64,000 bases of DNA from Allorhodopirellula solitaria (GTDB lineage Bacteria; Planctomycetota; Planctomycetia; Pirellulales; Pirellulaceae), in the NCBI RefSeq assembly GCF_007859855.1, contig NZ_SJPK01000011.1:62001-126000 (forward strand), in the 5' to 3' direction. Position numbers and translations under genes: made by a program. Shown one piece after another: positions 1 to 64,000 of this stretch. The notes beneath the pieces were generated by a model. The model saw nothing but the letters and a program-made list of their open reading frames with translations, did no database searches and was not told the DNA's origin. The first letter of the stretch is position 1. Every line of letters begins with the position of its first letter.

Positions 1-2
1 AC

Positions 3-2216
3 GATGGCATGCCATTCGACCGCTTCACTATCGAACAGCTCGCTGGGGATATGCTCCCCGGGGCCGGGCCGCAGCAACGCGTGGCGACCGGGTTCCATCG
101 CAATACCATGCTCAACGAAGAAGGCGGTATCGACCCGATGGAGTTTCGTTATCACGCGATGACCGATCGCGTCGCGACAACGGGTACGACGTGGCTGGGG
201 CTGACGACTGGCTGTGCCCAGTGCCACACGCACAAGTACGATCCGATCACGCATCGCGATTATTTTGGGATGATGGCCCTACTCAATAACGTCGACGAAC
301 CCGACTACTTCATCCGCAGCGAGCAGTCGCTCGAGCATCAAGCCTCTCAATGGGCCAAGGCGGACAAGATTCTTTTGGGACTGGAGTCCCATTGGCCGGA
401 ACCCGAGAGCAGCGAAACCGCTGGGGAAAGCTCGAGCGGTCAGGACGCTCCGTCTGAGAACACTTTCGTTGCCGCGTTCTCGGCCTGGTGGTCAGTTACT
501 GCGAAGCAAGACGCGTCCTGGGCCACGATCGAGCCCACGGCGGTGTCTGCGAATGTTCCCTATCTGATGCATGAAGACGACGGGATCATCTTTGCTGGCG
601 GCGATACCTCCAAGCATGACATCTACTCCCTCGCATACCCAGGATCGAAGGCGCCCATTACCGCTATTCGCTTGGAAGCACTTCCCGATCAGCGGTTGCC
701 CAAATCGGGCCCCGGATCGACTTACTACGAAGGGCCCAAGGGCGACTTTTTTCTAAGTGAATTGGAGATCGAAACGGCGGCGGAAGATTCCGGTACCGAG
801 CCACAACGAATCGGAATCGCTGGGGCCAGCCAGAGCTATGCGAAGAACCACTTCGGCAGCAATCCGGCTACCGCCGAGATGGCATGCGACGGTGACCTGC
901 AAACGGGATGGTCGGCGTCGGGGCGCCCTGGGCTGCGGCACATCGCCGTCTTCGTTCTCGAAAAACCCATTCCAGCGGGCACGCCGCTGAACCTGCGAAT
1001 GCACTTTGGACGCCATTTCGCCAGCTCGTTGGGGAAGTTCCGGGTTAGTGTCACCAACGCCACAGGCGAGAAACCCCGGGCGACCCTGTTGGCGACCGAG
1101 CTACTGCAGTCGCTCGATGTTGATGCCGCCAAAGCGAACAGGGAGGTCCGAAAAGCCTTCCTCCTGGGTACCGAAGAGCTGGAGAAAACCGCTCGGCAAT
1201 GGGTGAGCCTCCGCAGTACACCGCCCGGCACACCCACGCTTGTGATGCGGGAACGACCGCCGGAGCACCCCCGGCCGACGTTCTTGCACCGGCGTGGTGA
1301 GTACACGCAGCCGACCGAGCAAGTTTCACCGCGTGTCCCCGATGTGCTGCGCTGGGCGGGCGACGCCTCGCCGACGAACCGGTTGGAATTCGCTCGTTGG
1401 ATCGTCGCACGTGACAATCCGTTGACCGCCCGCGTCGTCGCCAACCGAGCCTGGGCCGCTTTCTTCGGGAACGGCATAGTGAACACGGTCACGGATTTCG
1501 GCATGCAGGGATCGCCCCCCTCTCACCCGCAGCTGCTTGACTATCTCGCGGTCGATTTGATGGACGGTGGTTGGGACGTCAAGCAGCTCCATCGATTGAT
1601 CGTGACCAGCGCCACCTACCAGCAATCCTCGCGGATCGATCCATCGAATGATGACCCGCGAGCGGGGGTGCTCTTGAGTCGATTTCCACGCAAGCGATTG
1701 GACGCCGAGGTCATTCGCGACGTCTCACTTGCCGCTGCGGGGTTGCTCGAATCGAAAATGCATGGACCGCCCGTGCGGCCACCCCAACCCGCCGCCGCGC
1801 AAGCGGCGAACTACGCCAAGTCGAATTGGCACGCTAGTGAGGGTGCGGACCGGTACCGCCGGGGAATCTATACCTATCAGCAGCGGACGGCACCTTTTGC
1901 TATGTTCGCGACGTTCGATGCGGGATCAGGTGAGTCCTGTCTCGCCCGCCGCGACGTCTCCAACACGCCATTGCAGTCGCTGACATTGATGAATGATCCG
2001 ATGTTCATCGAGATCGCAGAGCATTTCGGTAGCGAGATGGCGGATGCTGCGGGCGACGATCGCGATCGAATCAGGCTCGGATTTCGCCGCTTGCTCACTC
2101 GTTGTCCAAGCCCGAGCGAAATCGAGATGCTCACAGCGTTTCACCAACAGCACCATGACTGGGCGGCCACGGCCCGAGTGCTGTTATGCCTCGACGAGTC
2201 GATCACTAAGAACTGA
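3..2216 (+). CDS. PSD1-type DUF1549/DUF1553 protein, 5'-truncated by window edge
   Basis: Family: planctomycete surface or periplasmic proteins that combine a cytochrome-c-like N-terminus (PSCyt1), DUF1549 and DUF1553; the function is not established, and they are usually paired with DUF1501 proteins as here. Seen: the frame is open to the first base of the window and begins inside DUF1549 (PFDRFTIEQLAGDMLPG, then TGCAQCHTHKYDPI with a CxxCH haem-type motif near residue 70). A low-similarity middle region of about 300 residues follows. The DUF1553 part starts near NRLEFARWIVARDNPLTARV and continues through ANRAWAAFFG and LIVTSATYQQSS. The N-terminal signal peptide and the usual first cytochrome domain must lie upstream of the window. 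The next gene starts about 30 bp downstream on the same strand, so co-transcription is likely. I am confident of the family, not of the role. Confidence 0.9.
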   Translation, partial: DGMPFDRFTIEQLAGDMLPGAGPQQRVATGFHRNTMLNEEGGIDPMEFRYHAMTDRVATTGTTWLGLTTGCAQCHTHKYDPITHRDYFGMMALLNNVDEPDYFIRSEQSLEHQASQWAKADKILLGLESHWPEPESSETAGESSSGQDAPSENTFVAAFSAWWSVTAKQDASWATIEPTAVSANVPYLMHEDDGIIFAGGDTSKHDIYSLAYPGSKAPITAIRLEALPDQRLPKSGPGSTYYEGPKGDFFLSELEIETAAEDSGTEPQRIGIAGASQSYAKNHFGSNPATAEMACDGDLQTGWSASGRPGLRHIAVFVLEKPIPAGTPLNLRMHFGRHFASSLGKFRVSVTNATGEKPRATLLATELLQSLDVDAAKANREVRKAFLLGTEELEKTARQWVSLRSTPPGTPTLVMRERPPEHPRPTFLHRRGEYTQPTEQVSPRVPDVLRWAGDASPTNRLEFARWIVARDNPLTARVVANRAWAAFFGNGIVNTVTDFGMQGSPPSHPQLLDYLAVDLMDGGWDVKQLHRLIVTSATYQQSSRIDPSNDDPRAGVLLSRFPRKRLDAEVIRDVSLAAAGLLESKMHGPPVRPPQPAAAQAANYAKSNWHASEGADRYRRGIYTYQQRTAPFAMFATFDAGSGESCLARRDVSNTPLQSLTLMNDPMFIEIAEHFGSEMADAAGDDRDRIRLGFRRLLTRCPSPSEIEMLTAFHQQHHDWAATARVLLCLDESITKN

Positions 2217-2246
2217 GTTGTCCACGCGATGCACCTGAGAAGAAAC

Positions 2247-3692
2247 ATGCACGAACCCACCTCCCGTTCGCCCAATCTCTCCCGTCGTTATTTCTTGAAT
2301 GAGTGCCGCGTGGGGCTTGGCAAGATGGCAGCAGCGGGACTGCTCAGTGGCGCAGTGCCTGGGACAAACGTCGCCGCTCAGGACCTCGCTTCCAATCCAC
2401 TAGCACCGAAAACGCCGCATTTCCGTGGGTCGGCCAAGGCGGTCATTCATCTCTTCATGGCGGGGGCCCCGAGCCAGATCGAGTTGTTCGATCCTAAGCC
2501 AACGCTCACTGAGTTCGAGGGCAAGCCGTTGCCGCCGTCCGTGATCGGCGACCAACGTTACGCGTTCATCCAACCGGATGCTGCCGTGTTGGGGCCCCAG
2601 TTCGAGTTTGAACAATACGGAGATTGTGGTGCGGTGCTCGGTTCGCCCATGGCGCCACTCGGTGCAGTCGCTGACGACATCTGTTTCATCAAGTCCGTCT
2701 CAACGGACCAGTTCAATCATGCTCCAGCCCAACTGCTGTTTCATTCTGGGTTCTCACAGCCCGGACGCCCCTGCCTCGGCTCCTGGGCGCTTTACGGGCT
2801 CGGCGCCGAAACTCAGAACCTGCCTGCGTTCGTCGTCATGAGCACAGGTGCCGGGCTCAGCGGCGGCACGTCGTTGTGGTCGAGTGGGTTCATGCCGAGT
2901 CTCTACAGCGGCGTCCCCTTTCGCAGTGGTAGCGAGCCGATTCTTAATGTCAACACGCCGTCGCGATTCAGTGAGGACGTGCAGCGTGACAGTTTCGAAT
3001 TGATCAACCGGCTCAATGCCGAGCGACTCGCTCAGGTCCACGATCCGGAAATCGCGACTCGGATCGCTGCTTTCGAAATGGCGGCCCGGATGCAGACCTC
3101 GGCACCGGAGTTGATGGATTTCAGCAACGAGACGCAGGAGACGCTGGACCTCTATGGCTGCGATCCCAAGCAGGATTCGTTTGCTCGGGCCTGCCTGCTC
3201 GCCCGCCGCATGGTGCAGCGAGGCGTTCGATTCATCAACATTTATCATTCGGGGTGGGACGCCCATAGTGACGTCAAAGGCAACTCGATTAAAAATTGCC
3301 AGACCACGGCGACCGCCACAGCGGCTCTGGTCGCCGACCTCAAACGAACGGGACTTCTCGATGAAACGCTCGTGATCTGGGGTGGCGAATTCGGGCGGAC
3401 GCCGATGGTCGAGACGAATCCCGCGTTGGGACGCAAGGCGGGCCGCGATCATCACCCGCAAGCGTTCACCATGTGGATGGCGGGCGGAGGCATCCGGCCC
3501 GGGATCAGCCACGGTGCGACCGACGAGTTCGGATTTCACATCACCGAGAACCCCGTCCACGTGCATGACATCCAAGCCACCGTGTTGCACGCACTCGGTT
3601 TCGATCACGAGCGTCTCACCTATCACCATGCCGGTCGCGATTTCCGTTTGACCGATGTGCATGGCAAAGTCGTTGAGGAATTGCTAGCGTGA
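2247..3692 (+). CDS. DUF1501 family protein with Tat-type signal
   Basis: DUF1501 proteins belong to the alkaline-phosphatase/sulfatase-like fold and are common in planctomycetes beside DUF1549/DUF1553 genes; no substrate is established. Seen: an N-terminal SRRYFLNECR twin-arginine segment followed by a hydrophobic stretch (MAAAGLLSGAVPG), then LFMAGAPSQIELFDPKP near residue 75, ETLDLYG in the middle, and ETLVIWGGEFGRTPM plus GRDHHP in the C-terminal half, all typical for the family. I chose ATG 2247 because a purine-rich GAGAAG lies 5 nt upstream; ATG 2229 in the same frame is possible. It lies about 30 bp after the DUF1553 gene, and the pair probably works together at the cell surface. The protein is about 481 aa, a usual length. 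Confidence 0.92.
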   Translation: MHEPTSRSPNLSRRYFLNECRVGLGKMAAAGLLSGAVPGTNVAAQDLASNPLAPKTPHFRGSAKAVIHLFMAGAPSQIELFDPKPTLTEFEGKPLPPSVIGDQRYAFIQPDAAVLGPQFEFEQYGDCGAVLGSPMAPLGAVADDICFIKSVSTDQFNHAPAQLLFHSGFSQPGRPCLGSWALYGLGAETQNLPAFVVMSTGAGLSGGTSLWSSGFMPSLYSGVPFRSGSEPILNVNTPSRFSEDVQRDSFELINRLNAERLAQVHDPEIATRIAAFEMAARMQTSAPELMDFSNETQETLDLYGCDPKQDSFARACLLARRMVQRGVRFINIYHSGWDAHSDVKGNSIKNCQTTATATAALVADLKRTGLLDETLVIWGGEFGRTPMVETNPALGRKAGRDHHPQAFTMWMAGGGIRPGISHGATDEFGFHITENPVHVHDIQATVLHALGFDHERLTYHHAGRDFRLTDVHGKVVEELLA

Positions 3693-3810
3693 CATCTCTT
3701 TCAAAAACGTTTCCATCGGCCGTGGCGGCTGGTAGAAACGTCGCTTAGCAAGCAGACAAAGAGACGCGTTTTGTGTCGCTCTTCGCCCCCACGGAGGCCT
3801 GGCGTGTCAT

Positions 3811-5148
3811 TCAGCCAGCGACGATGGTGCCGGAGTCTTCGACCGACACGAACAGCAGTCGGCCGCCGACGATCGTGTGGGTGACACGACCGAATAATTC
3901 GCGGTCTTCCATCGGGCTGCTCTGGCAGCGTGACAAGAATTGGCTAGCGTTGACCGTCCAGGGAGTTTCGGGATCAATAACCGCGACGTCGGCGGAAGCC
4001 CCGATACCGAGCGTCCCGGCATCGAGTTTGGCAATTTTGGCAGGGTTGGTGGAGAGACACTCGATCGCCCGTGACCAGCTCAAGATATCGGTGCGAATCA
4101 TATCGGTGATCGTGGCGGCAAGCGTCGTTTCGAGCGTGGCGGCGCCGAAGGGTGCCAGTTCGAGGTCGTTGCCCTTCTTTTCACGCGCTCGCGGCATGTG
4201 ACCGGACTGGATTGCGTCGATGGTGCCGTCGGCGACGGCTTGCTGCAGCGACTCGACATGCGCGGGGCTGCGCATCGGCGGATGGACTTTGAATTGGGAG
4301 TCGAAAGTGCGCAGCAGCGCGTCGCTGCCGTGCAAATTTTGCGGGCAGACCGAGGCGGAGATCGGTATCCCGCGACTCTTGACGCGTCCGATCATGTCGA
4401 TCGCTCCCATCGTGCTGACAGGCCCAACGTGCAGCCGCCCCTTGGTGGCCTCGGCCAATCGCACATCTCGGGCTACGGCGAGGTCCTCCGCTTCGGTTGG
4501 CAGTCCTTTCAACCCAAGAACCAGTGCGACGCGGCCGTCGTGCATCACGCCGCCTTCGGCAAGCCCGGGAACCTCAGGTCGATCGAAGATCGGCAGATCA
4601 AACATCCGGCAGTAATCGAGGGCCCGTTTGAGCAGGGCGTCGTTGGGCATCGCTTGCGGGGAATCGCTGAAGCCGATCGCGCCGGCTTCGGCGAGAATCG
4701 CCAGCTCGGCCATCTGTTCGGCTTTGCGTCCCTTGCTCAAGCACCCGATTGGGAAGACACGCACACCGCCGACGCGCTGCGAGATTTGGATCACCAATTC
4801 GACGGCGGCGGCGGAATCGATGACAGGGTTGGTGTTGCTGCAACAGAGCACCGAGGTGTAACCGCCAGCGAGAGCTGAGTCGCTGCCGGTTTGAATCGTT
4901 TCGTCTTCTTCGCGGCCGGGTTGCCGCAATTCGGCACCGAGATCTACCAATCCTGGCGCCACGATGCGGTCCTGCGCGTCGATCCAGTAGGCGTCATCTG
5001 GGCAATCGTCGTCGCTCGGGTCGAGGGCGGCGACCCGCCCCTCGTTGATCAGCAAGCGGCCAATGCGGTCGACCCCGTGCGCGGGGTCAATGATCCGGCC
5101 ACCATCGATCACAATCGGTTGGTGCGGCGATGGCGTGGGAAAGGACAT
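3811..5148 (-). CDS. Dihydroorotase-like protein lacking metal ligands (PyrC' type)
   Basis: The whole 445-aa protein follows the class I dihydroorotase layout (VAPGLVDLGAELRQPG, NTNPVIDSAAAVELV, STNPAKIAKL, PWTV end). The metal and catalytic positions are changed: the usual DxHxHLREPG reads DLGAELRQPG, the HVSTxE histidine region reads VGPVST, TPHH reads CPQN, and TDHAPH reads SGHMPR. Active dihydroorotases need those His/Asp ligands, so this copy is predicted not to hydrolyse dihydroorotate. In pseudomonads and relatives an inactive PyrC' encoded after pyrB is a structural partner of aspartate carbamoyltransferase; the position here, 16 bp after pyrB, fits that role. The start ATG 5148 follows AAGGA at a somewhat long spacing; the frame is open to 5250, but that part overlaps pyrB and looks unlike the family. 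An active dihydroorotase should be encoded elsewhere. Confidence 0.9.
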   Translation of the reverse strand: MSFPTPSPHQPIVIDGGRIIDPAHGVDRIGRLLINEGRVAALDPSDDDCPDDAYWIDAQDRIVAPGLVDLGAELRQPGREEDETIQTGSDSALAGGYTSVLCCSNTNPVIDSAAAVELVIQISQRVGGVRVFPIGCLSKGRKAEQMAELAILAEAGAIGFSDSPQAMPNDALLKRALDYCRMFDLPIFDRPEVPGLAEGGVMHDGRVALVLGLKGLPTEAEDLAVARDVRLAEATKGRLHVGPVSTMGAIDMIGRVKSRGIPISASVCPQNLHGSDALLRTFDSQFKVHPPMRSPAHVESLQQAVADGTIDAIQSGHMPRAREKKGNDLELAPFGAATLETTLAATITDMIRTDILSWSRAIECLSTNPAKIAKLDAGTLGIGASADVAVIDPETPWTVNASQFLSRCQSSPMEDRELFGRVTHTIVGGRLLFVSVEDSGTIVAG

Positions 5149-5164
5149 AGCGATCGATTTTCCT

Positions 5165-6196
5165 TCAACTGCGCGAGTTGGATTCCGAGGAGGCATTCTC
5201 ACAGGCGCCCGACAACAGCCACAAGGCAGCCATGCGGACTGCGATGCCATTGGTGACTTGTTCGAGGATCACCGAATGAGGGCCATCGGCAACCTCGGGG
5301 GTGATCTCCACGCCCCGGTTAATCGGCCCGGGAGCCATGATCAAAATATCAGACTTCGCTCGCTGCATTCGAGCGCCGTTCATTGCGTACAACGCTGCGT
5401 ATTCACGGACACTGGGGAATGGCCGTGTGTGTTGGCGTTCGAACTGAATTCGCAGGAGATTTAGCACGTCGCAGCGATCCACAATGTCGTCGAGTCGGTG
5501 CGCCACTTCGAATCCAATCTCTTCCCAACGCGGGCTGACGAGCGTCGGTGGACCACAAATAATCACGTTGGCGCCCAACGATTTCAGCCCCCAGATATTG
5601 CTGCGGGCCGTCCGGCTGTGAGCGATATCGCCCACCATCGCCACGGTCTTGCCCGCTAGCAGTTGGCTCGGGTTGATCGACGCCTGCGTCCAATCGCCGG
5701 GCCCGCGATGCTGCAGGATCGTGAGAATATCAAGCAAGCCTTGGGTGGGGTGCTCGTGTGGGCCATCGCCCGCATTGAGCACACTGCAACCGATCTCACG
5801 AGCGAGCAGATGTGGTGTGCCAGGCGTTTGGTGGCGGGTCACGACCCAATCCACCCCCATCGCCTCGATCGTTTTCGCTGTGTCGACAAACGTTTCGCCT
5901 TTGGCCACGCTGCTGCCGGCGCTACTGAATTCAACCGTGTCCGCACCGAGCCGTTTGGCCGCCAAGGAGAAACTGTTTCGAGTCCGCGTGCTGTTCTCAA
6001 AAAAGAGATTGGCGCAGGTCTTCCCCGACAGCAGGGACAATTTTCGGCGGCATCCATCGGTGAGCCGCTTCAGCCGCTCCGCTGTGCTGAGTATCGCAAA
6101 CAACTCATCTGCCTGCAGTCGCTCCAAGTCCAATAGATGACGATGACGCCAATTCGAGGGGAAGGGGAGCGGCGAAGTTTCAGTCATCGTGTCCAT
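5165..6196 (-). CDS. pyrB: Aspartate carbamoyltransferase catalytic subunit
   Basis: Catalyses carbamoyl phosphate + aspartate to N-carbamoylaspartate, the committed step of pyrimidine synthesis. Seen: the carbamoyl-phosphate loop [12 protein letters not shown] at about residues 64-75, HPTQGLLD at about 145-152 (canonical HPTQ/HPxQ), and the second-domain [13 protein letters not shown] near 190 with [32 protein letters not shown] in pieces towards the C-terminus. Length 343 aa is slightly above the usual ~310, with an N-terminal extension before [15 protein letters not shown] 6196 and ATG 6187 are both possible starts. The gene sits 21 bp after DUF423 and 16 bp before the PyrC'-like gene on the same strand, suggesting one transcript from nadA. 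No pyrI is present, consistent with a pyrB-pyrC' type holoenzyme. Confidence 0.96.
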
Positions 6197-6217
6197 GCCC
6201 AGGATTGTAAACGTCGA

Positions 6218-6628
6218 TTACTCTTTGCGGGAGGAGGGTTGCAGGAACGCGAGCAAGATCCAAGCCACGATCCAGCAGGTACCGCCGATGGGGGTGATCG
6301 CACCGAGCCACGGCGTGTTGGTTAGCACGAGTACGTACAGGCTGCCCGAAAACAGAACGATGCCCGCGAGAAAAAGCCAGAAGCTCCATCGCAACGCGGC
6401 ACTCGCTCGGACGGGCAATGCAACTAGCGCGAGCAGCACAACCGCGTGGGCGAGATGGTAGCGAGCGCCGGTATCGAATTGGGCCAATCGCCGTGGCAAG
6501 GTCTCCGCATCGACGCCTATCTCGACGAGCCGGTCGGGTAGCAGGTGAGCGCCGAAAGCACCGATCAGGACGGCCAAAGCGCCCGCGATGGCAGCGATGA
6601 CGAGGCGGTGACGGGAGATGTCGTTCAC
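6218..6628 (-). CDS. DUF423 small membrane protein
   Basis: About 136 aa, with four hydrophobic segments (around LVIAAIAGALAVLIGAFGAH, LAHAVVLLALVALPV, FWLFLAGIVLFSGSLYVLVL and ITPIGGTCWIVAWILLAFL), the usual DUF423/YgdD layout including the GAFGAH motif near the N-terminus. Family members are inner-membrane proteins of unknown role. I chose GTG 6628 because it overlaps the nadA stop as GTGA, a common coupled arrangement; the longer ATG 6667 start would place 13 residues inside nadA. It sits between nadA and pyrB and was probably carried in the same transcript without an obvious functional link. Confidence 0.85.
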   Translation of the reverse strand: MNDISRHRLVIAAIAGALAVLIGAFGAHLLPDRLVEIGVDAETLPRRLAQFDTGARYHLAHAVVLLALVALPVRASAALRWSFWLFLAGIVLFSGSLYVLVLTNTPWLGAITPIGGTCWIVAWILLAFLQPSSRKE

Positions 6629-7842
6629 TTGACTGCCAACATCCGTTCCAGGGCGATCAAACTCCATTTCGATGTTTCGTCATCGACGCGAATTTGATTG
6701 ACGTAGTTTCCGTCGCGTAAATTCTCGAGCGTCCAGCAAAGGTGGGGAAGATCAATGCGGTACATCGTGGCACACATGCAGACAACGGGGCTGAGGAAGT
6801 GGATCTCCTGTTCGGGATGCTCGGCCTTGAGCCGGTTGACGAGGTGCAGTTCTGTCCCGATCGCCCACTTGGTCCCCGGAGCGGCCTGTTTGACGGAGTC
6901 GATGATCTTTCCCGTGCTGCCACTGATGTCTGCGATGTCGTTGACGTCTCGCGGGCATTCCGGGTGCACCAAAATCTGGATTCCCGGGTGATCGGCGCGG
7001 AATTTCGCGACGTGTTCGGGACGGAACATCTGGTGGACACTGCAGTGCCCTTTCCACAAAATCACGCGGCTGTTTTCAACTTGCTCATCCGTGTTCCCAC
7101 CGAGTTCGAGCGCGTAGGGATCCCAAACGGGCATCTGGTCCTCGGAGATGTCCATGGTCAGGGCCGTGTTGCGACCGAGATGCTGATCGGGGAAGAACAG
7201 CACACGCTGGCCGCGTTGGAACGCCCATTTCAGCACCGCCTGGGCGTTGCTGCTGGTACAAACGATCCCGCCATGGCGACCGCAGAACGCTTTCAAGCTC
7301 GCAGCACTATTGATGTAGGTCACCGGGATGACCTGTTCGGTATCGATCACTTCTCCCATGTCGGCCCAGGCCGCTTCGACCTGGCGGATGCCCGCCATAT
7401 CCGCCATCGAACAGCCGGCGGCCATGTCGGGCAGGAGGACATCGACGCGCTGCCCGTCGCGGGTTGCCAAGCGTTCGGGAGTGTTGGCTAAAATATCCGC
7501 CGTTTCCGCCATGAAATGCACGCCGCAGAAAACAATCGTGCGGCATTCCCCACTCGAGGCCGCCATCTGCGAGAGCTGGTAGCTGTCGCCGCGAAGGTCC
7601 GTGTGAGCGATCACATCGTCTTGCTGGTAGTGATGTCCCAGGATCAGCAAACGTTTTCCGAACTCTTGACGTACAGCTTCAATCCGCTCGCGCAACTCCG
7701 GTTCGCCCAGCGTTTTGTAGTTCGCCAGTGGAATCATCGCGTCGGTTTCACACGCGGGCCCCTCTGCAGGACCGTCTGCAGGGTTGCTCGTCGTTGTGGG
7801 CAACGAATTGCGAGGTGGGGTGGTGGGAACGGATTCAGCCAT
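6625..7842 (-). CDS. nadA: Quinolinate synthase
   Basis: Condenses iminoaspartate with dihydroxyacetone phosphate to quinolinate in NAD biosynthesis, using a [4Fe-4S] cluster. Seen: LILGHHYQQDDVIAHTDLRGDS near residues 70-90 (family core), FCGVHFMAETA, and three cysteine regions suitable for the cluster: FCGRHGGIVCTSSNA, HPECPRDV and VCMCATMYRIDLPHLCW. Length 405 aa is above the usual ~310-360 because of a poorly conserved N-terminal ~35 residues rich in Pro/Thr (PTTPPRNSLPTTT); a later start at MIPLANYKTLGEPELRERI (about residue 36) is possible. First gene of the group nadA-DUF423-pyrB-pyrC'. No nadB or nadC lies nearby. Confidence 0.95.
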   Translation of the reverse strand: MAESVPTTPPRNSLPTTTSNPADGPAEGPACETDAMIPLANYKTLGEPELRERIEAVRQEFGKRLLILGHHYQQDDVIAHTDLRGDSYQLSQMAASSGECRTIVFCGVHFMAETADILANTPERLATRDGQRVDVLLPDMAAGCSMADMAGIRQVEAAWADMGEVIDTEQVIPVTYINSAASLKAFCGRHGGIVCTSSNAQAVLKWAFQRGQRVLFFPDQHLGRNTALTMDISEDQMPVWDPYALELGGNTDEQVENSRVILWKGHCSVHQMFRPEHVAKFRADHPGIQILVHPECPRDVNDIADISGSTGKIIDSVKQAAPGTKWAIGTELHLVNRLKAEHPEQEIHFLSPVVCMCATMYRIDLPHLCWTLENLRDGNYVNQIRVDDETSKWSLIALERMLAVK

Positions 7843-8105
7843 GAATTTTGCTCTGGATTGCCGCAGCGGAAGTGGGGAGGCGGTGAATGCTCATCATTCT
7901 ACCCGTCTCCGGCAGATGCACAAACGGCTTCTGGCAAACGGGGGCTCCACCGCGCCCCGCTCGACCGCCCAAAAGCATGTTGTGCAATGGGGCGGTATGG
8001 TTAGAATCGGTTTCACTAGTCACCTACCACCGGGGCTACCTCCGCACTTGCCCTCCCCGCCGATTTCCCTCCCTCGCCCTCTCCTTCCTGCCCCTGATTT
8101 CTCGC

Positions 8106-9569
8106 ATGTCTTCATCACGCTCTCATTTCTGTGGCCGAACCCGTCGCGAATTCATCTGGGAATCCGGTGCCGGATTCGGCGCCGCTGCCCTGAGCAGTAT
8201 GTTTGCCAACGACGGATTCTTCCCATCCGCCAGTGCGGCATCGCTCGAAAACGACCCGATGGCGGGACCGATGGCGGTCAAACCACCGCATTTTGCCCCC
8301 AAAGCCAAATCGGTAATCTTTCTGTTTATGTATGGCGGGCCAAGTCATATCGACACGTTCGATTACAAACCCGCGATGAAGGGGATGGATGGCAAGACCG
8401 TCGATGTCAAAACATTTGGTCGCGGTGGCCACAAAGCGGGCGGGCGAATTGTCGAGCCACGTTGGGATTTCAAGCAGTATGGCGAATGCGGCAAGCACGT
8501 CAGTTCTCTGTTTCCCAATGTCGCTAAGCACGTCGATGACATTGCGTTCTTGCATTCGATGACCGCGGACTCGCCCATTCATGGGTCCGCCATGCTGATG
8601 ATGAACAGTGGCAAGCTGCTATCGGGAAACCCTGCGATGGGATCGTGGGTGACCTACGGATTGGGCAGCGAAAACCAGAACATGCCTGGATTTGTCGTCA
8701 TGCTCGACCCCAGTGGCGGGCCGATCAGTGGTGCCAAGAACTGGAGCAGCGGGTACATGCCAGCGACCTATCAGGGCACCGTGTTCCGCACCAAAGGGGC
8801 TCCGATTCTTGATCTAGCGCCCCCAAAAGATCTACCGCTGGGGGTCCAACGCCAACTGATCGATTCGGTGCAGACCGCCAACCGTCGACACTTGGTCGGT
8901 CACGGCCACGAAGAAGCCTTGGCGTCGCGTATCAGCAGCTACGAACTCGCCTACAACATGCAGACGGCAGCCCCTGAGGCCGTGGATCTGTCCGACGAGA
9001 CCGCCGAGACGCTGGACCTGTATGGGGTAGAGAACCCGCAAACGGCCGATTTCGGCCGCCGCTGTTTGCTCGCCCGCAGGCTCGTTCAACGCGGTGTCCG
9101 TTTCATCCAACTCTACAGTGGTGGAGCCCATAACGATGCCAACTGGGATGCGCACGGTAACCTGGAAACCAACCACAATTTGCACGCAGGAGAGACTGAC
9201 CAACCCGTCGCGGCCCTGCTAAGCGATCTCAAGCGAACTGGGCTCCTCGACGAAACTCTCGTCGTTTGGGGAGGTGAGTTCGGCCGCCAACCAACCGCTG
9301 AGTATGCCGAAGGTAGTGGCCGGGACCACAACTCGTACGGATTCACCATGTGGATGGCGGGCGGCGGGGTCAAGGGCGGCATCAGCCACGGAACCACCGA
9401 TGAACTCGGGGCCGTCGCGGTGGAGGATCCTCTGCACGTGAGGAACCTGCACGCGACCATCCTGCATCAAATGGGTCTCGACCCCAATCACCTGTCGTAC
9501 TTCTACAGCGGCCTGGACCAAAAGCTCGTTGGCGTTGAGCACGTCGAACCGATCCACGCGATCATCTGA
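8106..9569 (+). CDS. DUF1501 family protein with Tat-type signal (second copy)
   Basis: 487 aa from ATG 8106. Seen: TRREFIWESGAGFGAAAL, a twin-arginine signal, then FLFMYGGPSHIDTFDYKP near residue 75, WSSGYMPATYQGTVFR, ETLDLYGVE, VVWGGEFGRQP and GRDHNSYGFTMWMAGGGVKGG, all family-typical. The frame is open back to 7887, but the upstream residues look random and ATG 8106 places the Tat signal at the N-terminus. The usual DUF1549/DUF1553 partner is not adjacent: upstream is the divergent nadA group, downstream a convergent cupin gene 27 bp away. It is clearly a paralogue of the gene at 2247-3692; the function is unknown. Confidence 0.93.
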   Translation: MSSSRSHFCGRTRREFIWESGAGFGAAALSSMFANDGFFPSASAASLENDPMAGPMAVKPPHFAPKAKSVIFLFMYGGPSHIDTFDYKPAMKGMDGKTVDVKTFGRGGHKAGGRIVEPRWDFKQYGECGKHVSSLFPNVAKHVDDIAFLHSMTADSPIHGSAMLMMNSGKLLSGNPAMGSWVTYGLGSENQNMPGFVVMLDPSGGPISGAKNWSSGYMPATYQGTVFRTKGAPILDLAPPKDLPLGVQRQLIDSVQTANRRHLVGHGHEEALASRISSYELAYNMQTAAPEAVDLSDETAETLDLYGVENPQTADFGRRCLLARRLVQRGVRFIQLYSGGAHNDANWDAHGNLETNHNLHAGETDQPVAALLSDLKRTGLLDETLVVWGGEFGRQPTAEYAEGSGRDHNSYGFTMWMAGGGVKGGISHGTTDELGAVAVEDPLHVRNLHATILHQMGLDPNHLSYFYSGLDQKLVGVEHVEPIHAII

Positions 9570-9596
9570 GCACGCGCGCACACGACCGGAATCGTC

Positions 9597-9926
9597 TCAT
9601 TCGTCTTTGTGTTGAAACCGGCCCGGTGGGCTGGTTGCTTCGATCGCTACGATCGTTTCGATAATGCGGTAATGATGTTTCGCCCCGGCGGGGACTAACC
9701 ACGAATCGCCCGGATTGAGCGTCGCACACTGGCCGTTGATCTCAATCTCCATCTGGCCACTGATCAGATAACCGACCGTTTCGTAGTCTCGGCAGGATGA
9801 TTGGCAGGCATTGCCAGGCTCTTCGTCCCAACGCCTCAGGTCCACGTTCTTACCCGTCACGAGGTAGCCCTGCCCCATGTCACCGATGCTAGCATCGCCT
9901 GCGTTGATTACCTGCGGAATATCCAT
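9597..9926 (-). CDS. Small cupin-domain protein
   Basis: 109 aa, a single cupin barrel: VGYLISGQMEIEINGQ (first motif region) and LNPGDSWLVPAGAKHHYRI (second motif with PGD and HHY). No fused DNA-binding domain. Single-domain cupins of this size serve as metal-dependent enzymes or small-molecule binders; nothing here decides the substrate. Four residues DEEPGNACQSSC before the barrel include two cysteines. It converges on the DUF1501 gene and lies 220 bp downstream of the yciH gene on the same strand. Confidence 0.85.
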   Translation of the reverse strand: MDIPQVINAGDASIGDMGQGYLVTGKNVDLRRWDEEPGNACQSSCRDYETVGYLISGQMEIEINGQCATLNPGDSWLVPAGAKHHYRIIETIVAIEATSPPGRFQHKDE

Positions 9927-10147
9927 GTCATGAATCTCTAAATGGGAACGCGAAAGTGGCTATTCGAGCGCGGTGGCAGTGCTTCCAAATGGAGCATTTG
10001 CTGCCACTCTGCGGTGTGACAGGCACAGAAATCATGCCACCGAAATCGATAAACGCGCCTTTCACACAGCTGTAGATATTATAGCAAACCCCATTCCGGC
10101 TGGCTCGACCGACAGCGACAGGAGACTGGCTATCGTTTTGGCGCCGA
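9927..10147. other. Intergenic, no gene seen
   Basis: Spacer between cupin and yciH. An 86-codon open frame crosses it and runs into yciH, but its composition is unlike a protein and it has no ribosome binding site, so I do not call it. Confidence 0.6.
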
Positions 10148-10531
10148 TTACCCAGAGACGCGGTAGCCGATCTTGGCCAGGCAATCACGGGCAGCCGCGG
10201 TGTGGTCGCCCTGGAGTTCGATCAGGTCGTCCTTGGGTTTGACAGTGCCCCCGGTCCCGCAGGCAGCCTGCAACTGCGAGAGCAATGCCGGCAGGTCGTT
10301 GCCGGCCGTGGTCAGACCCGTGATGACGGTTGCTGTCCGGCCCCCTTTGCGTTTCTCCGTGCGCAAGGTTGCGGTTTGTTTTTCCGGTGCAATGCGTTCC
10401 GAAGCAATCCGGCGACGCGTTTCGGCCGCCTCTTTTTCCGCAGGGGTACATGCACACTGCTCCTCGGGTTGCTCACAGAGGTCGCAGGTCGGCGGGATGT
10501 CGAAGGGGGTGCCAGCAAAAAGTCGGGACAT
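10148..10531 (-). CDS. yciH: SUI1/eIF1-like translation factor (YciH family)
   Basis: 127 aa. The C-terminal ~80 residues carry the SUI1 fold: EKRKGGRTATVITGL, then LQAACGTGGTVKPKDDLIELQGDH and a final LAKIGYRV. Bacterial YciH resembles eIF1 and can influence start-codon selection, but its cellular role is unsettled. The first ~30 residues contain a CDLCEQPEEQCAC cluster (four cysteines in two CxxC/CxC pairs), which looks like a small zinc-binding element added to the common core. It lies 4 bp downstream of topA on the same strand, so the two are very likely co-transcribed. Confidence 0.9.
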   Translation of the reverse strand: MSRLFAGTPFDIPPTCDLCEQPEEQCACTPAEKEAAETRRRIASERIAPEKQTATLRTEKRKGGRTATVITGLTTAGNDLPALLSQLQAACGTGGTVKPKDDLIELQGDHTAAARDCLAKIGYRVSG

Positions 10532-10535
10532 GAAA

Positions 10536-13265
10536 TTACTCCTTCTTGATGATCCCTTTTTTCTTCGCCGCTTTCTTTGCGGTTTTCTTCTTGGCTGCCT
10601 TCTTCTTAGCTGTCTTCTTTTTGGCAGCCTTTTTCTTCACTGCCTTCTTTTTCTTCTTCTTTTTCGACGGGCCCTTCGCGGCGCGTTCGGCGAGCAGATC
10701 GAGTGCCGTCTCGAAAGTGACTTCCTTGGCATCGGTCCCTCGGGGGATCGATGCGTTGGTTTCACCATCGGTGGCGTAGGGGCCAAATCGACCCTCGAGA
10801 ATCTTGACTTCTTGCTCGGTGACGGGGCTGTTCTTTTCGAACTTGACGATCGGCTCCTTGGGCGCGGCGCGGCCCCGCTTCTTGGGCTCCTTGAGCAGTT
10901 TGATCGCTTCGTCGAAGGTGACTTCGAGTGGCGAGACGCCTGCTGGCAAAGACCGTGTCTCCTTTTCGCATTTGACGTAGGGTCCGTAACGCCCGTCGTG
11001 CGCCATCACGGGCTCGTTGTTCTCAGGATTGTTGCCGAGGTTCCGAGGCAGGGTCAGCAGTTGGCAGGCAATTTCAAAGTTCACATCCTCGGGGTTGATA
11101 CTCCGAGGGATCGACTGGTTGCGTTTCTCTTCGTCGTCCTTCTCCCCGAGCTGGATGTACTGACCAAATCGGCCGGCTTTGATATAGACGTTCTTGCCGG
11201 TTTCCGGATGAACGCCGAGCGGCTCGTCTTCACGCGCCGCCGCGTCGAACAATTCCATTGCCTTTTCGAGGGACATCTCATCGGGTGGCGTGCCTTCGAG
11301 AATCGGAGCCTTCCGCTCGCCTTGCTCGAGGAACGGGCCGTACTTGCCGACGCGGACGAAGACCTCCTCCCGGTTTTCCCCCTGTTCAGGCGTACCGAGA
11401 GAAAACATTGCCGAGACCCGAGGGTCGATCTCTTCGATTTTTTCGGCAAGTCGTTTCTTCAATCCCACAGCGGCTTTGTGGTCAGCAGGAAACTCGATGT
11501 CCTCATCATCGCCGAAGTAGAAGCCTTTCAGGTACGCCAACGACTCAGCTTCCTGGCGGCTGATCGTGTCGAGGAAGTCTTCCATTTGGGCGGTGAAGTC
11601 GTAGTCGACTAAGGGCTCGAAATGAGTCTCCATCAAGCGAATCACACTGAACGCAGTCCAGCTCGGCACCAACGCGCTGCCTTTTTTATAGACGTAATCG
11701 CGTTTTTGGATGGTGTCGATGATCGATGCGTAGGTACTTGGCCGGCCGATCCCCTTCTCTTCGAGCGTGCGGGTCAGTGAGGCTTCGCTGAACCGAGCCG
11801 GCGGCTGAGTGGTGTGACTCTTGGGGTCCATCTCGGCGACGCCGAGCGGATCGTTTTCGGAAACCGAGGGAAGCAGCCGCTCTTTGTCGGCCAGCTCGGC
11901 TTCGGGATCGTCACTGCCCTCGACATAGGCTCGCAAGAACCCCTCGAACAGGATGCTGGTCCCCGACGCGGTAAAGGTGCATTCGCCACCACTCACCGTG
12001 ACGCTGATACGTTGCTTTTTGGCATCAGCCATCTGGCAGGCAACGGTTCGTTTCCAGATCAGCTCGAACAACCGAAACTGGTCACTATCGAGTTCGCCCT
12101 GGACGGCCGAGGGCACACGAAACGGCGTACCTGCCGGCCGGATCGCCTCGTGGGCCTCCTGTGCATTTTTGACTTTGCCTTGATACGTCCGCACGCTCTC
12201 GTGCAGGAACTTGTCACCGTACTCGCTGCGTACCAGGTCGCGAGCGGCATTGACCGCTTCGGTCGACAGGGTTGTCGAGTCGGTCCGCATGTACGTGATG
12301 TAGCCATTCTCATAGAGTCGCTGGGCCGCCTGCATGCAGCGACGTGCGGTCATGCCGAGTTTGCGGTTGGCTTCCTGTTGCAGCGTGCTCGTCGTGAAGG
12401 GGGCTTTGGGGCGTTCGACAAAGGGCTTGACCTCCACCTTGGTGACCTGAAACTCACCGCTTCGCAGCCGCTCGGCCAGCTCCTTGGATTCGGCCTCATC
12501 CATCTGCAGAAGCTGCGTGTTGATCAATTTTCCCGTGTCGGGATCAAAGTCCTTGCCCGATGGGATTTTTCGCCCCGATACGGTACTGAGCGTGGCCGGC
12601 AATGAATCGCCGTTGGCGGTCGTGAAAATCGCTTCGAGGTCCCAGTACGTCGCGTTATGAAAAGCGATCCGCTCGCGTTCACGCTGCACGATCAGCCGCA
12701 CCGCGACGCTCTGCACGCGGCCTGCCGAGAGCCCGCGGCCAACTTTCCGCCACAGCAGTTGCGAGACGTCATAGCCGTAGAGCCGGTCAAGAATTCGGCG
12801 AGTTTCTTGAGCGCGAACCAAGCCATCGTCAATCTCACGGGGCGTGTCGAGCGCGTGCTGGATCGCATCCTTGGTGATTTCGTGGAAGACGAGCCGGTGG
12901 ACTGGCACGGTCGGCTTGAGTAGCTCGAAGAGGTGCCAACTGATCGCTTCTCCCTCACGATCCTCGTCCGTCGCGAGATAGAGGCTGTCGGCATCTTTGA
13001 GTGCGTCTTTGAGCTTGTCGACCTGCTTCTTTTTGTCAGCGGGGACGATGTAAACAGGCTCAAAATCCTTCTCGACGTTCACGCCGAGATAGGCCCACGG
13101 CTCTTTTTTGTATTTTTTGGGGATGTCCTTCGTGCCCCCCGGCAAATCGCGGACGTGTCCCACGCTGGCTTCGACCTGGTATCCACTGCCGAGAAACTTC
13201 GAGATGGTGCGGGCTTTGGCGGGTGATTCGACGATCACCAAACTTTTGCTGGTCGGTTTAGCCAT
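10536..13265 (-). CDS. topA: DNA topoisomerase I with lysine/alanine-rich tail
   Basis: Relaxes negatively supercoiled DNA (type IA). Seen: Toprim start LVIVESPAKARTISKFLG at residues ~9-26, acidic TDEDREGEAISWHLFE at ~118-133, the active-site region YITYMRTDSTTLS with the catalytic Tyr near residue 323, and IGRPSTYASIIDTI at ~490. The C-terminal third holds several topoisomerase C-terminal repeats (FGPYATDGETNASIPRG, YGPYVKCEKETRSLPAG) in place of the tetracysteine zinc ribbons known from E. coli TopA; I see no CxxC pairs. The last ~45 residues, about 865-909, are almost only Lys and Ala (KKKKKK, AAKKKTAKKK), like a histone H1/Hc1 tail, and likely bind DNA nonspecifically. 909 aa. Upstream of yciH. 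Confidence 0.97.
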   Translation of the reverse strand: MAKPTSKSLVIVESPAKARTISKFLGSGYQVEASVGHVRDLPGGTKDIPKKYKKEPWAYLGVNVEKDFEPVYIVPADKKKQVDKLKDALKDADSLYLATDEDREGEAISWHLFELLKPTVPVHRLVFHEITKDAIQHALDTPREIDDGLVRAQETRRILDRLYGYDVSQLLWRKVGRGLSAGRVQSVAVRLIVQRERERIAFHNATYWDLEAIFTTANGDSLPATLSTVSGRKIPSGKDFDPDTGKLINTQLLQMDEAESKELAERLRSGEFQVTKVEVKPFVERPKAPFTTSTLQQEANRKLGMTARRCMQAAQRLYENGYITYMRTDSTTLSTEAVNAARDLVRSEYGDKFLHESVRTYQGKVKNAQEAHEAIRPAGTPFRVPSAVQGELDSDQFRLFELIWKRTVACQMADAKKQRISVTVSGGECTFTASGTSILFEGFLRAYVEGSDDPEAELADKERLLPSVSENDPLGVAEMDPKSHTTQPPARFSEASLTRTLEEKGIGRPSTYASIIDTIQKRDYVYKKGSALVPSWTAFSVIRLMETHFEPLVDYDFTAQMEDFLDTISRQEAESLAYLKGFYFGDDEDIEFPADHKAAVGLKKRLAEKIEEIDPRVSAMFSLGTPEQGENREEVFVRVGKYGPFLEQGERKAPILEGTPPDEMSLEKAMELFDAAAREDEPLGVHPETGKNVYIKAGRFGQYIQLGEKDDEEKRNQSIPRSINPEDVNFEIACQLLTLPRNLGNNPENNEPVMAHDGRYGPYVKCEKETRSLPAGVSPLEVTFDEAIKLLKEPKKRGRAAPKEPIVKFEKNSPVTEQEVKILEGRFGPYATDGETNASIPRGTDAKEVTFETALDLLAERAAKGPSKKKKKKKAVKKKAAKKKTAKKKAAKKKTAKKAAKKKGIIKKE

Positions 13266-13462
13266 GAACGGGCGGGGCGTAAGAGTGAGGAAAACAGCGT
13301 TGAATCTCGGACGCGAATGTTGGCGTTGTGACGGAATCGGCGCCAGCCGTCAACATGAGCTAACGTAGCTGACGTCGCCAGAGAGTCGGTTTTTACTAAA
13401 ATCGCTATGTTATCAGGGTATCGCACCTTACTCTGGAGTGAAGGCCGAGCGTCCGCGAACAA

Positions 13463-13490
13463 CCGTAGCTGACGCTGCGCTGAACTACGG
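13463..13490. repeat. Inverted repeat upstream of topA
   Basis: CCGTAG and CTACGG enclose a 16-nt loop, followed on the plus strand by CTATTTT. It could end transcription on the plus strand or be a chance palindrome. The 290-bp spacer 13266-13555 between bpt and topA shows no other gene. Confidence 0.3.
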
Positions 13491-13555
13491 CTATTTTCTA
13501 TCGTCCCTGTCGCGATACTTGTGGGCAACCAACAGGCAAGGCCCGCACATTCCAG

Positions 13556-14320
13556 TCACGAGGCGGGAGGCTGGCCATCAGGGATTTGCTGCCACTGGCC
13601 ATCGATGAGCCGTTGCTGGGGAACAAATCGTGCTTTGTAGTTCAGGTGCGCATTGCTGCTGACGTACAAACCGAGGTACACCCACTTTCTCTCGTGTTCG
13701 AGCGCCCACTCGATCTGTTTCAACACGCCGAGGGTGCCGGGGCTGTACCGCGCCGCGGCTGGATCGAAGTGAGTGTACACCGCGCTCACGCTCGTCCGCC
13801 CCACATCCATGATCGAGATGCCGATTAACTGATCCCGCCTGCGCATCTCCAGTTCCAACGTGGGCCAGCAGGAGTCGGTCAAGAATGCGCGATAGTCTGC
13901 GGCATCGATCGGCGGGTTTTTGCCTAGATCGCGGCCGAGGCGATGGGCGTTGTAGAGTCGGACACGCTGCTCATCGACCCGCGGTGTTTGCCAGGTCAAC
14001 GTGAGCTCCTTTTCGGCCCGGCGGAGCACCCGTTTCAACGAACCGCTCATGCGAAACGTGCCGGCATTGACCCGGGTCGGCTCGCATGCATGACAGGGGG
14101 CGCAGCGGGTGAAATACAGCATCGCTCCGCTGCGGCGAAAACCACCCTCGAGCAACCGGTCGACATCGTCACCGTCGAGGGGCGTGGTGGGATAGAGCAG
14201 CGGCATTCGCGCCGTCATTGAGTCGATATAGGGACACGGCGTGGGCGCGTCTTGAACTTCGATCAACCGGTCGCGTACCGGGAGAGCTTGGAACGGGAAC
14301 TCGTCGGCAGGACGTGACAT
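13556..14320 (-). CDS. bpt: Aspartate/glutamate leucyltransferase (arginyltransferase family)
   Basis: Transfers an aminoacyl group, Leu in bacterial Bpt, from tRNA to proteins with acidic N-termini, feeding them to ClpS/ClpAP degradation (N-degron pathway). Seen: PCPYIDSMTARMPLLYP at the N-terminus, the cysteine motif RCAPCHACEPTRV around residues 63-75 (conserved CxxC..C in the ATE family), and C-terminal IDVG-like GISIMDVGRTSVSAVYTHFDP and YLGLYVSSNAHLNYKARF. Length 254 aa is normal for Bpt. ATG 14320 begins 4 bp after the ABC ATPase stop; the open frame extends to 14488, but that part overlaps the ATPase gene. ATE-type specificity cannot be excluded from sequence alone. No clpS is visible in the window. 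Confidence 0.88.
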   Translation of the reverse strand: MSRPADEFPFQALPVRDRLIEVQDAPTPCPYIDSMTARMPLLYPTTPLDGDDVDRLLEGGFRRSGAMLYFTRCAPCHACEPTRVNAGTFRMSGSLKRVLRRAEKELTLTWQTPRVDEQRVRLYNAHRLGRDLGKNPPIDAADYRAFLTDSCWPTLELEMRRRDQLIGISIMDVGRTSVSAVYTHFDPAAARYSPGTLGVLKQIEWALEHERKWVYLGLYVSSNAHLNYKARFVPQQRLIDGQWQQIPDGQPPAS

Positions 14321-14324
14321 CGCG

Positions 14325-15311
14325 TTATTGCACCAATCCCTCAGTGACTTGCAGGAAGACGTCCTCGAGACTCTTTCGGTGCGAGGCCACTTCTGCGACG
14401 GCGAAGCCACGTTCGACCAGCCACACGACCAATTCGGATTGGTCGCGCACGTCGCCGGCGAACCCAAACCGCAGCAATTCACCATCAACGATCGGCTCGC
14501 CGAGCAAATGCGAGGGCGCGGCGCCGGTATCGGATTCCTGCTGCGCCGCGACGAGTTGGGCGGCCGCGTCGGCTGCTCGGTCGAGAATTCGTACGGTCAG
14601 TTCTCGCGTCTGGTTTCGCTGCTGTTGAATTTCATCGACGCTGCCGGTGGCCAGTAGCTGGCCCTGCTCGATAATCCCGACGGCGTCGCACATCTCAGCG
14701 AGTTCAGTCAAGATATGGCTGCTGATCAGAATTGTTTTCCCCCGATCGGCCAATTCACGGATCATCTTGCGGAGCTGAATGCGAGCGCGGGGATCGAGGC
14801 CTGCGGCGGGCTCATCGAGGATCATCACCGCCGGGTCATGCACCAGTGCTCGGCCCAGGCACAAACGCTGCTTCATGCCTTTGGACAACCCACGGATCGG
14901 CTTGTCTTTCATCCCGATGGTGCCGGTAAACTCCAATACCCATCTCAGCCGCCTCGTTCGCTCGCGACCAATCAAGCCATAGGCTCGCGCGAAGAAATCG
15001 AGATACTCCTCGCAGTTGACGTCGCGATAGGTACCGAACGAATCAGGCATGAATCCCAGCCGGCGGCGCACCAATTCAGGGTCATTGATCACCGAGAAGC
15101 CATCGACAAACGCATCGCCGTAACTGGGGAGGTCGAGCGTGGCTAAGATTCGCATCGACGTCGTCTTGCCCGCGCCGTTGGGGCCGATGTATCCGAACAC
15201 GTGGCCGCGGGCCACGCTGAAGGAAATGTCGTGAACCGCTTTCGTCTTGCCGAAATAACGATAGACGCGGCGCAGTTCGATGCAATCGCTACCGCTGGTA
15301 TGCACGTTCAT
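14325..15311 (-). CDS. ABC transporter ATP-binding protein (ABC-2 type)
   Basis: 328 aa. Walker A GPNGAGKTT at ~40-48, Q-loop region, signature RGLSKGMKQRLCLGRAL at ~140-156, Walker B VMILDEPAAGLDP at ~162-174, switch His in SSHILTELAE. After residue ~230 there is a C-terminal extension with ELTVRILDRAADAAAQL and a final VERGFAVAEVASHRKSLEDVFLQVT, the typical end of ABC-2 exporter/GldA-like ATPases. The start overlaps the stop of the 809-aa membrane protein as ATGA, and bpt follows 4 bp downstream. No canonical ABC-2 permease is adjacent, so the membrane partner is uncertain: perhaps the 809-aa protein with its two membrane spans, or a permease elsewhere. Confidence 0.93.
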   Translation of the reverse strand: MNVHTSGSDCIELRRVYRYFGKTKAVHDISFSVARGHVFGYIGPNGAGKTTSMRILATLDLPSYGDAFVDGFSVINDPELVRRRLGFMPDSFGTYRDVNCEEYLDFFARAYGLIGRERTRRLRWVLEFTGTIGMKDKPIRGLSKGMKQRLCLGRALVHDPAVMILDEPAAGLDPRARIQLRKMIRELADRGKTILISSHILTELAEMCDAVGIIEQGQLLATGSVDEIQQQRNQTRELTVRILDRAADAAAQLVAAQQESDTGAAPSHLLGEPIVDGELLRFGFAGDVRDQSELVVWLVERGFAVAEVASHRKSLEDVFLQVTEGLVQ

Positions 15312-17737
15312 GGCAACGTTCCAAACACATAATGGATGCTGGCGGTGGGCTGAGCGTCCGGGATCGCGACCGCGTCGGCCGTGAGATCGGTGAGTCCGAG
15401 AAAGCTATTCGCGGGGAGATCTGATTGTAGCTGCATCCGCTGTTGCAGCTCGAATTCAAAGGCTCCTTCGGTTGGCTTGACCGTGCTTTGGAGCGTCGAT
15501 AGTTGCCGAGCGAGCAAATCGGTCGTGTTATTTCGGCGATTCACGTTCCGCTGGCCAGTGCCCTGGTTCTGGCCAATGATACTACTGACCAGCCACTGGC
15601 GTTTGTACATCTCGCCCATGCGAGTCGAAGCGTCCTCGCGGCTGATCCGCGTCGCCGTGGCGGACTGCCCGGCAGCAAGCTCGTCTACGAAGAAATAGCG
15701 TTTTTGGGCGTCGCAGATGATCAGTTCCTGCAAGGGCGACGACAGCTCGCTCGAGACCCGGATCGACTTCGGTCCTATGATCGGCGCCCCATCCTCGAGC
15801 TGGGCATCCGAGTTAGACGAGGCGTCGTTGCCCGCAATCGCGTCGATACGGATCCGCCCCCATTGGTGACTCGGTCGATGAACGACGAATTGTTTCTGCT
15901 GGCGGCTGGGGAGAAACTCGCGGCTCAGGCGGAGGGCTTCGGCGGTCGCCGTGACCAGACCCCGCGATTCAAAGCGATCATCAAGGCGCGCTTCCCAGCC
16001 TCGATTTTGGTTATCGGGATATAGGGTCACCTCCGCATCGGGTGCGAAGGTCAATCCTTCGGCAGGGCGAATGCCCGCGAAATAGGTGCTCCGGGTTCGC
16101 GTGAACGCATCGCCCGTCGCGCCGTCGACCCAGGTGATCTGACGGCTCCGCACCCTCGTTCCAAAACCGTCCGAGATGACGCCATAGCCGAGCATGGCTC
16201 CCGTCGTGGCCAGTGCGAGTACAGGAGCGATGGCAAACATCAGATAGCTGCGTCCGGCTTTGGCGGTTTTTCGATATGCCACCGGGCCCACCAGGATCAC
16301 GAACAGGCCGAGTAACCCCATGAACGTGTAAACCGGTGGCTGGGCCACGCCAGGGATCACCCACTGAAAAAAACGTTGGCTGCCGAGGATCGGTTCAACA
16401 CCGCTGCGGGTCAGCCGATGTCGGTGCCAGCTCATCAGATCGATCACCGCGGCCCACTGCAGGATCTGCACAGGCTCCTCATCGGGTTGATCACCGAGAT
16501 AAATCACGCTCCCTGCCATGGCTTCTTTTTGCCGCACGCCTGAGGCCGAAGTCGCTAGAGTTATCGGATAGTCTTGGATCGATTGCCGGATCATTTTTGC
16601 CGCTTTCGGAAACCAATCCTGCCAGGCTTGGATGTTTTCGGCGCTAAAGTCAAAGAAGCGGTTTTGGCTAGCGAAAGTCTGTTCGTTCATCGTGGCGTAG
16701 GCATCGAGCTTGCCCGTGTCCACCTGCTGAATCATCTCGCGGAGGGAATCCACTGCGGGGCGCGTCCCAGTGTTCGCTATTGCCTTCCCCGTCGCTGTAC
16801 TTCCTGTTGCTGCAGTGTCGAAACTGGGCGACGCGTCTCGGACGATGAGCACGCCGCCAGCATGAACCCAGTCTCGAATTGCAATCGCTGAGGGCGAATC
16901 GGACGAAGCCAACCTTTCCCAGTCTGTGCGATGAACCATGACGGCATCAAAACCACGCAGCGCCCGCCAATCCAACGGCATCTGGTCTATCGACCGATTG
17001 ACCACGGATGGTCCCGAGTTTTCGTTGATCCCTGTTTGGACCATCTCTTCCCACTGTTGCGGCGTCGCGGCGACTTGAAAAGGTTGAGGGTTATTAAAAA
17101 GAGACAACAGCTGCATCGATTTCAAACGAATCGATTCATCTGCGTCCGATTCGACCCACAATACTTTCCACGCATTCTGTTGGGACTCATTGTAGTAGAT
17201 CGCGTACTCAGGGTCAGCGATTGGTTGTCCGATGGTGGCTTCACCACCAGGAACCTGGCGGCCGTCTTGGCGCAACTCCACACGGTAGAGATTGCCGAAT
17301 GAGCTCTTCGGGACGTGCCGCGCAAATTGGATTCGGTCGGTGCCCTCAGGGATGGTCAACGGCAAGGAAACGCGGGCACTCGATTGAGGTGGTGAATGGC
17401 CTGCCGCGATCGGCCTCAACCGCAGTTCCAGAACCTGCTCCGCAGTGGTGGGGCCGCCGGTGGTCGCGAACTCCACCTCCACCCGCATGGTGTCGGCGGT
17501 GGCATGAGAGGAAGTCCGTACGCGTAAGGTCCAACCGAGCGAGTTGCGCGAGCCCATCGGAAGCCGAACGGTCTGCCCGATCGTGTCGTCGAGGAAACGA
17601 GGAACCTCGCTCGCTGGGTCGTCCTGACTCCAGGCGGCAACGGGCGTGCTTGCGTGCGCGATCACCGCCAACATCAACAGGCCGGTCGTTCCGAGCGGGG
17701 ATGTGATTGCTCGACGGTGTGCGCCAGATGGAGGCAT
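15308..17737 (-). CDS. 809-aa membrane protein with GATase-like periplasmic part
   Basis: Not a named gene. N-terminal hydrophobic segment (TTGLLMLAVIAHASTPVAA) looks like a signal peptide. Residues ~190-430 contain a segment resembling the class I glutamine-amidotransferase fold that occurs in GldG-like and BatA-like proteins (AWKVLWVESD, GFDAVMVHRTDWERL, IRDWVHAGGVLIVRD). Two membrane spans lie at ~466-487 (PVYTFMGLLGLFVILVGPVAY) and ~497-520 (LMFAIAPVLALATTGAMLGYG), followed by a large soluble C-terminal domain. Start ATG 17737 overlaps the stop of the small upstream gene as TGATG and the end overlaps the ABC ATPase, so it is translationally coupled at both ends. Inferred role: a periplasmic/membrane component of the ABC system. 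The open frame reaches 18124, but that would swallow the upstream gene. Confidence 0.85.
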   Translation of the reverse strand: MPPSGAHRRAITSPLGTTGLLMLAVIAHASTPVAAWSQDDPASEVPRFLDDTIGQTVRLPMGSRNSLGWTLRVRTSSHATADTMRVEVEFATTGGPTTAEQVLELRLRPIAAGHSPPQSSARVSLPLTIPEGTDRIQFARHVPKSSFGNLYRVELRQDGRQVPGGEATIGQPIADPEYAIYYNESQQNAWKVLWVESDADESIRLKSMQLLSLFNNPQPFQVAATPQQWEEMVQTGINENSGPSVVNRSIDQMPLDWRALRGFDAVMVHRTDWERLASSDSPSAIAIRDWVHAGGVLIVRDASPSFDTAATGSTATGKAIANTGTRPAVDSLREMIQQVDTGKLDAYATMNEQTFASQNRFFDFSAENIQAWQDWFPKAAKMIRQSIQDYPITLATSASGVRQKEAMAGSVIYLGDQPDEEPVQILQWAAVIDLMSWHRHRLTRSGVEPILGSQRFFQWVIPGVAQPPVYTFMGLLGLFVILVGPVAYRKTAKAGRSYLMFAIAPVLALATTGAMLGYGVISDGFGTRVRSRQITWVDGATGDAFTRTRSTYFAGIRPAEGLTFAPDAEVTLYPDNQNRGWEARLDDRFESRGLVTATAEALRLSREFLPSRQQKQFVVHRPSHQWGRIRIDAIAGNDASSNSDAQLEDGAPIIGPKSIRVSSELSSPLQELIICDAQKRYFFVDELAAGQSATATRISREDASTRMGEMYKRQWLVSSIIGQNQGTGQRNVNRRNNTTDLLARQLSTLQSTVKPTEGAFEFELQQRMQLQSDLPANSFLGLTDLTADAVAIPDAQPTASIHYVFGTLP

Positions 17738-18090
17738 CACAGTTCCTGCTCGCGTGGTTTGAGGAGTTGAGGTGGCAGTTGATCTTTGGCGAAGGGGTTC
17801 CCTTCCCGCGTATTGTCGAACCTGCCAATCGCGAGCCGCGCCGTTAGCCATGCCAGTAAAAAGGCGCCCGCAGCAAGCAAAAAGAAGAGGCCCAGCAGAG
17901 CGATTGCTACCGTGACGGCTTTGGCAAACGTCGCCCCATCGCCCGCGGCCCGGGCAATCGCTGCGATCACGGCTGCTACAACCGTCCCGATCATCAGAGT
18001 GCGAAATGATATTCGCGGCAGCACCCGGCTGCGCACGACCGGCTCCATCGACGAGGGGGCCGATGAGGGCGAAGGAGTGGTCATGGGCAT
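17737..18090 (-). CDS. Small two-span membrane protein
   Basis: About 117 aa. Two hydrophobic segments: TLMIGTVVAAVIAAIARAA and AVTVAIALLGLFFLLAAGAFLLAWLTA, with a short charged tail (KDQLPPQLLKPREQEL) and a Pro/Ser-rich N-terminus. Starts ATG 18090 or 18084 are both possible and neither has a strong Shine-Dalgarno. It overlaps the 809-aa gene by one base and heads the four-gene group ending with bpt. No recognised family; conserved context suggests a subunit of the ABC-associated complex. Confidence 0.75.
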   Translation of the reverse strand: MPMTTPSPSSAPSSMEPVVRSRVLPRISFRTLMIGTVVAAVIAAIARAAGDGATFAKAVTVAIALLGLFFLLAAGAFLLAWLTARLAIGRFDNTREGNPFAKDQLPPQLLKPREQEL

Positions 18091-18151
18091 CAACGAGCTC
18101 GATGGATGGAATAGACGTTCTCACGACCGAGACGTAGCGGCCGGGCGAGCT

Positions 18152-20401
18152 TCACTCGCGCGCACGATGTGGTTCAAAAACAGACTGCGTGCTTGGCTGC
18201 AACCCTTTGCGACCTTGGAACGCCTTGACCGCCTTCCGGTACAGGCTTTCCTGCGACCGCACTCGCTTCTGCTTCTTCTCTGGCGAAATCCGTTCGTAGG
18301 AACCGTCGCTTTGCATCGACCACGCGTTCTGGTTGTCTCGGAAGTGCAACTGTAGCATCTCTCGCAGCCGCCTGCGAATCGCAGGATCGTTGACGGGGAC
18401 AAGGAGTTCGACCCGGCGATCGAGGTTGCGGGGCATCCAGTCGGCGCTGCTGATGAAAATCTGTGGGTCTCCACCGTGCCGAAAGTAGAGCACACGGGCA
18501 TGCTCCAAGTACCGGTCGACGATCGAAACAACCTCGATCGATTCACTCAGGCCTGGGATACCCGGCCGCAAGCAACACACGCCACGAACATTGAGCTGGA
18601 TCTTCACACCCGCCTGGCTGGCTTCATAAAGTGTATCGATAACCTCTTTGTCGACCAATGCGTTGAGCTTGACCATGATATGCGTCTTCTGGCCCTGTCG
18701 AGACCGTTCAGTCTCACCACGAATGAGCTCTAAAACGGTGCTGCGGAGAGTCAACGGCGCGATCGCCAGTTGTTGGAGTGGCTGGGGATGGCTCGAACCG
18801 GTCACCGCATTGAAGAACATCGTCGCGTCCGTGCCGAGCACCTCGTCCTTGGTGAGAATAGAAACGTCGCCGTAGAGATTGGCGGTCACCTCGTTGTAGT
18901 TGCCGGTGCCGAAATGCACGTAGCGAACCAAGCCGTGAGGTTCTCGGCGGACAATGATGCAGACTTTGGCATGCGTTTTTAACCCGCGGATTCCATAGAT
19001 AACCTGCACCCCAGACTGCTCCATCTCGCGCGCCCATTCGATATTGCGAGCCTCATCGAAGCGGGCCTTCAATTCCACGATCGCTGTCACATACTTGCCA
19101 CGCTCGGCGGCCCTTTTCAATGCGGCAACAATCGGGCTGTCGCGGCTGGTCCGATACAAAATCTGCTTCACCGCTAAAACGTCGGGATCAATTGCAGCCT
19201 CTTCGATCAATCGCACCACCGGGTCGAAGGTTTGATAGGGATGCAGCAGCATGATGTCGCCGGCGGCGATCGAAGCGAACATCGGCTCGGCAGGGTCCAC
19301 TGCGGGACTCCGCTGGGGAGGCCAGGTTTCATTGCGCAGTGAATCGAACCCCTTGGCTCCATGCAGGCCAAAGAGGTAGGTCAAATCCAAGGGGCCTTCC
19401 ATGCGAAAAACATAGTCCGGATCGACGTAGAAACTCTCCATCAGGTAGTTGCGAATGGCATCGCTCGCTGACCCATCCATCTCCAGCCGCACGACGTCGG
19501 AGAGACGCCGGCTTTCGAGAACCTCCTCCATGCCGCCGAGCAAATCGCCTGCCCCATCCTCGCGAAGTTCCACGTCGGCATTGCGCGTGATCCGAAAGGG
19601 CTTGCACTGCACGACTTCTCGGCCGGGAAAGAAGTCCTGGACAAAATGCGATACGAGATCTTCGAGCAGAACATAGTTGAAACTCGGTTCGTGCGGCGAA
19701 GGCGAGCTGTCACCGGCGTCGTCAGCGGACGAATCGCTCACCGGTTTTTCCGCCGGCAGCGGCACGATCCTCGGCAGGGTGCGGCCGAGCGGAATGACCG
19801 CAAACTGTGGTTCGTCTTCGTCCTGAGCCGAGCCGGGAAGAGCTTCGCCGGCAGGCAAAATCTGAGGCATGTTCTGGGGCGTCAGTTCAGCGACTCCACG
19901 CAGCTCCACACAGAGGTGAATCCCGAGACCCGGCAGCATCGGGAAGCGGCGATCATGGAGGGCCTGCGGCGACAAAACCGCGACAACATCGCCCCGGAAA
20001 TGTTGCTCCGCAGCCGCCTTCATTCGTTCGCTGCACTGGTTCAAATCCACGCGCGTGATGCGGTGCTCGGCCAACTGGGGCAGCAGATCATCGGCGAGGA
20101 TTTTATATTGCCGCCCCACATGTCGATGGCATCGATTGGCCACCGCCTGCAGTTGTTCTCGTGCGGTCAAGCCTGCGGGATCGCGGCGTCCGCCACCACC
20201 GGCTGCCTGCAGTTTCAAGCTGCCTACCCGCACCATCACGAACTCGTCGAGATTCGATGCCGTGATGGCGAGAAACTTCGCCCGCTCAAGTAGATCCACG
20301 CGCGGGTCGTCGGCCTGATCGAGGACTCGTGAATTGAACTCGAGCCACGCCAGTTCACGATTCAGGTAACGCGGCTCGTCGGCAACAGGAGGCGATGGCA
20401 C
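18152..20401 (-). CDS. ppk: Polyphosphate kinase 1
   Basis: Reversibly polymerises the gamma-phosphate of ATP into polyphosphate. Seen: N-terminal RYLNRELAWLEFNSRVLDQA (residues ~10-30), the phosphohistidine motif LKTHAKVCIIVRRE around 470, CLRPGIPGLSESIEV near 630, and FISSADWMPRNLDRRVEL near 670. 749 aa against ~690 for E. coli, with an extra acidic Ser/Pro-rich insert around residues 195-245 (SDSSADDAGDSSPSP) and a basic tail. The start is GTG 20401. The 60-bp gap to the small membrane gene on the same strand shows nothing notable. Confidence 0.96.
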   Translation of the reverse strand: MPSPPVADEPRYLNRELAWLEFNSRVLDQADDPRVDLLERAKFLAITASNLDEFVMVRVGSLKLQAAGGGGRRDPAGLTAREQLQAVANRCHRHVGRQYKILADDLLPQLAEHRITRVDLNQCSERMKAAAEQHFRGDVVAVLSPQALHDRRFPMLPGLGIHLCVELRGVAELTPQNMPQILPAGEALPGSAQDEDEPQFAVIPLGRTLPRIVPLPAEKPVSDSSADDAGDSSPSPHEPSFNYVLLEDLVSHFVQDFFPGREVVQCKPFRITRNADVELREDGAGDLLGGMEEVLESRRLSDVVRLEMDGSASDAIRNYLMESFYVDPDYVFRMEGPLDLTYLFGLHGAKGFDSLRNETWPPQRSPAVDPAEPMFASIAAGDIMLLHPYQTFDPVVRLIEEAAIDPDVLAVKQILYRTSRDSPIVAALKRAAERGKYVTAIVELKARFDEARNIEWAREMEQSGVQVIYGIRGLKTHAKVCIIVRREPHGLVRYVHFGTGNYNEVTANLYGDVSILTKDEVLGTDATMFFNAVTGSSHPQPLQQLAIAPLTLRSTVLELIRGETERSRQGQKTHIMVKLNALVDKEVIDTLYEASQAGVKIQLNVRGVCCLRPGIPGLSESIEVVSIVDRYLEHARVLYFRHGGDPQIFISSADWMPRNLDRRVELLVPVNDPAIRRRLREMLQLHFRDNQNAWSMQSDGSYERISPEKKQKRVRSQESLYRKAVKAFQGRKGLQPSTQSVFEPHRARE

Positions 20402-20556
20402 GAATGGATCTCAATCTAAGGAACGGGACGTGACGCGGAGGTTGACAGGGCGGGTGCGAAAATAACGGCGGGCGATCGGACGTTTCGTCTCCGGTTTTCT
20501 CGCCAGGGCGAGTTGCTCTCACAAAGACAGGGGCGTCTGGTGAGAACGAGGTCGGC

Positions 20557-21657
20557 TCACGAAGTCGAGACGACGTCGTCTGCCGCCGCGTCCGCTTCGG
20601 CAGGCTCTTCGATCGATTCCATCTCCGTTTTGACGGGATGCCCTAAAAGTATACTGATTGCTTTGGGGTAAAACTCTTTGCCATACGTCAATTCACCACC
20701 TTGGTGCCCGACGGCGGCAACTAGGCCTGCGATCAGAAGCAAACCGACCTTCCAAGTTTTCGCCAAACCGGGAGACGGGCGTTTGACCCAAACGAAGGCC
20801 ACGATCGAGAAGATGCATGACAAAATGGTTACCACGACAGCCGACCACCGATGCCAAAATATCTCGGAGTCCAAATCGAAGCGAGCCCAGGAGCCGTACC
20901 CCTTTTCGACACTGAATGACCATCCCATCAGGGTCGCGACCACTGCCGATACGGCACCGATCCATAAACAGGCCAACGGCATCTGCGTCCCCAAGGTGGG
21001 CCATTTCCATCCGAGGACGACAAACATCGCACCGATGATCAGTAACGCGATCGGGAAGTGAATCGTGGCGGGATGCAGGAATCCTTGGAACGACCACACC
21101 CGCGAAAGCAAGCCTCGGTTCTCGTGGGTGAGTTCTTCAGCGGCCGGTAGCGGCGCTCCCGAACCATCGAGCATCGCGTCTTCAGGCCACGCCGCGCCCT
21201 CGTCAATCCACAACCGCACCAATGCGAGTTCAGCCGGGCTGAGGGGGCCGCCGTGACTTCGGGGCGGCATCAACATATCGTCGTCTTCGGATGCCATGTA
21301 ATCGATAAATAGGGTGCTCGACATCGCATCCTCTGCGATGAGGTAGTCCAACATCAATTCCCGATCGTCGACGCGGAAATCGTTCTTGGCCTCGTCCGCC
21401 CCGTGGCATTCCAGGCAATGCGATCGCAGGATCGGCACGACGTCTCGTTCGAAATCCACGACGCGTCCCTCGTCATCAATAGGCATCCGCTTGACTGGCT
21501 CGGTGGAGACGTCCGCCATCATTTCTGAAGTGGATTTGCCGATCGCGTCCTCTTCGGCTCTGCTGGTCTTCGGCAGACCGACCAGGAACACGATCGCCGT
21601 TATCGCAATCGAGGCGGGAAAGTAGAATGACCGAAAACTGCGAACTTGTCTGTGCAT
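20557..21657 (-). CDS. Planctomycete cytochrome c / DUF2231 membrane fusion protein
   Basis: 366 aa from ATG 21657. Signal/anchor SIAITAIVFLVGLPKTSRA, then a PSCyt1-type domain with the single haem motif CLECHGAD (C-x-x-C-H) and LMPPRSHGGPLSPAELALVRLWIDEGAAWP, then a DUF2231-like membrane region with four spans (FPIALLIIGAMFVVLGW, PLACLWIGAVSAVVATLMGW, WSAVVVTILSCIFSIVAFVWV, WKVGLLLIAGLVAAVGHQGGELTYG). Such fusions may pass electrons near the cytoplasmic membrane, but no substrate is known. The frame extends to 21831 through Pro/His-rich noise. Divergent from the histidine kinase. Confidence 0.88.
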   Translation of the reverse strand: MHRQVRSFRSFYFPASIAITAIVFLVGLPKTSRAEEDAIGKSTSEMMADVSTEPVKRMPIDDEGRVVDFERDVVPILRSHCLECHGADEAKNDFRVDDRELMLDYLIAEDAMSSTLFIDYMASEDDDMLMPPRSHGGPLSPAELALVRLWIDEGAAWPEDAMLDGSGAPLPAAEELTHENRGLLSRVWSFQGFLHPATIHFPIALLIIGAMFVVLGWKWPTLGTQMPLACLWIGAVSAVVATLMGWSFSVEKGYGSWARFDLDSEIFWHRWSAVVVTILSCIFSIVAFVWVKRPSPGLAKTWKVGLLLIAGLVAAVGHQGGELTYGKEFYPKAISILLGHPVKTEMESIEEPAEADAAADDVVSTS

Positions 21658-22055
21658 GGTGAATCCGTGCCGATGAGGCGACCAAGGTGGGAAGGCGGTG
21701 GGGAACGAGGCGGGGCGTCCCGGCGGGACGGGACGGTGGGGAGTGAAAGGACGGTGTGGTGGGGAGTGAAAGAACGGGGCGGGGGGCGGGCAGCGAGCCC
21801 TATTGTAGTGCGATGTTCGGTGCGCTACCAACCACCGGTAGGCAGCCGACTGCGATTGTTCAGGTGGGGGGGTGGGATATTGACCTGGAACGGTCGCCTG
21901 CCCTCCAATTGAACATCAACTCTGTGCTCGTGCGTCTGAGAAGGCTGCGGAAATTGTTCGCGAGTGTTGGTGGCCGGATTTGCGGGCCCGTCGACGCGGA
22001 TCACAGTGAGAAGGCGACGGTTATTCTTTCGCTTCCCTATCGAGCCGATGTGAAC
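21658..22055. other. G-rich divergent intergenic region
   Basis: Roughly 400 bp between the cytochrome-DUF2231 gene and the histidine kinase. The part 21670-21800 is strikingly G-rich on the plus strand with runs such as GGGGCGGGGGGCGGG and near-repeats of GGTGGGGAGTGAAAG (21734-21775, two copies about 25 bp apart). It could form G-quadruplexes in plus-strand RNA or DNA. Promoters of both genes should lie here; I cannot assign them. Confidence 0.6.
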
Positions 22056-24395
22056 ATGCCCGAATCCGCTCACCATTCTACGCGCAGTCGCCGCAGAGTG
22101 CGGCCGCCCCATCTTGCTGAACCGATCGCGATCGCGGTCGTGATCGCCGTGCTCGTGGTCAGTGGAGTGATCGCCCTGCGTAACTTCCAGGACCTCCAAG
22201 ACAATCGCTTGATGGTACGGCACGCCAACCTCGTTCTAGCGGCGCTACGAGAGGTCGAGAATTCGGTCATGGACGCAGAGAGCGCCCAACGGGGATACCT
22301 GATTACCGGCAACGATTCCTATCTTGCGCCGATAGACGAGGCGGTGATCCATGCCAACGAGTCCCTCGACCGATTCGAGCAGTTGACGCGCGATAACCCT
22401 GTCCAACAAGACGCAGTCAATGACCTGCGGGAATTGGTTAGCGACCGCCTCTCGGAACTGACGATTGTGCTGGCGGTCTACGACGAGCAGGGACTCGAGG
22501 GGGCGAGTTTGGCGGTGACGACAGACATTGGCAAACGCACCATGAAACGCATCGCTGATAGAGCGGACCAAATGCGGCGGAGTCAAGCCGAGTCGCTGGG
22601 CGAACGAGAATTGCTCGCCAATCACTCCTACCAAAGCGGCCGCACCACGTCGGTACTGTCCACCTTGATCGGATTGATTCTGGTCGGCGGTGTGCTGTAC
22701 CTGCTCCAACACAACCGCCGCAAAGCCGAGCAAGCGACCACGGTGCTGGCGAAAACTCGTGAACGCCTCCAATTGGCCTTGGACGCTGCGGAGATGGGAT
22801 CTTGGAACATCAACCTGGCGAAAGAACACTTGATGGGGGACGCCCAATTTCGAAACATCTATGGCTTTCATGCCGGTGAAGTGACTTTCCAACGCGCAAT
22901 CGATGCACTCCATCCCGAGGATCGTCACGGTGTCGAAACGGCGATCGCTGCAGCGACACGCCCTGTCGATCCCCTTCCCTACGCGATTGAATATCGCGTC
23001 GTGCACGACGATGGGACCGTTCATTGGGTGCTCGCCAAGGGGGCACCGCATTTTGTCGGCAGTGGCAGCAAGCGGATGCTCGCTAGTTTCGATGGGATTA
23101 TCTCGGACGTCACCGATCGAAAACAGCAGGAACAACGCTTGCTCGAGAGCGAACAGGCGGCGCTGGCTGCGAATCAATCCAAGAGCGAATTCCTCGCTAA
23201 CATGAGTCACGAAATTCGTACCCCAATGGCCGCCATCTTGGGTTACGCCGATGTCCTTCTCGGACATCTCCGTGACCCGGATAATCGCAATTGCGTGCTC
23301 GTTATGAAACGCAACGGGCAGCATCTGCTCGAACTGATCAATGATATCTTGGATCTATCGCGAATCGAAGCCGGGAAATTAGATGTCGACTTGGAGGTGG
23401 TGTCCCTCCCTCAACTCGTTGCCGATGTGCAGTCATTGATGCACGTTCGTGCTGATCAAAAGAACCTGCCTTTTCATGCCGAGTTTTGTGGCCAGGTCCC
23501 TCAAGAGATTCGTACCGATGCGACACGCCTGCGGCAGGTACTGATCAATTTGATCGGCAACGCAATCAAATTTACCGACCAAGGCGATGTGACGCTGAGC
23601 GTTTCCTATGACACTGCCGAACGGCAGGTATCCTTCGCCGTTGAGGACACCGGCATCGGCATCAGTCTCGAGCAGCAACAGCGGCTGTTCCAGCCCTTCA
23701 CGCAAGGGGATTCATCGGTGACGCGGTCCTACGGCGGCAGCGGACTCGGCCTCGCCATCAGCCAGCGTCTTGTTCACATGCTCGATGGAGAGGTGTCCAT
23801 GACAAGTCAACCGGGCAGCGGTTCAACGTTCACCGTCAACCTACCTGTCTCGGAGAGAGAGGACGTGAAACTGGTCGCCCCTGACTTGGTGTCGCTGACG
23901 GGTGAACAAGACGACGCCCCGGATCAGGACCGAACTTTGAGTTGTAATGTGTTGGTCGTCGACGATCGACGCGACGTCCGGCACATCAGCCAGCACTTCC
24001 TTGAGAAGGCAGGGGCCACCGTGGATACCGCCGAGGATGGTCGGCAGGGTGTCGAGGCGACGATTGCAGCACGCGAGGCGGGCACACCTTTCGATCTGAT
24101 CGTCATGGATATGCAGATGCCGAATGTCGATGGGATGCAGGCCACCGCCCAATTGCGTTCGGCGGGAATCCAAGGCCCCATCATCGCGCTCACCGCCGAC
24201 GCCATGAAGGGAGACCGCGAGAGATGCCTTGCCGGTGGTTGCGATGACTACCTATCCAAACCCATCGACCATGCACACCTTGTCGCGATGGTCGCCCACT
24301 ACACCCAAGACGTGACCACAACGGACCTGCAGCAATCTCGCCGCGACCGCTTAACGCGAATGCGGGCCAACCTACAAGGCGAGTCCTCCCGCTGA
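22056..24395 (+). CDS. CHASE3-PAS hybrid sensor histidine kinase
   Basis: 779 aa from ATG 22056 (GTG 22050 also possible; the frame extends to 21756 without protein-like character). Order seen: membrane span ~24-43 (IAIAVVIAVLVVSGVIAL), extracytoplasmic CHASE3 ~45-190 (MDAESAQRGYLITGNDSYLAPI), span ~199-218, PAS with PAC-like end (YRVVHDDGTVHWVLAKG) ~240-350, HisKA with phospho-His in MSHEIRTPM near 385, HATPase with INLIGNAIKFT, EDTGIGI and GGSGLGLAIS to ~600, and a receiver domain ~630-750 with VVDDRRDVR, phospho-Asp in LIVMDMQMP, and LSKPID. All catalytic positions look intact. CHASE3 ligands are not known. No cognate output regulator or HPt domain is adjacent. Confidence 0.95.
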   Translation: MPESAHHSTRSRRRVRPPHLAEPIAIAVVIAVLVVSGVIALRNFQDLQDNRLMVRHANLVLAALREVENSVMDAESAQRGYLITGNDSYLAPIDEAVIHANESLDRFEQLTRDNPVQQDAVNDLRELVSDRLSELTIVLAVYDEQGLEGASLAVTTDIGKRTMKRIADRADQMRRSQAESLGERELLANHSYQSGRTTSVLSTLIGLILVGGVLYLLQHNRRKAEQATTVLAKTRERLQLALDAAEMGSWNINLAKEHLMGDAQFRNIYGFHAGEVTFQRAIDALHPEDRHGVETAIAAATRPVDPLPYAIEYRVVHDDGTVHWVLAKGAPHFVGSGSKRMLASFDGIISDVTDRKQQEQRLLESEQAALAANQSKSEFLANMSHEIRTPMAAILGYADVLLGHLRDPDNRNCVLVMKRNGQHLLELINDILDLSRIEAGKLDVDLEVVSLPQLVADVQSLMHVRADQKNLPFHAEFCGQVPQEIRTDATRLRQVLINLIGNAIKFTDQGDVTLSVSYDTAERQVSFAVEDTGIGISLEQQQRLFQPFTQGDSSVTRSYGGSGLGLAISQRLVHMLDGEVSMTSQPGSGSTFTVNLPVSEREDVKLVAPDLVSLTGEQDDAPDQDRTLSCNVLVVDDRRDVRHISQHFLEKAGATVDTAEDGRQGVEATIAAREAGTPFDLIVMDMQMPNVDGMQATAQLRSAGIQGPIIALTADAMKGDRERCLAGGCDDYLSKPIDHAHLVAMVAHYTQDVTTTDLQQSRRDRLTRMRANLQGESSR

Positions 24396-24715
24396 CAGGA
24401 ACCGAAAACTTGGCAGGTGGACCACGCCCACCTAAACCGCCTCCGAGGACGACTCTGATGAATTTTAGCGGTGAATTGTCAGGTGTGGTCGATCGGGGGG
24501 TGTCCTGGAGAAACACGCTGCCGGTGCATTCCTTTTTGCTGGCGCGAGAATCACGTAGGAACCTCTGCAAATCGCCGTGGGGTGAAAATTCGACTTGACG
24601 CGGTCGTTGCCAGCGACTAATTCTGAATTTCAGGTTTTCTGATTCGCTTCGGTTTCTCTAGTGTTTTCCGACTCGGCCTGCGAATCGCCCTTCATCCCCT
24701 GAAGGAATAGATGCA
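24396..24715. other. Intergenic, regulatory region of the next gene
   Basis: 320 bp with no convincing gene; 61-62-codon frames here lack coding character. AAGGA at 24702-24706 is the ribosome binding site of the gene at 24716. Confidence 0.6.
24595..24623 (+). promoter_or_regulatory. Possible sigma-70-type promoter
   Basis: TTGACG, 17-nt spacer, TAATTC, about 93 bp before the start at 24716. The -35 box is close to consensus; the -10 box is poor. Weak prediction. Confidence 0.3.
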
Positions 24716-25246
24716 ATGCCTGAAAACGCGCAGCCCAAGCGAACTACTCTCGATCGCTTTCTCAGCGGATTGTCGGAGTATATCTTCCAAACCAAGCTCG
24801 GCGTCGCCGATGTGCAGTTGGTGGAGTACATCAGCGAACTGATGTTGCGGTTCACACGTGTCGATGCAATCCAACGTGTCCGACGTGACGATGGCCGGCC
24901 AGCGACGGAGGTCTTTCAGCTGATGTGCGAGGCCGAGCGACGCATCGGCATGGCCCGCCGCGAAGTCCATCGCCATATCGGCGACGTGACCCTGTTTCGC
25001 TCGGGAATGTACCCCGAGAGCGTTCGCGGCAATGCCAAAGGATCCCCCGATCAATTGCTCGACTACTTCCATCAAGGCAAACGCTCGTACAAAATTGCGT
25101 CGACGATTGAGGCGGACGAAGATCGACCGCCCTGCGATCTGCTCGATCGACTGAGCGATCAATTCGAACTGTGCGCCTATGGCCTCCGGGAGATTCGCCG
25201 GGCTTGGGAAGAATCGGGGCCGGCGGATGAATTGATCATCAGTTGA
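24716..25246 (+). CDS. Conserved-looking hypothetical protein, 176 aa
   Basis: Soluble, mostly helical, no signal peptide or membrane span. Good ribosome binding site (AAGGA, 9 nt spacing) and normal codon use support a real gene. Charged segments include FSLC-free helices such as VDAIQRVRRDDGRPATEVFQ in the first half and LLDRLSDQFELCAYGLREI near the end; RRIGMARREVHRHIGDVTLF is the most distinctive stretch. I do not recognise the family. It lies 95 bp upstream of an amidohydrolase on the same strand, but the gap does not argue for a tight operon. Confidence 0.8.
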   Translation: MPENAQPKRTTLDRFLSGLSEYIFQTKLGVADVQLVEYISELMLRFTRVDAIQRVRRDDGRPATEVFQLMCEAERRIGMARREVHRHIGDVTLFRSGMYPESVRGNAKGSPDQLLDYFHQGKRSYKIASTIEADEDRPPCDLLDRLSDQFELCAYGLREIRRAWEESGPADELIIS

Positions 25247-25341
25247 ACCCGGAGTGTCTCAGCGGGAATCGAAAGGACCACCGTTGGGAATCGCAGCCCC
25301 ATCGACGACTCTTGCTACTTTGACACGAGACATTTCAACGC

Positions 25342-26175
25342 ATGCTGATTGATTCGCACCATCACCTATGGACTTACGATCCCGCGCAGTACGGCTGGAT
25401 CAACGACGAAATGGCGGTTTTGAAACACGATTTCCTCGGCCCTCAACTCCGCCAGGTTGCTCGCGAGAACGAGGTGCAGGGTTTCGTTAGCGTTCAGGCG
25501 CGTCAGAGCTTGGGCGAAACGCGAGACCTGCTCGAGATCGCGAGTGGAGAGCCATTGGTCGCCGGGGTCGTGGGCTGGGCGCCGTTTGTTCAGCCAAACG
25601 TCGTTGACATTATCGACGAGTTCGCAGGTCACGCGAAACTCAAGGGGTTCCGGCACGTTGTGCAGGACGAACCCGACGACCGGTTTCTAGATCGCGAGGA
25701 CTTCAATGCGGGCATTCGAACGCTGCGCGGCCGGGACATGGTCTACGACCTGCTCGTCTTCCCCAAGCAGTTGCCTGCCGCGATCGACTTTGCCGATCGT
25801 CATTCCGACCTGCCGATGGTTCTCGATCACATTGCCAAGCCAGCGATCGCGGAGGGTGCTTTGGATGAGGCTTGGAAACGAGACTTCTGTGAGTTGGCGC
25901 AGCGTGAGAACGTCACTTGCAAATTTTCCGGAGCCGCTACCGAAGTCCGCGACGCTTCTTGGTCGATCGAAACCCTCCGCCCGTACTGGGACGTCGCCCT
26001 TGAGGCATTCGGCACCGATCGGCTGATGTTCGGTAGCGATTGGCCGGTCTGCCTGCTCGCCACCGAATACAGTCGCTGGCTCGACGCGGTGAAAACGCTC
26101 GCCGCATCCCTGAGCGATTCGGAGCAATCAAAATTCTTCGCTGGTAACGCCAGCCGCGTCTATCGGCTCAGCTAA
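25342..26175 (+). CDS. Amidohydrolase family 2 (L-fuconolactonase-like)
   Basis: 277 aa. TIM-barrel metal hydrolase: metal-binding HxH at the N-terminus (IDSHHHLW, with WTYDPAQYGWI as in the lactonase subgroup), GFRHVVQDEPDDRFL around residue 95, the catalytic-domain LDHIAKP near 165, CKFSGAATE near 195, and DRLMFGSDWPVCLLA near 230 carrying the conserved Asp. The subgroup hydrolyses sugar lactones such as L-fucono- or L-rhamnono-lactone; the exact substrate is not shown. Isolated: a gene-poor region follows. Confidence 0.88.
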   Translation: MLIDSHHHLWTYDPAQYGWINDEMAVLKHDFLGPQLRQVARENEVQGFVSVQARQSLGETRDLLEIASGEPLVAGVVGWAPFVQPNVVDIIDEFAGHAKLKGFRHVVQDEPDDRFLDREDFNAGIRTLRGRDMVYDLLVFPKQLPAAIDFADRHSDLPMVLDHIAKPAIAEGALDEAWKRDFCELAQRENVTCKFSGAATEVRDASWSIETLRPYWDVALEAFGTDRLMFGSDWPVCLLATEYSRWLDAVKTLAASLSDSEQSKFFAGNASRVYRLS

Positions 26176-26410
26176 AGCTTGCTGCCTAACGTCACGCCGC
26201 GGGTCCCTCGCGGACAGGCAGCGGGGGCTTATGGCGACAGTTCGCTGGGAATCTCGCTCACTCAGGTGCGCGATAGGCACAAAAAAAGGCTCATCCGACG
26301 GAAGCGTGCGCCCGAGGTTTTCAAGGCATGGCTCCAGTATCGAAGGATTTATTTGAGGGATGTGATTATCAATGTTAGACTGGCACTGCCGGGAGAAACG
26401 GAGCCGATTT

Positions 26411-26717
26411 CGAATGGCGTGGACTTAAGCGATTGCCGCGTGTGAAACATCCTTCCGTCGAGCTTGTCTCGGCGGAGGAACCAACTGGCAGCTACCGAAA
26501 AAATGCGAAGTAGAAACGGTGCTCCGTCTCGGGCTTGTCCCGGCGGTCACACGACTTGATTCGCTGATTCCGCCGGGACAAGCCCGGAGCGGAGATCGAT
26601 CTGGCGAGGGCGTTTTGCAGGTAGCTTGCAGTTGCCACTCCGCCCGGACAAGCCGGACGGAAGCGAAAACAGATGCCCGTGAAACTCGAGTAAATCTGCT
26701 TAAGTCCACGCCATTCG
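26411..26717. mobile_element. MITE-like inverted duplication with 20-bp perfect ends
   Basis: Seen directly: 20 bases at 26411-26430 are the exact reverse complement of 26698-26717. Inside, 26452-26477 pairs imperfectly with 26638-26664, CAACTGGCAGCTACC (26482-26496) pairs with a near-match at 26620-26635, and 17 bases at 26530-26546 are the exact reverse complement of 26570-26586 around a 23-nt centre. Both halves are therefore diverged inverted copies of one ~140-bp unit. Each half also holds two copies of a GGCTTGTCCCGGCGG-like core. A 7-base direct repeat GAGCCGA occurs at 26401-26407 and 26717-26723, possibly a target duplication though imperfectly placed. No transposase is present. Alternative: an expressed long-hairpin RNA. 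Confidence 0.6.
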
Positions 26718-26902
26718 AGCCGAGCTCTGCAGAGGTGCTGGCTTGGCAAGGGATATCTCGGTCGACGGTACGCCAATGGTGTTGTCGGTCTCTGGCGAGC
26801 GTTTGTTCGTCAGGGACGCATTTTTGAACGATCATTGGATACGAGAGCCATGCCTCAAAAAACCTTCCGCTGTGCTCTGCGCACGCTTCCGTCGGATGAA
26901 CC

Positions 26903-26948
26903 AAAAAAAACCACTTGCTCAGACCAAGGTAACCATCTGAGCAAGTGG
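26903..26948 (-). terminator. Rho-independent terminator on the minus strand
   Basis: Minus-strand reading: a 13-bp perfect stem (CCACTTGCTCAGA / TCTGAGCAAGTGG, 26911-26923 with 26936-26948), 12-nt loop, followed immediately by eight T. This is a textbook intrinsic terminator, but no minus-strand protein gene ends just before it; lepA ends over 600 bp upstream. Confidence 0.8.
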
Positions 26949-27105
26949 CAATAGCTCGCGCTGTGCTCATTCGTTGAGCGAAGCTCAAAAAGTGAGTGTG
27001 ATCGCGAGTGGGGTGGCTGACCCAGGCGTCAGCCCGCCGACTTTCGTCAAGGGTTTCCACCCCGTTGGCTAGTACAGCAATAATCCACTTGATCACCTCC
27101 TTTAA
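26903..27105 (-). ncRNA. Candidate small RNA / leader with 13-codon ORF
   Basis: On the minus strand AAAGGAGGTGATCA (27090-27103) is complementary over 13-14 bases to the usual 3' end of 16S rRNA. GTG 27088 follows at 7 nt and opens a 13-codon frame ending at 27047. Downstream come a stem-loop GGCTGAC/GTCAGCC (27015-27034), a second TTGAGC/GCTCAA (26974-26988) and the terminator. Together this looks like a short transcript of about 200 nt. No promoter is assigned. It may be a decayed leader of a lost element. Confidence 0.35.
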
Positions 27106-27311
27106 AACATGGTTCGACGTGACGCTCATCCAGGTGCCAACCAGAACGGACGAGTCTCACGTACGGAAGTTATGTCGCGACGCGTATCACGACCCAGTGA
27201 CGGTATTATCGTCACGGATAGAGACGATTGCAAGCTCGATCGGGTTCGGGGGGGCAATCTGAATTTTGGAGAAAAACAGAATCCAGAAGTGCGAAGCATC
27301 GCGGATCAATC

Positions 27312-27350
27312 AGTGGCGGATTTCGCGAAATCTTTGCTGGAGTGGACGAG
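27312..27350. repeat. Dispersed intergenic repeat, module 1, copy 1
   Basis: 39 bases beginning AGTGGCGGATTTCGCGAAA, matching 36553-36591 at 33 of 39 positions. Both copies lie in intergenic DNA. Confidence 0.6.
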
Positions 27351-27424
27351 TCCCCAAACGCCAATCAATCACGCCAAGCAAATGGGTTCGTTGCATCCTG
27401 TTGATTACCCGCAGGTTTGCTGCC

Positions 27425-27465
27425 CCGTGTGCTTGTCACACGCCGAAGCGACGTTTTGAAATTAG
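27425..27465. repeat. Dispersed intergenic repeat, module 2, copy 1
   Basis: Begins CCGTGTGCTTGTCACACG, itself a near-palindrome, and ends CGTTTTGAAATTAG. It matches 36482-36521 with a one-base gap. The order relative to module 1 is reversed between the two loci. Confidence 0.55.
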
Positions 27466-27542
27466 AAAACTGCGGCGTCGACATGGCCTTTCTGAGCCGG
27501 CCGCTGTCCACTGATACCTGTAGGGCGGCGTGTCTGTTGATT

Positions 27543-27562
27543 CGGACCGGCGGAGCGGTCCG
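27543..27562. repeat. Hairpin related to the 77-bp array
   Basis: Seven-bp stem CGGACCG/CGGTCCG around GCGGAG, followed by ACTACA. It has the same architecture as the array hairpins at 61524 onward (CAGACGG/CCGTCTG around TCGGAG, then GCTACA) but with two paired base changes in the stem. Lies just after the lepA stop. Confidence 0.6.
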
Positions 27563-27572
27563 ACTACACTCG

Positions 27573-29390
27573 CTAGTCGTCACCGCTGCTGAGCACGGAC
27601 ATGAACGCTTTCTGGCTGATCTCGACGTTGCCGATCGCCTTCATTCGTTTCTTGCCTTCCTTCTGCTTCTGCAAGAGTTTGCGTTTCCGCGAAACGTCAC
27701 CGCCATAGCACTTGGCTGTCACGTTCTTTCGCATTGCGGGCACCGTTTCCCGCGCGATCACACGGCTGCCAATGGCTGCTTGGACGGCGACCTCGAACAT
27801 GTGCCGCTCGATTTCGGTTTTTAGCTTCTTCGCGACCGCGCGGCCGCGTCGGTCGGCATCGGCGCGGTGGCAGACCACCGAGAGGGCGTCGACACGGTTG
27901 CCGTTGACCAAGATGTCCAGACGGCTCAAATCGGCGGCTTCGTAGCCCACGATCTCGTAGTCGAGTGTTCCGTACCCACGCGTGCAGCTCTTGATCCTGT
28001 CGTGCAGGTCGTAGATGACTTCCGCTAAGGGGATGTTGTAAGTCAACATGGCCCGTCCCGCTCCGAGGTATTCTTGATTGCGCTGAATCCCCCGTCGCTC
28101 TTGGCAGAGTTGAATGACCGCGCCGATGTAATCTTCCGGCACGATCACGTTGCATTTCACGATCGGCTGACGAAACTCATCGATTTCGCCCGGATCAGGA
28201 ACGTCTTGAGGCTTGTGGATCATCAACGTCTCGCCCTTTTTCGTGATGATCTCATAGGTCACATTCGGGGCGGTCTGGACCAAGTCGATGTCCGATTCGT
28301 TCTCGAGCCGCTGTTGGATAATCTCCATGTGGAGCAATCCCAGGAAACCGCAGCGGAAACCGAACCCGAGTGCGTCGCTGGTTTCCGGTTCAAACTCGAA
28401 GCTCGGATCATTCACTGCCAATCGCTCGAGCGCGTCTCGCAGATCGGAGAACTCCTGTCCGTCACTGGGGAACAGGCCGCAATACACCATCGGCCTCGGC
28501 TGGTCGTACCCCGGCAGGGCCTCCGCCGAATGTTTTCCTGGCACGGTCACGGTATCGCCGATATGAACGTCGCCGAGGCTCTTGATATTGCAGATCAAGT
28601 AGCCGACCTGGCCCGCGGCGAGCTCGTCACAGGCGACGCGGCTGGGAGCAAATTGCCCAAGCTCGACGACTTCATGCTCGGATTCGGCGCGTAGGAATCG
28701 AATTTTCTGGCCTGTCCGGACGGTTCCCTGCATGACGCGGATGTAGGTGATCGCGCCTCGAAAGTCGTCGTAGTTGGAATCGAAAACCATGGCCTGCAGG
28801 GCGCCACCGGGATCACCGGTCGGTGGAGGAATGCGGTCGATGATCGCGTCGAGCAAACCGGCAACGCCCTGGCCTGTCTTGGCGCTCACACGCACGCATT
28901 CATCCGGATCCGTGCCGAGTGAATTCATCATCTCCTCGGCGACTTCATCGCTGCGAGCGTGAACCAAGTCGATCTTGTTGATCACGGGCACGATCGTGAG
29001 GTCATGCTCCATGGCGGCAAAGGCATTCGCCATCGTCTGTGCCTCGACCCCCTGGAACGCATCGACCAACAGCAAGGCTCCCTCGCAACAGGCGAGCGAA
29101 CGGGAAACCTCGTACTGAAAATCCACGTGGCCTGGCGTGTCGATCAGGTTGAGCTGATAGTCGATGCCGTCACGCTGAAAGGGCATCGCGACGGCCCGCG
29201 CCTTGATCGTGATCCCGCGTTGGCGTTCGAGAGCGAGGTCATCGAGCAACTGTGATTTCATCTCGCGCGAGGTCACCGCACCGGTCTCTTCGAGCAAGCG
29301 ATCGGCCAACGTGCTCTTGCCGTGATCGATGTGCGCGATGATGCAGAAGTTACGGATGTATTTCGTTTCGACCGAAGGAAGCGAAGCCAT
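27573..29390 (-). CDS. lepA: Elongation factor 4 (LepA)
   Basis: Ribosome-associated translational GTPase. Seen: G1 IAHIDHGKST at residues ~17-26, G2 around RGITIKA, G3 DTPGHVDF, G4 NKIDL, then the LepA-specific C-terminal part with GYGTLDYEIVGYEA and a basic end GDVSRKRKLLQKQKEGKKRMK. 605 aa, a standard length. Single gene; next upstream on the same strand is the ROK kinase about 65 bp away, so co-transcription is possible. Confidence 0.97.
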   Translation of the reverse strand: MASLPSVETKYIRNFCIIAHIDHGKSTLADRLLEETGAVTSREMKSQLLDDLALERQRGITIKARAVAMPFQRDGIDYQLNLIDTPGHVDFQYEVSRSLACCEGALLLVDAFQGVEAQTMANAFAAMEHDLTIVPVINKIDLVHARSDEVAEEMMNSLGTDPDECVRVSAKTGQGVAGLLDAIIDRIPPPTGDPGGALQAMVFDSNYDDFRGAITYIRVMQGTVRTGQKIRFLRAESEHEVVELGQFAPSRVACDELAAGQVGYLICNIKSLGDVHIGDTVTVPGKHSAEALPGYDQPRPMVYCGLFPSDGQEFSDLRDALERLAVNDPSFEFEPETSDALGFGFRCGFLGLLHMEIIQQRLENESDIDLVQTAPNVTYEIITKKGETLMIHKPQDVPDPGEIDEFRQPIVKCNVIVPEDYIGAVIQLCQERRGIQRNQEYLGAGRAMLTYNIPLAEVIYDLHDRIKSCTRGYGTLDYEIVGYEAADLSRLDILVNGNRVDALSVVCHRADADRRGRAVAKKLKTEIERHMFEVAVQAAIGSRVIARETVPAMRKNVTAKCYGGDVSRKRKLLQKQKEGKKRMKAIGNVEISQKAFMSVLSSGDD

Positions 29391-29455
29391 GGATACTGGG
29401 GGAGAGAGAGGTGGGGAGAGCGAGAGAAGAAGCGGGGGGAGGAGAACGACCAGCG

Positions 29456-30502
29456 TTAGGAGGCGTCCGTCTGGGTGGCTTCCTTTTGGGCATAGCCAGC
29501 GGCGCCGAGGTACCCGGCGGCGCTGCCGAGAGTAGCGAAGTTGATCTGGGTTCCTGCTGCGACATTGTCAAAGGTTCGCTGGCGAAACTCAGTACGGATG
29601 CCATCGAGGAAACGTTTTCCAACGGAGCATTTCGCACCACCGAAATCCATGGCTCCGCCGAGCACCACGTTGCCTGGATCGACGGTGTGGACCAAGGTCG
29701 TGACCGCGATGCCGAGCCAGCGAGCGGTCTCGTCGATGATCGCTAGCGCCAACGCGTCATCCTCGACCGCCGCGTCGTGGACCCGTTTGCTGGTCAGTCC
29801 TTCGTCGTCGGCTTCCGGACCGACGTAGCGATGCAGGAGACTGTCGGGGGTTTCGGCAAGTTTCTTCCGAGCGATCGCCGAGACGCCGGTTGCCGACGCA
29901 TAGGCTTCGAGTTGGCCGCGCCCGCCACCCCATTCACAGAGCATCGCGTCGTCAGCGGTGTCGACGAGAATGTGTCCACACTCGCTGCCAAAACTGTTGA
30001 CGCCATTAACGAGTTCGTTCTCGATGATGATCCCGCCGCCGACACCGGTTCCTAAGGTGAGCAGGATCATCGAGTTCTGTTTGGCGCCGCTGCCCAGCCA
30101 GAACTCGCCGTAGGCAGCCGCGTTGGCATCATTGAGAAAGGAAACGCCGCGCCCGGTCGCCTCGCTCAGCTTTTGCACGATCGGAAAATCCCACCAAGAT
30201 GGGAGTTGCGGCGGGGCGACGAGCAGTCCGCGTGGCAGGTCCATCGGCCCGGGGGCCCCCATCCCGATCCGTTTGACCTGGCCTGCCGTTGCCGTCTTCG
30301 TTTCGGTCTCGTTGATGACTTCGGTCAGACGTTTCACGGCTGCCTCGGGGCCAGCGGATTCCTTGGTGGGAACCTGTTCAAAGGCGACCGTATTGCCGTC
30401 ATGGTCGACGAGCCCGCATTTGATGCTGGTACCGCCGATATCGATCCCCCAGTAGTACGGGGGGGTGTGGTTTGAGGTGGATGAGGATGAAGTGGCAGGC
30501 AC
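29456..30502 (-). CDS. ROK family sugar kinase
   Basis: About 348 aa. Seen: phosphate-binding GIDIGGTSIKCGLVDHDG near residue 25, catalytic Asp in FLNDANAAAYGE, GTGVGGGIIIE, and GSECGHILVD with the conserved His. The usual ROK zinc motif CxCGxxGCxE reads CEWGGGRGQLE, so two of the three cysteines are missing; zinc binding is doubtful. The family includes glucokinases and N-acetylmannosamine kinases; the substrate is not determined. I chose GTG 30502: the frame runs to 30682, but that extension is translated palindromic repeat (30533-30633). Divergent from a sugar-type ABC permease, which supports a role in sugar use. Confidence 0.88.
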   Translation of the reverse strand: MPATSSSSTSNHTPPYYWGIDIGGTSIKCGLVDHDGNTVAFEQVPTKESAGPEAAVKRLTEVINETETKTATAGQVKRIGMGAPGPMDLPRGLLVAPPQLPSWWDFPIVQKLSEATGRGVSFLNDANAAAYGEFWLGSGAKQNSMILLTLGTGVGGGIIIENELVNGVNSFGSECGHILVDTADDAMLCEWGGGRGQLEAYASATGVSAIARKKLAETPDSLLHRYVGPEADDEGLTSKRVHDAAVEDDALALAIIDETARWLGIAVTTLVHTVDPGNVVLGGAMDFGGAKCSVGKRFLDGIRTEFRQRTFDNVAAGTQINFATLGSAAGYLGAAGYAQKEATQTDAS

Positions 30503-30532
30503 GGCAAATGTTTCGTAGGTGGAAAATGGTAG

Positions 30533-30633
30533 CCAGACGGCTCCGCCCGTCTGAGCTGATACACACTGGTTCCTCCCGACGGGCGGAGCCATCGGTCGAC
30601 AATTGCTTCCGACGGGCGGAGCCGTCGGTCGAC
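30533..30633. repeat. Palindromic repeat cluster of the 77-bp family
   Basis: On the minus strand: a stem CAGACGG/CCGTCTG around GCGGAG at 30534-30553, and two copies of a GACGGGCGGAGCC(A/G)TCGGTCGAC element at 30578-30600 and 30611-30633. The second copy is identical over 21 bases to the reverse complement of 61629-61649. It lies in the ROK kinase leader between two divergent genes. Confidence 0.7.
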
Positions 30634-30785
30634 AATGAGGCCGGATAGTATAGAGCTGCGACGCAATTCGGCGAGGTCGCAATCACATTCTCCGCCATTT
30701 CCGCTACGATATCCCCGTCACCGCTCTTTGCCTGCTGCCAGCCGGCTCGTTTCCTCCACCACTTTTTTTCGGCCACCTGTTTTCC

Positions 30786-31793
30786 ATGCAGCGATTGTTG
30801 AATTTCATTGGACCGATGCTCGCGTTGATCATTGTCGTTGCGCTTTTCGCGGCGGCGGAATGGATTTCGGGCACCGACGGGAACTTTGCCTCGGTATCGT
30901 CGGCGCGGCTGGTCGGCGTGCAGAGCGTGAAGCTCGGGATCGCGGCGTTGGGAATGACGTTGATCATCATCAGCGGCGGGATCGACTTGTCTGCGGGGAC
31001 GGCGGCCGCGATGTGCGGATGCGTCGCGGCCGTGGTGCTCGACGGGGGCCATTCGATCTACCTGGCCATCGCAGCGGCTGTTTTAGCGGGGGCGGCTTGC
31101 GGGCTGTTCAATGGTGTTCTGATCGCGGGATTGCGATTGGTTCCGTTTATCATCACGCTCGGATCGATGACGATCTTCGTGGGGATTGGCAAAATGTTGT
31201 GCGATCGCGGCGGCACGATCACGCCACCTCGCCAGAGCATTCCGGATTGGCTCCGCGAGATGGTGACGCAGTATCCCGAACCGCGATGGATTCCCTACCT
31301 CTATCCGCTGCCGAACTTCGGTTGGGGTGTGTGGTTGACGCTCGCTCTCGCGGTGGTTGTCGCCGTGGGGCTTCACAAAACCGTTTTCGGTCGTCATCTC
31401 TTTGCCATCGGCTCGAGCGAGGCGACGGCGCGGCTGTGTGGAGTGCGTGTCCAGTCCACTAAGATTCTTGTCTATGTGATTGCAGGGGCACTGTTCGGAC
31501 TCGCGGGCTGTGTCGATATCGCGCGGTTGGAGAAAGGTGACGCCACCGCAGGTGCGGGTTTGGAACTGAAGATCATCGCTGCGGTGGTGATTGGCGGCGG
31601 CTCCCTGCTGGGGGGCCGCGGGAGTATTCTGGGGACTCTCTGTGGCGTGCTGATCATGGGCGTCATCGGGCTGGGGTGCACGTCCCTTCAGCTGGAAACG
31701 CAAGTTGAAAATATTCTGGTCGGTGTGATTATTATTGGCGCCGTCTACGTTGATCGGCTGCGCAGTACACGAACTTCCCAGGGTGCGTCGTGA
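30786..31793 (+). CDS. ABC transporter permease, RbsC-like monosaccharide type
   Basis: 335 aa with 8-10 hydrophobic segments and the family landmarks: GMTLIIISGGIDLSAGT near residue 60, FIITLGSMTIFVGIG near 120, VFGRHLFAIGSSEATARLCGV near 200, and the C-terminal GAGLELKIIAAVVIGGGSLLGGRGSILGT in pieces. Members import ribose, xylose, galactose and similar sugars with an ATPase and a periplasmic binding protein, but neither is in this window. The start has no strong Shine-Dalgarno. The stop overlaps the next gene's GTG (coupling). Divergent ROK kinase supports a sugar context. Confidence 0.9.
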   Translation: MQRLLNFIGPMLALIIVVALFAAAEWISGTDGNFASVSSARLVGVQSVKLGIAALGMTLIIISGGIDLSAGTAAAMCGCVAAVVLDGGHSIYLAIAAAVLAGAACGLFNGVLIAGLRLVPFIITLGSMTIFVGIGKMLCDRGGTITPPRQSIPDWLREMVTQYPEPRWIPYLYPLPNFGWGVWLTLALAVVVAVGLHKTVFGRHLFAIGSSEATARLCGVRVQSTKILVYVIAGALFGLAGCVDIARLEKGDATAGAGLELKIIAAVVIGGGSLLGGRGSILGTLCGVLIMGVIGLGCTSLQLETQVENILVGVIIIGAVYVDRLRSTRTSQGAS

Positions 31794-33088
31794 CACAACG
31801 AAATCAACGATACCTCGGCGCTGCATTTTGGCTCGCCGCGGTCGGGGCTGCCGCGACCTGGATGCTGGCGGGTCACGCTCAGCCCGGAGGGGCTGATGCG
31901 GCTGCGGAGATCAATGCGAGCCCCGCCTCGCTGATCATGGATTCGCTCTGGTCGCCCACCGAGTCCATCGAAGTCTCCGACCCGACCGGCGCCCTTCGCG
32001 TCGGCGACGTCGCTTTTTCTCGCCAATCCGATCGCTGGCAAGAGGTCGGTTACATCACGTCGGTTCGCCAGGTCGATCAAAGCGCCAATCGCTTGACCCT
32101 CAGCCTGTTCGATCGCAGCGTCTGGACCCCCGCGGCGACGTTGCGGGTGCACCGCAATAGCGGTCGGATCGGCGACGTGATGGAAACGCTTCTGCCGCCG
32201 CAGAAACGCGAGCGTTTGCAGCAGAAGTTAGCGGCCGCGTTCGAAGCTCATGCCGACGCCGTCGCGAGCGAAATCCTGCCTTTGATTGTTAGTTCCATCG
32301 GTGCCTCGGTGCCCTTGATCGAAATCGGGGTGGAAGAATCGATCGCGAGGCATCGGGCGGAAATCGATACGCTCGTGAAACGCTATCGCGAAGAGATCGT
32401 CCGAGAGAAACTGGTGCCATTGGTGCGTGAGGAAGTCATGCCCATCGTCCGCCGACACGCTGCCGAACCGGCCGAAGCCATTGGGCGGGAGATTTGGGAC
32501 AAGGCGTCACTGTGGCGGTTCGGTTGGCGGGCGGTGTACGATCAAACACCGCTGCCCGAACGGGCGCTCGTGGCGACGGAATGGAGCCGATTCGTCGACG
32601 AGGAAGTCACGCCGATTCTCGAGGCCCATTTGGAGGAGATCGCCACCGCGGTCGAGGAAATCGCGAAGGAAATCGCTGCCAATGAAAACGTCCGAGACGA
32701 ACTCGCCGAAACCGCCACAACGATCGCATCAGACCCGGAGGCCCGCCATCTCCTGCGGATCATTCTTCGAGAGTCGATCGTCGACAACGAACAGCTCCGT
32801 CAGGCGTGGACAGACGTGTGGTCATCACCGGCCGCGAAAGAGCGACTTCGCCGCGCCGGGGAACGACTCGAACCGATCCTGCGCGAAACCGGCGATGAAC
32901 TGATGGGGACGCGGGAACACGGCATCGAGCCAGGCTTCGCTCGCGTGCTGCGGAATCAAGTTCTCAGCAAGGACCGCACCTGGATCACGATCACGTCGGG
33001 AGAGGGGACCGCGCCAGCCGGGGAGCCTGTCGCGATGCAGAGGGCGACCGAGTTCATGCCCTATCCGGTCGTCTATTTGGCGCAATGA
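31790..33088 (+). CDS. Membrane-anchored helical protein of unknown function
   Basis: 432 aa, GTG start overlapping the permease stop. One N-terminal span (YLGAAFWLAAVGAAATWMLAG), then a short beta-rich part (SDPTGALRVGDVAFSRQSDRW, with YITSVRQVDQSANRLTLSLFD) resembling the start of secretion- or Mce-type anchored domains, then about 230 residues of long charged helices rich in Glu/Arg/Ala (ETLLPPQKRERLQQKLAAAF, LEEIATAVEEIAKEIA). I recognise no catalytic motif. Coupling to the permease suggests a partner in the same membrane process, possibly replacing the missing transporter subunits. The function is open. Confidence 0.75.
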   Translation: MTQRNQRYLGAAFWLAAVGAAATWMLAGHAQPGGADAAAEINASPASLIMDSLWSPTESIEVSDPTGALRVGDVAFSRQSDRWQEVGYITSVRQVDQSANRLTLSLFDRSVWTPAATLRVHRNSGRIGDVMETLLPPQKRERLQQKLAAAFEAHADAVASEILPLIVSSIGASVPLIEIGVEESIARHRAEIDTLVKRYREEIVREKLVPLVREEVMPIVRRHAAEPAEAIGREIWDKASLWRFGWRAVYDQTPLPERALVATEWSRFVDEEVTPILEAHLEEIATAVEEIAKEIAANENVRDELAETATTIASDPEARHLLRIILRESIVDNEQLRQAWTDVWSSPAAKERLRRAGERLEPILRETGDELMGTREHGIEPGFARVLRNQVLSKDRTWITITSGEGTAPAGEPVAMQRATEFMPYPVVYLAQ

Positions 33089-33260
33089 GCGTGGCGGCTT
33101 AGGCAGCGGCCAATTTCCAACCCGAACCGATTCCACTACGCTGTCGCACCCCGACGCGATTGGATTTCTGCTAGTTCCCTCGTTGGCACATCGGGTTATG
33201 ATGAACCAGCATTGATCGGCTCATCCTGCCAACCACTTTCTTTTGAAGTACTTTTCCTAA

Positions 33261-34955
33261 ATGCCACGCAGCCGAATCGGACCGCTTGCGATTGAATCGC
33301 CCTTGGGATCCAACCCGACGAGCCGCGATGCCCGGGTCTGGAGGGCGGTGCATGTGTCCCAGCGAAAAGCGGTAGCGGTTCGAGTTTTTCATCTGGCCTT
33401 CGGGGGCACCCAGGAATCACGCACTGAGTTCTCCGAGGAATGGGATCGGCTCAAGAAACTAACCCATCCCGCGATCTGTCAATGCTACGGTGGCGGTTTC
33501 GATGCGAGCGACGCGTACCTCGTCCACGAGTTGATCGAAGGCCCCACGTTGGCCGATGAGATCGAACGCCGCGGCCGGTTGCCGTGGGAGAGCGTCTTGG
33601 AACTGGCCGAACCGATTGCCGATGCGATCAGCTACTTGCATCAACAGGGCATCGTTCATGGTCGGATCGCCCCGGACAAAATCATGATCGCGGGGCTGAG
33701 CCCCGTGCTAGTCGATGTTCGCCTGGAGGATGGCAGTGCCCCTTTTCGCGACGGTCCTTACCACTTTCAGCGGCCGCCCTCGCCCCAGCAGATCCAGAGA
33801 CGACCGCCCGAAGCGGCCGGGATGCATGACGCCCTGACACCTCGCAGCGACCTCTATCAGTTTGGCGCGGTGATGTATGAAGCGCTCACTGGATTGCCCC
33901 CCATCAGTGGATCCACGCTCCAGGAAACGACTGCGAATCTGCAGTACCAACAACCCACCAAAGTGGCGTCGTCGGTGATGGACACGCCGGTGTGGATGGA
34001 TACGCTCGTCATGCAACTGCTCGCCAAGGAACCCACCGAGCGGCCGGTCTCGGCCGATGCGGTCAAATTGCAGTTGGCCGAGGTCCGCCGCCGGTCGATG
34101 AGCCGCAGCGGCGTCGCCGAACACGCTTCGTCAGGCTTCAGCCCCCTGGCGGTGACCAACCAAGCGGATCGAGATGAGGCACGCAGTCTATTGGGACGAG
34201 GCGCCGTTGCCCCCAAGCGAGATCGTTCCATGGACGCGACACCCTGGCACGACAAAGCCTTGGTCCTGCTCCCAGTCCTCGGCGTCCTCCTGGCCCTGTT
34301 GGTTTGGATCGCCTGGCCACCCAACCCGGACACGATGCGGCAACGCGCCGAGGAATTGCTCGACGAGGGCACGCGTTCGTCCATGTCGCAAGCCCGTATC
34401 AGCTATCTCGAACCGCTCGTTCACCAATACCCCGACGGTGAACATTTTACCTGGGCATCCGAACAGATTGATCGTGTCCAAATGCTCGAAGCGGAGCATG
34501 CACTGACTGTCAAACTGAACCGCAACCTGCCTCTGAAAAATGAAGCCGAGCGACTCTGCGCCGAAGCGATGCGGTACGAAACCTTCGGTGACAATGCAAC
34601 GGCGATCGATAAATACCGCAGTTTGGTCACCTTGCTCGGCGAAGAATCTGCTGGGAAAGAGCCGGGCAAGTACGCCGAGTATCGCCCCCTGGTGAACCTC
34701 GCCCGCACCAAGATCGCTCGCATCTCTGCAGCCGATACCGATCAGAGCGAAGCAGCACGGATCATTTCGGCGAAACTCGATGCGGCCGATCAGCTGTACC
34801 TCGAAGGCCGGACGATCGCGGCCAAAGAGATCTGGTACTCGATCGTCGAACTCTATGCGACCAATTCCGCAGTCGCACCATTGGTTCAGACTGCCCAGGA
34901 ACGCATCGCTGAAACCTCCGCGAGCAGTGCGGGGGCAACGGAGACGTCTCCGTAA
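33261..34955 (+). CDS. Membrane-anchored Ser/Thr kinase-fold protein, predicted pseudokinase
   Basis: 564 aa. The N-terminal ~270 residues follow the bacterial Hanks-kinase fold, with LVHELIEGPTLADEI (hinge), SYLHQQGIVHGRIAPDKIMI (catalytic loop) and SDLYQFGAVMYEALTGLPP. The residues needed for phosphotransfer are replaced: the VAxK lysine reads VAVRV, HRDLKPEN reads HGRIAPDK, and DFG reads DVRL; the glycine loop is not recognisable. The structural PE of the APE motif and the D of SDxxxxG remain. One membrane span lies at ~331-352 (ALVLLPVLGVLLALLVWIAW), then a TPR-like helical region of ~200 residues outside. Likely a scaffold or sensor. Weakly linked to its neighbours by context. Confidence 0.88.
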   Translation: MPRSRIGPLAIESPLGSNPTSRDARVWRAVHVSQRKAVAVRVFHLAFGGTQESRTEFSEEWDRLKKLTHPAICQCYGGGFDASDAYLVHELIEGPTLADEIERRGRLPWESVLELAEPIADAISYLHQQGIVHGRIAPDKIMIAGLSPVLVDVRLEDGSAPFRDGPYHFQRPPSPQQIQRRPPEAAGMHDALTPRSDLYQFGAVMYEALTGLPPISGSTLQETTANLQYQQPTKVASSVMDTPVWMDTLVMQLLAKEPTERPVSADAVKLQLAEVRRRSMSRSGVAEHASSGFSPLAVTNQADRDEARSLLGRGAVAPKRDRSMDATPWHDKALVLLPVLGVLLALLVWIAWPPNPDTMRQRAEELLDEGTRSSMSQARISYLEPLVHQYPDGEHFTWASEQIDRVQMLEAEHALTVKLNRNLPLKNEAERLCAEAMRYETFGDNATAIDKYRSLVTLLGEESAGKEPGKYAEYRPLVNLARTKIARISAADTDQSEAARIISAKLDAADQLYLEGRTIAAKEIWYSIVELYATNSAVAPLVQTAQERIAETSASSAGATETSP

Positions 34956-35112
34956 GCCGACGGTACTCGACGAGATGCATTGGCTTTCGCGGCCTGATTG
35001 GGAGAGGAAAGAGGCGTAATTTGCCTTTAATGGGAAAAATAACGGTCCAAACTGCTCTGGGCTGGGTTAAAGTCTATAGGTAATTCCGTTTTCTTTCTCT
35101 GAGGTGATTTTC

Positions 35113-36372
35113 ATGAATAAGCATCGTTCACAAGGTTTTACGCTCGTTGAGCTATTGGTGGTCATCGCGATCATCGGCGTCCTCGTTGGGCTGCTGCTGC
35201 CAGCGGTCCAAGCGGCACGGGAGGCAGCCCGACGGATGAGCTGCAGCAACAATTTCAAGCAGATCGGATTGGGGATCCACAATTACCATTCGACCTACAA
35301 CCAGTTGCCGATTCACGGCACGGGGACCTATGTCGTCGGCGGTCGAGATTTGTGGGATCAGCCATCACCGACCACGGCAGCGGCCACCGGCACGTCGAAC
35401 CGCCGGCTCTCCATGTTGGTGGGTTTGCTCCCGTTTATCGAGCAACAGGCAGTTTGGCAACAGTTGAGCAATCCGCTCGCGATCAATTCGGACGGTTCGG
35501 TCCGTAACCCGCCTTGGCAGGCGATGGGCCCGCGGCCGGACGAGCGCCAGTACCCGCCCTACGTGACAGAGCTCGCAACGCTGCGATGCCCCAGCGACCC
35601 CGGCACCGGACTGCCCGCGTTGGGGCGGACGAACTATGCGGCCTGCACCGGAGATTCGAGCTATCGCTCGCGTGACCCCTATCTCAACGTCAACGAGCAG
35701 GGTGACGACTCATCGGTCACGTTGCCCTATACTCCCAACGACGGCACCGCAAGACACTCCAATGCGGCTCACCGCGGTATGTTTGTGTTGACGCGGAATG
35801 CGAAGTTCCGTGACACCTTGGATGGGTTGGCCAACACGGTGATGTGTGGAGAGATTGCCACTGACTTGGGGGATCTCGATGCGAGAACGTCGCTACCGAG
35901 GACCGGCGCCGTAGGTGTTACGGGCGAACGTCAAAACTGTCACCTTAATCCTTCGTTCCTAAGGGAAACGCTCGATCCCCAACGTCCACAATTCTGGATC
36001 AACACGGTGGGAACCAATGCCAACTGGGGACGAGGTTTTCACTGGTACGACGCGATGCCAGTCTATTGCCAAGTACACACCATTCTGCCACCGAACGCTT
36101 TGCTATGCACCGATGCAGGCCCAGGGGCAGGCCATGGTGACTTGGTGTCAACGGTATCGAGCCGCCACCAAGGCGGTGCCCACGTGCTGATGGGAGATGG
36201 AGCGGTCAAGTTCATCACCGACTCCATCGAAGCCGGGAATTCGACCAACCCTGTGGTCTACCTAAACGGAAGCGCCGCCACGAACAACCAAGCTGGTGCC
36301 GCCAGCCCGTTTGGGCTTTGGGGTGCTCTCGGTACACGTGGTGGACGTGAAGTCGTTTCAGGCGACTTCTAA
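35113..36372 (+). CDS. DUF1559 pseudopilin-like protein
   Basis: 419 aa from ATG 35113, which has GAGGTG 7 nt upstream; a GTG at 35104 is in the same frame. Seen: type IV prepilin-like N-terminus [20 protein letters not shown] with the Phe-Thr-Leu-Val-Glu cleavage/methylation site, then [25 protein letters not shown], the DUF1559 core, and the C-terminal H-x9-DG motif in [17 protein letters not shown]. Planctomycetes carry many copies; they are thought to be exported and perhaps assembled like pseudopilins. Single copy here, followed by an opposite-strand small lipoprotein. Confidence 0.95.
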
Positions 36373-36481
36373 GCTGCTGAGAATCGTGTGGTGACCGTTA
36401 AGTTTTCACTGCGGCGAGGCAATACGCCCTCGCCGCGTAAGACTGGTAGCCTGCTGCGCTTGGAGCCACGCGTCTGCTCCG

Positions 36482-36591
36482 CCGTGTGCGTGTCACACGT
36501 GAATCGCCGTTTCGAAATGAGGCAAACTCAGCTAGGCAACGCGTGGTCCATGAGTGGCGGATTTAGCGAAAGCTATTCTGTGGTGGACGAG
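36482..36591. repeat. Dispersed intergenic repeat, modules 2 and 1
   Basis: Module 2 at 36482-36521 (CCGTGTGCGTGTCACACG start) and module 1 at 36553-36591 (AGTGGCGGATTTAGCGAAA start) are diverged copies of 27425-27465 and 27312-27350, here in the opposite order. Confidence 0.6.
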
Positions 36592-36657
36592 GCGACGAAC
36601 TGTTGAGCCACGCAAGTCTTCCTACGCCGGAGGCGTTGAAGAGAATAGCCGCAGGTC

Positions 36658-36685
36658 AGCGCAGCGCCACCTGCGGTGTCTCTTA
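36658..36685 (+). repeat. Dispersed 28-bp repeat, copy 1
   Basis: Starts CAGCGCAGCGCCACCTGCGG; 26 of 28 bases match the reverse complement of 58153-58180. With the preceding CCGCAGGT it can form an 8-bp stem CCGCAGGT/ACCTGCGG at 36650-36676. Confidence 0.65.
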
Positions 36686-36786
36686 TCACTCCCCCGTTCC
36701 GAGAGAGACGTTCCTCGGGCGGCTTGCGGGGTGTTCTCCCGATGCTTCACGCACCTGGTCGCGTTGCGATTGATAAATCGAGATCG

Positions 36787-36821
36787 GTCAGCGAGGAAAC
36801 CGCAATGCCTTCCTCGCTGAC
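36787..36821. terminator. 12-bp perfect inverted repeat, possible terminator
   Basis: GTCAGCGAGGAA and TTCCTCGCTGAC enclose an 11-nt loop, 20 bp past the stop of the minus-strand lipoprotein gene. No clear T-run follows, so this may be a terminator-like or RNA-stabilising hairpin. Confidence 0.5.
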
Positions 36822-36840
36822 TCGATCGGGCCGAAAAATA

Positions 36841-37014
36841 TCAGTCGATTTCTTTGTAGTCTCCCAACGCAGCAGCATCCTTTTCAGCTTGGGCATCGTA
36901 CGCGTCGATCGCTTCTTGATCTGCTGAATCCATGATATTCGAGGAATTCGAACGACCACATCCAGAAACCGATACGATCCCAGAAATTAACAATAACACG
37001 AGTAAGCGATTCAT
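36841..37014 (-). CDS. Small lipoprotein, 57 aa
   Basis: Begins MNRLLVLLLISGIVSVSGCG: a short lysine/arginine-poor signal with a lipobox VSGC, cysteine at residue 19, then an acidic soluble part with ADQEAIDAYDAQAEKDAAAL and a final KEID. Planctomycete genomes often place such tiny lipoproteins beside DUF1559 genes, though usually on the same strand; here it is convergent with the DUF1559 gene and followed by a hairpin. No strong Shine-Dalgarno. It is shorter than common ORF cut-offs and easily missed. The role is unknown. Confidence 0.7.
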   Translation of the reverse strand: MNRLLVLLLISGIVSVSGCGRSNSSNIMDSADQEAIDAYDAQAEKDAAALGDYKEID

Positions 37015-37200
37015 TTAGCTTGGTCCAACTGTGACGGGCGAATGGAGAAAATATTGTCAAACGACGTGGGTTGTATTCTAGTCGTTGGGCAATCGTATGG
37101 GTGTGAGCCAGCACAATTTTATCGGATTGAAGTTGAGAATCGAAACGCTGCGATCTGCTTCACCGCAGCTCGTGATCTAACAGCTGAATTCTCGGGTGCA

Positions 37201-40200
37201 TCAAGGGGTTTCCGCTGACACTTGGATAGGCGACTGCAGGTATCCCATCAAATCCACGACCTGTTGATCGGTGAATGGTTGCAGTAATCCGCTCGGCATC
37301 GGTGACTGATCCGTGGGGATTTCCTCTTCCACCTCGTCGACTGGAATTGTTTCGCTGTTGGATGCGGACACGATCGTCAGTGTTTGGCGGGTGCGTTGGG
37401 TGATCAATCCGACTAACAAACGTCCGTCGGCGGTCAAGACCTTCGTCGCTCGGAAATCGGCACCCACGACAGCATCGGGGTCAACGATGTTGCTGAGCAA
37501 GTAATCGAGATTGTTGCGCTGAGAACCGGTGAGATCCGGTCCTATCTGTTCGCCGTTACCGAACATTTTGTGGCAGGTGGCGCAGGTGCGATCGAACAGT
37601 GTGCGGCCCGCACTTCGATCGGCGTCGCGCAATCGCTCGGGTGTCAGGTAGGTCTTCCAGCGGGCGATCTCACCTAATCGCTCGTCGGGGGTTTCGCGAA
37701 CGCGGCCCCAGACCGTTTCGATGCGGCGGATGAGAGCGTCGTTGCCGAGTGCGGCAATGCTACGCACATGCGACGCGGTCAATGCTTCCTTGGGCAATCG
37801 ACCTCGCTCGATCTGTTCGATCAAAGCCAGGGCGAATACCTCGCGGGCACATAGTAACGAAACGACATTGGGTCGTAGCGGGGCACGGAAACGACCGTAG
37901 TTGCTCAGCAGTACCTCGGCAACGGCGGGGTGTTCGACGCGGGCGAGCGATTCGGCTGCCGCTAAATTGACGTGTGGGTCAGCGATCAGGGGGCGAGCGG
38001 ATGCAGCCAATCCCTCGGCCGCGGGTGCATCGTGCGGTGCTTTCTCCAACCATGCCGCCACACATCCGCGTAGAGCGGCGAGTCGCTTGGTCGGCTCCGC
38101 GTCACGATCATCGAGGACCGCGCGCAATTGCTCGGCACTCAGTCCATCGCCGTAGAGAGTGTCGATGCGATCGACGAGCGGCTGATGGCCGGGGGAGGCA
38201 GCCAGGATGGCGGAACGCAGTTGCGGCCAGACATTGCTTTTAGGAGCTTGGCGGATTCCCACGAGCCCCTGTTCCACACCGGTCAACACTGTGTTGCACC
38301 AAGCTGATGGAGCTGGGGAAGCTTGCTCGCGATAGCGTTTAAGAGCCAGCTGCTGCAGCTCGGCAAAAGCTTGGGGCGACGATTCTGCTTGCTCGGCAAT
38401 CGACCGTGCCAAATAGGTCGTGAGTTCTGGGATTTCGCATGCTTGCAGGACGCCGATCATGTCGTCGGGAACCGTTGAGGACCGGCTCATCAAGCCATAC
38501 CAAATCAACTTGGGCAGGTTATGGTCGCCGACGTCTTGGTCACCGCTGAATCGCAGCAGCTCCCCTGCCGCCTCGGCACGCAGTGATGCAGGGAGTCGCT
38601 GCAGAGTCGACGCCAGATTGCGTCGGATCAGCGGCGAGGACTCCGCTCCGAGTTTCTCCATCGCGTTGATCAGCGATCGTGCGGGTTGTTCCATTCGTGG
38701 CCATGCCGCCCGGCTGTCGGCGGTCGGCCCGTAGACATCGTCGAGTGGCCAGTCCTGCACAGAGGAGCGAATCGCTGCAGCCCGAACGTACTCCGAAGGG
38801 TCGGCGAACCAGGATTCGTAGTCGTCGATGCCGGCCAGCACATCGAGGGCCCACAGAATTCGGCAGCGACAGGCTGGATCTTCCTGCCGTTTCGTCTGGG
38901 ATTGCAGGCGATTGATCGCCTGCGTCAGATCGACGCCGCTGTCCCGAAGTTCCCGCAAACGCATCAGAGCCTGATGGGAATACCAGCGATCATTTTCCAG
39001 AATCATCTCGACGAGCGACTCGGCATCGCCTGCGATCAGTTGTCCGATCCTTCGGAGCTGAATTTCTTGAAGTCGTTGTTGCTGCTTATCGCTATGGTCC
39101 GCCGTGATGTGATAGATGCGGCCGCTGCTGCGATGCACACCGGTGTGTTCATGGCATTCGCCGAGGTCACTCCAGTCCAAGAGGAAGACGTTTCCATCGG
39201 GGCCAGCGGACAGTTCGATGCCCCGAAACCACTCGTCACTCGTTAAGAAAAAGTCTTTCCCATGGGTACCGACATACCCGCTGCGGCGGCGCACAAGGTT
39301 TTCACGGTTGGCGCGTCGGCCATGGAAGTTCAACGTCATCAGGGATCCCCGATATGACTGGGGCCACGTCGATTCCTGGTAGATCATCATGCCCGTGTGA
39401 GCGTGCCCGCCACCGAAATCATTCGCGGCGCCGTCGCGAGACTTCGTCCAATGTTGGCCGGTGTCGAAGTGGTAGTGATCGGCGTGTTGATCGATAGTTT
39501 CGTAGACAGCTGGATTCGGGTCGAGAGTGAAGGGGCGACGGAAGTGCGCCCCTTCGAACCCGTGCCAGAGGTGCCCATTGACGGTGTTGATGAAGAACAG
39601 ATCGCCGTAGCGGGTGAAGTCATGGCCCCAGGGATTCGTCGTGCCATGGCAGATCACTTCAAAGCGGTCGCTGTCGATATCGCAGCGCCACACCCCGCCT
39701 TCCAGAGCCACGCGATCTTCGTCGGCCGTTCCCGGTTGCCCGATACGGCCGGGGCAGGATCCACCGCAGCGACCATAGAGCCACCCGTCGGGACCAAACC
39801 GCAACCCATTGGCAAAGTTGTGGTAGTTCTGCTGAGCGATCTCGAACCCATCGAGGATGACTTGCGGCGGTCCGTCGGGGGTCAGGTCGTGATCCGCGTC
39901 GGGTACGAACAGCAATTGCGGCGGGCACATCAACCAAACGCCATTGACGCCGCCGGGACCTGGCCCCACTTCCACGCTCGTTAAACGCGTCAACGTGTCC
40001 ATGAACACATCGCGGTGCTCGGGTATCCCGTCTCCGTCGGCATCGGTGAACACGACGACCCTATCCCGCAGGTCATCGCGGAAGCGAACACCGCTCTTGG
40101 CATAGGTGTAGTTTTCAGCGATCCACAACCGGCCGTGATAGTCCCAGGCCAGGTCGATGGGGTTTTGCACATCGGGTTCAGCAGCAATGGCTGCGACGGA

Positions 40201-40560
40201 GAATCCAGCGGGTAGTTTTATCGCAGCGGCGCTCGCCGCCGGGGGCAGCTGGGGATGGGAGGCCGCCAGCGGCTCAGTGTTATCGAGGGCTGGAAAGCTA
40301 TTCGTGGGGCTGGGATCGGCTGGTTCGGCGGTAGATGCGATGGGGCACAAAAATAAGGCAACCAGCATGAGCGAGGCAGCACCGAGCGGCCCGCCAGGAA
40401 CGGGGGGGCACCTCCGCCGATTCGCCCCGAGAGACCGCTGCCGCCATGCTGCGGATCGCCGCATTCTCTGCCGCTGCTCGCCGGGCAGGTTCCGCAAATC
40501 GTCAAGGCGTCGTGCATTCGAAGCGAGAAGCGCGTAGAACATAGCGGAAATGAAATTCAT
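37201..40560 (-). CDS. PVC-type membrane-bound dehydrogenase with C-terminal haem domain
   Basis: 1119 aa. After an arginine-rich N-terminus and hydrophobic segment (LGAASLMLVALFLCPIASTA) comes a beta-propeller dehydrogenase-like domain (KLPAGFSVAAIAAEPDVQNP, GRLWIAENYTYA, DADGDGIPEHRDVF, NGLRFGPDGWLYGRCG). A HEAT-like helical middle of ~400 residues follows, then a Pirellula-type cytochrome domain with CATCHKMFG near residue 993 and NLDYLLSNIVDPDAVVGADF. Family members are thought to oxidise sugars or related compounds on the cell surface with electron transfer through the haem; the substrate is not known. ATG 40560 or ATG 40464 (MRRSAAW) may be the start. It lies 27 bp from the divergent rhomboid gene. 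Confidence 0.92.
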   Translation of the reverse strand: MNFISAMFYALLASNARRLDDLRNLPGEQRQRMRRSAAWRQRSLGANRRRCPPVPGGPLGAASLMLVALFLCPIASTAEPADPSPTNSFPALDNTEPLAASHPQLPPAASAAAIKLPAGFSVAAIAAEPDVQNPIDLAWDYHGRLWIAENYTYAKSGVRFRDDLRDRVVVFTDADGDGIPEHRDVFMDTLTRLTSVEVGPGPGGVNGVWLMCPPQLLFVPDADHDLTPDGPPQVILDGFEIAQQNYHNFANGLRFGPDGWLYGRCGGSCPGRIGQPGTADEDRVALEGGVWRCDIDSDRFEVICHGTTNPWGHDFTRYGDLFFINTVNGHLWHGFEGAHFRRPFTLDPNPAVYETIDQHADHYHFDTGQHWTKSRDGAANDFGGGHAHTGMMIYQESTWPQSYRGSLMTLNFHGRRANRENLVRRRSGYVGTHGKDFFLTSDEWFRGIELSAGPDGNVFLLDWSDLGECHEHTGVHRSSGRIYHITADHSDKQQQRLQEIQLRRIGQLIAGDAESLVEMILENDRWYSHQALMRLRELRDSGVDLTQAINRLQSQTKRQEDPACRCRILWALDVLAGIDDYESWFADPSEYVRAAAIRSSVQDWPLDDVYGPTADSRAAWPRMEQPARSLINAMEKLGAESSPLIRRNLASTLQRLPASLRAEAAGELLRFSGDQDVGDHNLPKLIWYGLMSRSSTVPDDMIGVLQACEIPELTTYLARSIAEQAESSPQAFAELQQLALKRYREQASPAPSAWCNTVLTGVEQGLVGIRQAPKSNVWPQLRSAILAASPGHQPLVDRIDTLYGDGLSAEQLRAVLDDRDAEPTKRLAALRGCVAAWLEKAPHDAPAAEGLAASARPLIADPHVNLAAAESLARVEHPAVAEVLLSNYGRFRAPLRPNVVSLLCAREVFALALIEQIERGRLPKEALTASHVRSIAALGNDALIRRIETVWGRVRETPDERLGEIARWKTYLTPERLRDADRSAGRTLFDRTCATCHKMFGNGEQIGPDLTGSQRNNLDYLLSNIVDPDAVVGADFRATKVLTADGRLLVGLITQRTRQTLTIVSASNSETIPVDEVEEEIPTDQSPMPSGLLQPFTDQQVVDLMGYLQSPIQVSAETP

Positions 40561-40587
40561 CGGACGATCATTCTGGAAGTATTGAAG

Positions 40588-41547
40588 ATGCGGCGAATCG
40601 GCAACCTACCGGGCGAATCCCAAGCAAATCGTTTCTGCGATTATCTGCAAACGCAGTCGATCGATGCCAAGGCGAGCTCGACGGACGAGTCGGCGCCAGC
40701 GGCTTCGACGTCCCATGATATCTGGGTTCGGCATGAACAGGATGTCCCACGTGCTCGCGAGTTTTTTGCTGAGTATGAAGCCAATCCATCTGCCAAAGAG
40801 TATGACGTGTCCGCTGAGGCGGCGCGGCAGCGAAAGCAGCGTTCCCAGCAGATTGCCCAGAAAATTGCGGCCCAGAAAAAAGCTCAGATGCAGATTCGTC
40901 GCAGCCAGGCGACCGGATTTGGGGGCGGGCAATCGCCAGGCTCGATCCCCGTCACGATCGGTTTCGTGGTGCTGGCCACGATCATCGGCTTCGTTACCAA
41001 CTTCAGCGATTTGAGAGTCAACCAGACCACTGCCATCTGGCTCTTCAATACGCTTTCCTGCGTCGACTTCCCGCTCTACCAGATGACTGGCGATTTGATG
41101 GCTTCGGTAAAACGCGGCGAAATTTGGCGATTGTTCACGCCGATGTTGTTGCACGGCAGCATGATGCACCTCGCCTTCAATATGCTCAATCTTGTCTTTC
41201 TCGGCGGGGTCGTCGAACGCATCCACGGCCACTGGTTCTTTCTCGCTCTGTTCTTGGCCTGCGGTGGCGTCGGGACGCTGGTGCAGATTCTGCTGCCGCC
41301 TGCATGGGGGGGCGCGATGGTCATCGGAGCCTCCGGTGGCGTCTTAGGGATTTTCGGGTTCATATGGATTCGGCCCAAGGTTCAACAGGGTTATCCCGTC
41401 GAAATCCCTCCGATCGGTGTGATCTACATGCTCGGTTTTATCGCCCTCTGCTTCACCCCTCTGATGCCTGGGATCGCCAACGGGGCCCACATTGGCGGTT
41501 TGGTAACGGGGATGCTGATCGCGGTGGCTGTCCCGAAACCGAAATGA
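40588..41547 (+). CDS. GlpG-like rhomboid intramembrane protease
   Basis: 319 aa from ATG 40588 (a TTG lies 6 bp upstream). An N-terminal cytoplasmic domain resembling the GlpG NRhom fold (RFCDYLQTQSIDAKA, DIWVRHEQDVPRAREFFAEY) is followed by a basic Gln/Lys helix (RQRKQRSQQIAQKIAAQKKAQ) and six or more spans. The catalytic serine is in VIGASGGVLGIFGF near residue 247 and the histidine in NGAHIGGLVTG near 299, both intact, with the family HGSMMHLAFNMLNLVFLGG motif at ~190. Predicted active serine protease of the inner membrane; no substrate is suggested by the context. Confidence 0.93.
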   Translation: MRRIGNLPGESQANRFCDYLQTQSIDAKASSTDESAPAASTSHDIWVRHEQDVPRAREFFAEYEANPSAKEYDVSAEAARQRKQRSQQIAQKIAAQKKAQMQIRRSQATGFGGGQSPGSIPVTIGFVVLATIIGFVTNFSDLRVNQTTAIWLFNTLSCVDFPLYQMTGDLMASVKRGEIWRLFTPMLLHGSMMHLAFNMLNLVFLGGVVERIHGHWFFLALFLACGGVGTLVQILLPPAWGGAMVIGASGGVLGIFGFIWIRPKVQQGYPVEIPPIGVIYMLGFIALCFTPLMPGIANGAHIGGLVTGMLIAVAVPKPK

Positions 41548-41704
41548 TCGCCAATTCATTTTGCACCCGATCGCGACGCCGCAGTGGTTGCCAGTCTCAG
41601 TGAGTATCCCCGACGGGCTCTGGCGATCGGATCTGGTCAGATCTCGTTCTGCTGTGTTATAGTCTCGCGACGTTTTTCCCCAGACCTGACCGAGACCAAG
41701 TCCT

Positions 41705-42118
41705 TTGGCCAAAAAGATTTCCGCCTCGATGCCTGAATCCGCCTCTGCCACGCCCCCAGTCGACCAGGCGGGCGAGAAGCTGGACTTTGAAGCCTCTTTG
41801 GCGGAGATCGAGACGGTTGTGCGGAAGCTCGAAAGCGGCGAACTGAGCCTCGACGATTCGCTCCGCCAATACGAATCGGCGGTCAAGAAAATGCGTCAGT
41901 GCTACGAACTGCTCGAGATCGCCGAACGCCGAGTCAGTGTATTGGCGGGATTCGATGCCGACGGCAACCCGGTCACCCAACCGCTCGACGATGCCGGTGG
42001 CGGTCATGGCAACGATACCGAGACGCTGCTGGAAAAGCAGAAAACTCGCGGGCAGCGCCGCGGTGCGGTGTCGAGCGAATCGACCAGCGAGAATTCCTCT
42101 GCGGGCGATGACCAATGA
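41705..42118 (+). CDS. xseB: Exodeoxyribonuclease VII small subunit
   Basis: 137 aa from TTG 41705, or 129 from ATG 41729. The XseB core is residues ~25-95: FEASLAEIETVVRKLESGELSLDDSLRQYE in pieces, then ESAVKKMRQCYELLEIAERRV. The C-terminal ~40 residues are a low-complexity Gly/Asp/Ser tail. Partner of XseA in single-strand DNA degradation; xseA is not in this window, although the two often sit together. The stop overlaps the start of the prenyltransferase gene as ATGA. Confidence 0.88.
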   Translation: MAKKISASMPESASATPPVDQAGEKLDFEASLAEIETVVRKLESGELSLDDSLRQYESAVKKMRQCYELLEIAERRVSVLAGFDADGNPVTQPLDDAGGGHGNDTETLLEKQKTRGQRRGAVSSESTSENSSAGDDQ

Positions 42119-43107
42119 GCGGCATTGCCGAGATACTCCAGCCCTATCGGGACGCCATCGAACCGGCGCTCGACGAAGCTACCCAGTTTGGTCAGGGCTG
42201 TCCCGATCGATTGAAGCAAGCGATCCGTTACGCCCTGCTCGCGCCCGGCAAACGTTTGCGACCGGCCTTGGTGATGATGTCGGCCGAAGCCTGCGGCGGG
42301 GCAATCTCCGACGCCCTCGTGCCCGCGGTCGCGGTCGAGATGATTCACGCCTATTCATTGATCCACGATGACTTGCCCGCGATGGATGATGATGATTTGC
42401 GTCGAGGCCGGCCGACAACGCATATCGAGTTCGGTCAAGCGACCGCGATCCTGGCCGGTGACGCTCTGCAGGCGGCGGCAATGGCACATCTGTATACACA
42501 TACGCCCGATCGAGCTCGGGCCGCTCGGATGATGGGCGAGTTGGCAATGGCGGCTGGGCCGGCCGGCTTGGTTGGCGGCCAGGAGGATGATCTCGCCGCT
42601 GAGAGTCTGCAAATTGCTGATTTTGCCTCGCCGCTGGCCGCTCGACTGCATTTGGAGTCCATCCACCGACGCAAAACCGGCGATTTGTTCATTGCCTGTG
42701 CCAAGCTGGGCGGCATTGCAGCGGGTGGTAGCGACGCACAGATCGAAGCGCTGGTTGGCTTTGCGACCGCCTTCGGGCTGGCATTTCAAATCACCGATGA
42801 TGTTCTCGATTACACCGCGAGCGACGAACAACTCGGAAAACGGACCGGAAAAGACAGCGGCCGTGGCAAATTCACGTTCCCCGATCTGATGGCAGCGGAA
42901 AATTCGAGCGAGTCTCAATTAAAATCAAATCAAGCGATCACCCAGGCAACGGATGCCACCGCAACGCAGCAACACGCCGGCATCGAATTGGCTCGGCGTC
43001 ACGCGGAGGCCATGATCAGCGCGGCCCAGCAGTCTCTCGAGTTATTCGGGGACCGGTCAGTGCGGTTAAGCCAGACGGCGGACTACCTTTTGGAGCGAAC
43101 TTCATGA
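42115..43107 (+). CDS. ispA: Short-chain polyprenyl diphosphate synthase (farnesyl/geranylgeranyl)
   Basis: 330 aa. First aspartate-rich motif in IHDDLPAMDDDDLRRGRP near residue 84, second in QITDDVLDYTA near 226, with GKRLRPALV at ~42 and THIEFGQATAILAGDALQA at ~102. Condenses isopentenyl diphosphate with allylic diphosphates, feeding quinone and hopanoid/bactoprenol synthesis. The product chain length is not decided from sequence; residues before the first Asp motif (AYSLIHDD) suggest a C15-C20 type. Coupled by ATGA overlaps to xseB and dxs. Confidence 0.93.
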   Translation: MSGIAEILQPYRDAIEPALDEATQFGQGCPDRLKQAIRYALLAPGKRLRPALVMMSAEACGGAISDALVPAVAVEMIHAYSLIHDDLPAMDDDDLRRGRPTTHIEFGQATAILAGDALQAAAMAHLYTHTPDRARAARMMGELAMAAGPAGLVGGQEDDLAAESLQIADFASPLAARLHLESIHRRKTGDLFIACAKLGGIAAGGSDAQIEALVGFATAFGLAFQITDDVLDYTASDEQLGKRTGKDSGRGKFTFPDLMAAENSSESQLKSNQAITQATDATATQQHAGIELARRHAEAMISAAQQSLELFGDRSVRLSQTADYLLERTS

Positions 43108-45032
43108 ATGCAAACGAACCTCAAACGACGCCGGACACAGACGCTCGCCATCCCTTGTTAGGGGGTTTGCAGGACGCTCGCGCTCTGTCGAGCATGTCGT
43201 CCGAGCAACTAGCCGAGATCGGCGTCGAGATTCGCGACGTCCTATGCAATCTGTTGGCCACGCGAACCGCTCACTTTGCCTCCAATCTCGGCGTCGTCGA
43301 GCTGTGTTTGGCACTGCATAGCGAGTTCAATTTCCTCGACGACCGATTGATTTGGGATACGGGGCACCAAATCTATCCACATAAGTTGGTCACGGGTCGG
43401 TACGGGCAGTTTGAAACGATCCGTACGCACGGCGGATTGATGGGGTATCCCAACCCGGCCGAAAGCGATTACGACCTGTTCATGACCGGGCACGCCGGCA
43501 GCAGCATCAGTACCGCGGTGGGACTCCGCAGCGGCGATATCCTGACCGGCCACGACAGTCGCCGGACGGTCGCTGTGATCGGTGACGGCGCCTTTCCCAG
43601 CGGCATCGTTTTTGAAGCACTCAACAACGCCGGGGCTTCGCAAGAAGACCTGACCATCGTGCTCAATGACAACAAGATGTCGATTTGTCACCGGACCGGC
43701 GCCGTGGCAAGCTATCTCGATCGGTTGCGGAACAACCCTTTCTACACCGGGCTGAAGCACGAAGTCGGACGCTTGCTCGATCATGTGCCGATGTTCGGCG
43801 ATCCTGCCGAACGGCTGCTCGCGCAGATGAAGGAAGGTGTCAAAGCGGGCTTGCTCGGCGGGATGCTGTTCGAGGAACTCAATATCCGCTACATCGGGCC
43901 CATCGACGGGCACGATATCGGGCTGCTGCGAAAATACTTGAAACTCTGTAAAGAGACACCGGGACCTGTCCTGTTGCATGTGGTGACAGAAAAGGGGCAT
44001 GGCTACAAACCGGCGGCGGAAGACCCCGTCTTCTTTCACACGCCGCCTGCCTTTGAAGACCGTGGCGGCACACCGGTCACGCGTGGCAGCGAGGGGCGTC
44101 CGCCGTACACGGTGCATGCTCGTGACGCGATCGGCGAAGTCATGAAGCGTGACGATCGAGTCACGGTGATCACCGCCGCCATGTGCCAAGGCAACAAGCT
44201 AGAGCCGGTTCGCGAGCACTTCCCGAAACGCTTTTTCGACGTGGGGATCTGCGAAGCCCATGCGGTCGCCTTTGCCGCCGGTCAATGCAAATCAGGCATG
44301 CGGCCGATCGTTGATATCTACAGCACGTTTCTCCAACGCAGCTACGACCATATTTTCCAAGAGGTCGTGTTGCAGGATCTGCCGGTCGTCTTCATGCTCG
44401 ACCGGGCCGGTCTGACGGGGCCGGATGGACCGACGCACCATGGCGTCTATGACATCGCGTATATGCGGGTATTCCCAAATCTTGCCCTGATGGCACCCGG
44501 TTACGCGGCCGAGCTGCCGCTGATGCTCGACGCAGCCTTGGCTCATGATCACCCCACCGGAATCCGCTACCCCAAAGCCTCGGCTCTCGAGCTGACGCAC
44601 ACACCGGCGCCCATTGAGATCGGCAAAGCGGAATGGATTCGAGAGGGGGAAGACGGCACGATCGTGGCCTATGGTGCGATGCTCGAACAGGCCATGGAAG
44701 CGGCAGCGGCGCTCGAAGGCGAACTCAGCGTGGGGGTGGTCAACGCGCGTTTCGTCAAGCCGATCGACCACGAGATGGTAGCTCGCTCGATGGCCGATGG
44801 CCGATTTGCGGTCACGCTCGAGGAAGGCACGATCATGGGTGGGTTCGCATCGGCGTTCCTGGAGTCGGCCGCCGATCAAGGGCTCGATACTCGCAACATT
44901 CATCGCTTGGCTCTGCCCGATGCCTTTGTCGAGCACGGCGACCGCAGCGACCTGTTGGCCGATTGCTCCTTGTCGGCTGAGGGAATCGCAGAGACTTGCC
45001 GATCGGCCGCTTCGAGCGTCAGTAGTGTATAA
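43104..45032 (+). CDS. dxs: 1-deoxy-D-xylulose-5-phosphate synthase
   Basis: First step of the MEP isoprenoid pathway, using thiamine diphosphate. 642 aa. Seen: the ThDP motif GDGAFPSGIVFEALNNAG with LNDNKMS at ~157-195, HAGSSISTAVGL at ~130, EKGHGYKPA at ~295, and the C-terminal transketolase parts AHAVAFAAGQCKSGMRPIVDIYSTFLQRSYDH in pieces and PTHHGVYDIAYMR. Lies directly after the polyprenyl synthase with overlap; both feed isoprenoid synthesis. The next gene is 160 bp away. Confidence 0.97.
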   Translation: MNANEPQTTPDTDARHPLLGGLQDARALSSMSSEQLAEIGVEIRDVLCNLLATRTAHFASNLGVVELCLALHSEFNFLDDRLIWDTGHQIYPHKLVTGRYGQFETIRTHGGLMGYPNPAESDYDLFMTGHAGSSISTAVGLRSGDILTGHDSRRTVAVIGDGAFPSGIVFEALNNAGASQEDLTIVLNDNKMSICHRTGAVASYLDRLRNNPFYTGLKHEVGRLLDHVPMFGDPAERLLAQMKEGVKAGLLGGMLFEELNIRYIGPIDGHDIGLLRKYLKLCKETPGPVLLHVVTEKGHGYKPAAEDPVFFHTPPAFEDRGGTPVTRGSEGRPPYTVHARDAIGEVMKRDDRVTVITAAMCQGNKLEPVREHFPKRFFDVGICEAHAVAFAAGQCKSGMRPIVDIYSTFLQRSYDHIFQEVVLQDLPVVFMLDRAGLTGPDGPTHHGVYDIAYMRVFPNLALMAPGYAAELPLMLDAALAHDHPTGIRYPKASALELTHTPAPIEIGKAEWIREGEDGTIVAYGAMLEQAMEAAAALEGELSVGVVNARFVKPIDHEMVARSMADGRFAVTLEEGTIMGGFASAFLESAADQGLDTRNIHRLALPDAFVEHGDRSDLLADCSLSAEGIAETCRSAASSVSSV

Positions 45033-45191
45033 AGGTGGCACTCGCGTCGAATGTCTGACGTTAAAAGAAACCGGGGTGTTCCGCCTCATGCGGCGTCGAC
45101 GTGACGGGCGCGTGGGACGCCCTCGAGACGCCAGCGGTGTCGCTCGTTTTTTCGAGTACTGCGTTGGCCGCCTTGTGACTGGAACCGTCTC

Positions 45192-46067
45192 GTGAGCGAA
45201 ATCAATTGGTGTGGGTGCGATCGACCGCCACGAATCGTGGTGATCGGTATTCCCGAACGTCAACGTGTCCAAGCCGCTTGGCGACGGCTGCGGCCGGTCA
45301 TCGCGACGAGCGCGGAGATTGTGGCGGAGGACTTTTCGTTCGCCTACGAGTTTTCCGATCAAGACGAAGTGGACCTCGTCATCGTGCTCGGCGGCGATGG
45401 GTCGATCCTGCAGTCGGCGCGGCAGATGGGAGCGCACCAAGTCCCCGTGCTCGGCATCAATTGCGGGCACCTCGGCTTCCTCGCAGCCCTCTCGCCCGAA
45501 GATTTTCTCGATGTTTGGCCGCGGGTCTGTGAAGGCGACTTCCGGATCGTCGATCACTTGATGTTGCAGGTGCAAATCGTTCGCGCTGACGCGGTCGTGG
45601 CGGAACAGTTGGCTCTCAATGAAGCCGCGGTGTTGTCAGGGCCGCCCTTTCATATCCTCGACATTGACTACTACGCCGATGGCGAGCTGGCCACGCAGTA
45701 CCGCTGTGATGGGTTGATCGTTGCCACACCCGTCGGCTCGACCGCGCACAGTCTCTCGGCGGGCGGCCCGATCGTACGCCGGCAATTGCAGGCCATGATC
45801 TTGTCACCGATCAGCCCGCACACGCTCACCTACCGGCCGGTCGTCGAGTCCGCCGACACCGTGGTCGAACTCGCCGTTACCGAACCGCAGCCGACCACTT
45901 GCATCCTCGTCGATGGCCGTGTGCTCGGCACCCTGCTTTCCGGTGATCGGGTTCGTATCCAACGCTCGCCCACGTCGTTTCGAATGCTGCGGGTTCCTGG
46001 CCAGAACGATTATCGCACGCTGCGAGAGAAACTCGGTTGGAGTGGTTCGCTGAACCTACGGCGTTGA
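45192..46067 (+). CDS. nadK: NAD kinase
   Basis: 291 aa, GTG start after ATTGTGGCGG-type spacer. Phosphorylates NAD to NADP. Seen: GGDGSILQSARQMG with NCGHLGFLA (residues ~66-98), LNEAAVL near 140, DGLIVATPVGSTAHSLSAGGPI near 175, and SPTSFRMLRV at the end. The N-terminus (RIVVIGIPERQRVQAAWRRL) fits the family. The stop overlaps the next gene at TTGA. Another NAD-related gene, nadA, lies far away at 6.6 kb. Confidence 0.95.
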   Translation: MSEINWCGCDRPPRIVVIGIPERQRVQAAWRRLRPVIATSAEIVAEDFSFAYEFSDQDEVDLVIVLGGDGSILQSARQMGAHQVPVLGINCGHLGFLAALSPEDFLDVWPRVCEGDFRIVDHLMLQVQIVRADAVVAEQLALNEAAVLSGPPFHILDIDYYADGELATQYRCDGLIVATPVGSTAHSLSAGGPIVRRQLQAMILSPISPHTLTYRPVVESADTVVELAVTEPQPTTCILVDGRVLGTLLSGDRVRIQRSPTSFRMLRVPGQNDYRTLREKLGWSGSLNLRR

Positions 46068-46723
46068 TCCCGATCCTCTGGCAATGCCGTAGCGCCGTGG
46101 TGGTGGTTAAGCCAGCGGGTTTGAGCACCACGTCACCACCGGGTACCGCCAGCGTCGAATGGCGTCTGCGCGAGCAACTCGATCGAGCAGACGGTTTTTT
46201 ATCGGCTGTCCATCGGCTCGACCGCGACGTCAGCGGAGTGCTGATGATTGCGCTGAGCAAGAAATCGGCGCGATTGCTCTGCGAGCAATTTGCCGCCCGC
46301 CGCGTTTCGAAAACCTATCATGCATGGGTACAGGGCCGCCTGGCACCGTCGGCATCCGGCGCCGCACCGGAGCGTTGGTCCGATCATGTGCGTAAGATCG
46401 AGGATGTGGCTCGGGGCGAGGTCTGCGGCCCAGACGCGCCCGGTGCCAAGGTCGCCGAAACGGACGTCCGATCAATCCGCTACGACGAAGCGTTCGATCG
46501 CACCTTGATCGAACTCAAACCGATCACTGGACGCATGCATCAACTGCGGCTGCAAACCGCCTCCCGCGGCCACGCGATCCTCCATGACCCCATCTACGGC
46601 CCCGCGCCATCGGCTGACCCCATCGCCCTGACCGCCGTCAGTCTCGCGTTCCACGACCCCCACACCGGTGTGCGGACAAAGGTAAGCTTCGATCGACAGA
46701 TCAATGACCCGACCGATACCTGA
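46064..46723 (+). CDS. RluA-family pseudouridine synthase, short form
   Basis: 219 aa from a TTG overlapping the nadK stop; TTG 46037 is the other candidate. Catalytic motif HRLDRDVSGVLMIA with Asp near residue 58, opening VVVVKPAGLSTTSPPG, RVSKTYHAWVQG, and RMHQLRLQTASRGHAILHDPIYG near the end. No S4 RNA-binding domain. Isomerises uridine in rRNA or tRNA; the target is not determined. A tandem repeat array starts at its 3' end. Confidence 0.88.
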   Translation: MIPILWQCRSAVVVVKPAGLSTTSPPGTASVEWRLREQLDRADGFLSAVHRLDRDVSGVLMIALSKKSARLLCEQFAARRVSKTYHAWVQGRLAPSASGAAPERWSDHVRKIEDVARGEVCGPDAPGAKVAETDVRSIRYDEAFDRTLIELKPITGRMHQLRLQTASRGHAILHDPIYGPAPSADPIALTAVSLAFHDPHTGVRTKVSFDRQINDPTDT

Positions 46724-46725
46724 AA

Positions 46726-47056
46726 AGCCCCAACGGGGGCGGTCCTATGACAGCCCCAGGCAACGCCTGGGGACCAACCGGACAATGCCAAACGAAAGCC
46801 CCCACGGGGGCGGCCCTATGACAGCCCCAGGCAACGCCTGGGGACGAACCGGACAATGCCAAACGAAAGCCCCAACGGGGGCGGTCCTATGATAGCCCCA
46901 GGCAACGCCTGGGGACCAGCCGGACAATACCAAACGAAAGCCCCAACGGGGGCGGCCCTATGACCGATGTAGGATGAGGACCGCCCCGTTGGGGCTGCGG
47001 AATCGACGACCAGGGCGTTGCCCTGGGCTTTTGTAGGATCGCCCCGTTGGGGCTGC
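46726..47056. repeat. 71-bp tandem palindromic array plus inverted remnants
   Basis: Unit starts at 46726, 46797, 46868 and 46939 (spacing exactly 71), the last partial. Each unit carries GCCCCAACGGGGGCGG and the 8-bp hairpin CCCCAGGC-AAC-GCCTGGGG. After it, 46981-47056 carries opposite-strand pieces (CGCCCCGTTGGGGCT twice and CCAGGGC-GTT-GCCCTGG). The array fills the gap between the pseudouridine synthase and sulfatase genes. Frames of 62-65 codons here are translated repeats, not genes. Confidence 0.85.
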
Positions 47057-47065
47057 CCGATGGAC

Positions 47066-48592
47066 TTATTGCATCACGGGGTCGCCGAGTGGTGGGGATT
47101 GGGGATCAATCTTTTTTCCTTGCCAATAGAAACCGTCGGCTCGTTTTTCGAGGATGCGGTGGGCGCTGCCGGTGGCGAGGGGGCGGTCTTCAGCGGGCAG
47201 CCAGCCTCGTAGTCGCTCGATGACGGCGGTCAGTTCGGCTGGCCTCGTTTGATCCGAGAGCAGATTGTTGAGCTCGTCTGGGTCGCTATTGCGGTCATAA
47301 AGTTCTTCGCTGCCGTCGGCGTAGACAATGTACCGCCAGCGCTGGTCACAGATGCTGTGGTTGCCCGCGTTGTGCGTGCAGATCGCGGGGCGACTGCGTT
47401 TCGCAGTGACGTCTTGAATCTGCGGGGCGAGCGAGAGCCCTTCGACCCCTTCGGGTTGGGGCAGACCAGCCAACGAGGCGAGCGTCGGATAGATGTCGAG
47501 TAGTTCGGCAGGCTGGTCGCACTTGCGGTCCCCTTCAATCATCGGCCCGGCGAAGATCAGAGGGACATGAGTGGATCGGGCCCACAGCGAATTCTTGCCC
47601 GAAATCGCTTTCTCGCCCAGGTGATAGCCATGGTCGCTCCACAGGACGACGATGGTGTTGTCAGCGTAGGGAGATGCTTCGAGGGCCGCTAACACCCGGC
47701 CGACTTGACTGTCGACAAAGCTGATCGAGGCGAGATAAGCCCGAACCAACGGTTGCAGCTGGTCGTTTTCAAGTAACCACTTGGTGCGCGGTTCGGGTAG
47801 ATCCCAATGAATGTACCACGAGGACAGTGGGGTATCCTCGCGATCATCGGCGACGATTTTCGGTAGCTGCAAGCTGTCTTCGGGATAGAGGTCGAACCAT
47901 TTCTGCGTCGCGTAGCAGGGGACATGCGGCAGGAAGAAACCAACCGACAGAAAGAATGGTTTTTCATCGGGCATCTGTTCGAGTTGGTCGACTGCCCAGG
48001 AGGCAACCTTCCAATCGCCCTTGTCTTCGTCGCGGTGATCAAACGTGCCCCAATCCATTAACGCGTGATTGCCACCGGGGGTCGGTGGGATGATTTTGTG
48101 TTCGGGTCTCACGCCCACCGATGCGCTCGGCCCCAGCACGTCACACTCAGCGGCGGAGTCTTTGCCGCGACCGTAGGGGCCGTGAAAGATCTTGCCACCG
48201 ATCAGCGTCCGGTATCCGTGTTGGTGGAAGTACTGTGGCATCGTCACCCGATCTTGGAACTCGGGCAGGGTGCGGAACCAGGGTGCGAGTCCATAGACGC
48301 CGGTCGAGCCCGGTCGCAATCCCGTCATCAGCGACGTGCGGCTGGGGTTGCACAACGGGGCTTGGCAATGCGCATTGGTGAAGGTCACCGCCCGCTGCGC
48401 CAGCCCCGCCATCGCTGGCGTTTGTACTTGAGGGTGCCCGCCGAGAGGTTCAACCCAGTCATTGAGATCGTCGATCGCGATCATCACAATGTTCGGTCGC
48501 GACGATGCCTTGGGCTGCGCTGGATGCTGCTGTGCCGATGCCGCAACCATTGCCAGGACGGGGAGGATACTGAGAAAAATTCGAAGCGTCAT
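47066..48592 (-). CDS. Sulfatase (Cys-type, iduronate-2-sulfatase-like)
   Basis: 508 aa from ATG 48592, which precedes a signal peptide (LRIFLSILPVLAMVAASAQQ). Seen: NIVMIAIDDLNDW, with the metal Asp pair, and APLCNPSRTSLMTGLRPG near residue 80: the C-x-P-x-R site, cysteine type, converted to formylglycine in the active enzyme. Then WSDHGYHLGEKAISGKNSLW and a family C-terminal YADGSEELYDRNSDPDELNNLL. Removes sulfate esters from polysaccharides, a typical planctomycete trait; the substrate is unknown. No maturation enzyme lies nearby. Confidence 0.93.
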   Translation of the reverse strand: MTLRIFLSILPVLAMVAASAQQHPAQPKASSRPNIVMIAIDDLNDWVEPLGGHPQVQTPAMAGLAQRAVTFTNAHCQAPLCNPSRTSLMTGLRPGSTGVYGLAPWFRTLPEFQDRVTMPQYFHQHGYRTLIGGKIFHGPYGRGKDSAAECDVLGPSASVGVRPEHKIIPPTPGGNHALMDWGTFDHRDEDKGDWKVASWAVDQLEQMPDEKPFFLSVGFFLPHVPCYATQKWFDLYPEDSLQLPKIVADDREDTPLSSWYIHWDLPEPRTKWLLENDQLQPLVRAYLASISFVDSQVGRVLAALEASPYADNTIVVLWSDHGYHLGEKAISGKNSLWARSTHVPLIFAGPMIEGDRKCDQPAELLDIYPTLASLAGLPQPEGVEGLSLAPQIQDVTAKRSRPAICTHNAGNHSICDQRWRYIVYADGSEELYDRNSDPDELNNLLSDQTRPAELTAVIERLRGWLPAEDRPLATGSAHRILEKRADGFYWQGKKIDPQSPPLGDPVMQ

Positions 48593-48818
48593 CAAACCTG
48601 CCAGGGTTTCAAGAGAAAGATATGAATGAAAGACGGATCCGATCGTTCGCATACCGCTGACTTTCAAAGGGGTGAAAGTACGGGAGCGTTTCCTGGTGGA
48701 TCCGGCGGGGTGGGGATTCCCATCATAGCTCATCGCCGAGGGCGACGGAGCCATTCGTTGGGGAAGTCGGTGCACTCCCCCATTTCCGTCATCCGCCTGC
48801 GAGATGACGTCCGATGGC

Positions 48819-48852
48819 TCGCAGACTGGGACGTCTCGCAGACTGGGACGTC
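48819..48852 (+). repeat. Two perfect 17-bp tandem copies
   Basis: TCGCAGACTGGGACGTC occurs twice in a row in the 286-bp spacer between the sulfatase start and the ATPase stop. Possibly a slipped duplication. Confidence 0.7.
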
Positions 48853-48878
48853 TCGTTGGCGGGGGCGACAGTAGACGC

Positions 48879-51800
48879 TCAGGCTTCACCCAAACGCTGG
48901 ACATGGAACTCGTCGGGGCCCAATGTTTGCCCCGCCAGTTCGATCAGGTGTTCGTGGTGAGTGAACAGGATCACCTGCGTTCGCAGGGATAAATCGGAAA
49001 GTGTTCGCATCGCGGCAGCGGAGCGATGATCGTCGAGTTGGACTAAGCAGTCGTCGATGACCAGGGGCAGCGGTGTGCCGCGTGTTAGCTGGTGATCAAT
49101 CGAAGCAAGTCGGAGGGATAGGTACAGAGCATCCGCCGTCCCCGTGCTCATCGCGTGAGCAGGAACGTCGGATTCTTCGTCTGCTGAGCGAACGCCGAAC
49201 AGAATCGCCTTCCCCTTGCCGTCGAAATCGACTTTCAAGGACGTGTACTCGCCGCGAGTGAGCTGTTCGAAGGTGGTCGAGGCGAGCTGCAAGACCGGCC
49301 CTTGGTTCTCCTGGCGGTAGTCATCGATTGCCCGGCGGAGGATCATCGAAGCGATCTTGACCCGCGAATACTCATCGACGTGATTATCGATTTTCCCGGT
49401 GAGAAACTGCAGCTCCTGAGACTGCTCTGCCGCTTGATCGCTGCCGTCGATTCGCGCCATCCGTTCTTGCAGTCCACCGAGGGTCTGCTGCGACTGGGCG
49501 AGCTGTTCGCGTGCGCCGGCGAGTTTGTTCTCGAGTTGATCGATCTCCATCGCGAGCAATTCGGTTTGCTGTTGGGCGACTTCTTGGACGAACTCTTCGA
49601 ACCCAATCGATCCAGCGAGAAGACGCAGTTGCTGCTCGACGTTGTGTTTGGATTGCTCGACTTGCTGTCGCTGCTTGGACCGCTGCTCAACTTCGATCAA
49701 TTGATCAGGCGATTGGCAGGCGGCTTCTTCGCAGAGCCGTCCCAGACTCACGTCGGCATCGGCAACCTGTTTTCGTGCCGCGGCGAGTTGATGTTGTGCG
49801 GTGTCAAGTTGCTGTTGAAGCTTCGCGCGTTGTGTGGTTGCCGAACGTTCTGTTTGCAGTCGTTCGAAGAAGTCCTTGACGAGGCGAAATGCGTCTTGAA
49901 TCTCCCCATCACGCTCACCGAACTCGCTGCCCAAGCTCGTCGCCAATCGAGCGAGATCGCTACGGTACGTGTTGTCATCGTCGAGCATCGCCCGGATCCG
50001 ATGCAGCACAATATCTCGTTCCCGTTTCTGCGCGTTGAGGCCATCGATCTGAGCGATCTTTTCGAGCACCACAGCAGGTGTGCGGTCGACGTCAGCCGCG
50101 AGCGCCGAGGTGGCGTCGGCCCAGTCGCTGTCCCAACGATCGAGCTGGTTCTGACGCGATTCCAGTCTCGCCTCAGCCTTGGGTAGCTCAGCTCGCAGGG
50201 AATCGTGCTGCTTGACTCGTTCATCGTACCGCTTGCGGGCATGCTGCAACTGCGTTCGGAGCTGGATCGCTTGGTCATGCAGAATCGAGAAATTCGAATC
50301 TGAAGTGCTCTCGTCCACTTCGCCCGATCGCGCTGACTCCTGGTCAGCTTCATGCACGAGCGTCGCCTGCTGAGCCTGGTCGACGACGGCCGACGAGATC
50401 GCCCTCCGCAGTCGTTGGCATGCCGAGGCGATGCGAGTTTGTATTTGATTCACCCGCTCGGTCTCCTCATCGTACTGGGAGACGCTCTCGACCAATTGAG
50501 CATGGGTAGACGTCCACCGCTCCATAGTGGGCGGATCTCCCGCGGCGATACCGATGGGCTGCCACAAGGCCTGCCAATCTCGATGGGCGCTGTTGAGATC
50601 GGTTTGGGAATCGTCACGAATTGACCGGACGGTTGCCTTTTGGTTGCCGAGATCGTTGATCTGGTTTTGGATCGAGGCCTGCAAATGAACTTGCTCGTGA
50701 TGCTGACGCATCGTGTCGACCAATTCATCGGACTTGCGGATCAATGCCTGCAGGCGGGTGAAATCCTCGGTGGAGACGGACTGGGATGAGTAGCCGGCGA
50801 CAATCGAACAGAACTTTTCATCACGGAGTCCCCGAGCCTCGCCGAGCTGTTCAGCCGTCGGCAGTTCACCGAGTGTCCCTGCCGATGCGAGTTTGTCTGC
50901 GAGCGAGCGTTCGCTCGTCTCGAGCTGATCGAACTTTTCGCTAGCATATTGCAGGGCGTTCTCGCGCTGATGAAGCGACTGAGTGGCCGCATCGACCGCC
51001 TGTTCGCTGGGCAGTGTTAACCTCGCCGCCGCAGTAATTGAGTCGGCGAACGATCCTTCTGTCTTGGGACACAGGGTGTCGAGTTTTCGCGCGAGCTGTT
51101 CGCAGCGGAGACGAGACTGCTTCGCGTCAGCAGTTTGCTGGGCGAGGTTGGCCAGCACGCTGTCGGGCGATCCCACCGATTCGATGATCTGACTGATCAC
51201 GCTGGGGTCATCAGGGGTGATTCCGCTTTTGCGATTCTTCTCCACCTCAGCCATGTCACGCTGCAGTGAGCGAAGGTCTTCATCGGCATCGTCGCGTTGC
51301 CGCACGAGCATCGCATATTGCTGGGCCAATCCATTGACTCGGGTGCGAACCGAATCGACCATGTGCAAGCGTTTCAGCGATGCATCAATCTGTTGCGTCG
51401 CGGCGTCCGCCTCTTTCTCGTTGATCTCGATGGAGAGTTCGGCAAGCGTCTCCATCATCCGCCGGTCGAGGTTCTTTCGCTTCCGCTGCAATTCCACGCA
51501 GTCGGTCCGAGCTTTCTCCCGTTCACCCAAACGGTGAAAGAGGGATTCGATGTCGGCTTCGTGGATCAGGATCACGGAATCGTCGCCGAGACGTTCGAGT
51601 TCTTGCTGCAGGTCGGAGACACTAATCTCGTTGGAGTTGGATTGTCGCAGTGCGATCTGGCGATCAGAATCGAGTTTGCGGCGGCGTTCACTGAAAGCAT
51701 CATCGAGAAGCGGTGCGTCGCTAAGTTGGTCCAACTCTTGGCACATCGATCGCCACCGCGGCACGAGCGGCAAGGCGTTCTCGAAGGCACGGAGTTTGGA

Positions 51801-52505
51801 CAGGCGGACGGCCGATTCGCGATGAGCGTCTTCGAGCTCGGTGACGGTCGCTTGTTGTGTCTTGAGGTCGCGTTGCAGATCCGCCCATTCTCGCGGCAGA
51901 ATTTTGGCTTTCTCCAGCTCGCGTTTTTTCTCAGTGATCTCGCGGGAGAGAATATTAATCGCCCCTTTACTGCCTCCAGCAACGAATAGCTCTGAAAGGC
52001 GATTGTCGATCTTGGTCTGGACCGCTTTGAGCTGGCTGACCCCTGCTCCGGCGGCAAACAGAATCTCGCCGAGATCCCCTTCGCCTTCCAAGATCGCCTT
52101 ACCGCCCTGGACGAGTTCATCGTGCGAAAGCCCAAAGCGATGCTCGAATGCTTCGCGATCCACCCCACCGAGCAACGCATCGAGGTCTGCATCGGGGATC
52201 ACCGTGCTGTCATCGGTTTGACGCAGGGTCCCCTTTCTGCCACGGCGACGAATGCACTCCAGTGATGTTCCTTCGGCACCTTCGAGCACCCCGCCAACGC
52301 GGATCTTGGTCTTGGGGTGCAGGTAGTCGTCCTCCGCTCGCGTGGTCATCCCGTAGAGCAATGAGGTGATCGCGCGCAAGCTCGTTGATTTGCCCGATTC
52401 ATTGGGGCCGTAGATGATATGAAAACGACGCGGGCCCGCCGACAAGTCAATCCGTGTATCGGTGAACCGGCCGTACGCGATCAAGTCGAGTCGCTGAATG
52501 ATCAT
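48879..52505 (-). CDS. YhaN/SbcC-like SMC-type ATPase
   Basis: 1208 aa. Walker A GPNESGKST at residues 33-41 after the short ATPase start MIIQRLDLIAYGRFTD, then YhaN-type motifs (HRFGLSHDELVQGG, ILFAAGAGVSQL). Hundreds of residues of heptad-rich coiled coil follow, interrupted by a hinge-like area, and the C-terminal lobe carries the STGTADALYLSLRLAS signature and Walker B LPLVIDDCLVQLDD near 1148. The family works with a MRE11/SbcD-like nuclease in DNA end processing. It is coupled by an ATGA overlap to the nuclease gene upstream. Lower similarity to SbcC itself; no zinc-hook CxxC is seen. Confidence 0.93.
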   Translation of the reverse strand: MIIQRLDLIAYGRFTDTRIDLSAGPRRFHIIYGPNESGKSTSLRAITSLLYGMTTRAEDDYLHPKTKIRVGGVLEGAEGTSLECIRRRGRKGTLRQTDDSTVIPDADLDALLGGVDREAFEHRFGLSHDELVQGGKAILEGEGDLGEILFAAGAGVSQLKAVQTKIDNRLSELFVAGGSKGAINILSREITEKKRELEKAKILPREWADLQRDLKTQQATVTELEDAHRESAVRLSKLRAFENALPLVPRWRSMCQELDQLSDAPLLDDAFSERRRKLDSDRQIALRQSNSNEISVSDLQQELERLGDDSVILIHEADIESLFHRLGEREKARTDCVELQRKRKNLDRRMMETLAELSIEINEKEADAATQQIDASLKRLHMVDSVRTRVNGLAQQYAMLVRQRDDADEDLRSLQRDMAEVEKNRKSGITPDDPSVISQIIESVGSPDSVLANLAQQTADAKQSRLRCEQLARKLDTLCPKTEGSFADSITAAARLTLPSEQAVDAATQSLHQRENALQYASEKFDQLETSERSLADKLASAGTLGELPTAEQLGEARGLRDEKFCSIVAGYSSQSVSTEDFTRLQALIRKSDELVDTMRQHHEQVHLQASIQNQINDLGNQKATVRSIRDDSQTDLNSAHRDWQALWQPIGIAAGDPPTMERWTSTHAQLVESVSQYDEETERVNQIQTRIASACQRLRRAISSAVVDQAQQATLVHEADQESARSGEVDESTSDSNFSILHDQAIQLRTQLQHARKRYDERVKQHDSLRAELPKAEARLESRQNQLDRWDSDWADATSALAADVDRTPAVVLEKIAQIDGLNAQKRERDIVLHRIRAMLDDDNTYRSDLARLATSLGSEFGERDGEIQDAFRLVKDFFERLQTERSATTQRAKLQQQLDTAQHQLAAARKQVADADVSLGRLCEEAACQSPDQLIEVEQRSKQRQQVEQSKHNVEQQLRLLAGSIGFEEFVQEVAQQQTELLAMEIDQLENKLAGAREQLAQSQQTLGGLQERMARIDGSDQAAEQSQELQFLTGKIDNHVDEYSRVKIASMILRRAIDDYRQENQGPVLQLASTTFEQLTRGEYTSLKVDFDGKGKAILFGVRSADEESDVPAHAMSTGTADALYLSLRLASIDHQLTRGTPLPLVIDDCLVQLDDHRSAAAMRTLSDLSLRTQVILFTHHEHLIELAGQTLGPDEFHVQRLGEA

Positions 52506-53764
52506 TCTTCTAATCGCCCCAACAAGTCGGCTGCTGCGGATTCAATCAATTCATCGACCCAGTCCAAGTCGGACGTGTCGAGAGACTCTTGTTGGCCAGG
52601 CAATTTCTTAATCAGCGAGGCGAACTCACTGGCGATTCGTTGACCTCGGTCATCGGCGACTCGCAGGCTCTCGACAATTTTTGACACACTCGCCATCGGG
52701 CCCTCGGTATCGCCAACGTCCAGCTTGGCATGAGGCGGCGTGGTGCGCAGCCGAAACTTTTCCATCCAAGCTTGCCCCGCACCCTGCGAGATTGCGATCG
52801 CGCGTAGGGATGATTCAAGACCATGTCGTTGCTGGTGCAATTGATTATGCAGCGGCGTGGCACCTGTGATCGAGACTCGCGAAACCAGCAGGCGATCGTC
52901 GATTTCAGAGATCCGTTCTCCTAGCCATGTTTGATAGGCATCGATGATGGCATCGGTCGATTCCAGTTCCGCGGCCTCGACATCAAACGCTTCCCAGCGG
53001 ACCACGTCGAGCGGATGGAAGTTCAGGTCGACCTTGCCGCGGTCGTCGATGTCCAAGATGTAGCAACCCTTCGCCCCGCATTCACGAATATGACGTCCCT
53101 GAATGTTGCCGCTGAAGACGATCGGTGCTTCCCCAGGCACGTGGTGCTCGCCCCGGGTATGGACGTGGCCGAGGGCCCAGTAGTCATACTCCTTCGCGGC
53201 CAGATCGGCTGGGGTGCACGGTGAATAGGTATCGTGTCCTTCGGCGCCGGTGAGGCTCGTGTGCAACAATCCCAGGTTGAACATGCCACGGTGTGGGCGT
53301 GGATAGGAACGCGACAGGTCTTCGAGTTCCGCTTTGTTGCGAAAAGATCGTCCATGCACGGCGACACCAATCGACTCAAACTCGCGGCAGTCGACCCGCT
53401 TCGATGCCAGCATGATCTCGCTGCCATCGGGGTTTTTAGGCAGCGGCAAGGAGGAAGTCATGACATTTTCGGCGTCATGGTTGCCGCGGATAACCACGAG
53501 GGGAATGCCAGCCTGCGTGAGTTTGGCAGCTTGTCCGACAAAGAACAGGCCTGTGTTCTGCTCTCGCCAATCGCCGTCGTATAGGTCGCCGGCGATCACA
53601 ACCAGGTCGACATTCTGATCGATCGCCAACCGCACGAGATTTTCCAGCGCACGACGCGATGCGCCGCGGATCTGTTCCAGCGGTGCTTGATCGTACGACT
53701 CCAAATTACGCAGCGGGCTATCGAGATGAATATCTGCCGCGTGCAGAATTCGTCGCGTACTCAC
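52502..53764 (-). CDS. SbcD/YhaO-like metallophosphoesterase (MRE11 type)
   Basis: 420 aa. Metal-binding motifs: LHAADIHLDS (residues ~7-16), VIAGDLYDGDW (~57-67), IRGNHDAE (~93-100), GLLHTS (~166) and WALGHVHTRGEH (~196-207). GTG start overlaps the rho stop by one base (TAGTG), and its end overlaps the YhaN-like ATPase. Predicted DNA nuclease partner of that ATPase. The C-terminal ~180 residues form the usual capping region. All phosphoesterase ligands appear intact. Confidence 0.94.
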   Translation of the reverse strand: MSTRRILHAADIHLDSPLRNLESYDQAPLEQIRGASRRALENLVRLAIDQNVDLVVIAGDLYDGDWREQNTGLFFVGQAAKLTQAGIPLVVIRGNHDAENVMTSSLPLPKNPDGSEIMLASKRVDCREFESIGVAVHGRSFRNKAELEDLSRSYPRPHRGMFNLGLLHTSLTGAEGHDTYSPCTPADLAAKEYDYWALGHVHTRGEHHVPGEAPIVFSGNIQGRHIRECGAKGCYILDIDDRGKVDLNFHPLDVVRWEAFDVEAAELESTDAIIDAYQTWLGERISEIDDRLLVSRVSITGATPLHNQLHQQRHGLESSLRAIAISQGAGQAWMEKFRLRTTPPHAKLDVGDTEGPMASVSKIVESLRVADDRGQRIASEFASLIKKLPGQQESLDTSDLDWVDELIESAAADLLGRLEE

Positions 53765-55077
53765 TAGGCGAGTTTGGCACCCGAGATCAGCTTCAAGAAG
53801 CCCTCGTTGTCATCGAAACGACCGAGCTGTTTGGTCAACTGCTCCATCGCATCGACGGGATGCATTTCGCTGAGCGTTCGCCGCAGCATCGAAACCGTCT
53901 CATAGGTCTCTTCGTCGAGCAATAGTTCTTCACGCCGGGTTCCCGACTGAGAAATATCGATGGCCGGATAGACACGGCGATCGGCGAGTCGTCGGTCCAA
54001 GACGACTTCCATATTCCCGGTTCCTTTGAACTCTTGGAAAATGGCTTCGTCCATGCGGCTATTCGTGTCGACCAGGCAGGTACCGACGATGGTCAGTGAA
54101 CCACCTTCTTGGAATGCCCGTGCGGTCGCGAACAGTTTCTTGGGGATGTCCATCGCTCGGATGTCCAAGCCGCCCGTGCCTGTTGCACCACCGCGGCCGG
54201 CTTTGCCGACCCATTTATTGAATGCGCGAGCCAACCGTGTGATTGAATCGAGCATGAGGAATACGTCTTGTCCGGATTCGGCAAGTCGCTTGGCCCGGTC
54301 GATCGCCAATTGGCTCAATCGAACGTGGCTCTCCACGTCCATATCCAAGCTGCTGGCGATGACTTCGCCGTTCTGGATACTGCGCCGCATGTCGGTGACT
54401 TCTTCCGGCCGCTCGTCGATCAACAGTACCATCAGCTTGACATCGGGATGGTTCTGAGAGACGCCTTCAGCAATATGCTGGAGCATGATGGTTTTCCCGC
54501 TACGCGGCGGTGCCACGATCAGGGCGCGTTGCCCACGGCCCATCGGTGCCAGCAGATCGACGACGCGATTGGTCAGCGGTTGCTTGCCGTTCTCGAGTTT
54601 CAAGAACTCTTCAGGGTTGATGGCCGTGAGGTCATCGAAGAGCGGCATCTCGGTGTACTTCTCAGGCGGTTGGCCTTCGACATCGAGAATTTCGCGAACT
54701 CGGGGACCCTGCTGCCGCTTGGCTTGCTGCACCATCGTGTGCAACATCACGCCTTGGCGAAGTCCAAACTTTTCGACCATCGTGCCAGGCACGAATGGGT
54801 CGGTGCGTTCGCGGGTGTAGTTGTTCGTGGGGCTGCGGAGGAACCCATAGCCATTGGGGTGCATTTCGAGCACGCCGGACCATTCTTCGAGCGGGGCGTC
54901 GCTGACGAAATCTTCTGGTTCGCCATTGGAATTCCCACCGCCAGAGTTGTTCCCTCCACCACCGCCGCCTCTGCGGCGACGCCGGGTTCGTGGCTTGCTG
55001 CCACCTCCGCCGCCGGAAGAACCATTTTGTGAGCCGAAACCACCTCGGCCGCGTGAAGAACGCTTCTTTTTTGCCAT
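53764..55077 (-). CDS. rho: Transcription termination factor Rho with Gly/Arg-rich N-terminus
   Basis: 437 aa hexameric RNA helicase. The helical N-terminal bundle of E. coli Rho is replaced by ~55 residues of low complexity (RSSRGRGGFG, RTRRRRRGGGGGG, SGGGNSNG). The cold-shock-like primary RNA-binding site follows (GVLEMHPNGYGFLRSP), then P-loop APPRSGKTIML near 188, LIDERPEEVTDM, LMLDSITRLARAFN and R-loop/Q-loop regions to RRTLSEMHP. The tail is predicted disordered and basic, likely binding RNA or promoting assembly. First gene of an overlapping group with the SbcD- and YhaN-like genes. The 3' end is coupled to the nuclease gene. Confidence 0.97.
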   Translation of the reverse strand: MAKKKRSSRGRGGFGSQNGSSGGGGGSKPRTRRRRRGGGGGGNNSGGGNSNGEPEDFVSDAPLEEWSGVLEMHPNGYGFLRSPTNNYTRERTDPFVPGTMVEKFGLRQGVMLHTMVQQAKRQQGPRVREILDVEGQPPEKYTEMPLFDDLTAINPEEFLKLENGKQPLTNRVVDLLAPMGRGQRALIVAPPRSGKTIMLQHIAEGVSQNHPDVKLMVLLIDERPEEVTDMRRSIQNGEVIASSLDMDVESHVRLSQLAIDRAKRLAESGQDVFLMLDSITRLARAFNKWVGKAGRGGATGTGGLDIRAMDIPKKLFATARAFQEGGSLTIVGTCLVDTNSRMDEAIFQEFKGTGNMEVVLDRRLADRRVYPAIDISQSGTRREELLLDEETYETVSMLRRTLSEMHPVDAMEQLTKQLGRFDDNEGFLKLISGAKLA

Positions 55078-55417
55078 CTTTCAATCCAGGAAAACTTTGA
55101 TCAATGCTTTCCTACCGGAAAACAATTTGCGGTGAGGCTCTACGACACCATGCGGTATGCAACCCGCTCTCCGAAGAAGGCGGATTCGGTCGCAATGGGC
55201 GTAACGAAACCACAAAGCCGATCAAGGCAACCAACAAGAGGAACCGCGTTTTAAAAACGAATATAAGGTCGCCTGCACCTAAGGTGGCGGTAACACCATC
55301 GGCGCGACCAAGTTGCTCATATGGTGTTCATTCGCATATGAGCGGCAAATCCTTGCCTCAAAAGATTCCCATCCAACGAGTCAGGTCTAGTACGATTGAT
55401 TCGTAACTTATGTGAGC
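55078..55417. other. Intergenic region upstream of rho
   Basis: About 340 bp with lower GC than the surroundings. It probably holds the rho promoter and leader; rho leaders are often autoregulated, but I see no clear attenuator. A 9-bp inverted repeat GCTCATATG/CATATGAGC lies at 55315-55343 with an 11-nt loop. No gene is supported. Confidence 0.5.
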
Positions 55418-55591
55418 ATGCCCGGTCTGAATTCTCGGCAGGATCGCGTCCGGCTCGAAGTTGACGGGCAAGCCCTCACGCTGAAGACATTTATTGTAAC
55501 GTCTTCGGGGGGGCCGTCGAAAGATTGGCCCGGCTGCGATCCAGACTGGATCGAAAAAACCAAGGCCAATGCCATTTACTGGCAACTATAA
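55418..55591 (+). CDS. Possible 57-aa tryptophan-containing small protein
   Basis: From ATG 55418 (GTG 55412 also possible). The sequence looks protein-like: VRLEVDGQALTLKTFIVTSS, then a GGPSKDWPGCDPDWIEK stretch and YWQL end, with three Trp and one Cys in 57 residues, and codon use close to the neighbours. No clear Shine-Dalgarno and no recognised family. It converges on the symporter gene, 18 bp apart. It could be a non-coding shadow; moderate to low confidence. Confidence 0.35.
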   Translation: MPGLNSRQDRVRLEVDGQALTLKTFIVTSSGGPSKDWPGCDPDWIEKTKANAIYWQL

Positions 55592-55608
55592 GCATTCATT
55601 TGATGCTG

Positions 55609-57645
55609 TCAAGCCAGTTTCGTACCCATTTCGACGTCAGATTCCGTTTTTGGCCGAGAATTACCCGTCAACAACGACACAATCACTAGCGTCAGCAGGG
55701 CTAAAGGAATGGTGACAATTCCTGGCTGGCTAAACGGAATCGGGCTGCTAGCCGGATCCAGCCCGTAGACCTTGCTATACGTGTCTGCCGACAGCAGGAT
55801 CCAACCGAGTGAACTGAACATCCCGACGACAACACTGGCGATGATCCCAGCAGCGGTCGTCCGCGGCCAGAACAGCAGCATCACGAGGGCCGGCAAGTTC
55901 GCACTGGCCGCAATACTAAAAGCCCAGCCAACTAGGTAACTCACGTTCAGGTTCTGGAACAGAATCCCCAGCGCGATCGAGATGGCACCGACGACCACGG
56001 CGGCTACCTTCGCCACCCGCACTTGATTGCCCTCAGAGAATTGAATCCCCATCACGCCACCAAGCAAATCGTGAGCGACCGCACCACTGCTGGCGAGGAT
56101 CAGCCCGCTGACCGTGCCCAGAACTGTCGTGAACGCAATCGCGGAAATGATCGCGAACAGGAGATCGCTGATCCCCCGCGCCAACAAGGGAGCCGCCATG
56201 TTGCTGTTGGTCACGTCGAGCGTGCCACTCACCATGGCCCCAAGTCCCAGGTAGAGCGTCAGCACATAGAAAAATCCGATACTCGCGATCCCGACGATCG
56301 TGCTCTTCCGGGCTGCCGCTGCGTCTTTAACGGTGTAGTACCGGATTAAAATATGTGGCAGCGATGCGGTGCCGCAGAACAACGCGAGCATCAACGAAAG
56401 GAAGTTGATGCGATCGGTCCAGCGGCCGCTGCGGATGCCCGCAAACGTCGGGTGCTCGCCCGGCCGCAATACCTTTGAACCGGAGGTCGGCTTTTGAAAG
56501 TAGACGGTGGTCGTTGCGGCGTCATTTTGGACGAGCTTTTCACTGCCCCATAGGGTCACCTCACTGCGGCGGAGGACATCGAAAAACTCAATCGGGCCGA
56601 GCGGGCCGGTGCTCGCGCTCTCCGATGTGGGCTCGCTCGTCGTCTCGTCGGCTGCATACTCGGCCGGCAATTCAGTTAAGTGGCCAACCGGGCGGAGTGA
56701 TCGCTCTCCCTCTCCCGCTCCGAAGGGCAAGCCACCGACGAATTTTTCTCCGCCCGCTGTCTCAGTGACCGCTTGTGCCTGACGCAAGCGAATGCCGTCG
56801 TCGCTTTGCTCGATCCGGAACACGTCGTATCCCGCGTCTTCACGCGAGGCAAAGCGAATGTATTGGCTGGCCTGGTCCCAGGGGGCAGATAGGCCCGCGT
56901 CGGACTGATCCACATACAGGCTCCGGCCCGCCGCAGCGGCGATTGCCTGTGGGCTCGGCGAACCGCCGTTACCCTCAGCAGTTGTCAGTTCAAGCGGTCC
57001 AATGGTCTCAAACGCAGTGCGATCGGTATGGAATCCTTGCTGCAGCACGAGCACGACGAGCACCGTGCTGAAGACAACCAGCAGCGAGCCTTTGAGGAAC
57101 TGCACCCAGGTCGTCGACACCATGCCAGCGGTCACCACGATCGTGATCACCACGCAGCCCACTAGAACCACGCCGACCCAGTGAGGGAATCCCAGCAAGG
57201 GCTGAATCAACACGCCCGCGCCGACCATCTGCGGAATCAAGTAGAACACACTCACGACCAGCGTGCTGATACCAGCGGCAGCCTTGATTCCAGGGGAGTC
57301 GAACTTCGCATCGAGCGCGTCGGCGAACGTGAACTTGCCCAACCGCTTCATCGGCTCGGCAATCACAAACAACGCCACAATCCAACCGGCGAGATAACCG
57401 ATCGAGTAGAGGAATCCGTCGTAGCCGTACGCCGCAATCATCCCGCAGATGCCGAGGAAGGATGCTGCCGAAAGGTAATCGCCTGCGAAAGCCACCCCAT
57501 TGATAAACCACGGGATCTGCCCGTGTGCGGCAAAGTAACCCGCCGATGATTTCGCTTTGCTGCCCAGGTAAAAGCTGAGGCCGACCGTGAAGCCAACGAA
57601 CAGGAAGAATACGATGACCGCTGTTGAGGAAGGATCGTAGATCAT
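55609..57645 (-). CDS. Sodium:solute symporter (acetate-type) with large extracytoplasmic insert
   Basis: 678 aa against ~550 for E. coli ActP. N-terminal spans start YDPSSTAVIVFFLFVGFTVGLSFYLG; typical SSS pieces include GQIPWFINGVAFAGDYLSAASFLG, a substrate-path region, and later LFCGTASLPHILIRYYTVKD. Unlike ActP, residues ~210-405 form an Asp/Glu/Ser-rich soluble insertion (LELTTAEGNGGSP, RFASREDAGYDVFRIEQSD, AADETTSEPTSE) between two spans. Imports small carboxylates such as acetate. Coupled by ATGA overlap to a DUF485 protein upstream, the usual actP partner arrangement. Confidence 0.92.
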   Translation of the reverse strand: MIYDPSSTAVIVFFLFVGFTVGLSFYLGSKAKSSAGYFAAHGQIPWFINGVAFAGDYLSAASFLGICGMIAAYGYDGFLYSIGYLAGWIVALFVIAEPMKRLGKFTFADALDAKFDSPGIKAAAGISTLVVSVFYLIPQMVGAGVLIQPLLGFPHWVGVVLVGCVVITIVVTAGMVSTTWVQFLKGSLLVVFSTVLVVLVLQQGFHTDRTAFETIGPLELTTAEGNGGSPSPQAIAAAAGRSLYVDQSDAGLSAPWDQASQYIRFASREDAGYDVFRIEQSDDGIRLRQAQAVTETAGGEKFVGGLPFGAGEGERSLRPVGHLTELPAEYAADETTSEPTSESASTGPLGPIEFFDVLRRSEVTLWGSEKLVQNDAATTTVYFQKPTSGSKVLRPGEHPTFAGIRSGRWTDRINFLSLMLALFCGTASLPHILIRYYTVKDAAAARKSTIVGIASIGFFYVLTLYLGLGAMVSGTLDVTNSNMAAPLLARGISDLLFAIISAIAFTTVLGTVSGLILASSGAVAHDLLGGVMGIQFSEGNQVRVAKVAAVVVGAISIALGILFQNLNVSYLVGWAFSIAASANLPALVMLLFWPRTTAAGIIASVVVGMFSSLGWILLSADTYSKVYGLDPASSPIPFSQPGIVTIPLALLTLVIVSLLTGNSRPKTESDVEMGTKLA

Positions 57646-57923
57646 GCCGACTCTCCTTTGTCGTCCGCCGCGGGATGTGATCCGGTGTCGCCACGAAGTG
57701 CGAAGCCATAAATGAATGCCATCACAATCGCAGCGATGATCAAGCCAAACCCATAGACAATCGCGAGATTCAAGCCCGCCACCACGACCATATCCATCGT
57801 CTCAGTCGCAAAGGCATTGAGCAGAACAAAGCCCAGGTACAACAGGGTGTAAATGACAAACAGTGTCAGCCCTAGCGGTGAAACCGATGAGGGGGCGGCA
57901 GGCGCGTTAACGGGTTCAGTCAC
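57642..57923 (-). CDS. DUF485 small membrane protein (YjcH-like)
   Basis: 93 aa from GTG 57923. Two spans (LTLFVIYTLLYLGFVLLNAFA and VVVAGLNLAIVYGFGLIIAAIVMAFIYG in pieces) and a charged tail, the DUF485 layout. In many bacteria this protein precedes the acetate permease gene and is thought to be an accessory subunit. The frame runs to 58478 without protein character. Overlaps the symporter start. Confidence 0.87.
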   Translation of the reverse strand: MTEPVNAPAAPSSVSPLGLTLFVIYTLLYLGFVLLNAFATETMDMVVVAGLNLAIVYGFGLIIAAIVMAFIYGFALRGDTGSHPAADDKGESA

Positions 57924-58245
57924 GTCGGAAGATTCCCAGAAGAAGCAGGCGATATTAGAACGTCGGATATTGGAGGTACGAAGCATACACGATCGCATGA
58001 CCAGTGTGTTTGCGACTCGCTTCGAGGCCAACGCTGGGCTGTTATCGAACTGAGGTTGCGCTGGTTTGAGATATTCTCTTGCATTGTCGGCCCTCCCCGG
58101 CAGACCCGCGAAAGGCTCGTCTTCGGACCTTCCCAGCTTCGCCGGGCGGGTGAAGAGGCACCGTAGGTGGCGCTGCGCTGTGTTCTGCAACCCCTTCAAG
58201 GAATGGCCGGCACGCGACGCACTGATGCCCGCGTGAACAAGCCGA
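57924..58245. other. Intergenic, contains a dispersed repeat
   Basis: About 320 bp between the DUF485 gene and kdsB with no gene seen; it holds the minus-strand repeat copy at 58153-58180. Confidence 0.55.
58153..58180 (-). repeat. Dispersed 28-bp repeat, copy 2
   Basis: The reverse complement begins CAGCGCAGCGCCACCTACGG and matches 36658-36685 at 26 of 28 bases. The preceding minus-strand GGGGTTGCAGAACA also resembles GGCGTTGAAGAGAAT at the other locus. The stem arm present at 36650 is not kept here. Confidence 0.6.
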
Positions 58246-58995
58246 TCAGCCATCCAGTCGCGACTGGAACGCGCGGAAGTCATCCAGCGTGTCGATTCCA
58301 CGCGGCGATGGTCCCACCGCGGCGACAACGATCGTCTTGCCCGCCTCGATGGCCCGCAGTTGCTCGAGCTTTTCGATGTTCTCGAGTCGCCCTGGTGGCT
58401 GGGTGGCGAACCACAGCAAGAAATCACGGCGATACGCATAGAGGCCGATGTGTTGCCAATAGGCTGGCGGCTGTCCACTCAATAACGCCTCACTGGCACC
58501 ATCGCGGGCATGCGGCACCGCGGCGCGACTGAAGTAAACCGCGCGGTCTTCACTGCCCATGACCACCTTCACGCAGGCTGGGTCTTCGAGTTTGTCGGTG
58601 GTGTCGATCGGGCAAGCTGCGGTGGCGATGTCGGCGTCAGGTCGTGATGCGAGCAACGATGCGACCGCATCGATCACCTGGGCGTCGAGTTCTGGCTCGT
58701 CGCCCTGCACGTTGACGAAGATATCGATGTCTTCATGCATGAGTGCGACCTCAGCGATCCGGTCCGTGCCGCTCTGGCAATCCACACTCGTCAAGCGTGC
58801 TTCGCCGCCAAATGAATTCACCTCCGCTACGAGCCGCGGATCGTCAGCGGCCACGATCACACGATCGGCAACTGTTGCCCGCCCTGCGGCTTCGTAGGTG
58901 TGCTGGAGGACGGATTTTCCGCCCGCTCGCAGCAATAGCTTTTCGCTGAGTCGACTCGACGCCAAACGCGCCGGAATCACGATCATGATCTTCAT
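58246..58995 (-). CDS. kdsB: 3-deoxy-manno-octulosonate cytidylyltransferase
   Basis: Activates Kdo with CTP for lipopolysaccharide core synthesis. 249 aa. Seen: IVIPARLASSRLSEKLLLRAGGK (residues ~4-27; family PARxxSxRLPxKxL), VNVQGDEPEL near 92, GSEDRAVYFSRAAVPHARD near 148, and HIGLYAYRRDFLL near 180. Supports an outer membrane with Kdo-containing lipid. No other LPS genes are adjacent. The start has no strong ribosome binding site. Confidence 0.96.
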   Translation of the reverse strand: MKIMIVIPARLASSRLSEKLLLRAGGKSVLQHTYEAAGRATVADRVIVAADDPRLVAEVNSFGGEARLTSVDCQSGTDRIAEVALMHEDIDIFVNVQGDEPELDAQVIDAVASLLASRPDADIATAACPIDTTDKLEDPACVKVVMGSEDRAVYFSRAAVPHARDGASEALLSGQPPAYWQHIGLYAYRRDFLLWFATQPPGRLENIEKLEQLRAIEAGKTIVVAAVGPSPRGIDTLDDFRAFQSRLDG

Positions 58996-59592
58996 GGAGG
59001 TCTGCTCGTTGAACTGAGAGGTATTGCGCTCGTCGGCAAAGTGACCCGTCTTCAGTGTGACCCGTCTTCAGTGCGACCCGGTCTTCGATATGACCAGGAC
59101 GCGACGAGTTTGCGGGGATCAGCACGTTTTACCTTAGCGAATGGCGGCGTCCCAGGCGATCGACAAGTTCCCGCTTCGAGGCCGGCCATGCCGTCTGCAA
59201 CGCAGTGCCATCTGCTTGGGCACTCCGTGCATCGATTCTAGGCATCTCCCTGGATCGCTCCACTGGGCAGCGTTCCGTTGGGTTTTGTGGAAAGTTGTAA
59301 GGTGTTTTGTGTTAATGGCTTGCGGTTTGTTTTTGAGGTGCGGTCGCCGGTTTGGCGCGGGGTGTGCTTTAACAGTGCGGCGAAAGCAACTTGCTTACGC
59401 ATTGATCACCTGAGACTCACGAGCATTTTTAATTGGCCCGGGCAGGAGTATGACGGTCGGCTCGATCGCGTGGGCGTCGTGTTGCTGACATATACCCAGT
59501 GGGCGTGAGTGTTTCCAAGGTCGTTGCGACAATTGCGAGGCCGCACTTCCCTGTTGGTTCACACAAAACTGTCTTTGAGAAGGTAAGACTTT
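58996..59592. other. Divergent intergenic region upstream of amtB
   Basis: About 600 bp. Seen: a 16-bp element GTGACCCGTCTTCAGT twice in tandem at 59041-59072 plus a third diverged copy to ~59090, a sigma-54-like site at 59353-59369, and GAGAAGG at 59577-59583 as ribosome binding site for amtB. Short frames here lack coding character. No glnK is present. Confidence 0.6.
59353..59369 (+). promoter_or_regulatory. Possible sigma-54 (-24/-12) promoter
   Basis: TGGCGCG, 4 nt, GTGCTT matches the TGGCACG-N4-TTGCWW pattern except two positions and keeps the GG-N10-GC spacing. It lies ~224 bp upstream of amtB, a gene under nitrogen/NtrC control in many bacteria. Only a sequence match; the 5' leader would be about 210 nt. 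Confidence 0.35.
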
Positions 59593-61068
59593 ATGTTTAG
59601 AAGTTCGAATGGATTAAGAAGCCCGATTGGGCAAACTCCAGGATTTCGTTGGACGCATTTTCGCTCTTCCTGGCTGATGATGATCCTCGTTGTGGGGATG
59701 CTCGGAATGAGCACGGCACTCGTCTCGGTGGCCTCGGCGCAGGATGAAGTCGTTACTGTCACGGAGGTCGCAGAGGCCGCCGATGCGAGTGAGACCGAGG
59801 ATCTCGGCGTGGGCTACGCCCTCGACAATGCCGTGTTGTTTTTATGTGCCGTTCTTGTGTTGTTCATGCAGGCTGGCTTCGCGATGGTGGAAGTCGGGAT
59901 GAACTCGGCAAAGAACACCGTCAATATTCTCGCTAAGAACATCATGGATTTGTCCGTCGGGACCCTGTTGTTCTTCGTCGTCGGATTTGGCTTGATGTAT
60001 CCCACTCTCTACATGAGCGAAGCCGATGCGGAAACGGTCAGCGGCTATTTTGCCTTTGGCGGATCGGGGATCTACACGACCGACGACCCCGGTCGGACCT
60101 TCTCGCCTCAGGTGGACTGGTTCTTCCAGGCCGTCTTTGCAGCGACGGCAGCCACGATCGTCTCCGGTGCAGTGGCCGGTCGCATGAAGTTCACGGCCTA
60201 TCTCGTCTACAGTGCCATCCTGACCGGATTGATCTATCCTATCAGCGGATATTGGAAATGGGGCGGTGGCTGGATCGATGCCATGGGGTTCCAAGATTTT
60301 GCCGGTTCGGCAGTGGTTCACGCCGTGGGCGGTTTCGCTGGCCTCGCGGGTGCTCTGTTCCTCGGCCCCCGGTTGGGACGCTATACACCCGATGGCCGTT
60401 CGGTACCGCTGCCTGGTCACAACGTTGCCTTCTCGGCTCTGGGTGTGTTCATCCTGTGGGTGGGTTGGTACGGGTTCAACCCCGGCAGCCAGTTGGCTTT
60501 CCAGGGGACTGGAGACATTGATGCGGTCACCTTGATCGCGGTGAACACAACTCTCGCCGCGTCCGCCGGTGCGTTCATTGCTACCTTCATTGGCTGGGGA
60601 TTGTTCGGCAAGCCGGACTTGACCATGAGCCTCAACGGTGCTCTCGGCGGATTGGTTGGGATCACTGCCTGCTGCGATGCCTTTAGCAACTCCATGTCCA
60701 TCGTGATCGGTGGCGTAGCCGGTGTGCTCGTCGTCCTGGCAATCGTGGCTTTGGACAAACTCAAAATTGACGATCCCGTGGGTGCCTTTCCTGTGCACGG
60801 TGTGTGCGGGGTGTGGGGATGCATGGCGATGGGGATTTTTCCCAACACTCACTTCGAGGGTGTGTTCGAAGGATTCGTGACCCAGGCAATCGGTACGGTC
60901 GCCATCTGCGGATGGGCGTTTGTCACCATGTCGGTTGTCTTTGGAGTGCTCAAGGCAGTTGGCATGTTGCGAGTAACGCCTGCCGAAGAGCACGCTGGAC
61001 TGGATATCAGTGAGCACGGGATGCACGCCTATCCATCGGACGCCATCCATAGTGGTTCGGTTACTTGA
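59593..61068 (+). CDS. amtB: Ammonium transporter
   Basis: 491 aa, with a signal-like first part (WLMMILVVGMLGMSTALVSVASAQ), then about eleven spans. Conserved features: VSGAVAGRMKF near residue 195, the pore histidine in GSAVVHAVGGFAGL near 240, and the second in DDPVGAFPVHGVCGVWG near 397; GWYGFNPGSQ is also present. Conducts ammonium across the inner membrane. Ribosome binding GAGAAGG. Usually linked to the PII gene glnK, which is absent here. Followed by a strong hairpin and a terminator. Confidence 0.96.
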   Translation: MFRSSNGLRSPIGQTPGFRWTHFRSSWLMMILVVGMLGMSTALVSVASAQDEVVTVTEVAEAADASETEDLGVGYALDNAVLFLCAVLVLFMQAGFAMVEVGMNSAKNTVNILAKNIMDLSVGTLLFFVVGFGLMYPTLYMSEADAETVSGYFAFGGSGIYTTDDPGRTFSPQVDWFFQAVFAATAATIVSGAVAGRMKFTAYLVYSAILTGLIYPISGYWKWGGGWIDAMGFQDFAGSAVVHAVGGFAGLAGALFLGPRLGRYTPDGRSVPLPGHNVAFSALGVFILWVGWYGFNPGSQLAFQGTGDIDAVTLIAVNTTLAASAGAFIATFIGWGLFGKPDLTMSLNGALGGLVGITACCDAFSNSMSIVIGGVAGVLVVLAIVALDKLKIDDPVGAFPVHGVCGVWGCMAMGIFPNTHFEGVFEGFVTQAIGTVAICGWAFVTMSVVFGVLKAVGMLRVTPAEEHAGLDISEHGMHAYPSDAIHSGSVT

Positions 61069-61073
61069 TCTAC

Positions 61074-61133
61074 CCACCGCGGCTTCGTCGCCGGATCGCT
61101 TTGGCGATTCGGCGGCGTAGCAGCCCGCGGTGG
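61074..61133 (+). terminator. Long GC-rich hairpin just after amtB
   Basis: Outer 9-bp perfect stem CCACCGCGG/CCGCGGTGG with inner complementary segments (CGCCG/CGGCG), starting 6 nt after the stop. No T-run; it may be a transcript-stabilising or Rho-blocking structure. Confidence 0.55.
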
Positions 61134-61230
61134 AAGACACGGCGTCTCGGTGAGACGTTTCATCGGGTCTCGGAGAGACTCGATTATTGACACGAAGGTC
61201 TTCTCGGCTCTTGCCTGGGCCGGAAGAATG

Positions 61231-61286
61231 CCCCCAATGGCCCGTAGTGAATGTCCGCCTCATTCACTGCGGGTCGGGGGTTTTTT
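61231..61286 (+). terminator. Rho-independent terminator downstream of amtB
   Basis: Stem CCCGTAGTGAATG/CATTCACTGCGGG (61241-61253 with 61261-61273; one G-T pair), flanked by pairing C5/G5 runs, 7-nt loop, then six T at 61281-61286. About 160 bp after the amtB stop. Confidence 0.8.
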
Positions 61287-61520
61287 CATGCGCAACGCCG
61301 TCTGGTTTTCCAGCGATGTTTGCGAATCTTAAACCATGGTCATTGTCTGCAGGGCTTGGCTCAGAGCAGGGCGCGTCGGGAAAAATAGATGGGGCACCCG
61401 CCGGCCACGCCCCCTATCGATGCTTCGATTTTCATTCGAGAACACGATGGCTGGTGCAGCGGTTTTGCTGGGGCGCTGATCTGTGGAGTGTGGCTAATGC
61501 GCCGACGCACTGTCTTGACA

Positions 61521-61779
61521 GCTCAGACGGTCGGAGCCGTCTGGCTACATAGTCGACCGACGACTCCGCCCGCTGCGAGTGTAGGGGCGTTGGTTAAGCT
61601 CAGACGGACGGAGCCGTCTGGCTACATAGTCGACCGACGGCTCCGCCCGCTGCGAGTTTGGAGGCGTTGGTTGAGCTCAGGCGGTCGGAGCCGTCTGGCT
61701 ACATAGTCGACCGACGGCTCCGCCCGTCGCGAGTGTGGAGGCGTTGGTTCAGCTCAGACGGTCGGAGCCGTCTGGCTGC
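61521..61779 (+). repeat. 77-bp tandem hairpin array
   Basis: Units start at 61521, 61598, 61675 and 61752 with exact 77-base spacing; the fourth is partial. Each carries a 7-bp stem CAGACGG/CCGTCTG around NCGGAG followed by GGCTACATAGTCGACCGACG and a second GACTCCGCCCG-type palindrome. The array lies between the amtB terminator and the malic enzyme stop. Related elements occur at 27543-27562 and 30533-30633. Confidence 0.85.
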
Positions 61780-61795
61780 TTTGCTCTCAAATTGG

Positions 61796-63223
61796 CTATT
61801 CGAGGCTGTAGGCCGCTTTTGCTTTCCGGCGTGCGACACCGGATTCGATCGCGGCAGCTGAGACGGCTGACGCGACTACCTTGGCGACTCGACGGTCGAA
61901 CACACTCGGGATGATGTAATCATCGAGCAAGTCCGAAGGTGGGATCACTGCAGCGATTGCCTCGGCCGCGGCAATCTTCATTTCCGTATTGATCGTGGTA
62001 GCCCGAACGTCCAGGACGCCGCGGAAAAGGCCTGGGAAACACAACACGTTGTTGATTTGGTTGGGGAAGTCACTGCGGCCGGTCGCAATGATCCGAGCGT
62101 AAGGTTCCGCGAGGCTGGGATCAATCTCCGGATCGGGGTTCGCTAATGCGAAAACAATCGGATCTGTGCTCATGTTCTGAACATCTTCCACGGCCAGCGT
62201 ATTGGCTCCGGAGACGCCAATGAACACATCTGCTCCTTGGATCGCCCGGCTCAGTGGTCCAGCGACGGCTTCGGGGTTCGTGTTCTCAGCCAACCATTGC
62301 TTAGTCGGGTCCGCCTCGGGTTCTCTCCGGTGCAACGCACCATTGCGATCGCAGACGATGATGTTTTCAACTCCAGAGGTAATCAGCAGTTGGCAAATCG
62401 CCGTGCCAGCCGCGCCGGCGCCGTTGATCACAACGCGCACATCGGACATGTTCTTGTTGACCCGTCGCAGGGAATTCTTCAGGCCCGCGAGGACAACGAT
62501 TGCTGTACCGTGCTGGTCATCGTGAAAGACCGGGATCTCCAACTCGGCATCGAGGCGTTTTTCGATCTCGATACAGCGTGGTGCGGAGATGTCCTCCAGA
62601 TTGACACCGCCGAAGGTGGGCGCGAGATTCCGCACGATCGCGACGATTTCGTCTGTGTCCTGCGTATCCAAACAGATCGGAAAGGCATCGACATCGGCAA
62701 ACTCTTTGAACAGCATGGCTTTGCCCTCCATCACCGGCATTGCGGCGCGCGGGCCAATGTTGCCCAACCCCAGCACAGCGGACCCATCGCTCACGACGGC
62801 CACGGTGTTTTGCCGAATCGTCAGCGCAAAGGATGCCTCCGGGTCTGCTTCAATGGACTTGCAGACGCGGGCGACGCCGGGCGTGTACGCCATCGAAAGG
62901 TCGTCGCGTGTCTTGATCGGCGTCTTCGAAATGACTTCGATTTTGCCGCCCAAGTGCATGAGGAAAACACGGTCGGAAACATGCACAACCTCCACATCGT
63001 CCAGCTTTCTCAATCGCTCAACAATCTGTTTGCCGTGGTCGACGTCTTTGGCGTTGACGGTGAAGTCACGCGAGATTCGATGGCCAGCGATGTTGACGAT
63101 GTCGACTGCGCCGATCGCCCCGTCGGCTTCACCGATCGCCGTCGTAATGTGCCCCATGGCGCCCGGCGCATCGGCGTAGCGTAAGCGGATGGTGATGGCG
63201 TAAGTGGGACTGTGCTGAACCAT
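61796..63223 (-). CDS. ACT-domain fused NAD(P)-dependent malic enzyme
   Basis: 475 aa from ATG 63223 (MVQHSPTYAIT); ATG 63271 gives 16 extra residues. N-terminal ACT-like domain ~8-85 (YAITIRLRYADAPGAMGHI), then malic N-domain (DLSMAYTPGVARVCKSI with the catalytic Tyr, and LGLGNIGPRAAMPVMEGKA), metal-binding FHDDQHGTAIV near 255, nucleotide-binding GAGAAGTAICQLL near 290, and FPNQINNVLCFPGLFRG. Decarboxylates malate to pyruvate. The ACT domain suggests allosteric control by an amino acid or other small ligand. Convergent with the repeat array; no operon partner. Confidence 0.93.
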   Translation of the reverse strand: MVQHSPTYAITIRLRYADAPGAMGHITTAIGEADGAIGAVDIVNIAGHRISRDFTVNAKDVDHGKQIVERLRKLDDVEVVHVSDRVFLMHLGGKIEVISKTPIKTRDDLSMAYTPGVARVCKSIEADPEASFALTIRQNTVAVVSDGSAVLGLGNIGPRAAMPVMEGKAMLFKEFADVDAFPICLDTQDTDEIVAIVRNLAPTFGGVNLEDISAPRCIEIEKRLDAELEIPVFHDDQHGTAIVVLAGLKNSLRRVNKNMSDVRVVINGAGAAGTAICQLLITSGVENIIVCDRNGALHRREPEADPTKQWLAENTNPEAVAGPLSRAIQGADVFIGVSGANTLAVEDVQNMSTDPIVFALANPDPEIDPSLAEPYARIIATGRSDFPNQINNVLCFPGLFRGVLDVRATTINTEMKIAAAEAIAAVIPPSDLLDDYIIPSVFDRRVAKVVASAVSAAAIESGVARRKAKAAYSLE

Positions 63224-63343
63224 GGGATACTGCTGAAAGACGGGAGTTCGAAGTGTGCCGTTTTTTACCATGAATGGAATGGCGAAAACATCCGGGCGCT
63301 GGGCACCGTGGCGGCCAGCAGTTTGGGTCGCCGTGCCCCGTCT

Positions 63344-63748
63344 TTAAGCGATATCGCTCAGCGCCGACGCCTGGCCAGCCTTGATGTCGCCGATGAGTTC
63401 GCGGATCTGGGCAAAGAGTTTATCAAAATCGATCGGTTTGGGATGGAACGTATCACAGCCCGCCGCCTCGGCCCGAGCCTGGTCATCGGGCAGCGCGTAC
63501 GCCGTCAACGCGATCACTGGCGTATGTTTGTCTCCGTCGGCGGCGCGAATCTGCATGGTCGCTTCCAAGCCGTCGAGATCCGGCAGGTTGATATCCATCA
63601 GGATCAAGGCAACGTCCAGCTTTTCCGCCAGTTCGACGGCTTCGACTCCATCACCGGCAGTGGCGACCGAGAAACCGTGCGATTTCATCTTACGCGTCAA
63701 GAGGTCGCGAATATCATCGTTGTCATCAACAATTAGGATCGTTGTCAT
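63344..63748 (-). CDS. CheY-like single-domain response regulator
   Basis: 134 aa. Receiver landmarks: LIVDDNDDIRDLL (acidic pair), phospho-Asp in VALILMDINLPDLDG near residue 51, Thr in VIALTAYAL near 82 and Lys in FHPKPIDFD near 104. The C-terminal ~15 residues extend beyond the fold. No output domain; such proteins relay phosphate or bind effectors, as with CheY or DivK types. Its kinase is unknown; the CHASE3 hybrid kinase at 22-24 kb is a possible but unproven partner. A 49-aa membrane gene lies 22 bp upstream on the same strand. Confidence 0.93.
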   Translation of the reverse strand: MTTILIVDDNDDIRDLLTRKMKSHGFSVATAGDGVEAVELAEKLDVALILMDINLPDLDGLEATMQIRAADGDKHTPVIALTAYALPDDQARAEAAGCDTFHPKPIDFDKLFAQIRELIGDIKAGQASALSDIA

Positions 63749-63770
63749 GTCCTCGTCCTGCCGTGCATCC

Positions 63771-63920
63771 TCAAGTAACGTTGCGGCCCGTCAGCAAGCG
63801 ATAGATCAGCAGGGCCACTGCGATGATCAAGAACAGATGAATGAGCCCTCCGGCGGTAACTTTCGCTACGAACGCGATGACCCAGATCACCAACAAAATT
63901 CCGATTAAACTCCACCACAT
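63771..63920 (-). CDS. 49-aa DUF5670/lmo0937-like membrane protein
   Basis: Starts MWWSLIGILLVIWVIAFV and continues with TAGGLIHLFLIIAVALLIYRLLTGR: two short spans around a Gly-Gly-hydrophobic pattern typical of lmo0937-type small membrane proteins. GGAG lies about 6 nt before the ATG. Shorter than usual annotation cut-offs. It precedes the CheY-like gene by 22 bp and may share its transcript; the function is not known, though relatives have been linked to stress conditions. Confidence 0.75.
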   Translation of the reverse strand: MWWSLIGILLVIWVIAFVAKVTAGGLIHLFLIIAVALLIYRLLTGRNVT

Positions 63921-64000
63921 CTCTGACTCCCCAATGCCTCGATTTTAGCGGCCCTGATCTCAGCGGCTACGATTTCACCGCAGCTCCCTGGCCATTTTGG

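Follow-up and report, generated by a model that had tools for sequence, protein, structure and literature searches.

Several REP families, together with tyrosine transposase genes in great number and the repeats at their flanks, have been described in Rhodopirellula baltica (Di Nocera et al. 2013, PMC3733652). GTAG REPs, their dimers and tandem clusters, as well as these R. baltica families and genes, are already in print (PMC3733652), and hence the REP family discussed here adds a new, well-documented case to a bacterial repeat type that is already known. As a rule, each REP type in such systems has a single full-length gene (PMC6006769), and in the S. maltophilia and Marinomonas systems certain loop positions tolerate no change (PMC8266576).

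The window discussed here, a 64,000-nucleotide stretch of the Allorhodopirellula solitaria genome, carries a tandem array of hairpins between a malic enzyme gene and an ammonium transporter gene [Table 1]. The hairpins are GTAG-tagged REPs, mostly standing tail-to-tail with a GTCG-tagged partner as in REPIN/BIME elements. It is highly probable that they form the REP family of a RAYT/TnpA_REP single-strand transposase system, spread by RAYT and then amplified locally in tandem. A REP/BIME-type reading had been proposed in the initial annotation of the window, and the GTAG tag, the inverted partner dimers, and the linkage to RAYT now support it.

The 77-bp array and its relatives in the genome

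TRF identifies 61520-61777 as a tandem array with a period of 77, 3.4 copies, 92% matches, and 0% indels. The stems begin at 61524, 61601, 61678, and 61755, i.e., 77 apart, as had been noted for the four units. The initial annotation also gave all four units a perfect 7-bp CAGACGG/CCGTCTG stem followed by NCTACA. The stem is perfect in three of the four, while the third reads CAGGCGG/CCGTCTG, with a G-T at stem position 4; the tail follows every unit except the fourth, where GCTGCT is found. On the minus strand, the hairpin reads GTAG-C-CAGACGG-CTCCGN-CCGTCTG, a GTAG-tagged REP. Since the hairpin on this strand opens with GTAG, the CTAC of the tail corresponds to the REP foot in reverse complement.

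In the array unit, the REP is accompanied, at a distance of 3 nt, by an inverted partner hairpin, GTCGA-CCGACGG-CTCCGN-CCGTCG, such that the tags are on the inside. These partners, three in the array (61552, 61629, 61706) and two near the copy at 30.5 kb, had been missed earlier; two of the three in the array have damaged stems. As single-stranded DNA, the REP and partner at 61597-61651 fold together, at -16.7 kcal/mol on one strand and -18.8 kcal/mol on the other (z -3.8 and -4.3). Two inverted REPs that form a longer hairpin, which characterizes REPIN/BIME elements, and a GTAG-like tetranucleotide at one hairpin foot, which characterizes REPs, are therefore both present. In the window, CGGAGCCGTCTG has 22 matches with at most two mismatches, these elements included, relative to a mean of 11.45 and a largest value of 20 in shuffled sequences. 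Rfam at gathering thresholds gave no match in the window.

Table 1. Features of the REP array, its surroundings, and related elements (window positions unless a contig is named).
Feature	Position	Strand	Remarks
Lone REP, CGGACCG subfamily	27543..27567	-	GTAG-T-CGGACCG-CTCCGC-CGGTCCG; 5 bp past lepA stop codon
Lone REP	30529..30553	+	GTAG-C-CAGACGG-CTCCGC-CCGTCTG
Inverted partner, GTCGA-tagged	30576..30600	-	Beside the 30.5-kb REP
Second inverted partner	30609..30633	-	33 bp beyond the first partner at 30.5 kb
Ammonium transporter gene	59593..61068	+	Convergent to malic enzyme gene
Terminator-like hairpin	61238..61276	+	Downstream of ammonium transporter gene, in the stretch aligning with G007
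Tandem array	61520..61777	.	Unit = REP + inverted partner + spacer; 3.4 units, period 77
REP 1	61524..61548	-	GTAG-C-CAGACGG-CTCCGA-CCGTCTG
Inverted partner 1	61552..61576	+	GTCGA-tagged; damaged stem CCGACGA/CCGCTGC
REP 2	61601..61625	-	Loop CTCCGT on minus strand
Inverted partner 2	61629..61653	+	Damaged stem (CCGCTGC)
REP 3	61678..61702	-	One stem A-T changed to G-T
Inverted partner 3	61706..61730	+	Inner 6 bp intact (CGACGG/CCGTCG)
REP 4	61755..61779	-	Tag GCAG in place of GTAG; last copy; 16 bp from malic enzyme stop codon
Malic enzyme gene	61796..63271	-	Array begins 16 bp after stop codon
RAYT-like gene	C15:99440-100024 (L043:5438-6025)	-	PNHVH; REPs on both sides; strand as read on L043

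Two dispersed copies had been reported as well. The element at 27543-27562 is CGGACCG-GCGGAG-CGGTCCG followed by ACTACA, exactly as described, and the loop GCGGAG at 30534-30553 is correct, this copy being the CAGACGG hairpin read on the minus strand. The array and the 27543 copy lie between genes, and two copies are located inside transposase-like frames. The 30.5-kb group has the ROK domain of a ROK-family gene on one side and a permease gene on the other; it falls outside the Pfam domain, in the stretch by which the longest ROK frame (TTG start) is extended at the N-terminus.

The host genome (6.80 Mb, 62 contigs) contains 252 matches to the 18-mer CGGAGCCGTCTGRCTACA with at most two mismatches, against one match for the reversed pattern. 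Among 60 genomes examined, the 25-nt REP core with at most one mismatch occurs 197 times in the host, three times in the congener G007, and not at all in the 58 others. A short palindrome (20-40 nt) at high copy number, as expected of REPs, is thus present. The partner pattern matches 241 times in the host and at most five times in each of 12 congeners, several of those matches having other stems. These counts, with one genome per species compared, suggest a recent, lineage-specific expansion of the REP.

The arrangement of the copies was followed in the window and in 40 further stretches of the host genome, chosen for holding REP or Y1 matches. Most arrays keep a fixed spacing, exactly or to a few bp; from one array to the next, its typical value lies anywhere from 36 to 191 bp. 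Moreover, the spacers between units vary from array to array, although several look related. This pattern fits local tandem duplication of a dimer together with its neighborhood. The near-constant period of most arrays and the differing spacers could also be taken to mean that the array is a plain minisatellite, generated by slippage duplication, in which the palindrome is incidental. Such duplication would account for the arrays but not for the dispersed copies, the common inverted partner, or the covariation at RAYT flanks in other species (see below). As the whole story it is disfavored by that covariation and is scarcely credible; it is retained as the later of the two steps in the REP amplification proposed here.

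The initial annotation regarded the stem CGGACCG as a compensatory variant of CAGACGG, a claim that the three window copies could not support by themselves. Genome-wide, the CGGACCG/CGGTCCG pattern with at most two mismatches has 16 matches, and 15 of these, the copy at 27543 among them, carry that stem and form a true subfamily; the 16th, on C7, has the intermediate stem CGGACGG/CCGTCCG. Thirteen copies of the subfamily are organized in two 90-bp arrays (C2 and C26), where their neighbor is the GTCGA partner that also accompanies the CAGACGG form. When sites in the host genome were picked solely by the tag and CTCCG at fixed spacing (n = 290), pairing was 7/7 in 132 and 6/7 in 115, while in three controls with scrambled loops 1/61, 0/29, and 0/52 sites paired at six or more positions.

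Covariation among hairpin copies, which had been proposed as a check, was assessed by pair counts on ungapped alignments in place of a covariance model. It is present, modest within the genome and strong across species at RAYT flanks. For 43 distinct sequences from the host genome the score is 0.338 relative to 0.155 in shuffles, with slid versions at 0.056-0.251; the value stays modest, as the copies are for the most part nearly identical.

The interval between the malic enzyme and ammonium transporter genes

Between 61000 and 61900, a promoter scan found none. A terminator scan of the same interval gave two terminator-like sites, where 0.8 would be expected from shuffles. Both are on the plus strand; one covers REP 4 and the other is outside the array. 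The malic enzyme gene is found in all 13 genomes of the genus examined. In G007, whose malic enzyme is 90% identical, the same convergent pair of genes is present and the array is absent: the transporter match lies 295 nt downstream of malic enzyme in G007 vs 731 nt in the host. The G007 sequence aligns over the terminator-like hairpin and the transporter-side flank (69% over 276 columns), and the extra DNA in the host gap corresponds to the array plus roughly 230 bp. For the other 11 congeners, the transporter was not found in the ~1.49 kb downstream of malic enzyme, and for this reason they are unusable as empty sites.

Inspection by eye revealed palindromes of the type GTGG/GTAG-CACGGCGG-TCC downstream of malic enzyme in four congeners (loci L211, L212, L214, and L215). 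These resemble the hairpins that flank RAYT in L101 and are possibly separate REP insertions into the region downstream of malic enzyme.

A role in mRNA protection or termination is a hypothesis that has been named for some REPs (PMC3733652). In this scenario, the array would act at the RNA level, as a 3′ untranslated structure that protects the malic enzyme mRNA or aids termination. Its start 16 bp past the malic enzyme stop codon is consistent with such a function, as is the presence of a different tagged palindrome, seen by eye, at the corresponding place in the four loci mentioned above. However, the convergent pair in G007 does without the array, and both terminator-like matches are on the plus strand, which is the direction of the transporter and not that of malic enzyme. 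Moreover, the tag, the TCC apex, and the RAYT linkage are left unexplained. An RNA-level element is therefore unlikely as the explanation of the array, even though a role of the array in the malic enzyme transcript is possible.

RAYT-like genes and their flanking hairpins

The search for a RAYT/Y1 transposase elsewhere in the genome, which the initial annotation had called for, led to a RAYT-like gene located within the largest cluster of CAGACGG REPs among the stretches fetched [C15; Table 1]. This cluster holds 36 of the 255 hairpins in the clusters fetched, more than any other. A RAYT-like gene flanked by the same REP, the arrangement of a REPtron, is present on C15, with a frame that is interrupted by a TAG directly before the block carrying the catalytic Tyr in relatives. 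The HuH motif is PNHVH in C15, and the single catalytic Tyr lies in a block that is nearly invariant in 19 aligned sequences; in C15, this block is located after the TAG. The only other match in the host genome at E <= 0.001 is a paralog on C21 with an uninterrupted frame. Its flanks carry hairpins tagged GTCG that have an apex of CTCCG and stems of other sequence; on one side, these are spaced at 133-135 bp.

A profile of the 19 sequences searched against PDB has 4er8 (E. coli TnpA_REP) as its first match, with an E of 1.7e-5. The predicted structure of a relative that is 62% identical (L081) has a pLDDT of 91, and its best Foldseek match is again 4er8 (E 8.9e-6, TM 0.43/0.56, rmsd 6.4), a moderate similarity that points to the TnpA_REP fold for this model. 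All 19 aligned members match NF047646 (REP_Tyr_transpos) at E <= 0.001. The cut-off of that family, 80, is missed by the two host copies (24 bits for C15 and 47.2 bits) and by L081 (51.3), and the Pfam Y1_Tnp cut-off of 23 is missed by C15 (14 bits) and L081 (18.6). Since the two host copies and L081 score below these curated cut-offs, the genes are called RAYT-like here, i.e., related to but not assigned members of the family.

The protein is present at E <= 1e-10 in 29 of 60 genomes, including the host. Among titled records, the best 80 of 297 matches gave 80 loci, mainly from Planctomycetes and Verrucomicrobia, with a few from other phyla. The flank counts, which draw on these best 80 of 297, cover 87 loci; from the 111 RAYT loci, the 24 with less than 3400 nt were excluded. 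These 87 include the host loci L079 and L080, and L086 and L118 are the same contig, which makes one duplicate pair. GTNG-tagged hairpins with a stem of at least 7 bp and a TCC loop occur within 600 bp at 49 of the 87 loci, on both sides at 36, and no hairpin of this kind was found within 600 bp at the other 38. In total there are 184 such hairpins, 18 of them at the two host loci, compared with 0.0 in five dinucleotide shuffles. With the host loci left out, the corresponding numbers are 47 of 85 loci, 34 with hairpins on both sides, and 166 hairpins.

TCC is the prevailing triloop at these flanks, with a count of 158, the next being 14. When pairing is not required, 148 of 190 GT[ACG]G-N8-TCC sites pair at six or more of seven positions. 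The values for control loops are CTC 1/107, CCT 2/27, GGA 3/36, TCA 0/18, CCA 0/31, and ACC 1/42. TTC loops pair above the other controls (11/68), so TCC is not the sole apex; TTC looks like a minority loop. The TCC loop was chosen after inspection of the first 31 loci, and in the later loci alone 67 of 91 sites pair.

Across species, in 112 distinct sequences that do not include the host, the covariation score is 0.713 vs 0.211 for shuffles (sd 0.017), and none of 500 shuffles scored as high; slid versions gave 0.135-0.269. In the same 112 sequences, cells changed on both sides number 369 vs 156 in shuffles, and 71.4% of cells pair relative to 40.3%, while two of the five covariation measures (how many pairs show a double change, and how many pair types) are no different from the shuffles. 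Furthermore, stem distance correlates negatively with RAYT identity (r = -0.627, 43 loci, the host loci possibly among them), and none of 2000 permutations was as low. Stems thus vary between species and yet stay self-complementary, while the tag and the TCC apex are retained.

Searches for Y1-type transposases show that the host genome contains several groups of them. In this context, the REPs might have been moved by another HuH enzyme, such as the multi-copy NHFHL family or the IS200-like genes, and not by the C15 RAYT. The further Y1-type groups, the broken frame on C15, and the CAGACGG REP that lies in frame inside two NHFHL copies are all compatible with such a source. Against it, the RAYT lineage to which C15 is related has hairpins with the same tag and apex in other species, and their stems track its divergence. 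In addition, among seven other RAYT-like genes scanned in the host, those in L039 and L071 are near a different tagged palindrome, and the remaining five (three in L045, and those in L070 and L078) are without a GTAG palindrome. We therefore regard movement by another HuH enzyme as very unlikely. The type-1 RAYT-like genes were rejected as the cognate enzyme, the palindrome at L039 and L071 being GTAG-GGCCGGT... and none being found in L045 (three copies), L070, or L078. The NHFHL transposase-like family, considered as the REP source, is read instead as a target, as the REP is inside its frame.

The palindrome near the two RAYT-like genes, at L039:2131 and L071:1206 and 2349, is of the form GTAG-GGCCGGT-TCCC or TCCT-ACCGGCC, a further REP flavor of the host that likewise has a TCC loop. 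In the NHFHL family, the CAGACGG REP is at the same in-frame place in L040 (C6) and L041 (C14); in the copy in L039 (C1), the REP is located beyond the frame break, and a longer relative in L046 (C19) is without the REP there, as judged by eye. A RAYT-like unit of ~810-840 bp with inverted GAAGAAAAAGGTGAC-like ends occurs in six copies at 98-99% identity. Four are full copies, three on C20 (L045) and one on C2 (L070), and two are partial, 619 bp on C1 (L019, with a stop) and 279 bp on C3 (L024). This unit resembles a tyrosine transposase that is flanked by TIRs and has moved recently.

The window also has a second tandem array at 46724-46964, with a period of 71 and the palindromes GCCCCAACGGGGGC and CCCCAGGCAACGCCTGGGG. 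A corresponding 28-mer has 36 matches in the genome with at most two mismatches, and the reversed control has none. Copies are found on both sides of a 152-aa IS200-like gene (L075:1500-3000, C7), whose motif YIAHQEAHH fits the signature Y---Q--HH of subclass 1.2 (PMC6006769). This subclass is generally without typical IS200 end structures (PMC6006769), and the locus is possibly a REPtron-like locus of subclass 1.2.

Proposed history and comparison with described REP systems

By analogy with the E. coli, S. maltophilia, and Marinomonas systems (PMC8266576), RAYT would bind the folded single-stranded REP via its tag and loop, cut beside it, and paste copies elsewhere. As recognition would involve the tag and the loop, it would be the fold, and not the letters of the stem, that is selected. 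One dimer may have inserted into the gap that separates the malic enzyme gene from the ammonium transporter gene. The 77-bp array would then be a secondary event, in which the dimer and a short piece of neighboring DNA were repeated in tandem, growing by slippage or unequal exchange. Mobility may since have been lost through the TAG in the C15 RAYT: with this codon before the catalytic-Tyr block in the present assembly, the REP family may no longer move.

A broader reading, which we put forward tentatively as possible rather than probable, joins these observations. The RAYT lineage, whose members come mostly from Planctomycetes and Verrucomicrobia, might read only the GTNG foot and the TCC apex, while the stem drifts under pairing and each host lineage evolves its own REP letters. 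In the present host, the hairpins might have kept amplifying locally, in arrays with many periods, after truncation of the transposase.

These RAYT flanks constitute a natural test set for what RAYT reads, as foot and apex are fixed, stem letters are free but paired, and stems follow protein divergence. RAYT-REP specificity is thereby testable by stem and apex swaps between lineages. The host, in turn, is a case where REP arrays may outlive their transposase. The searched text of PMC3733652, PMC6006769, and PMC8266576 contains no mention of a TCC apex for this RAYT lineage, which is weak evidence, and the titles and abstracts among the literature matches listed, a set with most subscription literature outside its scope, do not name this REP.

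Relative to described systems, the GTAG REP families (PMC3733652) share with the present one the GTAG foot, stems of 6-9 bp in most cases, high copy number, dimers in opposite orientation, and clusters tandemly repeated with flanking DNA. Compared by description, they differ in that the partner here has GTCG. The loop here is centered on TCC, whereas TY or CMA fits many loops in that study (PMC3733652). The E. coli REP/BIME elements and TnpA_REP (4er8) likewise combine a tagged hairpin, inverted pairs, and an HuH-Tyr enzyme flanked by REPs. The sequence of the E. coli REP differs, however, and the hairpins discussed here have no conserved mid-stem mismatch bulge; their extra base is beside the apex. 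On the protein side, L081 has about 130 residues before HuH and 15% identity to E. coli TnpA_REP in the Foldseek alignment.

Similarities are also found with subclass 2.7 in the TnpA_REP classification published in 2018 (PMC6006769), which shares the [ND]HVH and WQ motifs, the Tyr motif YI..NP, a listed length of 213 aa, a long variable N-terminus, and GT[AG]G REPs. The Tyr motif of this subclass is YI[LR][NQ]NP, and the relatives described here have other middle residues; moreover, the C21 paralog has WF where subclass 2.7 has WQ. Subclass 2.7, compared here by motifs, is listed as mainly cyanobacterial (PMC6006769). The S. maltophilia REP, which like that of Marinomonas belongs to the Group 3 RAYT/REPs, has an 8-bp perfect stem and a 3-nt loop (PMC8266576), like the hairpins here. 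The hosts of the S. maltophilia and Marinomonas systems differ from the present one, and the likeness drawn here concerns the lengths of stem and loop. Set against these known systems, the less familiar features of the present one are the common TCC apex, combined with stems that drift freely, and a RAYT that appears to be truncated.
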